Source of the DNA: Candidatus Altimarinota bacterium | GTDB lineage: Bacteria; Patescibacteriota; Gracilibacteria; UBA4473 | Assembly (NCBI GenBank): GCA_027028725.1 | Contig: JALVIB010000006.1 | Coordinates: 1 to 32,418, forward strand | Length of the DNA stretch: 32,418 nt | Direction: 5' to 3' | In this document: piece after piece, positions 1 to 32,418 of the stretch | Position numbering within the stretch: position 1 is the stretch's first letter | Layout: every line of letters begins with the position of its first letter | Translations under genes and position numbers: made by a program | The notes under the pieces: generated by a model | What the model was told of the DNA's origin: nothing | Database searches by the model: none | Seen by the model: the letters and a program-made list of their open reading frames with translations, nothing else

Positions 1-2261
1 TTTTTTGCCATTAAACTTCGTTCTTCGGCGGAAAATTTGTCGCGGGCGAATAAATATCGCGGGGCAGGCGGTATTTCCGCGGGCGGATCTTGGCGGTAAG
101 CAATTTCTTTCAGTTTTTCTAAATCAGTTTGTGCTAAAAAATCCGCGAAAAAGTCGCCAGCGACATTTGTTTCAAAATCAAGTTCTGGTTGCTCATCTGT
201 TTCTTCATCCTTCGCCAAGGCTTCGGATGACGAGTCGCGGGAAATTGTAATTTTCGCCGTGTCAGAAAATCCTGCTTTATCCGTTACGCGCAAGGAAATT
301 TCAAATTCTTCAAAATTCTCAAAATCAAAATACATGTAGCTCGGATTGTATTTTTGCGCCTCTAAATAACAATTTTCATTAACCCAATTCCAGCCATTTT
401 CCGTGAAATTCCCGCAACTTTTTCCATTAATTTTCCACTGAAATTTCACCAAATCATCTAGTCCATCGCCATCGGTTGAGGCAGAATTATCAAGTTCTTT
501 TCCGGTGAAATTAACGCGCGCTTTCCCGCGAAATTCGCCACTTTGCAACTTTATGCGAGCATGTGGACGATGATTTTGCAGGAAATTTGGTGTTCCCGGA
601 CTGCCATGCAAATGGTGGTAAAAATCCCGCGAAATATTGTTGTCCGTTTGCGGTTCGGTGCGCGCAATTGACTCATTTTTATCTAATTTTTGACTAGCAA
701 AACAATCTCCGTGCCAATTTTGCGGGACATTTTTCGCTAATCTCTTGGTTTCGGTTTTATTCAAAGTTTTATCCGCCCAGCAGACGAAATCCGCCGATTT
801 TTTTGCTTGCCCTAAACCCTGTTGAGGGGCTTGCCCTGAACTCTGTTGAAGGGCGGGATTTTCCGGATTATCCGTACTTTTTTCCCAACTTGTCCCACTC
901 CACAAAATTATTTCCAGCGTTCCCGAACTTGCCACAATTCCATTTTTTATTCCTTTCTCCCAAATATATGAATCACCAGTCTCTTGCAAAAAGGTTGTAT
1001 TTCTATATTTTCTGGGCTTTTCGCTAATTTTTTCAGACAAAAGTTGAAATGTTAAAAAATCTCCTTTTTGCACAAGTAGAGAATTTCCCGCGAAAAAAAG
1101 TGTTCGTCCGTTATGGCGAATTTCCATATTTTTCAAATCAATTTGCCCGTCCGCGTCTTTGACAAAAAGCTCCACGAAATCATTGGTCTTATTATTGGGC
1201 GAAATTTCCGAAATTAGAATTTGCAAGTCTTTTGCAAAAACTTTCTCGGCAATTATTTCATCGTTGTTTATGATTTGAAAGTTTTGTAAATCGTCCAAAA
1301 TCAACGGCTCACTTTTTATTCCAAAAATTAGTGGTTCCTCCATTTCATTGGGCATAAAAATCAAACGATTAGCTGGTAAAGTAAAATTTTTCGCGAGATT
1401 TTGCTCTACAATTTTAGCCGATCCCTGCTCGTTTAAATGAACTTCTTGTCCACTAATATTTTCTCCCCCAGAAATCAAAACAAGACTATCAGCCAGTTCA
1501 GAGAGTTTTTGCAGGCCGTTTGTATTTTTAATTTCCCAATTAATTAAATCTACGGCGCTATCGGACTGAATGGAAAATTTTAGCCAAATTTCCCGCGAAT
1601 TTTTGGGAACGGGTTGTATTTCCATAATTTCAACTGAATCAAAATGCGAGACAAATTCTAAATTTGGAGGCAAGGGAAAAATTGGATTTCCCGAATTTTG
1701 TGCTTTGGGTGTGCCGAAAACGGCATTATTTTTTGCATCCAAAAAAGGACTGGAATTATCTTGAAAAGTTTGCCAAGCTTCATTTTGCTCACCGGAAATA
1801 GTGTAATTCAGGCGTTCCATTGATTTTTTCCTACCGTCGCCAAGGCTTTGGTCGGCACGCGCGGGATTTTCGCCCGCCGGCCAAGCGCCCGTTGGCGTTT
1901 TGTCAATGATTTCACCTTCCGCGTTTTGTAAAATAAGTTGTTCGCCGGAGTTTTTTAAACTCCCGTTATAAATCTGATCCGCTTCAACATTATTAATCGT
2001 TGTATCATCTGTTCTTTCCAGTAAAAAGTAAGATTTCGCGGGAATTTCGCCAATTAAATTTATTTGTGGGCTACCATCTGCCGAAAATAAGCTCCAGCCC
2101 GCTAAATTCGCGGGATTTTCAGCAGAATTATAAAGCTCAATCCATTCGTCATAACTGCTCGCCGAAGTTCCCATCCAAGCAACTTCTGAGATCTGCACTT
2201 GCGCAAAAGCAATGTTGAACAAGCAAAGCAGAGCCAAAATCCCGCGAAATTTAGGAAACAT
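1..2261 (-). CDS. Exported lamin-tail-domain (LTD) protein, 3' end truncated by window edge
   Basis: Absent from the ORF track because it has no stop in the window. Reading the minus strand from ATG at 2261 gives an open frame to position 1: MFPKFRGILALLCLFNIAFAQVQISEVAWMGTSASSYDEWIELYNSAENPANLAGWSLFSADGSPQINLIGEIPAKSYFLLERTDD... It has a signal peptide, an LTD-like module (ISEVAWMG..DEWIELYN..W.L), a second LTD-like stretch (ILISEISPNNKTNDFVELFVKD) and a PKD-like stretch. Confidence 0.82.
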   Translation of the reverse strand, partial: MFPKFRGILALLCLFNIAFAQVQISEVAWMGTSASSYDEWIELYNSAENPANLAGWSLFSADGSPQINLIGEIPAKSYFLLERTDDTTINNVEADQIYNGSLKNSGEQLILQNAEGEIIDKTPTGAWPAGENPARADQSLGDGRKKSMERLNYTISGEQNEAWQTFQDNSSPFLDAKNNAVFGTPKAQNSGNPIFPLPPNLEFVSHFDSVEIMEIQPVPKNSREIWLKFSIQSDSAVDLINWEIKNTNGLQKLSELADSLVLISGGENISGQEVHLNEQGSAKIVEQNLAKNFTLPANRLIFMPNEMEEPLIFGIKSEPLILDDLQNFQIINNDEIIAEKVFAKDLQILISEISPNNKTNDFVELFVKDADGQIDLKNMEIRHNGRTLFFAGNSLLVQKGDFLTFQLLSEKISEKPRKYRNTTFLQETGDSYIWEKGIKNGIVASSGTLEIILWSGTSWEKSTDNPENPALQQSSGQAPQQGLGQAKKSADFVCWADKTLNKTETKRLAKNVPQNWHGDCFASQKLDKNESIARTEPQTDNNISRDFYHHLHGSPGTPNFLQNHRPHARIKLQSGEFRGKARVNFTGKELDNSASTDGDGLDDLVKFQWKINGKSCGNFTENGWNWVNENCYLEAQKYNPSYMYFDFENFEEFEISLRVTDKAGFSDTAKITISRDSSSEALAKDEETDEQPELDFETNVAGDFFADFLAQTDLEKLKEIAYRQDPPAEIPPAPRYLFARDKFSAEERSLMAK

Positions 2262-2721
2262 TTTTATATTTTTTACTTTTCTTTAAAAATTCCTGAAATC
2301 TTTGTCGGACTACTTTAGTATCATGCTTTTTGAGTGATTCTTGATATTTACTTTTAACTGAATTAATAGCTTTATTTAACAGCGGTTTTTGTTTGTTGGT
2401 TTTAAATTTCTTGAATTCCTTAAATAATCTAACGATTTTTTCCAATTCTTCTTCAGCAATAGACGGAGAAATTGCTTTCTCTATTTTTTTAATATATTCA
2501 TTTGTTACTAAAAGGATCTTTTCGCCTAAAAATTTTTTCTTATCTAATTCTAATTTTTCAATTTTATTCTCACATTGTTCTAAAATAAAAAGTGGGTCAA
2601 CTAGAGTGTTGTTCTCCATAATCATAGTTATTTTAGACATGATTAATTGTGAGAGCTCCTCTATTTTTCTAGCTCTTTTTTTCTCTTTATTTTCGAAAAT
2701 TCGTTTTAATTTATCTAACAT
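2251..2721 (-). CDS. Hypothetical charged/coiled-coil protein, 156 aa
   Basis: ORF 156 aa, Lys/Glu rich; overlaps the start of the downstream LTD gene by 11 nt. Confidence 0.6.
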   Translation of the reverse strand: MLDKLKRIFENKEKKRARKIEELSQLIMSKITMIMENNTLVDPLFILEQCENKIEKLELDKKKFLGEKILLVTNEYIKKIEKAISPSIAEEELEKIVRLFKEFKKFKTNKQKPLLNKAINSVKSKYQESLKKHDTKVVRQRFQEFLKKSKKYKNVS

Positions 2722-2868
2722 CAGTATTTAAATATCAATTTCATGACACTTTGTCAAAATTATTTTAGAAACATAAAAAATCCCGCGAAATTTGCGAGAT
2801 ATAAAATCAAAAAACTTTGGTTGTTTGTTTATCAAAGCTGGCGTGCCGTCAGAAGCTTTAGCGAAGGA

Positions 2869-2943
2869 TGGTGGGTTGGGAGAGGATCGAACTCTCGGCC
2901 AAAGGCTTAAAAGGCCCTTGCTCTACCACTGAGCTACCAACCC
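2869..2943 (-). tRNA. tRNA-Lys (UUU), CCA encoded
   Basis: Minus strand GGGTTGGTAGCTCAGTGGTAGAGCAAGGGCCTTTTAAGCCTTTGGCCGAGAGTTCGATCCTCTCCCAACCCACCA; acceptor GGGTTGG/CCAACCC, anticodon loop CTTTTAA. Confidence 0.93.
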
Positions 2944-3053
2944 GTGGTTATGATATTCTTAAACAAATGTTAAAATTTCGCGGGATTTTAAATCCTTCTA
3001 TAAACTCAGAACACTCGCTTTAATTTTTTTATAAGTGAATGAAATGAGTCGAA

Positions 3054-3130
3054 TGGTGGAGCTACAGGGACTCGAACCCTGAACCCCCTGCTTGCAAAGC
3101 AGGTGCTCTAGCCAATTGAGCTATAGCCCC
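3054..3130 (-). tRNA. tRNA-Ala (UGC), CCA encoded
   Basis: Minus strand GGGGCTATAGCTCAATTGGCTAGAGCACCTGCTTTGCAAGCAGGGGGTTCAGGGTTCGAGTCCCTGTAGCTCCACCA; anticodon TGC. Confidence 0.95.
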
Positions 3131-3133
3131 AAA

Positions 3134-3370
3134 TTATTGAGGATTTCCGAAAAATCTACCCAAAGTTCCGTGTAAGAACGCTGGTAAATCTCCTGTTAGC
3201 CACATTATGGAGAAAATCGTAACAGCTAGACCAAATAATTTAATAAAACTATAAGTCCCGCCACTTCCTAGGTATTTTTCCGCGAAATCTATCTCACCGA
3301 TAAAATTTCCGATTTGTGCGGATTTCACGATAATAACGATTCCGGCTGGAATGAGTAACCAAGCTAACAT
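3134..3370 (-). CDS. Small membrane protein, 78 aa
   Basis: ORF with two hydrophobic segments (MLAWLLIPAGIVIIV; YSFIKLFGLAVTIFSIMWL). Confidence 0.55.
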   Translation of the reverse strand: MLAWLLIPAGIVIIVKSAQIGNFIGEIDFAEKYLGSGGTYSFIKLFGLAVTIFSIMWLTGDLPAFLHGTLGRFFGNPQ

Positions 3371-3470
3371 TTGTATTTGAAAAGAACAAAACTGCAGAGA
3401 TTCTAATTCTCAGAAATATTTTGTCAAAATTATTTGGAAAAAGTGTATAATTCAGGTATAATTAACAGAA

Positions 3471-4772
3471 ATGAAAAAATTAATTGCGTCTGCGGGAATG
3501 ATCTTAATCGGGGGATTTTTTTTCGCGGGATTTTGGGTAGGAGAGGTTTTTGCGCAAGAAACAGAAGAAGAGTTGCATAGAGGCATAACTTTAAACCAAT
3601 GCGAATCAATCCGTAGAAAAATAGTTTTGTTTGAAGAATTAAAAAGAAAAAAAGATTTCGATTACACTAAGTTTGGAGATGAAAGTGAGGCTTATAAATT
3701 TGAACTAGATGGATATGTTCATCTAGAAAACGCTTTATCTTGTATGACAGAAGAAGATAAAACTCAAAAAGATGGCTGTGTTAAAACCTTTCCAAGTAAA
3801 AAAATTAAGAAAGAAAATTTAGAATGCTCAGAAAAAGAGCCCCTAGACCAATTAAAATTTGCAAAATCGGAATTTTCTAAAGCAGCAAATTTTTTTGATA
3901 AAGCTAAAAAGGCCTATTTTGGATCACGGCGTTTAAAACTAGATGATGCCGTAGTTTATGGTGAAAATGGCAAAAGAATAGACGGCGAAGGATTGGATGA
4001 AATTATGACTGATAATATTGTAATTAGCGCTGGAGACGGGTTTACTTCTTCCACGCAAGACTCCTTACGAAATATTTTTCGCGGAGAACTAATTAAGAAA
4101 GTCAATCGAGCTTTAGGAACAATTGCGATTTTGTACTTATTTATTTTAGGAGTTAAATTTATTATGGCACGCGGAGATAGCGAAAGATTATCTGAATTAA
4201 AAGGTCAATTTGCTTGGATTATTCTGGGATTAGGAGTGATTTCAGTTGCAGAATTTATGGGATATAAAGTGTTTGATAGTTCAAAAGATATTTTAGAGGG
4301 AACTGCAGCTCGAAATTTTGAGGCGAAATTAATTGATGTGGTTCGTTTTGTAGAATATATAGCCGGAGGATTAATGCTAATAAATGCCTTGATATCAGGA
4401 TACACCTTGATTATGGGAGGAGAAGAAGACGAAACAATTTCCCGCGAAAAACAATTCTTGAAATCCTTTTTAATGGGGACGGCTTTTATTCTCATGGCAG
4501 AAGTTATTGTGCGGGCTTTATCTTTCCGAAGTGGGGATATTCACGAATCTTCTCAAATTATTGTTCAAGAAGTTGCGGGATTAGTTAATTTTGCTTTGTC
4601 TTTTATTGGAATTGTTGCTACGGCGATGCTGGTTCTTTCAGGACTTTATTATGTAATTAGTTTTGGTGATGATGACCAAATGGGACGAGCCAAAAAAATG
4701 ATTATGGCTAGCATTGTCGGAATAATCATCGCCTTTTCGGCTTATACAATTGTTACATTTTTAATAACTTAA
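3471..4772 (+). CDS. Exported protein with repeated VirB2/TrbC-like transmembrane hairpins
   Basis: Signal peptide MKKLIASAGMILIGGFFFAGFWVGEVFAQ. Three C-terminal modules of TM - GxD/E - basic - TM type (FIMARGDSERLSELKGQ..., LIMGGEEDETISREKQFLK..., VISFGDDDQMGRAKKMIMASIVGIIIAFSAYTIV). Confidence 0.75.
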   Translation: MKKLIASAGMILIGGFFFAGFWVGEVFAQETEEELHRGITLNQCESIRRKIVLFEELKRKKDFDYTKFGDESEAYKFELDGYVHLENALSCMTEEDKTQKDGCVKTFPSKKIKKENLECSEKEPLDQLKFAKSEFSKAANFFDKAKKAYFGSRRLKLDDAVVYGENGKRIDGEGLDEIMTDNIVISAGDGFTSSTQDSLRNIFRGELIKKVNRALGTIAILYLFILGVKFIMARGDSERLSELKGQFAWIILGLGVISVAEFMGYKVFDSSKDILEGTAARNFEAKLIDVVRFVEYIAGGLMLINALISGYTLIMGGEEDETISREKQFLKSFLMGTAFILMAEVIVRALSFRSGDIHESSQIIVQEVAGLVNFALSFIGIVATAMLVLSGLYYVISFGDDDQMGRAKKMIMASIVGIIIAFSAYTIVTFLIT

Positions 4773-4775
4773 GAA

Positions 4776-5702
4776 ATGAACAAATTTTTTCGCGGGATTT
4801 TCATTGTTATGGTTCTATTAGGGGGAGCTTATTTTACGAGCGTTCAGGCACAGGTTGAAGTTCCAAAGACCTCTGAAATTTTTGATGCAACTAGTGATTC
4901 TTACTTATTAAAAAATAATCATACGCTCAAAGATTATACAGACAACGGAACAGCTTCTGGAGAGATTCAGTTTCGAGAAGCAGTATTAAAATTAACCGGT
5001 TTTCTAAAAAAATTAATGATCCCAATTGCCGTTATCTTATTAGTTTACGCGGGAATTGAACTATATTTAACTCACGGTAGCGAAGATAAATACAAACAAG
5101 CCATTAACCAAATCGCAGGAATTGGAACAGGTTTTTTATTAATGATGGTGACAGTCCATTTAGTTGACTGGGTTTTCTTTGGGAAATCGGGAGAAATTTT
5201 CCGCGAAGGAACCGATGTTTCAGAATTCGCGAGAAAAGGAATGTTAGAGATTTATGGACTTTTTGATTATTTAACGATGTTCGCGGTAGTTTTAGCGGTT
5301 GCTTTTATTGTCTGGAACGCGATTACTTTGATTATTGCTGGTGGAGAAGACGAATCACAAATTTCGGAAATGAAAAAACGAATTATCTATGGAGTAATTG
5401 GATTAATTATTCTAATCTCTGCCAAACCAATGATCAACACAATTACTGGCGGAGACGGGCAACTCGTGATTCCAAGTGTTTTTGGCGGAATTTCTCTAGT
5501 AGCCCGCTGGATTAATTTTATTCTGGGATTAATCGCAATTTTCGCGGTAATTGCCCTTATTTATGCAGGAATTCGCTTGGTGGCACATTTTGGAGATGAA
5601 GATGCTACAGCTCAGGCGAAAAAAATCATTATGGGAGCAGTTATTGGGTTGATAATAACTTTCTCAGCTTGGACAATTGTTCATTACTTTATTGCGCCAT
5701 AA
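4776..5702 (+). CDS. Exported protein with repeated VirB2/TrbC-like transmembrane hairpins (paralog of upstream gene)
   Basis: Signal peptide MNKFFRGIFIVMVLLGGAYFTSVQAQ. Modules LYLTHGSEDKYKQAINQIAGIG..., LIIAGGEDESQISEMKKRIIYGVIGLIILISAKP, RLVAHFGDEDATAQAKKIIMGAVIGLIITFSAWTIV. Confidence 0.75.
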   Translation: MNKFFRGIFIVMVLLGGAYFTSVQAQVEVPKTSEIFDATSDSYLLKNNHTLKDYTDNGTASGEIQFREAVLKLTGFLKKLMIPIAVILLVYAGIELYLTHGSEDKYKQAINQIAGIGTGFLLMMVTVHLVDWVFFGKSGEIFREGTDVSEFARKGMLEIYGLFDYLTMFAVVLAVAFIVWNAITLIIAGGEDESQISEMKKRIIYGVIGLIILISAKPMINTITGGDGQLVIPSVFGGISLVARWINFILGLIAIFAVIALIYAGIRLVAHFGDEDATAQAKKIIMGAVIGLIITFSAWTIVHYFIAP

Positions 5703-5745
5703 AATCCCGCGAAATTTCTTAATTTTCTTCCGCTCTACTTGTAAA

Positions 5746-6681
5746 CTAACTAAACAAATCAGGTTTTCCGCGTAAAATATCCGCTATCGGCATTATTTTT
5801 TTGCCGGGAATTTGCGCTTGTGAAATATAAATTTTTGAATTTTTAGCACATTTTAACTCAAATGATTTATCGCCAAAATCCCGTTTCTCGGCTTCGCTCG
5901 AAATAAACTTTATTTCCCCTAATTTCACTTTCCCATATTTTGTACTGATAAAAATTCCTGGCCAAACATCAAAAGCCAAAAATTTTCGCCAAATTTCTTC
6001 GGCCGTTTCTTTTTCTGGAAAAATTTCCCCGTCTTTTTTTTCAAATTTTCCGCAAAAAGTCGCGAGATTTTCGTCTTGCGGAAGTTTTTGCAAGTTTTTT
6101 GTAAAAAGTTTTTCTAGAAATTCCGGAAATTCTTCAGCAGTTTTTTCCGCGAAAAAATTCCATAATTCGGAAGTTTTTTTGTTTTCAATGTTCCAGCTTT
6201 TTTGCCACAAAATATCTCCTGCATCCAATTCTTTAACCATCTGCTGAAAGGTGATTCCGCTCTCTTTTTCACCAGCTAAAATAGCGGATTGCACAGGGGA
6301 AGCTCCGCGAAATTTTGGTAAAAGTGAAAAATGAACATTAATTGTCCCAAATTTGGGAATATCTAAAATTTTCGCGGGAAAAATCACACCAAAAGCGATA
6401 ACAATCGCCAAATCAAAACTCAGTTTTTCATAAATTTCGCGAACTTCTTTTTTGTTGTTCACTTCGTAAACCTTTAAGCCCAAATTTTTCGCGGATTTTT
6501 TAACCGGACAAGCAGTTAAAACTCTTTTCCGTCCAACTTTTTTATCACTTGGACAACCTACACCAACAATCTCAATATTTGAATTTTTCGCTTGTCCTGA
6601 ATTTGCTTGAAGGGCGAGTTTTTCCAATGCCGGCACAGCAATTTCCGGAGTTCCAAAAAAGAAAATTCGTTTTTTCATCAC
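5746..6681 (-). CDS. fmt: Methionyl-tRNA formyltransferase
   Basis: RIFFFGTPEIAVPALEKL, INVHFSLLPKFRGASPVQSAILAGEKESGITFQQMVKELDAGDIL: Fmt signature. Confidence 0.93.
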   Translation of the reverse strand: MMKKRIFFFGTPEIAVPALEKLALQANSGQAKNSNIEIVGVGCPSDKKVGRKRVLTACPVKKSAKNLGLKVYEVNNKKEVREIYEKLSFDLAIVIAFGVIFPAKILDIPKFGTINVHFSLLPKFRGASPVQSAILAGEKESGITFQQMVKELDAGDILWQKSWNIENKKTSELWNFFAEKTAEEFPEFLEKLFTKNLQKLPQDENLATFCGKFEKKDGEIFPEKETAEEIWRKFLAFDVWPGIFISTKYGKVKLGEIKFISSEAEKRDFGDKSFELKCAKNSKIYISQAQIPGKKIMPIADILRGKPDLFS

Positions 6682-6719
6682 AAGAATTGTAGCGGTTTTT
6701 CAGAAATCCCGCGAAAAAT

Positions 6720-7253
6720 TTACTCTACATCAGGGAAAACATTCAAAGTGTCGTTGAAGCGATTGATGTAATTAAAAAGCCCGACAACAGCGGTCAATTC
6801 TACAATTTCTTCATCTGAATAAAATTCTTTGATTTTTTCTTTTAACTCCATCGGGATTTGGTAGGCGTGTTCAGTAGAAGCTTCGGCAAATTTCAAAGTA
6901 ATGTCTTCTTTTTCGGAATTTTCTTCGTCAATTTTCGCGATTTCTTCATCAGAAATTCCTAAACTTTTTAACTGAAATTTCGTCACGCTTACACAAAATT
7001 CACATTTGTTAATTTCAGAAATTTTATAAGCCATTTTCCATTTCAAAATGTGATCAACTTTTCCTCCTTTCATGGTTGTCACAAACAGTTTGAAAAAGTG
7101 GACAAAAATTTCCTCAGAATTTCCCATAACTTTCATCCATTTAGGGACTTTCCCGGTGTTTTTTTCCATTTTTTCGAAAATTTTTCGTGCTTCTCCGTCA
7201 ACATCTTCAGTTGAAACAAGGTGCACAAGCGGTCCGTAAGGTAGATCAGACAT
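6720..7253 (-). CDS. AhpD-like / carboxymuconolactone decarboxylase family protein
   Basis: WKMAYKISEINKCEFCVSVTKFQLKSLGISDEEI: CxxC AhpD-like core. Confidence 0.75.
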   Translation of the reverse strand: MSDLPYGPLVHLVSTEDVDGEARKIFEKMEKNTGKVPKWMKVMGNSEEIFVHFFKLFVTTMKGGKVDHILKWKMAYKISEINKCEFCVSVTKFQLKSLGISDEEIAKIDEENSEKEDITLKFAEASTEHAYQIPMELKEKIKEFYSDEEIVELTAVVGLFNYINRFNDTLNVFPDVE

Positions 7254-7336
7254 TTGATAATTGGTTATAAAACAACCTAATTATATCAGAGATTGAGATA
7301 TTTTAGAAATTGGCAATTCCTGCGAAATTTTTTTAC

Positions 7337-7408
7337 AAACAACCCCCCCTAACCCCCCCTTGTCAGGGGGGAGATATAAGGAATTATTTGAAAATTTCGC
7401 GGGATTTT
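7337..7408 (+). repeat. Composite repeat: CCCCCC/GGGGGG hairpin + GGAATTATTT + CGCG motif (copy 1)
   Basis: aaacaaccccccctaaccccccct tgtcaggggggagatataaggaattatttgaaaatttcgcgggatttt. Confidence 0.85.
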
Positions 7409-7499
7409 GAAAGAACAGGTTTCAAGCTTATCTTTGCTTGTAATCTTGTGAACTTGTTAACTCGTAAACTCGTAAACTATCTTATTTTTTCGCGGGATT

Positions 7500-7955
7500 T
7501 TACGCCTTATGAAAATTGCTTCCTCCAGCAATTTCCAGTGCGCGGTAAATCTGCTCCAACGCCATGTGGCGGACGAGATTGCGCGTCCAAACCATTTTCC
7601 CAAAACTCACTTTCTGGTTAGCGCGGTTCAAAATGCCTTTTCCTAAGCCATGCGCGCCACCGATGACAAAAATTACTTTGCCGTGGTTTTCTAGTTTTTT
7701 TCGTAAATCCCGCGAAAATTTCACCGAATCAAACTCTTGACCATGCTCATCGAGGGCGATGACAAAATCTTTCGAACCAATTTTTTTCAACAACCTTTCC
7801 GCTTCTTCTGATTTCGCCTTTTCAGCGTCTGTAATTCCCGCTTGTGGAAGAGCAATTAGCTCAATTTTGGCGCGAAAGCCAATCCGTTTCGCTAATTCTT
7901 TCTCGCGCTCCGTAATTTCGCGGGATTTTCCAAAAAAATAAAGTTTTATTTTCAT
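7500..7955 (-). CDS. rlmH: 23S rRNA (pseudouridine1915-N3)-methyltransferase RlmH
   Basis: FVIALDEHGQEFDSVKFSRDLRKKL...FVIGGAHGLGKGIL...MVWTRNLVRHMALEQIYRALEIAGGSNFHK. Internal Met at 7955 (MKIKLYFFG, TAATG overlap with upstream gene) preferred over the longer ORF start at 7982. Confidence 0.93.
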   Translation of the reverse strand: MKIKLYFFGKSREITEREKELAKRIGFRAKIELIALPQAGITDAEKAKSEEAERLLKKIGSKDFVIALDEHGQEFDSVKFSRDLRKKLENHGKVIFVIGGAHGLGKGILNRANQKVSFGKMVWTRNLVRHMALEQIYRALEIAGGSNFHKA

Positions 7956-8413
7956 TAAAGTTGATTTTTTAAGTACAGCCACAGCGCTTTTCTGGTTAAT
8001 GGCGCGTCTTTTAAGCCCTTGGCTAAAAGTAAACTCGCTCCAAAGTAGGGCAAAGTAGAAAGAATTTTATCAAACCACGAAAACCGCAGCAAAGAAATGT
8101 GCGCGTACCAAATTTTAAACAATCCAGTTATGACTAAAAAAGCAAAAAATGGCCAAAAATTATCTGATTCTTGTACAACATTTACTCCCAAATTCAGTAA
8201 AAAAGTAATCAGATCACCAATCGAAAAAATCCCCGAAAGAACCAGAAAAACAAAGAAAACATGGACAACATCTTTTAAATTTCCTTCTTGAAGATGTCCT
8301 TCAATTCGCTTTTTTTCTGCCTTCGAAAATTTCGCGGAATTTTCCAGTTTGCGCAAAAACTTCTGCTCTTTGGCAGTGATTTTTTTCTGTAACCATTTTC
8401 TGAAATTAAACAT
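7955..8413 (-). CDS. Membrane protein, 152 aa
   Basis: ORF with several TM segments (VVHVFFVFLVLSGIFSIGDLITFLL; FWPFFAFLVITGLFKIWY); overlaps rlmH start. Confidence 0.65.
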   Translation of the reverse strand: MFNFRKWLQKKITAKEQKFLRKLENSAKFSKAEKKRIEGHLQEGNLKDVVHVFFVFLVLSGIFSIGDLITFLLNLGVNVVQESDNFWPFFAFLVITGLFKIWYAHISLLRFSWFDKILSTLPYFGASLLLAKGLKDAPLTRKALWLYLKNQL

Positions 8414-8453
8414 TTTATTAAAATCCCGCGACTGCCAACTGGCAGATAAAAAG

Positions 8454-9065
8454 TTAAGTTAGAAGGGTTTTAACTAAAAACTCACTCATCATTTTAACCG
8501 CTTTTCCGCGATGAGAAATTTTATTTTTTTCTTCTTTACTCAACGCCGAAAAAACCTTGTTTTCGCCATCAGCTTTGAAAACCGCCGAAACAGGAATTCC
8601 TTTTTCCAATTCAGTTTCCGGATTTTGTGTAATTATTCCCGATGTTTGTCCGACAACGATTTTTTCGCAGGATTTTTCCGGATCAAAGAAAGCAATTGCC
8701 GAGAAAAAAGTCGCTCGGCGGTTGTCTTGGTTTGCCAGCATTTCCAAAAATTTTTCCAGCCACTCGTGGTCATTTTTCGCGGGAATTTCCCGTTTCGTTT
8801 TCAAACCAAATTTGTCCGGAAACGCTTCCAGTTCCAGTCCAGAATCTTCTCCAATGGTCGGTAAACCGGTTTTTTCCGCGAAATATTTAGCTTTAATTAA
8901 GGCGTTTTCCGCGTAATTTCCCCCGCTTTCCTCCGGTTCGCCAAAATCCTGTGAAAAATCATTTAATGACAAAAACTCAATATTTTCTGCCGCTCCGAAC
9001 AAAGAAAATCCTTCAATGAGTTCCTTCAATTTTCCCTGATTACCGGTAGCGATGAGAATTTTCAT
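8454..9065 (-). CDS. RdgB/HAM1-type non-canonical purine NTP pyrophosphatase
   Basis: MKILIATGNQGKLKEL...GGNYAENALIKAKYFAEKTGLPTIGEDSGLELEAF...SHRGKAVKMMSEFL. Confidence 0.92.
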   Translation of the reverse strand: MKILIATGNQGKLKELIEGFSLFGAAENIEFLSLNDFSQDFGEPEESGGNYAENALIKAKYFAEKTGLPTIGEDSGLELEAFPDKFGLKTKREIPAKNDHEWLEKFLEMLANQDNRRATFFSAIAFFDPEKSCEKIVVGQTSGIITQNPETELEKGIPVSAVFKADGENKVFSALSKEEKNKISHRGKAVKMMSEFLVKTLLT

Positions 9066-9394
9066 TTTTTCGCGGGATTTAGTTTATCAATCTGACCAAT
9101 AATTTTTCCAGTCTCGTCGCGTTTCCAATTTAGGACAATTTCTCGGCGAAGTTTGACGATTTTCAAAAGCTCGTAAACAATTTTTCGCGAGATTTTTCGT
9201 AAGTGTTTTTCCGCTTCATTCGCACTTCCGATGGTGGTAAAAAACACATTCGCAATCCCTAAATCGCCGGAAATTTCCACGCCCGTAATTGTCAGAAACC
9301 CAATTTGGTTCGGCGTCAAATATTTTTGAATAATGGTCGGCAAATGTTCATGGACGATGGCAGCGAGTTTGCGGGAGCGAGGAGAAGTTTTCAT
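9062..9394 (-). CDS. rbfA: Ribosome-binding factor A
   Basis: RSRKLAAIVHEHLPTIIQKYL...GFLTITGVEISGDLGIANVFFTTIG...AEKHLRKISRKIVYELLKIVKLRREIVLNWKRDETG. Stops at TGA in an ATGA overlap with the next gene. Confidence 0.85.
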   Translation of the reverse strand: MKTSPRSRKLAAIVHEHLPTIIQKYLTPNQIGFLTITGVEISGDLGIANVFFTTIGSANEAEKHLRKISRKIVYELLKIVKLRREIVLNWKRDETGKIIGQIDKLNPAKK

Positions 9395-9849
9395 TTTAGT
9401 TCAGGTAATTCGGCGAGTTTTTTCAAAATTCGGTAATTTGTCGGTAAAAAGTTAATTCCCGCGAAATCTTCTTTTCCAACCCATTTAATTTGTTGGTTTT
9501 CTTGTGGGCTAAATTCCGTGTTTTCCCGCGGGAAACAGCGATAAAATAACAAAACCAAAACAACATTGTCAAAATAATGCGTGTCTTTGAAAAACATGTC
9601 TTCCACATGGATTTCGCCACCGAGTTCTTCGCGGATTTCGCGAGCCACACAATCACGAGCGCGTTCGCCTTCCTCAATTTTTCCGCCGGGAAACTCCCAT
9701 TTTCCGGGAAAAGATTTCCCTTTGGGACGAGTCTGAATCAGCACTTTTCCGTCGCGAAAAATGCAAGCAACTCCAATTTCCAAGCGTTTTTTATCGTTAT
9801 TTTTACTCTTTTTTTCAACCATATCGCTCGGATTATATTTTTCTCTCAA
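9391..9849 (-). CDS. NUDIX hydrolase (MutT-like)
   Basis: GKWEFPGGKIEEGERARDCVAREIREELGGEI: Nudix box. Confidence 0.92.
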   Translation of the reverse strand: MREKYNPSDMVEKKSKNNDKKRLEIGVACIFRDGKVLIQTRPKGKSFPGKWEFPGGKIEEGERARDCVAREIREELGGEIHVEDMFFKDTHYFDNVVLVLLFYRCFPRENTEFSPQENQQIKWVGKEDFAGINFLPTNYRILKKLAELPELK

Positions 9850-9912
9850 ATAAAAGCGAAAATTTCGTGGGATATTTCTCAGAAGAGAAGAAATTTAGAG
9901 ATCAGAAGAATG

Positions 9913-9970
9913 TAGGGGCGATTATCAATCGCCCTTTGTTTCTGTAGGGGCGATCCCTTGTGGTCGCCCA
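9913..9970. repeat. GTAGGGGCGA...TCGCCC dispersed repeats
   Basis: tgtaggggcgattatcaatcgccctttgtttctgtaggggcgatcccttgtggtcgccca; a related gggcgattaataatcgccca lies near 21987. Confidence 0.7.
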
Positions 9971-10062
9971 CTAATTTAAATTCTTTTTTTGGACACCCAT
10001 AAAGGGCGTCTCTACAAATCCCGCGAAATTTTAAAAAAGGACAGGCTGTCTCGAAGAATTTT

Positions 10063-10136
10063 AAACAACCCCCCTCAGCCCCCCCCTTGTCAGGGGGGAG
10101 GCATAAAGGAATTATTTAAAAATTTCGCGGGATTTT
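10063..10136 (+). repeat. Composite repeat: CCCCCC/GGGGGG hairpin + GGAATTATTT + CGCG motif (copy 2)
   Basis: aaacaacccccctcagcccccccc ttgtcaggggggaggcataaaggaattatttaaaaatttcgcgggatttt. Confidence 0.85.
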
Positions 10137-10197
10137 AGTTGCCTTATTTGAAAAAAATCGCGAAAATTTACACGAATTTTTTTTAACCCCATTTTCA

Positions 10198-11202
10198 ATG
10201 AAAAAACGAGTCGCTATCAACGGATTCGGGCGTATTGGTCGTGCCACAGCTCGAATTATTCTGGAAAATTATTCCGACCAACTAGATTTAGTCGCAATAA
10301 ATGACCCTTCTCCAACTACTACAACAGCCCATTTGCTACAATTTGATTCAAATTTTGGAACTTTTAAGAAAAATATCTCTATTATCAACGAAGGAGGTGA
10401 AGAATATTTGCTTGTTGATGACAAAAAAATTCGCAGTTTCACAACCCGCGAAATTTCTGATTTGCCTTGGGGCGATTTAGATATTGACATTGTTTTGGAA
10501 TGTACTGGTGTTTTCCGCACAATCGATGGTTGCCAAAAACACATTGATCAAGGAGCGAAAAAGGTTTTACTTTCCGCACCGCCAAAATCAGACGGATTTC
10601 GCGTGATTGTTCACGGAGTTAACGATGAAGAATTGAAAAAAGACGATATTTTCGTTTCCAACGCGAGTTGTACAACTAATTGTCTAGCGCCGGTGGTAAA
10701 AGTTTTGCACGAAAATTTCACTATTAAATCCGGATTAATGACGACAATTCACTCTTATACAAACGATCAGAGAATTCTAGATGTCGGACACAAAGACTTA
10801 CGCCGAGCGCGCGCCGGAGCGTTGAACATTATTCCAACTTCGACCGGAGCAGCAAAAGCAGTGGGATTAGTTATTCCGGAAATGGCGGGGAAATTAACCG
10901 GACTTGCGGTTCGTGTGCCAACTCCAACGGTTTCAATCGTTGATTTGACTGTTAAATTGGATAAAAAAGTGACTGCCGAAGAAGTTAACGCGATTTTCAA
11001 AGCCGAAGCCGAGAAAAACCCGCGAATTTTTGGCGTAGAAAGCCGTCCTTGTGTCAGTAAAGACTTCCAAGGCGACAGCCGTTCGACAATTGTAGACCTT
11101 GAACAAACAATGGTTATCGACGACATGCTCAAAGTAATGTCTTGGTACGATAACGAATGGGGATACTCTTGCCGATATGTTGATATCGCGACAATGATGT
11201 AA
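10198..11202 (+). CDS. gap: Glyceraldehyde-3-phosphate dehydrogenase, type I
   Basis: MKKRVAINGFGRIGRATARIIL...SNASCTTNCLAPV...WYDNEWGYSCRYVD. Confidence 0.97.
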   Translation: MKKRVAINGFGRIGRATARIILENYSDQLDLVAINDPSPTTTTAHLLQFDSNFGTFKKNISIINEGGEEYLLVDDKKIRSFTTREISDLPWGDLDIDIVLECTGVFRTIDGCQKHIDQGAKKVLLSAPPKSDGFRVIVHGVNDEELKKDDIFVSNASCTTNCLAPVVKVLHENFTIKSGLMTTIHSYTNDQRILDVGHKDLRRARAGALNIIPTSTGAAKAVGLVIPEMAGKLTGLAVRVPTPTVSIVDLTVKLDKKVTAEEVNAIFKAEAEKNPRIFGVESRPCVSKDFQGDSRSTIVDLEQTMVIDDMLKVMSWYDNEWGYSCRYVDIATMM

Positions 11203-11506
11203 ATGATATAGTTAACGAGTTTATAAGTAGGGACAGGTTTAAAACCTGTCCTTTTTAAAAATTTCGCGGGATTTTCTTCTATCGAAAACCTCCCCCTTTC
11301 TTTAAAGGGGGAATGAGGGGGATTTTATTTTTTAAAAAATCACCCCCCGCCCTCTTTCCAAAAAGAGGGAGCTAAATAGGAAAAATCCCGCGAAATTTTT
11401 ACAGAATTACACAAAATGATTCATTCTTTTGAAAAAAGTTTGAAAGATTAATTTCTTATTTCTTGTAGACTCGTCAACTTGTGAACTTGTAAACTTGCAT
11501 TTTTTT

Positions 11507-11534
11507 TTGACAAAACAAATTTCATTACTAATAT
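11507..11534 (+). promoter_or_regulatory. rpsU promoter: TTGACA-N16-TAATAT followed by CGCGCCG then ATG
   Basis: TTGACA 11507-11512, TAATAT 11529-11534, start codon at 11542. Confidence 0.75.
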
Positions 11535-11541
11535 CGCGCCG

Positions 11542-11748
11542 ATGATAAAAGTAACAATCAGAGACGGAGAATCAGTAGATCGTTTGATTAAACGATTTTT
11601 GCGACATGTTAAAAATCGCGGATTGCTAAAAGCTTTCCGAGAAGATCGTTATTTCAAGCAAAAACCAACTAAAAAGAAAATTCGCGAAGCGGCTTTATCT
11701 CGCGAAAAATACCGTGCAGAAAATAAGAAAAAACAATATATTAGCTAG
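11542..11748 (+). CDS. rpsU: 30S ribosomal protein S21
   Basis: MIKVTIRDGESVDRLIKRFLRHVKNRGLLKAFREDRYFKQKPTKKKIREAALSREKYR. Confidence 0.95.
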   Translation: MIKVTIRDGESVDRLIKRFLRHVKNRGLLKAFREDRYFKQKPTKKKIREAALSREKYRAENKKKQYIS

Positions 11749-11762
11749 TTTTGGCTAAATAA

Positions 11763-12773
11763 ATGTCTAAATCAAATTTTGAAAACATAGGAAATCCTCA
11801 AAGCGTTGAGGATTTTTTAAATTTCGCGGGATTTTTGCTGAAAGAGTTTAAAAATCCCACTCTGGAAGCAGAATTACTTTTATCCTTAGCGTTAGAAAAA
11901 GATCGCGTTTGGCTAAAAACTCATCATGATTACCTTCTAACAGCTGACGAAGCACGAAAATCCCGCGAATTTTTGGAACGCCGCAAAAACCACGAGCCGT
12001 TGGCTTATATCCGTGGTTGGAAAATGTGGTGCGACATGAAAATCAAAGTTTCGCCGGATGTTCTTATTCCGCGCGATGAAACGGAAATTTTGGCGAATTA
12101 TATTTTAGGCAACAAGTCCGAACTTACCCAAGTCCGGACTTGCCCAAGTCCGGACTTAAATTTTTCGCGGGATTTTGAGCCAAAAACTATTTTGGATATT
12201 GGGACGGGAAGTGGTTGTTTGGCTATTTTTTGCGCGAAAAATTTCCCGCAGGCAGAAGTGACCGCAATTGATATTTCCCCCAAAGCTCTACAAATCGCCA
12301 AAGAAAACGCCCAAACTCATAAAGTGGAAATCAATTTTATTGAGTCTGATTTGTTAGAAAATATTCATATTTCTCCCCTCTTTAGACAAAGAGGGGAATT
12401 AAAGGGGTGTTTGAATAAAGATCAAACGCCCCCTAGCCCCCGCTTAATCTTAAGCGGGGGGACAAGCAGGGACCCACAAAATTTCGACATAATCATCGCC
12501 AACCTCCCATATGTTCCGGACGACATTGAAGTCACTGAAGATGTCAGAAAAGAACCGCATAACGCGATTTTCGCAGGAGAAGACGGTTTGGATTTAATTC
12601 GCCGATTGGCAGAGGAATTAAAATCCCGCGAAATTTCGTTTCATGAACTTTGGTTAGAGTTTTGGACTGCTCAAGAGAAAGAAATTAAGAAAATTTTTGC
12701 GGGATTTTCTGTTGAGTTCTTGCCTGATTTAAGTGGAGATACTTATTTCGCGAAGATTACTCTAGAAAAGTAA
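11763..12773 (+). CDS. prmC: Peptide chain release factor N(5)-glutamine methyltransferase
   Basis: AEARKSREFLERRKNHEPLAYIRGWKMWCDMKIKVSPDVLIPRDETEIL...ILDIGTGSGCLAIFCAKNFP...FDIIIANLPYVP; interrupted by two in-frame repeat insertions. Confidence 0.93.
   Translation: MSKSNFENIGNPQSVEDFLNFAGFLLKEFKNPTLEAELLLSLALEKDRVWLKTHHDYLLTADEARKSREFLERRKNHEPLAYIRGWKMWCDMKIKVSPDVLIPRDETEILANYILGNKSELTQVRTCPSPDLNFSRDFEPKTILDIGTGSGCLAIFCAKNFPQAEVTAIDISPKALQIAKENAQTHKVEINFIESDLLENIHISPLFRQRGELKGCLNKDQTPPSPRLILSGGTSRDPQNFDIIIANLPYVPDDIEVTEDVRKEPHNAIFAGEDGLDLIRRLAEELKSREISFHELWLEFWTAQEKEIKKIFAGFSVEFLPDLSGDTYFAKITLEK
11792..11818 (+). terminator. Intrinsic-terminator-like hairpin (AAATCCTCAA-AGCG-TTGAGGATTT + T run) within 5' part of prmC ORF
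   Basis: 10-bp perfect stem, 4-nt loop, followed by Ts; 44 nt downstream of the rpsU stop. Confidence 0.5.
12114..12176 (+). repeat. AAGTCCGGACTT-palindrome array plus CGCG motif inserted in prmC
   Basis: aagtccgaacttacccaagtccggacttgcccaagtccggacttaaatttttcgcgggatttt; related to repeats at 21119 and 31309. Confidence 0.85.
12370..12476 (+). repeat. Two C/G-rich hairpin repeats inserted in frame in prmC
   Basis: ctcccctctttagacaaagaggggaattaaaggggtg ... cgccccctagcccccgcttaatcttaagcggggggacaag; the same style as intergenic CCCCC/GGGGG repeats elsewhere in the window. Confidence 0.8.
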
Positions 12774-12789
12774 AAATTTCGCGGGATTT
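12774..12789. repeat. CGCG motif forming the entire spacer between convergent stop codons
   Basis: TAA(12771-12773) aaatttcgcgggattt TTA(12790-12792). Confidence 0.9.
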
Positions 12790-14184
12790 TTATATTTCCT
12801 CCTTCTTTTGCGCAGACCAAATTCCCCAGCCCAACAAACCAAAACAAACCAAAAGGAAAACGGGGAATTTCCAAGAAAAATCTTGAACTTCGTCCGCTCC
12901 GGATTTTACCAGAGTAGCGTTTTCGGGGATGTATGGCGGTTCAGATTCTTCGGTTTCTTGATTTTCAAAGCTGTTAGCTTGAGCAGTTTCCGCCAAGGAA
13001 ATTCCCGCGAAAAAATCATCAACTTCTTCTTTTAGCGTTAAGTACTGCGTTTCGGTCTCTTTAGCTTCTTTTTGAACTTTGTACAAATTTGTCTGTAAAT
13101 CCAAGAAAGTTTTTTCCAAATTAGCTTTTTCGTTTTCGTCTTGCGCCCGAGAAATTGCCAACGAAACATTATTTAATTCAGCATTAAGCGTATCTATTTT
13201 TTGCTTTTTGATTGAGGCGTCTTTCAATAATTGCACCAAATCATTATATTTTTTCTCCATTTCGGGGTTCGCCTTTAATTTCGCGGGATTTTCTCTGACT
13301 TTTTTTTCTAACTCTTTTAAAATATCCAACTCGGTTTGAGCTTGAACGCTCGGAATTTCCTCTTCACTAGTTGCTTCAATTAGCGGAGGTTCGCCAGACG
13401 AGTGAAATCTCGCGAAATTTTCGTCTTCGAAATTATTTATCGCAAATTCACCATCTCCTTCCACAGAAAAATCTGCCGTTGAACCAATCTCCCCACTTGC
13501 TGGATTTCCTTCGATTTCATCAGCATATGGTCCAGTATAAGGGCGTTTCGGATAAACTTCATACTCATCAGCAAAATGTTCTGGTTCAGGATCTTCGTCA
13601 AAAATTGTGTAGATTCCCGTTCGACGCAAAACAGAAGTTAAAACCCGCGAATTTTCACCAGATTCCGCTACATTCCCCCCAATTTTTCGCCATCCGTCTT
13701 CTTCGCCTTGCCATTCCCAAAGGTTCGGCAGTTTCACATTTTCATCTTCAATTAGATAAACCAACTTTACCCAAGCTGATTTCTTTAATCCATCAGGATT
13801 GAGCAATTGCTCGCGAAATAAGTTTTTCCGTGTGCGTTTATCAAATTTGTCAATAAACAAAATATCTGCCCCAGAATTTGAAACCATTTCAAAAGTAATC
13901 AATTCGCGCATTAAGCCACGCGGGTTTTTGACATCTTCTAATTCAATTTTGTGCGGAGGCAAAATTTCTCCCGTAAAATTTACTTGTGCTTCAGCATCAA
14001 CAAACTTTGTGTCTTTGGAAAACTCAATAAAAACGCCACCTTCATCACTCGCCAACAAAGTATTTTCCGCGAGATTTCCATCAACCACCTCGACAAAACT
14101 AGCCGGCATTAACGGCTGATATTCCGCGAAAACTAGCGGAAAGAAAGCTGTTATAACGGCAAAAGCGGTTAAAAATTTTTTCAC
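12790..14184 (-). CDS. Exported/membrane-anchored coiled-coil protein, 464 aa
   Basis: Signal peptide MKKFLTAFAVITAFFPLVFAE, long coiled coil, C-terminal TM FPVFLLVCFGLLGWGIW. Confidence 0.7.
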   Translation of the reverse strand: MKKFLTAFAVITAFFPLVFAEYQPLMPASFVEVVDGNLAENTLLASDEGGVFIEFSKDTKFVDAEAQVNFTGEILPPHKIELEDVKNPRGLMRELITFEMVSNSGADILFIDKFDKRTRKNLFREQLLNPDGLKKSAWVKLVYLIEDENVKLPNLWEWQGEEDGWRKIGGNVAESGENSRVLTSVLRRTGIYTIFDEDPEPEHFADEYEVYPKRPYTGPYADEIEGNPASGEIGSTADFSVEGDGEFAINNFEDENFARFHSSGEPPLIEATSEEEIPSVQAQTELDILKELEKKVRENPAKLKANPEMEKKYNDLVQLLKDASIKKQKIDTLNAELNNVSLAISRAQDENEKANLEKTFLDLQTNLYKVQKEAKETETQYLTLKEEVDDFFAGISLAETAQANSFENQETEESEPPYIPENATLVKSGADEVQDFSWKFPVFLLVCFGLLGWGIWSAQKKEEI

Positions 14185-14227
14185 AATGGTATTTTGGCCT
14201 AATTTCGCGGGATTTTCAAATAAAAAA

Positions 14228-14290
14228 AATTAAGTCAGGACTTAGACAACTTTTTGTAAAATATAAAGTCTGGACTTGTTTTTTTCTAAA
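14228..14290 (-). repeat. Degenerate copy of the 88-bp AAGTCCGGACTT repeat
   Basis: aattaagtcaggacttagacaactttttgtaaaatataaagtctggacttgtttttttcta resembles the reverse complement of 21119-21206. Confidence 0.6.
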
Positions 14291-14360
14291 ATCTCGTGAA
14301 AATTTCGCATTCTTTTTCAAACAAGAGTAAAATTCCCGCGAAATTTTAATTTTTTCAGAA

Positions 14361-15623
14361 ATGACTACTATCAAATCCGTTTTCGCCCGCGAAATTTTAG
14401 ATTCTCGGGGAAACCCAACCGTCGAAGTAGAGATGTCCGACGGAACTCATACTGTTTTGGCAAAAGTTCCTTCCGGAGCTTCCACCGGAATTCACGAAGC
14501 ACTGGAACTTCGCGATGGCGATAAATCGCGTTACGGCGGGAAAGGTGTTTTGAAAGCGGTGGCGAATGTAAACGAAATTATCGCGGAAAAAGTGGTGGGC
14601 TTGGATTCGGAAAATCAAACAGAAATTGACCAATTAATGTTGGATTTGGACGGAACCAAAAACAAAGGAAAACTCGGAGCAAACGCCATTTTGGGAGTTT
14701 CACTGGCGATTGCGCGACTTTCGGCAAAATCTCGCGGGATTCCGCTTTACGAATATTTGAACGAAATTTTTTCGGAAATCCACGGCGAAAAAGTTCAGAT
14801 GACTTTACCGCGACCGATGATGAATGTGGTGAATGGTGGAAAACACGCGGATTCTGGATTGGCGATTCAGGAGTTTATGATTTTTCCAAAACTCGCGACT
14901 TTCCGCGAAAATTTGCGCGCCGGAGCGGAAACTTTTCATACTTTGAAAAAAATTCTCGCGAAAAAAGGATTTGCCACTTCGGTCGGTGATGAAGGAGGAT
15001 TTGCCCCGCGATTGCCAAAAGTTGCGGACGCCTTGGATACCATTATGGAAGCTATTTCCGTAGCTGGTTATGAAGGAAAAATCGAATTAGCCAGCGATCC
15101 AGCAGCTTCTGAATTTTACGGACCGGAAAATGGTGCGGAAGAAGGAAAATACTTGATTGATGGGAAAAATTTAACTAGCGAGGAATTAGTAGATTTTTAC
15201 GGCGAAATTTTCGCGAAATATCCGTTAGTTTCGCTTGAAGACAGTCACGCCGAAGATGATTTCGCGGGATTTATTGCGATGCAGAAAAAATTTGGCGACA
15301 AATACCAATTAGTCGGAGACGACCTTTTTGTAACAAATAAAGAACGCTTACAGCTGGGAATTGAGGAAAAACAAGCCAACGCGATTTTGATTAAAGTGAA
15401 CCAAATCGGGACTTTGACTGAAACTTTCGAAACGATTTCACTCGCCAAAAATAACAATTTCGCGACCGTTATTTCGCATCGTTCCGGAGAAACTTCCGAC
15501 GATTTTATCGCGGATTTGGCGGTTGGAGCCGGATTAGGACAAATTAAAACCGGTTCGCTTTCACGGTCTGAAAGAATTTGTAAATACAATCAGCTTTTAC
15601 GAATTGAGGAAAAGTTAGGATAA
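14361..15623 (+). CDS. eno: Enolase
   Basis: [18 protein letters not shown]...[18 protein letters not shown]...[17 protein letters not shown]...[17 protein letters not shown]. Confidence 0.98.
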
Positions 15624-15776
15624 AATCCCTTTCTAATTCCCCCGCAAGGCGGGGGGGCTCAGTCTTCGCTAAAGCTATGACCGACAAGTAGGGGGGTTGT
15701 TTAAAACCCCGCGAAATTTTTGACTTTTCTAAAATTTTATGTATAATCAAAAGGTATTTACTAATCAAATTAAAAA

Positions 15777-16016
15777 ATGGTAGGAATAAATAAAAACAAG
15801 AGACATACGGAGTTCGCTGAAAAAATGATGGAAATTTCTCAAACACCAAAATATTTAAAGGCTACTCAGGAAGAACGAGGTATAATTGTAGAAAAAATTA
15901 GAAATACGGTAAATCAAAAGTGGGCAGATCATGTCCAAGGAAGTCGTTTTGATGATCCGCCAAAATCACCTAAACAAGAAGACGGTTTCAAATTCGAAGA
16001 TGGACACCGACTATAA
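15777..16016 (+). CDS. Hypothetical protein, 79 aa
   Basis: Short ORF, plausible start, ends just before the motif-spacer shared with dnaG. Confidence 0.45.
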   Translation: MVGINKNKRHTEFAEKMMEISQTPKYLKATQEERGIIVEKIRNTVNQKWADHVQGSRFDDPPKSPKQEDGFKFEDGHRL

Positions 16017-16037
16017 GGCTTAAAATCCCGCGAAATT

Positions 16038-17711
16038 TTACTTTTGTAAAGAATAAAATCTCTCCAGTTCCTTTTGAGCGCGAGAGATTTTTTCTTTTTT
16101 GTTTTTAAGTTGTGTAAAGAATTTTTTGAACTCTTTTTTTTGGTTTTCCGCCGAAAACATTTCCCCATACAGATTCTCTTGTTGCATTGTCCAAGCATTG
16201 AAAAGAGTTTTTTCTTCTAAATCCATTTCTGCATCGGTAAAAAATTTTCGTAAAATTTCGCGGGATTTTTCTTCGGTAAAATATTTCAAAAACGCCTCAA
16301 CTTTATTCCCGACAAGTTTCCGCGAAATTTCCGGAAAAGCACCGATAAAGCCCGCAAAACATTCTTCGCGAGACATTTTCTTCTTTTTTTCGCGGGATTT
16401 TCGGATTCGTTCCGGTTTTCGGTTTTTCTTTAAATACCGCTTAAATTCGTCTTCAATAATTTGTCGCGAGCGGTTTAATTTCCGCGAAATTTTACTGATA
16501 AAATCATCAACTTCAATCGGACGATTCACTAGTTTCAAAAAGAAAAAGAAGGTGTCCAGAAACTTCTTTTCCCCTTCAATGCCGTTTTGCAAATTTTTCG
16601 CGGCGAATTTTTCAAACAAGAAATCAAGTGCTTTCTGCGCATTTTTAACCGCATTTTTCGCGAGATTTTCATCTTTTTGCAACATTTCGTCTAAATCTTT
16701 TCCGCCGGAAATTTCCACAATTTTGGGATTCAACTCCATTTTTAAACACATCTCTACAGCCCGCAAAGTCGCTTTTTTCCCCGCGAGATCGGCATCAAAC
16801 GCCAGCACAACATTTTTCGTCATTCGGCGAAGAGTTCGCAAATGGTCTTCCGTCAGCGAAGTTCCGCAAGTCGCCACACAGTTGGTCATGCCCGCCGAAT
16901 GCATTGAAATCACATCAAAATTCCCTTCAACCAAAATTACCGCATTTTTTTCGCGGATTTTTTTCTTCGCTCGATGCAGACCAAAAAGTGTGGAACTTTT
17001 GTGATAAACGGGATTTTCAGGGGAATTCACATATTTCGCGACTTTTTTCTCACCACTCAAATCTCGTCCCGTGAACGCCACAATTTCCCCGTTTTTCGCT
17101 TCAAAAATAGGAATCATCAATCGTTTGCGAAAGCGATCCATCATCGTTTTGTTCCCAAAATCGCGCTCAAACGCCACGCCAGATTCCGCAATTTTTTCTG
17201 GCGAAAATCCTTTATTCAACAAATGTTTCGTCAGACCATCAATTTGATCTCCGCCATACCCCAGTTGCCATTCGTCAATAGTTTTCGCGGAAATCCCGCG
17301 ATTTTTTAGATAATCTTGGGCGGACTGATTTTTTTTCAATTGCTCGGCAAAAAACAGTGCCGCCTGTCGGTGCAAATCATAGATATTCGCCTTTTTTTCG
17401 CGGGAAATTTTCTTTTCGCCAAGTTTTTTCGGCACTTCCATGCCCGCCATATCGGCTAAATGTTCAACCGCTTCGGGAAAGGAAAAGTTTTCAATTTTCT
17501 CCAAAAACGAAATGACATCACCTCCTTCCGAAGTTCCAAAATCGTACCAAAACTGCTTATCCGGACTAACACAAAAACTCGGCGTGCGCTCGTTCCGGAA
17601 AGGCGATCGGCACATATAATTTTTCCCCGATTTCTTTAATTCCGCGTATTTACGCACAACTTCCACAATATCAATGCGGTTTTTTAAGTCTTCCAAAAAT
17701 CTATCGTCCAT
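16038..17711 (-). CDS. dnaG: DNA primase
   Basis: SPFRNERTPSFCVSPDKQFWYDFGTSEGGDVISFLEKIENFSFPEAVEHLADMAG...LMIPIFEAKNGEIVAFTGRDL...VILVEGNFDVISMHSAGMTNCVATCGTSLTEDHLRTLRR...LAFDADLAGKKATLRAVE. Confidence 0.96.
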   Translation of the reverse strand: MDDRFLEDLKNRIDIVEVVRKYAELKKSGKNYMCRSPFRNERTPSFCVSPDKQFWYDFGTSEGGDVISFLEKIENFSFPEAVEHLADMAGMEVPKKLGEKKISREKKANIYDLHRQAALFFAEQLKKNQSAQDYLKNRGISAKTIDEWQLGYGGDQIDGLTKHLLNKGFSPEKIAESGVAFERDFGNKTMMDRFRKRLMIPIFEAKNGEIVAFTGRDLSGEKKVAKYVNSPENPVYHKSSTLFGLHRAKKKIREKNAVILVEGNFDVISMHSAGMTNCVATCGTSLTEDHLRTLRRMTKNVVLAFDADLAGKKATLRAVEMCLKMELNPKIVEISGGKDLDEMLQKDENLAKNAVKNAQKALDFLFEKFAAKNLQNGIEGEKKFLDTFFFFLKLVNRPIEVDDFISKISRKLNRSRQIIEDEFKRYLKKNRKPERIRKSREKKKKMSREECFAGFIGAFPEISRKLVGNKVEAFLKYFTEEKSREILRKFFTDAEMDLEEKTLFNAWTMQQENLYGEMFSAENQKKEFKKFFTQLKNKKEKISRAQKELERFYSLQK

Positions 17712-17884
17712 TTTGCAATCAGTTTAGTAATTAAAAGTTAACAATTAACAATTATTTGTCTAGGAAACTCTGATAAATAACGCAAAACAGAAAATTTTAA
17801 GATTTTTGAGCATACAAAAATTTCGCGGGATTTTATGTGTTTTCCCCCTGACAAGGGGGCTAGGGGGTTTGCATTATAAAAAAT

Positions 17885-17912
17885 TTGACAAGCAATTAAA
17901 AATTTCTAATAT
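17885..17912 (+). promoter_or_regulatory. rpmA promoter: TTGACA-N16-TAATAT then CGCGCCG
   Basis: TTGACA 17885-17890, TAATAT 17907-17912, start codon 17936. Confidence 0.75.
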
Positions 17913-17935
17913 CGCGCCGTAATTATTCAAAACAA

Positions 17936-18220
17936 ATGGCACACAAGAAAGCTGGTGGTAGTTCCAAAAACGGTCGAGATTCCAATGCCAAGCGCCGTGG
18001 CGTGAAGCGATTTGGAGGGCAGTCTGTCCACGCTGGGGAAGTTCTAATTCGTCAGAAAGGGACTAAATTCCGTCCAGGATTAAATGTTGGAATGGGAAAA
18101 GACTTTACTTTATATGCAGAAAAGGAAGGAGTTGTGACTTTTTCCAAGAAAGCTGTTGTTCGTTTTGACGGACGCCGCTACGAAAAAGTTTTTGTAAACA
18201 TCGCTGAATTAGCGAAATAA
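17936..18220 (+). CDS. rpmA: 50S ribosomal protein L27
   Basis: [61 protein letters not shown]. Confidence 0.97.
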
Positions 18221-18243
18221 GAAACCTTTGATTAAGAAAAATT

Positions 18244-18271
18244 AAAATCCCGCGAAATTTCTCGGGATTTT
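18244..18271 (+). terminator. Near-perfect inverted pair of CGCG motifs downstream of rpmA
   Basis: AAAATCCCGCGAAA|TTTCTCGGGATTTT (one mismatch) followed by TTT; 23 nt after the rpmA stop. Confidence 0.7.
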
Positions 18272-18471
18272 TTTGTATTTAAATGTCCTGTGGACTTCTC
18301 CCTTCTTTAAAGGGGGATTGGGGGGGGATTTCAAAAAAAAGAGGGACACAAAAGTCTAGATTCCTGCCTCCGCAGGAATGAGGGCGACGGGATAATTTCG
18401 CGGGATTTTAAAAGTTTGACTTTTTTGTTTTTATTTGTTAAAAATATTTTGATTATTTAAATTTATAGAAA

Positions 18472-18876
18472 ATGGGATTAACAAAAGAGCAGATATTGAT
18501 TGATGTACAAAATGACGATACTGTAAAATCAGAAATCGAATACGCAATTAAAAATTGGAACAATCTAAGTGAACAAAATGAAAGTTCTAATGAAAAAATA
18601 AAAGAAATCCTATTGGATTTTGTAGGTAGAGTTGCACAAAAAACCCTAGATTTTATAGAAATACCTATTAAAGATAGAATGGATAGAAAGGAAAATTATA
18701 AATTTTCTACAAATATAAAATTAACAATAAATGCCATAAAAAATCCTATACAAAGAATAGTCCCTGATTTGTTTGGTAATGAGAAAGTAGTTGAAATTAG
18801 TTTAGAGAAACTAGCTGATGTGACAGCTGTTTTTGTAATGTCAAAAGAAGAGTTTCTAATTCCCGCGAAATTATAA
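18472..18876 (+). CDS. Hypothetical protein, 134 aa
   Basis: AT-rich ORF; last residues IPAKL encoded by a CGCG motif (attcccgcgaaattataa). Confidence 0.55.
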   Translation: MGLTKEQILIDVQNDDTVKSEIEYAIKNWNNLSEQNESSNEKIKEILLDFVGRVAQKTLDFIEIPIKDRMDRKENYKFSTNIKLTINAIKNPIQRIVPDLFGNEKVVEISLEKLADVTAVFVMSKEEFLIPAKL

Positions 18877-18878
18877 AT

Positions 18879-18908
18879 AAGTCCCCTGATAAGGGGATTT
18901 AGGGGTTA
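18879..18908. repeat. CCCCT/GGGG hairpin repeat abutting the folD stop codon
   Basis: aagtcccctgataaggggatttaggggtta; nearly identical to 23389-23418 at the metK stop. Confidence 0.85.
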
Positions 18909-19766
18909 TTTCTCCGCCGCTTCGATAGTATTTTCAATTAAACTGACAACAGTCATTGGTCCAACTCCGCCGGGGACGGGGGAAATTTTCGCGACAACAT
19001 CTTTCGCTGATTCAAAATCCACATCTCCACATAATCGCCAGCCTTTTTCGCGGGATTTGTCTTCCTTGCGGTGAATTCCGACATCAATCACGACACAACC
19101 TTTTGGTAAATCTGCCCCCTTAATCATTTCCGGACGACCGACCGCAACAATGACAATATCGGCATTTTTCAAATGTTCCGCGAGATTTTTGGTTCGTGAA
19201 TGACAAGTTGTCACGGTGGCGTTTTTGTTCAAAGCCAAAGCCGAAACTGGTTTTCCCACGATATTTGACCGACCGATAACCGTCACATTTTTGCCTTCCA
19301 GCGTTTCGCCGCTTTCCTCAATCATCCGAATAATCCCTTTCGGCGTGCAGCATTGCAAACAAGGCTCGCCAAGGAAGAGTTTTCCGATGTTTTCCGCGGT
19401 AAATCCATCGACATCTTTTTGGGGATCAATTTTCGCGAGAATTTTTTCCACTGAAATCCCTTTCGGCAAAGGTAATTGCACAATTACTCCGTGGATTGTG
19501 TCATCGTTGTTGATTTTCTCAATTTCCGCCAAAATTTCGTCTTCTGTAATGGTGTCAGGGAATCGCCAAGTTTCCGCGAGAATCCCCGCTTTTGCCGCGA
19601 ATTTTTCTTTTTGTCGCACATAACTTGCCGAAGCGGGATGATCTCCGACCAAAATCACCACTAATTTAGGGAAAATTTCGCGGGATTTTAGTTTTTCCAC
19701 ACGCGGAATTAAGTCGGTTTCAATGATTTTTTGAGCAATATCGCGACCGGAGATTATTTCTGCCAT
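18906..19766 (-). CDS. folD: Bifunctional methylenetetrahydrofolate dehydrogenase/methenyltetrahydrofolate cyclohydrolase
   Basis: VGDHPASASYVRQKEKFAAKAGI...VQLPLPKGI...IDPQKDVDGFTAENIGKLFLG...TPKGIIRMIEESG...VIGRSNIVGKPVSALALNKNATVTTCHSRTKNL...PVPGGVGPMTV. Confidence 0.97.
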   Translation of the reverse strand: MAEIISGRDIAQKIIETDLIPRVEKLKSREIFPKLVVILVGDHPASASYVRQKEKFAAKAGILAETWRFPDTITEDEILAEIEKINNDDTIHGVIVQLPLPKGISVEKILAKIDPQKDVDGFTAENIGKLFLGEPCLQCCTPKGIIRMIEESGETLEGKNVTVIGRSNIVGKPVSALALNKNATVTTCHSRTKNLAEHLKNADIVIVAVGRPEMIKGADLPKGCVVIDVGIHRKEDKSREKGWRLCGDVDFESAKDVVAKISPVPGGVGPMTVVSLIENTIEAAEK

Positions 19767-19961
19767 TTCTTTATATTAAAAAATTTCATCCGAATATTAA
19801 TTATTAAAAAGAAAAACAAAAGACAAATCACCCTAAATCCCTCTTTATCAAGAGGGACTTCCGTTTGATGATTTTCTAAAATCCCGCGAAAAAATAAAAA
19901 CAATGTAAATTCCCCCTTGATAAAGGGGGCGAGGGGGATTTGATTTTCCACATTTAAAAAA

Positions 19962-19989
19962 TTGACAAACTAGTTTAAAATCATACAAT
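19962..19989 (+). promoter_or_regulatory. rpmE promoter: TTGACA-N16-TACAAT then CCGCCCG
   Basis: TTGACA 19962-19967, TACAAT 19984-19989. Confidence 0.7.
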
Positions 19990-20019
19990 CCGCCCGAATT
20001 TGAGTAAAATTTATTTAAA

Positions 20020-20280
20020 ATGCCAAAGAAAGATATCCATCCACAAATGCATCCGGTCATTTTCCGAGATGCGTCAGCCGGAGTTGAGTTTAAAGCTATG
20101 TCCACAGCAACTTCTAAAGAAAAAGAAACTGTTGATGGCGTTGAATACTATGTTATACAGCTAGATGTTTCTAGTGCTAGTCATCCGTTCTTTACCGGAA
20201 AACAAAAACTTGTCGATACTTCTGGACGAGTTGAACGATTCAAAAAACAAATGGAAAAAGCTAAAGCTAAAGCTGCTTAA
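20020..20280 (+). CDS. rpmE2: 50S ribosomal protein L31 (type B)
   Basis: [24 protein letters not shown]...[32 protein letters not shown]; lacks Cys zinc ligands. Confidence 0.93.
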
Positions 20281-20298
20281 TCTTAAAAACTTTACAAA

Positions 20299-20544
20299 AT
20301 GTCTAAAAAACCAGTACCTTCGAAAAAACAAGCGCCTTCCTCAACCGGATCGCGACATGGAGCATATGTTCGTACCGCTAGAAAAAAGCTAGCTAACAAA
20401 TTAGCTTTGAGCAAATGTCCTGATTGTGGAGCAACTAAATTAGCACACTTTGTTTGTGAAGAATGTGGTAAATATAATGGAAAACAAGTTATTGAACCGC
20501 GAAAATTCAAAACTGCTGAACCAGTTCAAGAAATTGCTGCGTAA
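20299..20544 (+). CDS. rpmF: 50S ribosomal protein L32
   Basis: [24 protein letters not shown]...[29 protein letters not shown]. Confidence 0.92.
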
Positions 20545-20600
20545 TTTCGTACCTCACCCCCCGCCCTCTCCTAGAAGGAGAGGGAGCTAAAAGAATAAAA

Positions 20601-21032
20601 ATGAATAAAAAAGAAGCGCGTCGGGCTAGCAGAATAGTTGCAGTTGAAGCGCTTTTTGCTTATTTGGAGCGTGGTGGAAGCGTGTCAGCAGACGATTGTT
20701 TGGATCATGTGATTGCTTATGTTGAAGAAAAAGAAAAAGACGAATTTGCTCGTGAAATCGTGCGAGCAGCGGTGGAAAATTCCGCGAAATTAAAGATTGT
20801 CATTAAGGCGTTTGCGCCGGAGTTTCCGTTTCATAAAATTGCCCCGATTAACCGAGCGCTACTTTTACTTGGTTTGGCGGAAATGAAATATGTTGGAACA
20901 CCGCCAATAGTTGTTATTAACGAATACATTGAGCTGGCAAAAATGTTTGGGGAAAAGAAATCAGCCGGTTTTGTGAATGCGGTTTTGGATTCGTTTCGGC
21001 AGAGCGCGAAGTTGGATATAGTTAATAGTTAA
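20601..21032 (+). CDS. nusB: Transcription antitermination protein NusB
   Basis: SRIVAVEALFAYLERG...IKAFAPEFPFHKIAPINRALLLLGLAEMKYVGTPPIVVINEYIELAKMFGEKKSAGFVNAVLD. Confidence 0.92.
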   Translation: MNKKEARRASRIVAVEALFAYLERGGSVSADDCLDHVIAYVEEKEKDEFAREIVRAAVENSAKLKIVIKAFAPEFPFHKIAPINRALLLLGLAEMKYVGTPPIVVINEYIELAKMFGEKKSAGFVNAVLDSFRQSAKLDIVNS

Positions 21033-21118
21033 GAGTTAAAAGTTAATAATTATTTTTTGTAGGTGCGAATTTGAATTTGTACTTTTTAATTAAATTAAAA
21101 ATCCCGCGAAATTTTAAC

Positions 21119-21206
21119 TACTAGAAAAACAAGTCCGGACTTGGCACAGAAAAAAAGCTTTTTAAGTCCGGACTTAAGTTTTTCTGCGAAAATTTCGCGG
21201 GATTTT
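21119..21206 (+). repeat. 88-bp dispersed repeat, copy 1 (two AAGTCCGGACTT palindromes + CGCG motif)
   Basis: tactagaaaaacaagtccggacttggcacagaaaaaaagctttttaagtccggacttaagtttttctgcgaaaatttcgcgggatttt. Confidence 0.95.
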
Positions 21207-21231
21207 CATTTTTCCGCTAAAATGTGTCCGC

Positions 21232-21927
21232 ATGAAAGATTTATTGAAAAAATTAGGTATAGAAATCACTTCTGAGGAGGAAGAACAGGTTTTTATTGAA
21301 GCTTTTACGCATCGTTCGGCGGTGAATGAAAAAACAAAATACAATGTTCACAACGAGCGATTAGAGTTTTTGGGCGACGCGGTTTTGGAAATGATTACGA
21401 CCGAGTTTCTTTATTATAAATTCCGCGAAAAAAAGGAGGGGGAAATGACGAATTTGCGCGCGGCGCTTGTTTGCGGGGAACATTTAGCGGAAGTCGCGCG
21501 AAAATTAGGACTGGGAGAGTTTTTGATTATGTCTCACGGAGAAGCGAAATCGGGAGGCGCGAAAAAATCGTATTTGCTGGCAAATTTGGTGGAAGCGATC
21601 ATTGGAGCAATTTATGTTAATTACGGAATCAAAAAAGCCCGCGAATTTATCACCAAATACATTTTGTGCGATCTCGAAGAGATTATGGAATCGGCTAAAC
21701 ATATCGATGCCAAGTCCGAGTTTCAGGAAATTTCGCAGGGAGAATTAAGCATTACTCCGCATTATGAAGTTTTATCAGAAACCGGGAAAGATCACGAAAA
21801 AAGTTTTGAAGTCGCCGCCTTCATTAAAGATAAAATGGTTGGGAAAGGAGTTGGTGGTTCAAAAAAAGAAGCACAAGCGGACGCCGCGCGGGACGCTTTG
21901 GCGCATCAGGATACTTGGCGGAAGTAA
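21232..21927 (+). CDS. rnc: Ribonuclease III
   Basis: FTHRSAVNEKTKYNVHNERLEFLGDAVLEMITTEFLY...C-terminal dsRBD GVGGSKKEAQADAARDAL. Confidence 0.96.
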   Translation: MKDLLKKLGIEITSEEEEQVFIEAFTHRSAVNEKTKYNVHNERLEFLGDAVLEMITTEFLYYKFREKKEGEMTNLRAALVCGEHLAEVARKLGLGEFLIMSHGEAKSGGAKKSYLLANLVEAIIGAIYVNYGIKKAREFITKYILCDLEEIMESAKHIDAKSEFQEISQGELSITPHYEVLSETGKDHEKSFEVAAFIKDKMVGKGVGGSKKEAQADAARDALAHQDTWRK

Positions 21928-22083
21928 AATTTCGCGGGAAATTTTTAGGAATTAATAGTTAAAAGTTAATAGTTAATAGTAAAAAAGGGCGATTAATAAT
22001 CGCCCATACGTTCTTCCGACCTCTAATTTTCTTCTTTTTTTCAGCAAAAATCCCGCGCTGTGCCCCGCAAGGCGGTGGAAATT

Positions 22084-22386
22084 TTACAGATTTTCTAATT
22101 CAATTTCGATTTCTGCGTCTTCTGGAGCGTCTTCTTTGATTCCGGAAACGCAAGTTAAAACTTCGCCTTCTTCAAGTGGGACTTGAGCGTCACCAAATGC
22201 ACTGTCATCAATAAATTCGCGACCTTTTTTTACTTTACATTTGCAAGCTCCACAAACTCCAACTCCGCAAGCCACCGGTACTTCGGCGCCGTTTTCTTGA
22301 GCTTGAGTAGAAATCGGATCGTCTGAATTTCCCGCGAAATTTGCGAGCTCGTCTCCAGAATTATCTTTTACGATTACTTTTGCCAT
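22084..22386 (-). CDS. 2Fe-2S ferredoxin
   Basis: VPVACGVGVCGACKCKVKKG...EVLTCVSGI: C-x4-C-x2-C...C cluster motif. Confidence 0.88.
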   Translation of the reverse strand: MAKVIVKDNSGDELANFAGNSDDPISTQAQENGAEVPVACGVGVCGACKCKVKKGREFIDDSAFGDAQVPLEEGEVLTCVSGIKEDAPEDAEIEIELENL

Positions 22387-22470
22387 TTTTTTAGTAGGTT
22401 AAAATCGCTCTGATATTATATTTCCAAAAGAATTTGGCAAATTTTCGCGGGATTTGTCATAATTACGACG

Positions 22471-22812
22471 ATGGAAAACGATATTGAAAAACAAGGCGGT
22501 CTTTCGGCAAATCATTTACGCGAATTAGAGTCAGTTATCAGTCAAATTTTAACAAATCAAGAGATAATTATTAATCAGCAAAAAGAACTCTTGGATTCTA
22601 AAAAAATGGATCGAATTTGGGGAATAATAAAAGCCGTTCTTATTTGGATTGTTTTACCGATGATTTTAATGGCATATATGCCACAACTTATTGAAAAAAT
22701 GACTGGACAAATTAATGGTGTAATGCAGAAACAAATACAAAATGTAACCCAGGGAAGTGGGAGCTTGGATGTGGAAAAAGCGACTGAATTAATAAATCTG
22801 ATTAACCAATAA
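22471..22812 (+). CDS. Hypothetical membrane-anchored protein, 113 aa
   Basis: ORF with coiled coil and one TM (IIKAVLIWIVLPMILMAYM). Confidence 0.6.
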   Translation: MENDIEKQGGLSANHLRELESVISQILTNQEIIINQQKELLDSKKMDRIWGIIKAVLIWIVLPMILMAYMPQLIEKMTGQINGVMQKQIQNVTQGSGSLDVEKATELINLINQ

Positions 22813-22885
22813 TTTCGCGGGATTTTGACAACGACGGATATTTAATTCATAATTTTTCTGCATTTTATTTTTTAACCCATTCAAA

Positions 22886-23272
22886 ATGTTAAACGATTTC
22901 AAAAAATTCTTAATCAAAGGAAATGCGGTTGATATGGCGGTTGGTTTTATCTTCGGAGTGGCTTTTGCAACCGTTGTTAAATCTCTTATCACCAATGTAG
23001 TAATGCCACCAATTGGAATGGCTTTTGGAAAAGTTGATTTTTCAAATCTAAAATATGTTCTTTCAGCAGCGACAGAGGGGAAAGAAGAAGTCGCAATTAA
23101 TTACGGAGTTTTTATTAACGATGTTGTTAGTTTCGTAATTTTAGGATTTATTGTCTTTATGTTGGTAAAGATGATTTCTAATTTACAGAAAAAAGAAGAA
23201 GCAAAACCAGCTCCAACACCAGCAAACGAAGTTCTTTTGGCAGAAATCCGCGATATTTTGAAGAAGAAATAA
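22886..23272 (+). CDS. mscL: Large-conductance mechanosensitive channel
   Basis: MLNDFKKFLIKGNAVDMAVGFIFGVAFATVVKSLITNVVMPPIGMAFGKVDFSNL. Confidence 0.95.
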   Translation: MLNDFKKFLIKGNAVDMAVGFIFGVAFATVVKSLITNVVMPPIGMAFGKVDFSNLKYVLSAATEGKEEVAINYGVFINDVVSFVILGFIVFMLVKMISNLQKKEEAKPAPTPANEVLLAEIRDILKKK

Positions 23273-23388
23273 AACCCTCTAACTCCCTTATCAGGGAGAA
23301 TAGACATTGTGTTTGTAAAATCCCGCGAAATTTTAAATAATTCCTTTAACTTCCCCCTTGAGAAAGGGGGATTGAGGGGGATTTTTTG

Positions 23389-23418
23389 AAAGTCCCCTGA
23401 TAAGGGGATTAGGGGTTA
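23389..23418. repeat. CCCCT/GGGG hairpin repeat abutting the metK stop codon
   Basis: aaagtcccctgataaggggattaggggtta; second copy of 18879-18908. Confidence 0.85.
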
Positions 23419-24543
23419 CTTAATTTCAATCACCTTCTCCCACGGCAAATCCAAATCCTCGCGTCCCATGTGTCCGTAAGTCGCCGTTTGCGCATAAATT
23501 GGGCGCTGTAAATCTAATTTTGTGATAATCCCGTAAGGCGTTAAATCAAAATTTTCGCGGACAATTTGCTCTAATTCCTCGGAAGTTTTGGCACTCGTCC
23601 CAAAAGTATTGACGAAAATTGAAACCGGCTCGGCTACTCCGATAGCATAGGCAATTTGCACTTCGCATTTTCCCGCGAAATTATTCGCTACCAAATTTTT
23701 CGCTACCCAACGCGCGGCATAAGCTCCAGAACGGTCGGTTTTGCTCGGATCTTTTCCGCTGAAAGCTCCGCCTCCATGACGACCGATTCCACCATAAGTA
23801 TCAACAATTATTTTCCGACCGGTCATCCCGCAATCTCCTTGCGGTCCGCCGATGACAAAACGGCCTGTCGGATTAACATAAAAAATACTTTTTTCATCAA
23901 GCCACTCGTCGCAAGTCGGCTGAATAATCTCGCGAATTATTGCTTCACGAAGTTCTGCCTGCGAAACATTTTCATCATGTTGCGAAGATACTACAACCGA
24001 ATCAATCCGAACTGGTTTCCCGTCTTCATATTCAAAAGTCACTTGTGTTTTCCCATCTGGTCGCAAAAAAGGTAGCGTCCCGTCTTTCCGTTTTTTCGCG
24101 AGATTTTTCGCCAATTTATGCGCGAGCGAAATCGGCAACGGCATAAATTCCGGTGTTTCGTTGGTGGCGTAGCCAAAAACAATTCCCTGATCTCCAGCTC
24201 CTTGTTTTTCCGGATTTTCGCGGAAAACTCCCCGCGCAATATCGGGCGACTGCTCTTCAATCGCGTTTATCACCGCACAAGAATGTCCATCAAAAGACAT
24301 TCCCGCGGAATTGTAGCCAATTTCCAAAATTTTTTGGCGCGCGATTTTTTGCACATCAATGTAGCAATCAGTGGTAATTTCCCCCGCGACCAAAACCAGT
24401 CCGGTATTGACCAAAGTCTCGCAAGCCACACGCGCATCAGGATCTTGGGCGAGAATGGCGTCAAGAATGGAGTCGGAAATTTGGTCAGCAATTTTGTCTG
24501 GATGACCTTCGGTGACGGATTCGGAAGTGAAATAAGTACGCAT
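23416..24543 (-). CDS. metK: S-adenosylmethionine synthetase
   Basis: [28 protein letters not shown]...[16 protein letters not shown]...[23 protein letters not shown]. Confidence 0.98.
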
Positions 24544-24626
24544 TTTAATAAGGATTAAGAAAGTGTATCCTTATCGAGTTTTTGCGGAAATCCCGCGAAA
24601 TTTTGCAGATCGTCTAGGATTTAGAC

Positions 24627-24714
24627 TTTATCTCTTTTGGTTGGAGCACCTTACTTCTGAGGAAGCGGTTGCTGATGGGTCACAGAGCCAAACCTCTCGC
24701 CATCTCTCGATAAA
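24627..24714 (-). promoter_or_regulatory. SAM-I (S-box) riboswitch aptamer upstream of metK
   Basis: Minus strand TTTATCGAGAGATGGCGAGAGGTTTGGCTCTGTGACCCATCAGCAACCGCTTCCTCAGAAGTAAGGTGCTCCAACCAAAAGAGATAAA: S-box landmarks (TATC-AGAG, TGACCC...GCAACC, AAGGTGC-CCAACC) and P1 TTTATC/GATAAA, preceding metK. Confidence 0.88.
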
Positions 24715-24848
24715 TTTACGACGAAAGTCTATTTTTTCGCGGGATTTTGTCAAAATTTCCTTTGGCTACTTCTCCTTCTAGTCCCGAGTTCTCGGGATGG
24801 CGGGGAGTGAGGTAGTTTAAAATTTCAAATTCCTCTAAAATAACCACG

Positions 24849-25397
24849 ATGAATATAGATTTGATTTTTTATCTCGGAGTTTTGGGCGGAATTGTTTTGG
24901 TTTTGGGCGCGATGTGGCCGGCGAAGAAGATTAAAATCCCGCGAAATTCTATCAAAAATTGGCTCTTGGCGGGCGGGGCGTTAATTTTATTTGTTTATGC
25001 TTTGCTTAACTATTTATACGGAAACGGCACCTTGTTTTTCGCAGTTTTGGAAATTCTCGCCATCGTTTCGAGTGGATTAATGCTGGGCGGAATTCCCGCG
25101 AAAATTTCCACCAAAATTATCTCCGCGTTAGGAATTGGTTTAGTCGGCTGGTCAATTTTTATTGCCAAAGATTATTTCGCAGCGATTTTTATTCTCGGTT
25201 TAATAACTGTGTCGTGGGGCTATGTTTTGCCATCTGGAACAGCCAAAAGGAATTTTTTACTAGCCATTGGAAGTCTGTTGATTGCTTTGTTTAGCTATTT
25301 GGGAAGTGCGTGGATTTTCTTTTGGCTTAACATTTTTTTCGCGGGATTTTCGTTTTATCATGTTTGGGAAATACAAAAAAGAAAATTTATTAATTAG
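24849..25397 (+). CDS. Polytopic membrane protein, 182 aa
   Basis: Multiple TM segments; no family recognised. Confidence 0.7.
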   Translation: MNIDLIFYLGVLGGIVLVLGAMWPAKKIKIPRNSIKNWLLAGGALILFVYALLNYLYGNGTLFFAVLEILAIVSSGLMLGGIPAKISTKIISALGIGLVGWSIFIAKDYFAAIFILGLITVSWGYVLPSGTAKRNFLLAIGSLLIALFSYLGSAWIFFWLNIFFAGFSFYHVWEIQKRKFIN

Positions 25398-25453
25398 GAG
25401 TTTCGTAAAATTTTCGTTTTGTAATTTTTAGACAAAAAGCTTATAAAAAAACT

Positions 25454-28400
25454 ATGAAAAAATTACTTCTCGGATTCGCGGTGCTTCTTTTGGCAGGGTG
25501 CCAGATTGGGAATGTTTCAGACTTGGTGGAAGATGCGCAGGATGTGGTTTCTTTTACAGAGAATTTGGAAATTGAAAAACTCGCGGAAATTGTCTTTGTG
25601 TCCCCAGAAAATGGGGCGACAGAAATTCGCGGGAAAGTCCCACTGACTTTTTTGTGGAAAGAGCCAATTTTTTCACTACAAAATCATCAAGGAGCGCAGA
25701 AATTTCTCGCGAAAAATATCACTTTGACTCCCGAACATGAAGGAGAATGGAAAATTTTGGGGACAACCGGAATTTCTTTTGAACCAAAAGAAGATTGGAC
25801 ACCTTCGACTCATTATGAAGTAAAATTTTCGCGGGATTTGGTCAAAGATTTCTCATACAGCTTTGAAACCGAACGCGTCAAAATCTTGAATATAAATAAT
25901 TTTGAACTAGTTAATCGCAATCCAGTAAAAATTTCGTTTAATCAAGAAGTAAAACTCCGCGAAATTTCTCTTAACACAAAACTTTTAGATGCAGACGAAC
26001 AAGAAGTTCCGTTTGATTTGTGGTATGACGAAGATCAGGACGGAAATTTATTGAAAAATCAGTTAAAACTAATTCCCCGCGAAAAATGGGCGGAAGAGGC
26101 GACCTACAAAATTACTATTTATCCGGGAGATTTTTCACTTGGCGGAAATTTGCTGATGGAAAAAGGATTTGAGCAAAAATTTACGACTGCGCCAAAGTTT
26201 CAAATAGATGAAATCAATGTTCCTCAATATGACGGGGATTCGGCTAATATTCGTTTTTCTGCGAGTGTTTCAAGTAAAAAATTCGCGGAATTTTTGGAAA
26301 TTTCACCAGAATTTTCCGCGGAAGAATGGGATAAATACATCAAAGAATGGCGCGAAAATGAATATGATTCGCAATATTTTTATCTCAATCCACCAAACGG
26401 ATCATGGGATCCGCAACAAAAATTTACTATCAAAATCAAAAAAGGGTTAACAGATAAATACGGACGAATTTTGACCGAAGACGCTGAAAAAAGTTTTCAA
26501 ACAATTTTGGACACCTTTTTCCGTTCAGTGTATATGCCAAAACCTTTTTCAACTTTTTCACGGGACACGGAGATTCGTCCGTCCTTTATTTTTGGAGGAA
26601 AAGTTGAATCGGTGAAAGTGACTTTAAACGAAAAATCGCGGGATTCAATGACTTCCCGCGAGGGACGAGCGGTTGAAGGAATTAATCCCGCCACCGTAAA
26701 AGTTCCAAATTTTTCGCGGGAATTTTCGCTGGATTCGTCTTTAACCGAGAAAAAAGCTTGGAAAATTAACTTAAAGGAAGAATTTCCAGAAATCCTGAAA
26801 GACGAAAATGGAGAAACTTTACCGGGGAAATACAAGTTGGTTATTGAGCCAGATTTTCCCGATCAGAAATGGAATCCGAAGTTTGAATCAACTTTTTTTA
26901 TCTCGGATTTTTCGGTGGAAATGAAAAAATTTGCTAATGAAAAATACCAAATTTTCGCGAGCAATTATCCAAACGACAAAATTTCGCGGGATTTTGATAA
27001 CCTTAATGTAGAAATCTGGGTTGGTGGTTGGCAAAAAGAGCATTTGTATAAATCTTTTAAAAATGTGAAAAACGGCTTTACCTTTGACATAAACGATAGT
27101 TCCGAGCCGTTAAGAACTGTCGTGGTTTATACCGAAAACAGCACCGGATATGTCAGCCCTGATTTTCAAGACGGAATTAGTCCATGGGACGCGCATATTG
27201 ATTTTGGAGCGTGGGAATATAGTAGAAATTTCGCGGGAACTATGTTTACCGATCGCCCTCTTTATAAACCAGGACAAAAGCTTTATCTGAAAGGATATTT
27301 GAGAGAAATGCAACTCTTTGGTAAAAACTTTCCGCTAAAAAATCCCGCCCTTCAACATAGTTCAGGGCAGGCCATTCGGCGAAGCTCAGGGCAGGCGAAA
27401 AATTTGAATAAAAAATACACCATCACGGTTTATGATCCGCAGTATAATGAAATTGGAAAAATTACGGGGACAACGCAGGACGGCAGTTTTGATAATGAAT
27501 TTGAAATTCCCGAATCGGCAAAATTGGGGAATTACAACTTAGAATTTAATTTGGAAGACGGCGATTTGAATTTATCTACGCCGTTTTGGATTCAAGAATA
27601 TCGTAAACCAAATTTCTTGATTTCCGCTAAATTTGATCACGAACGCGCCATTCTTGATGACGAAATTTTCGCGGGAATTTCGGCGCAATACGCTTTTGGT
27701 GGGAAAATTGCTAATCGTCCTGTGAAATATACCGTTTCGCTTTTCGGATACGAGCCGTGCCGCTGGTGGTGCTGGGATTTAGCGAAAAAGGACAAAGTGA
27801 TCACTTCCGGTGAAGGTATGCTGGACGAGAACGGCGAACTGGAAATTCCAATTGATTTACGCGATCTCGAATTGGGCGATTTTGACTGGAATCTTTTGAC
27901 TTTGAACGCGACAATTAAAGTCAGTCCAGCTGAAGAAAGTTCAGTTGAAAAATCGTTACCGTTTTTCCGCGCGAACAAAATTTTGACGATAAAAGATGCG
28001 CCTTATTTCTTTCAAGCAGAAAATCCCGCGAAAATTTCCGGAGAAGTGCGTGATTTAGACGAAAAATTGCTAGCCGGTGAAGAGGTTGAATTAGTTTTAT
28101 ACAAAACTAAATGGGTGCGGAGTGATCGTAAAAATGCTGATGGAAATTTTTACGGAGAATGGGAGTCTGTGAACGAAAAAGTTTGGGATAAAGAGGTGGA
28201 AACAGACGATAACGGACAATTTGTTTTTGATTTCACTACGCCAGAAGAAGGTGGAGAATACTTTTTCCGTATTTCTACGGAAGACGAAAAATCTCGCGAG
28301 ATTTTTGAAAAAATGTTTTTCTGGATTGCTGACAATGATGTTTCCGAAGTTCATAAAAATGAAACTAATAAGATTCTGTGGATGTTCCCAAATAAAGATA

Positions 28401-31243
28401 AATACGAAATTGGTGAAGAAGTAGAAATTTTCGCGCCAAATCCGGAATTCAAAATAACTCGAGCGCACGCCACTTTGGAACGCGGAGAAATTTTGGAAGA
28501 ACTAGATTTTGATTACGATACTAATACAGTGAAATTTCCCGCGAAAAAATGGATGGCGCCGAATGTTCATGTTTCTATTTTGCTGGAAGGAGTTGACGAA
28601 AAAGGAAATCTCAAAATGAAGTGGGGATCGCATAAAATTCAAATTCACGATCCTGCTCACGAGTTACAAATTTCTGTAATCCCCGCGCCTGCCGACCGGA
28701 GCTTTAGCGAAGGTTGGAAAAAAGTTTACAAACCGGGCGAAGAAGCGGAGTTCAAAATTACCACCAAAGTAAATGGCAAAGCGCATCCTGCCGAAGTGGC
28801 GGTGGCGGTTGTGGACGAAACTTTATTGGCGCTAAAATCGCGGGTTAAAGTTGATTTGATTCATGATTTAATCGGCGAACTACCTTTGGGCGTGGAAACT
28901 TTCCACACTTTGGCAAACTTTATGTCCAAACAAGAAATGCAAGAAGTTCTCGCTGAAGCTGACCAACTAATGGCCAAAATGGCGGTTGGATTTGGTGGTG
29001 GAGGAGGAAAAGGAGACGACTTCAAACCGCGCGGAGATTTCCGTGATACGGCGGAATTTTTCGCGAAAATTCAGACCGATGAAAACGGTGAAGCAGTCGT
29101 TAAATTCAAACTTCCCGACAATTTGACCACTTGGAATATTTTCGCGGCGGGAGCGACCAAAGATAACGCTTTTGGGACGACGGAAAACAATTTCCAAGTG
29201 ACTTTACCGCTGTTGATTTCGGAGATTGTCCCTAATTTTTTCCAAGCCGGAGATGAATTGAAAATCGGTTTATTAATCCACCGAAATTCTGCGAAAATTC
29301 CCGAAGAAAATATCAAGGTTACGCTAAATTTACCGCCGGAATTGGAAGCTGTGGACAGGACCGAAAAGACTGTTTCCGTTAAAGATGAGGTACGCGTTTA
29401 TTTCCCAGTGAAAGTAAAAAGTCTTGATTCAGCGAAAAAAATAGAATTCGGATTCCAAATTTTCGCGGAAAAATCAGATGTCCAAGACGCTGTTTCACTC
29501 AAACGGGAAATTTTACCGCCAAGTCAGGTTTTATCCGCCGCGGAACTTTTACGCGTTGAGCCAGCGTCCGCCGACCAAAACGAAGAAAAATCCCGCGAAA
29601 ATCCTAGCGAAGGTTGGAAATTTTCGGTTTTGCCGGATAAAAATGCCATCAAATCTTTCTTCAAAGTGAAAATTTTTGCTTCACTGGTAAATTATCTAGA
29701 AAATCTCGTGGAAATTTCGCAAAAAAATGATTACGGCTGTGCCGAACAAAGATTTTCGCGGGATTCCGGAATGATGTATCAAGCGGAATTAAACAAGATT
29801 TTAGACAAAAATTCCGCCAAACTTGATTTAGAACAAATTAAAAAAGACCGCGACTACATTGAAAAAGCGTTTGTAGATGGCGGATTTGGATACTGGGAAG
29901 ATTCAAGCTCACCGAGTTTCTGGGTGACTACACAAATTCTAGAACACAGTGATTTATGGGAAAAATTTGAGGTAGGAATTTCCCGCGAAAAAATTTCCCA
30001 AGCCAGCGATTGGCTTCGTCGCGAAATGTTACGAGTTTGTAAAGACGGCGATTGGACTTGTCCGGACGATACTTCGCGGGAAAATGCCGCTTACGCACTC
30101 GCCAAACATGGAAAACTTTCGGTTAATGATTTAGAATTTTTGGACGAATTTACCACAACTTTGGAAGCCAAAGTGTGGTGGCTAAAATCCGCGAAATTAG
30201 TCGGAAATCTTTCTCCAAAACTGGAAAAAAGTTTTGCAAAACACTTGGAAAAACTCAAAGAAGCATTTGTAATTCGCGATCGTTATGGATTCTGGAAAGA
30301 AACAGGCGGACGCAGTTTCTATTCACAAGACGAAAGGTTAACCGCCATTATTTTGGATTTCTTGCTCAAAAATAAAGAAATGACCGACCAGTTAGCTAAA
30401 ATTTCGCGGTATTTAGCGGAAAGTAAAAAAGACTTTTTATCCGGAAATTCGGCAATGCAGATTTTGAAATCTCTGGCGGAATATGTTCGCACGCAAGAAA
30501 AAGCAAGCGTGGGAGCGGAGTTTGTCGTGGAAAATCCCGCGCCTGCCGATCGAAGCCAAAATTCTCGCGAAAATTCTGGCGAAGATTGGAAAAATGAGGT
30601 TCTACTCAAAGGGTCGCTACAAAATTTGGCGCAAGTTCAGGAATATCAGACAGACGATTTGGGACACGAAAAACAGACGATTGAAGTCAAAACAAATAAA
30701 CCGGTTTTCGCGGAAATTGAGCTCAAAGACAATTTGCCAGCCAAGTTTGTCCGCGAAAATTCGCGGGGATTTTGGATTGAGCGAGAAGTTTTCCCGCTGG
30801 AAGGAAAAAATCCCCACCGCCTTGCGGGGCGCAGCGCGAAAAATTCCGTTGAAAATTTAGAATTAGGGAAAAATTATTTAGTTAAAATAAAGATTGTGAC
30901 AAATTCCGCGCACCGCCAAGTCTTGATTGAAGATCCTATTCCGAGTGGAGCGGAAATCGTAAATTTTGATCTGGATAATTCTGACCAAACAATGTCCGAA
31001 ATTATTGACGGACAGGAAAAATGCGTTTGGGGATGGTGTCAGCCGTTATTTCAACACAAAGAATACCGCTACGACCGCGCGCGATTTTTCGTTGATTATC
31101 TCGGCGCCGGAACACACGAAATTTCCTATGTGCTAAAAACTCGCCTGCCGGGAGAATTTGACTGGCTTCCGGCGCAAGTTAAGGAAATGTATTATCCGGA
31201 AATTTTCGCGAACACCGCAGGAAAACGGATTGAGATTGAGTAA
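25454..31243 (+). CDS. Alpha-2-macroglobulin family lipoprotein with thioester motif
   Basis: Lipobox MKKLLLGFAVLLLAGCQIG; MG-type repeats; FTDRPLYKPGQKLYLKGYLRE; VAVAVVDETLLAL; DNLTTWNIFAAGAT; thioester YGCAEQ (Cys codon 29738-29740); C-terminal ...LPGEFDWLPAQVKEMYYPEIFANTAG. Confidence 0.93.
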   Translation: MKKLLLGFAVLLLAGCQIGNVSDLVEDAQDVVSFTENLEIEKLAEIVFVSPENGATEIRGKVPLTFLWKEPIFSLQNHQGAQKFLAKNITLTPEHEGEWKILGTTGISFEPKEDWTPSTHYEVKFSRDLVKDFSYSFETERVKILNINNFELVNRNPVKISFNQEVKLREISLNTKLLDADEQEVPFDLWYDEDQDGNLLKNQLKLIPREKWAEEATYKITIYPGDFSLGGNLLMEKGFEQKFTTAPKFQIDEINVPQYDGDSANIRFSASVSSKKFAEFLEISPEFSAEEWDKYIKEWRENEYDSQYFYLNPPNGSWDPQQKFTIKIKKGLTDKYGRILTEDAEKSFQTILDTFFRSVYMPKPFSTFSRDTEIRPSFIFGGKVESVKVTLNEKSRDSMTSREGRAVEGINPATVKVPNFSREFSLDSSLTEKKAWKINLKEEFPEILKDENGETLPGKYKLVIEPDFPDQKWNPKFESTFFISDFSVEMKKFANEKYQIFASNYPNDKISRDFDNLNVEIWVGGWQKEHLYKSFKNVKNGFTFDINDSSEPLRTVVVYTENSTGYVSPDFQDGISPWDAHIDFGAWEYSRNFAGTMFTDRPLYKPGQKLYLKGYLREMQLFGKNFPLKNPALQHSSGQAIRRSSGQAKNLNKKYTITVYDPQYNEIGKITGTTQDGSFDNEFEIPESAKLGNYNLEFNLEDGDLNLSTPFWIQEYRKPNFLISAKFDHERAILDDEIFAGISAQYAFGGKIANRPVKYTVSLFGYEPCRWWCWDLAKKDKVITSGEGMLDENGELEIPIDLRDLELGDFDWNLLTLNATIKVSPAEESSVEKSLPFFRANKILTIKDAPYFFQAENPAKISGEVRDLDEKLLAGEEVELVLYKTKWVRSDRKNADGNFYGEWESVNEKVWDKEVETDDNGQFVFDFTTPEEGGEYFFRISTEDEKSREIFEKMFFWIADNDVSEVHKNETNKILWMFPNKDKYEIGEEVEIFAPNPEFKITRAHATLERGEILEELDFDYDTNTVKFPAKKWMAPNVHVSILLEGVDEKGNLKMKWGSHKIQIHDPAHELQISVIPAPADRSFSEGWKKVYKPGEEAEFKITTKVNGKAHPAEVAVAVVDETLLALKSRVKVDLIHDLIGELPLGVETFHTLANFMSKQEMQEVLAEADQLMAKMAVGFGGGGGKGDDFKPRGDFRDTAEFFAKIQTDENGEAVVKFKLPDNLTTWNIFAAGATKDNAFGTTENNFQVTLPLLISEIVPNFFQAGDELKIGLLIHRNSAKIPEENIKVTLNLPPELEAVDRTEKTVSVKDEVRVYFPVKVKSLDSAKKIEFGFQIFAEKSDVQDAVSLKREILPPSQVLSAAELLRVEPASADQNEEKSRENPSEGWKFSVLPDKNAIKSFFKVKIFASLVNYLENLVEISQKNDYGCAEQRFSRDSGMMYQAELNKILDKNSAKLDLEQIKKDRDYIEKAFVDGGFGYWEDSSSPSFWVTTQILEHSDLWEKFEVGISREKISQASDWLRREMLRVCKDGDWTCPDDTSRENAAYALAKHGKLSVNDLEFLDEFTTTLEAKVWWLKSAKLVGNLSPKLEKSFAKHLEKLKEAFVIRDRYGFWKETGGRSFYSQDERLTAIILDFLLKNKEMTDQLAKISRYLAESKKDFLSGNSAMQILKSLAEYVRTQEKASVGAEFVVENPAPADRSQNSRENSGEDWKNEVLLKGSLQNLAQVQEYQTDDLGHEKQTIEVKTNKPVFAEIELKDNLPAKFVRENSRGFWIEREVFPLEGKNPHRLAGRSAKNSVENLELGKNYLVKIKIVTNSAHRQVLIEDPIPSGAEIVNFDLDNSDQTMSEIIDGQEKCVWGWCQPLFQHKEYRYDRARFFVDYLGAGTHEISYVLKTRLPGEFDWLPAQVKEMYYPEIFANTAGKRIEIE

Positions 31244-31248
31244 GATAA

Positions 31249-31278
31249 AAAAATCCCGCGAAATTTCGCGGGATTTTT
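31249..31278 (+). terminator. Perfect 30-bp palindrome made of two inverted CGCG motifs after the A2M gene
   Basis: AAAAATCCCGCGAAA|TTTCGCGGGATTTTT, 6 nt after the stop codon. Confidence 0.8.
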
Positions 31279-31308
31279 GAAAAAAGAAAAACAAGTTCGA
31301 ACTTGGCA

Positions 31309-31397
31309 TACTAGAAAAACAAGTCCGGACTTGGCACAGGAAAAAAAGCTTTTTAAGTCCGGACTTAAGTTTTTCTGCGAAAATTTCGCGGGATTTT
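31309..31397 (+). repeat. 88/89-bp dispersed repeat, copy 2
   Basis: Identical to 21119-21206 apart from one extra G. Confidence 0.95.
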
Positions 31398-31990
31398 TAC
31401 TGCAATGGATTGAAAATAAAGGCCGTTATTTTGTCTGCAAATCTTTTAAATTCCCGCGCAAAACTAACTATGTTAGGGATTAGATACTGACTAGAACGAA
31501 CTTCAATCGCGCGGAATTTTTCGCGGAAAGTAGAGCGTGTTTTGCGTCGTTGGTTTTCCAGAACTGCCGTTTTAATTTTTAATTTTTCTATCTCAAAAAT
31601 ATTATCAATTGTTTTATCACACCAAGCATTTTGCGCATTGTCTTCCTTGAAATTCTTCCCCGTATCACACTCATTGATCATAGTATGACAAGCTTTTTCC
31701 AGACAAAGTCTATGAATTCGCAGTTCCTGAATTCCTTTTTGCGTAAGCCAATTTGGATTCGAAACATTGTCCTTCATTATTTTTTGGACGATTTCTTTGT
31801 CAAAATAATTTAATTCAACTTCAAAAGTATTTTTCGCGGATAATTCCGTAAACTGGTTAGCCGAACAATTTGGATCAGCTTTAATGGCTTCAATTATCTC
31901 ATCTTCACGCGGACACTCCAGCATCTCGTTTTCCGCGAAAACTTGACCAACAAGTACGAAAGAAATCAGCAGTAAGAAAGTTTTTTTCAT
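31397..31990 (-). CDS. Exported hypothetical protein, 197 aa
   Basis: Signal peptide MKKTFLLLISFVLVGQVFAE; no family recognised. Confidence 0.65.
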   Translation of the reverse strand: MKKTFLLLISFVLVGQVFAENEMLECPREDEIIEAIKADPNCSANQFTELSAKNTFEVELNYFDKEIVQKIMKDNVSNPNWLTQKGIQELRIHRLCLEKACHTMINECDTGKNFKEDNAQNAWCDKTIDNIFEIEKLKIKTAVLENQRRKTRSTFREKFRAIEVRSSQYLIPNIVSFAREFKRFADKITAFIFNPLQ

Positions 31991-32104
31991 TTCAAGATTA
32001 TTCTAGCAGGTTTTTAGAAATCCCGCGAAAATTTTTATGGCAGGCGCGGTAGGAATACTTCTCAATTTTTATCTAACTTTAGTCGTTACATCGTCGAACA
32101 AAAA

Positions 32105-32137
32105 GAAAATGCCCTAGCGGGCGCTTTCTTTTTTTAT
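32105..32137 (+). terminator. Intrinsic terminator hairpin
   Basis: gaaaatGCCCtagcGGGCgctttcttttttt. Confidence 0.6.
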
Positions 32138-32177
32138 CTCCTCGTATCGAACCCCACACATGTGCGGGTTCTCGTTA

Positions 32178-32251
32178 TGGCAGGCGCGGTAGGAATCGAA
32201 CCCACACCAAGGGCTTTGGAGACCCTTGTACTACCATTATACTACGCGCCT
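32178..32251 (-). tRNA. tRNA-Trp (CCA), 3' CCA encoded
   Basis: Minus strand AGGCGCGTAGTATAATGGTAGTACAAGGGTCTCCAAAGCCCTTGGTGTGGGTTCGATTCCTACCGCGCCTGCCA; anticodon loop CTCCAAA. Confidence 0.92.
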
Positions 32252-32418
32252 GAAAAGAAGCTGACTGACTTTACAAAATCCCGCGAAAAAATCAATTTTT
32301 CTTTATAGATTTAATAAAAAAAGGGAAGCGACTTGGGATTAAATAAAATAAAAAATATAGTATATTAAAATTATTTCAGATTTTTTTTTAATAAATTCGA
32401 CTTTTATTAGAATTTTGT

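Follow-up and report, generated by a model that had tools for sequence, protein, structure and literature searches.

Genes and motif copies in the window

The window analysed here is a stretch of 32,418 nucleotides from a Candidatus Altimarinota bacterium (contig JALVIB010000006.1), in which prmC, the gene for the peptide chain release factor methyltransferase, faces an opposing gene across a spacer that consists of a single copy of a 16-mer, AAATTTCGCGGGATTT, and nothing else (Table 1). The first-pass annotation had described this spacer as exactly one motif held between two facing stop codons, and the sequence confirms it. Two further pairs it named were also as described: the 21-nt spacer between a small open-reading frame and dnaG consists of ggct followed by taaaatcccgcgaaatt, in which the reverse complement of the motif overlaps the dnaG stop by one base, and in the 43-nt spacer before fmt the motif begins at the stop codon of a T4SS-pilin-like gene, taking its last A. 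Allowing up to three mismatches, the window holds 110 motif matches against 3.2 expected. The core, TCGCGGGA, occurs in six of its seven convergent spacers, and in five of the seven a copy lies flush with at least one stop, where flush means that the copy starts between −3 and +2 from the end of the stop codon. Within PrmC itself, an internal stretch before NLPY (HISPLFRQRGELKGCLNKDQTPPSPRLILSGGTSRD) resembles a translated repeat element.

Table 1 Features discussed in the text; positions are those of the window, except for the island in the last row, which is numbered within its own locus
Feature	Position	Strand	Remarks
T4SS-pilin-like protein	4776..5702	+	PF18895, three stretches; ends in motif copy 5702-5717
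Exact motif	5702..5717	-	Overlaps the stop of gene 4776-5702 by its last A
fmt, methionyl-tRNA formyltransferase	5746..6681	-	Convergent with 4776-5702
prmC, peptide chain release factor methyltransferase	11763..12773	+	PF17827 (1.1e-14) and methyltransferase domains; left partner of convergent pair
Exact motif in prmC	11819..11834	+	Encodes part of NFAGF, the most frequent reading of coding copies
Exact motif in prmC coding sequence	12621..12636	-	Encodes KSREI
Exact motif, entire spacer between prmC and opposing gene	12774..12789	+	Between TAA 12771-12773 and TTA 12790-12792
464-aa protein opposing prmC	12790..14184	-	No Pfam match
Small open-reading frame, 79 aa (or start 15825)	15777..16016	+	No Pfam match; convergent with dnaG
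Exact motif in spacer 16017-16037	16023..16038	-	One base in common with the dnaG stop
dnaG primase	16038..17711	-	Motif-coded residues align with relatives, no indels
Motif, two mismatches	21927..21942	+	Flush with stop of gene 21232-21927; 156-nt convergent spacer
SAM riboswitch	24625..24716	-	RF00162, 54.9 bits
Two overlapping inverted copies	31251..31276		26-nt palindrome, then T; sole hairpin-terminator-like motif arrangement in the window
Exact motif	31381..31396	+	Flush with stop of minus-strand gene 31397-31990
Motif-free low-GC island (L189, G000:C44)	12720..18954		Adjoins nusA; XRE regulator, N6/N4 methylase, DpnII endonuclease, AAA ATPase

An iterated word restricted to one genus

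The motif is iterated throughout the genome as a signal whose most visible consequence is the convergent spacers. In whole-genome word counts over 1.04 Mb, the exact 16-mer is present in 636 copies (its reversed control in 0), the 13-mer TTTCGCGGGATTT in 1,273 and the core in 2,382, or about one per 440 bp; the sample read directly covered 449 kb, under half of the genome. The excess over Markov expectation is graded, falling from 1692-fold for the exact 13-mer to 48-, 6- and 1.7-fold at one, two and three mismatches, a pattern which has been described for uptake sequences (PMC1939737). The logo reads A-WWW-TTT-CGCGGGA-W-TTT-T over ~18 bp, and the conserved unit, (A)AAATTTCGCGGGATTT(T), is asymmetric and 16–18 bp long. 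TCGCG is nearly invariant, an A is allowed at both of the following G's, and substitutions around the palindromic CGCG preserve a YYCGCGRR pattern. Other words recur in the same DNA: a second palindrome, AAGTCCGGACTT, is over-represented in the genome (for example in window spacer 31244-31396), GTCCGGAC occurs 104 times against 7.4 expected in the 449 kb (both strands), and spacers repeatedly contain hairpin elements of the CCCCTGATAAGGGG type and repeats like TTAACTATTAACT (window 18877-18905 and 23273-23415).

None of 379 other genomes of the same phylum, nor any of 19 genomes from other genera of the same family, carries the 13-mer more than once. Word counts in seven sister genera (partial genomes, 31–558 kb each) returned no iterated word comparable to the motif, and a candidate sister-genus version in relative G001 was rejected, as the core there is only 1.6 times its expectation and its flanks are not conserved. 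Relative G018 has an over-represented word, AGACCGGTCT (26 copies, 0.4 expected). The matches listed in a contig scan of other genomes include chance singletons, and 33 viral contigs carried only single chance copies. In one unrelated genome, a Crocinitomicaceae MAG (DQTF01000149.1, locus L058, 72-97), the exact 16-mer forms an overlapping inverted pair, which is probably due to chance or to a terminator hairpin. The motif is lineage-specific and restricted to one genus, of which one genome was analysed.

Genes were called with our own simple codon-usage caller, gene starts and small genes are therefore approximate. Of 1,085 classified copies in the 449 kb, 685 (63%) lie in coding sequence and 400 in noncoding DNA, whilst by length the order is reversed, with core densities per kb in the first 263 kb of 7.3 for convergent spacers, 6.1 for tandem ones and 5.3 for divergent ones, against 1.9 for genes. 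Copies show no orientation bias relative to genes (211/196, first 263 kb) or to contig GC skew (497 with, 463 against), and an oriented site of the Chi or KOPS type was rejected on the latter count. In dnaG, the four core copies lie in blocks alignable with 17 relatives, and no indel occurs at the motif sites; in this single gene family the copies therefore arose by substitution rather than insertion. The same alignment and the coding majority were the grounds for rejecting a mobile repeat of the REP/MITE type, which would be inserted and mostly intergenic. The longest motif-free stretch in the 449 kb is a 6.2-kb island with a GC content of 0.29–0.34 and a DpnII endonuclease gene (Table 1), so that recently acquired DNA is free of the motif; long motif-free stretches also occur in large genes.

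Copies avoid one another below ~100 bp. With coding/noncoding placement preserved in the null, 106 gaps were shorter than 100 bp where 272 ± 12 were expected, and 460 gaps of 100–300 bp were present where 309 were expected. On the left (AAATTT) flank, AT content rises and falls every 10.5 bp over roughly four turns (phasing power 0.0188, null maximum 0.0020); on the opposite flank phasing is weak. Fairly regular gaps, phased AT tracts that favour bending and the lack of strand bias would all suit a chromosome-organising site, on which an abundant DNA-bending nucleoid protein would sit every ~300–400 bp. We consider this possible but unlikely: long stretches of the genome, both within large genes and across the acquired island, have no copy, and a nucleoid site by itself predicts neither the absence of the motif from all sister genera nor its fit to stop codons.

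Stop codons and convergent spacers

A genome-wide tabulation of copies relative to stop codons, as the first-pass annotation had proposed, gave a clear enrichment at gene ends in two independent samples. The first (263 kb, 221 genes) had 60 flush copies against ~4.2 per 6 nt further downstream, and permutation within spacers gave 12.6 ± 2.9 where 50 were observed. An independent 185 kb contained 41 flush copies against a background of ~3 per 6 nt, with 29 observed against 8.4 ± 2.2 in the same permutation. Flush copies peak at offsets −1 and 0, equally in both orientations, and 93 of 101 adjoin a TAA codon, whilst start codons showed no motif enrichment (3 vs 8.4 in the 263 kb). Proximity to the stop raises motif frequency ~2.6-fold at +1 to +9, and sharing of the A's of TAA predicts an excess of ~3-fold at −1; the 56 copies observed at −1 exceed both effects, so that the exact register is only partly explained. 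Pre-existing seeds after the stops of relatives were rejected as its source, with near matches only ~2-fold enriched at −1/0, as was a gene-truncating element, since genes with flush copies had C-terminal lengths relative to relatives like those of other genes (n = 36 vs 114, p = 0.16).

Convergent spacers were compared with those of eight relatives sampled identically. Lengths of 13–30 nt are in excess here (13 of 60, against 9 of 186 in relatives, p = 0.0003), lengths of 0–12 nt are scarce (2 of 60 against 37 of 186, p = 0.002), and 12 of the 13 spacers of 13–30 nt contain one core copy. We infer that motif-only convergent spacers are a remnant of trimming around a retained motif: in a process separate from the spread of the motif, a deletion-prone genome would trim unneeded spacer DNA while loss of the motif is resisted, and erosion would halt once the motif abuts the stop codon or overlaps it in the A's of TAA, the end state being 14–16 nt between two facing stops. 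The alternative is a copy inserted between abutting stops; the search for orthologous convergent pairs to compare with relatives gave none that were usable. Convergence is not special as such, as flush copies also follow many tandem genes.

The precise registration in both orientations could also point to a gene-end element, an orientation-independent, protein-bound site that would stop or pause RNA polymerase immediately downstream of the stop codon, once it is no longer pushed by a trailing ribosome, with intragenic copies tolerated because of translation coupling. The frequency of flush copies is higher at convergent ends (29 of 62) than at tandem ends (27 of 102, both in the 263 kb), few convergent spacers are shorter than the motif, and a crude home-made scan placed hairpin terminators after 2 of 50 flush genes compared with 19 of 107 others. 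Against this, flush copies also lie between same-strand genes just 27–50 nt apart, where a promoter would hardly fit, roughly two in three genes that have 3′ space carry no flush copy, and T-tract selection is not apparent, with no T excess after flush copies relative to other noncoding copies. The initial proposal is upheld in that convergent spacers are filled by the motif and copies begin at stop codons; an implied RNA 3′-end or convergent-gene element as its general function is not supported, with most copies intragenic in both orientations and single copies folding at only −1.9 and −0.2 kcal/mol. We regard a gene-end element as the primary role of the motif as improbable, and judge it equally improbable that, besides any uptake role, a protein bound right at the stop codon halts polymerase without a hairpin, one copy serving two convergent genes.

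A possible DNA-uptake-type self-tag

Self-tags of the uptake type have been described mainly in the Pasteurellaceae and Neisseriaceae, and the cognate uptake receptor of Neisseria is a ComP-like pilin. We propose, with moderate confidence, that the motif is such a tag spread by drive, its motif-only spacers having been produced by trimming. A putative surface or pilus DNA receptor would favour motif-bearing fragments in uptake, recombination of these fragments (ComEC, DprA) would spread copies by molecular drive, and point substitutions would fix them where sequence is free, in spacers first and in tolerant codons next. Like an uptake sequence, the motif is a short word in hundreds to thousands of copies far above chance, present on both strands of coding and noncoding DNA and, in the one gene family analysed, derived by substitution. 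The competence genes ComEC and DprA are both present, and a member of the Saccharibacteria, a Patescibacterium, is naturally competent through ComEC (PMC10633639); small genome sizes throughout the phylum sample and the PF18895 pilin suggest that the present genome is patescibacterial too. ComEC is however not discriminating, because all 19 same-family relatives have it yet lack the motif. These relatives count against an uptake tag, and so do two further observations: close inverted pairs are rare (four at 12 nt in 263 kb), and the sharing of dialects among related genera, which is usual for DNA uptake sequences though not strictly defining, was not found here. Among the open-licence papers listed, none joins Patescibacteria and DNA uptake sequences.

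The motif is close in kind to the uptake signal sequence (USS) of Pasteurellaceae such as Haemophilus influenzae, which has a GC core containing GCGG between AT-rich flanks (PMC7811141), exceeds 1,000 copies, is spread over coding and noncoding sequence with no strand bias, is enriched in spacers and accumulates by substitution (PMC7811141, PMC1939737, PMC2346458). The motif differs in its unrelated lineage, in its density (a core every ~440 bp compared with ~1,000 bp for USS), in its phased AT tracts 5′ of the core as written, in its strong register with stop codons and in the rarity of close inverted pairs. It resembles the DUS of Neisseriaceae in its thousands of copies, at a density like that of kingDUS (5,918 in 2.4 Mb, PMC3630211), in its absence from recently acquired DNA and in its enrichment in tail-to-tail spacers, as reported for Neisseria meningitidis (PMC1852404). 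The sequence is different, however, and whereas Neisseriaceae have dialects, no sister genus carries one of the motif. In both USS and DUS, inverted-pair terminators are common, whilst for the motif they are rare.

HIP1 of cyanobacteria, a palindrome of 8 bp associated with methyltransferases (PMC4390886), is likewise a short word highly iterated through coding and noncoding DNA, and a word of this kind, driven by methylation or repair through biased mismatch repair, would need no role in uptake. Very high copy number, restriction to a lineage, the palindromic CGCG core and substitutions that keep YYCGCGRR are all consistent with such an origin; the motif, however, is an asymmetric logo of 16–18 bp with AT tracts phased on one side, and we think a HIP1-like word highly unlikely. 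A family of intrinsic transcription terminators can be set aside as extremely improbable: the motif reads as A-tract, GC core and T-tract in either direction, and overlapping inverted pairs such as that at 31251-31276 can fold (−19.2 kcal/mol for a pair of this type), but such pairs are rare, single copies do not form the hairpin and T-run of a terminator, and the lack of a stable single-copy hairpin, the occurrence in either orientation and the coding location of most copies together show that it is not an ordinary terminator.

If the motif is a DNA-uptake-type self-tag, a tag of similar anatomy but unrelated sequence would exist in one genus of a phylum of small genomes, by inference the Patescibacteria, which would mean that such tags arise independently, and it would give a means of telling which patescibacterial lineages trade DNA with one another. 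The way in which the motif fits against the stop codon is a clean case of a genome-wide signal shaping intergenic architecture.
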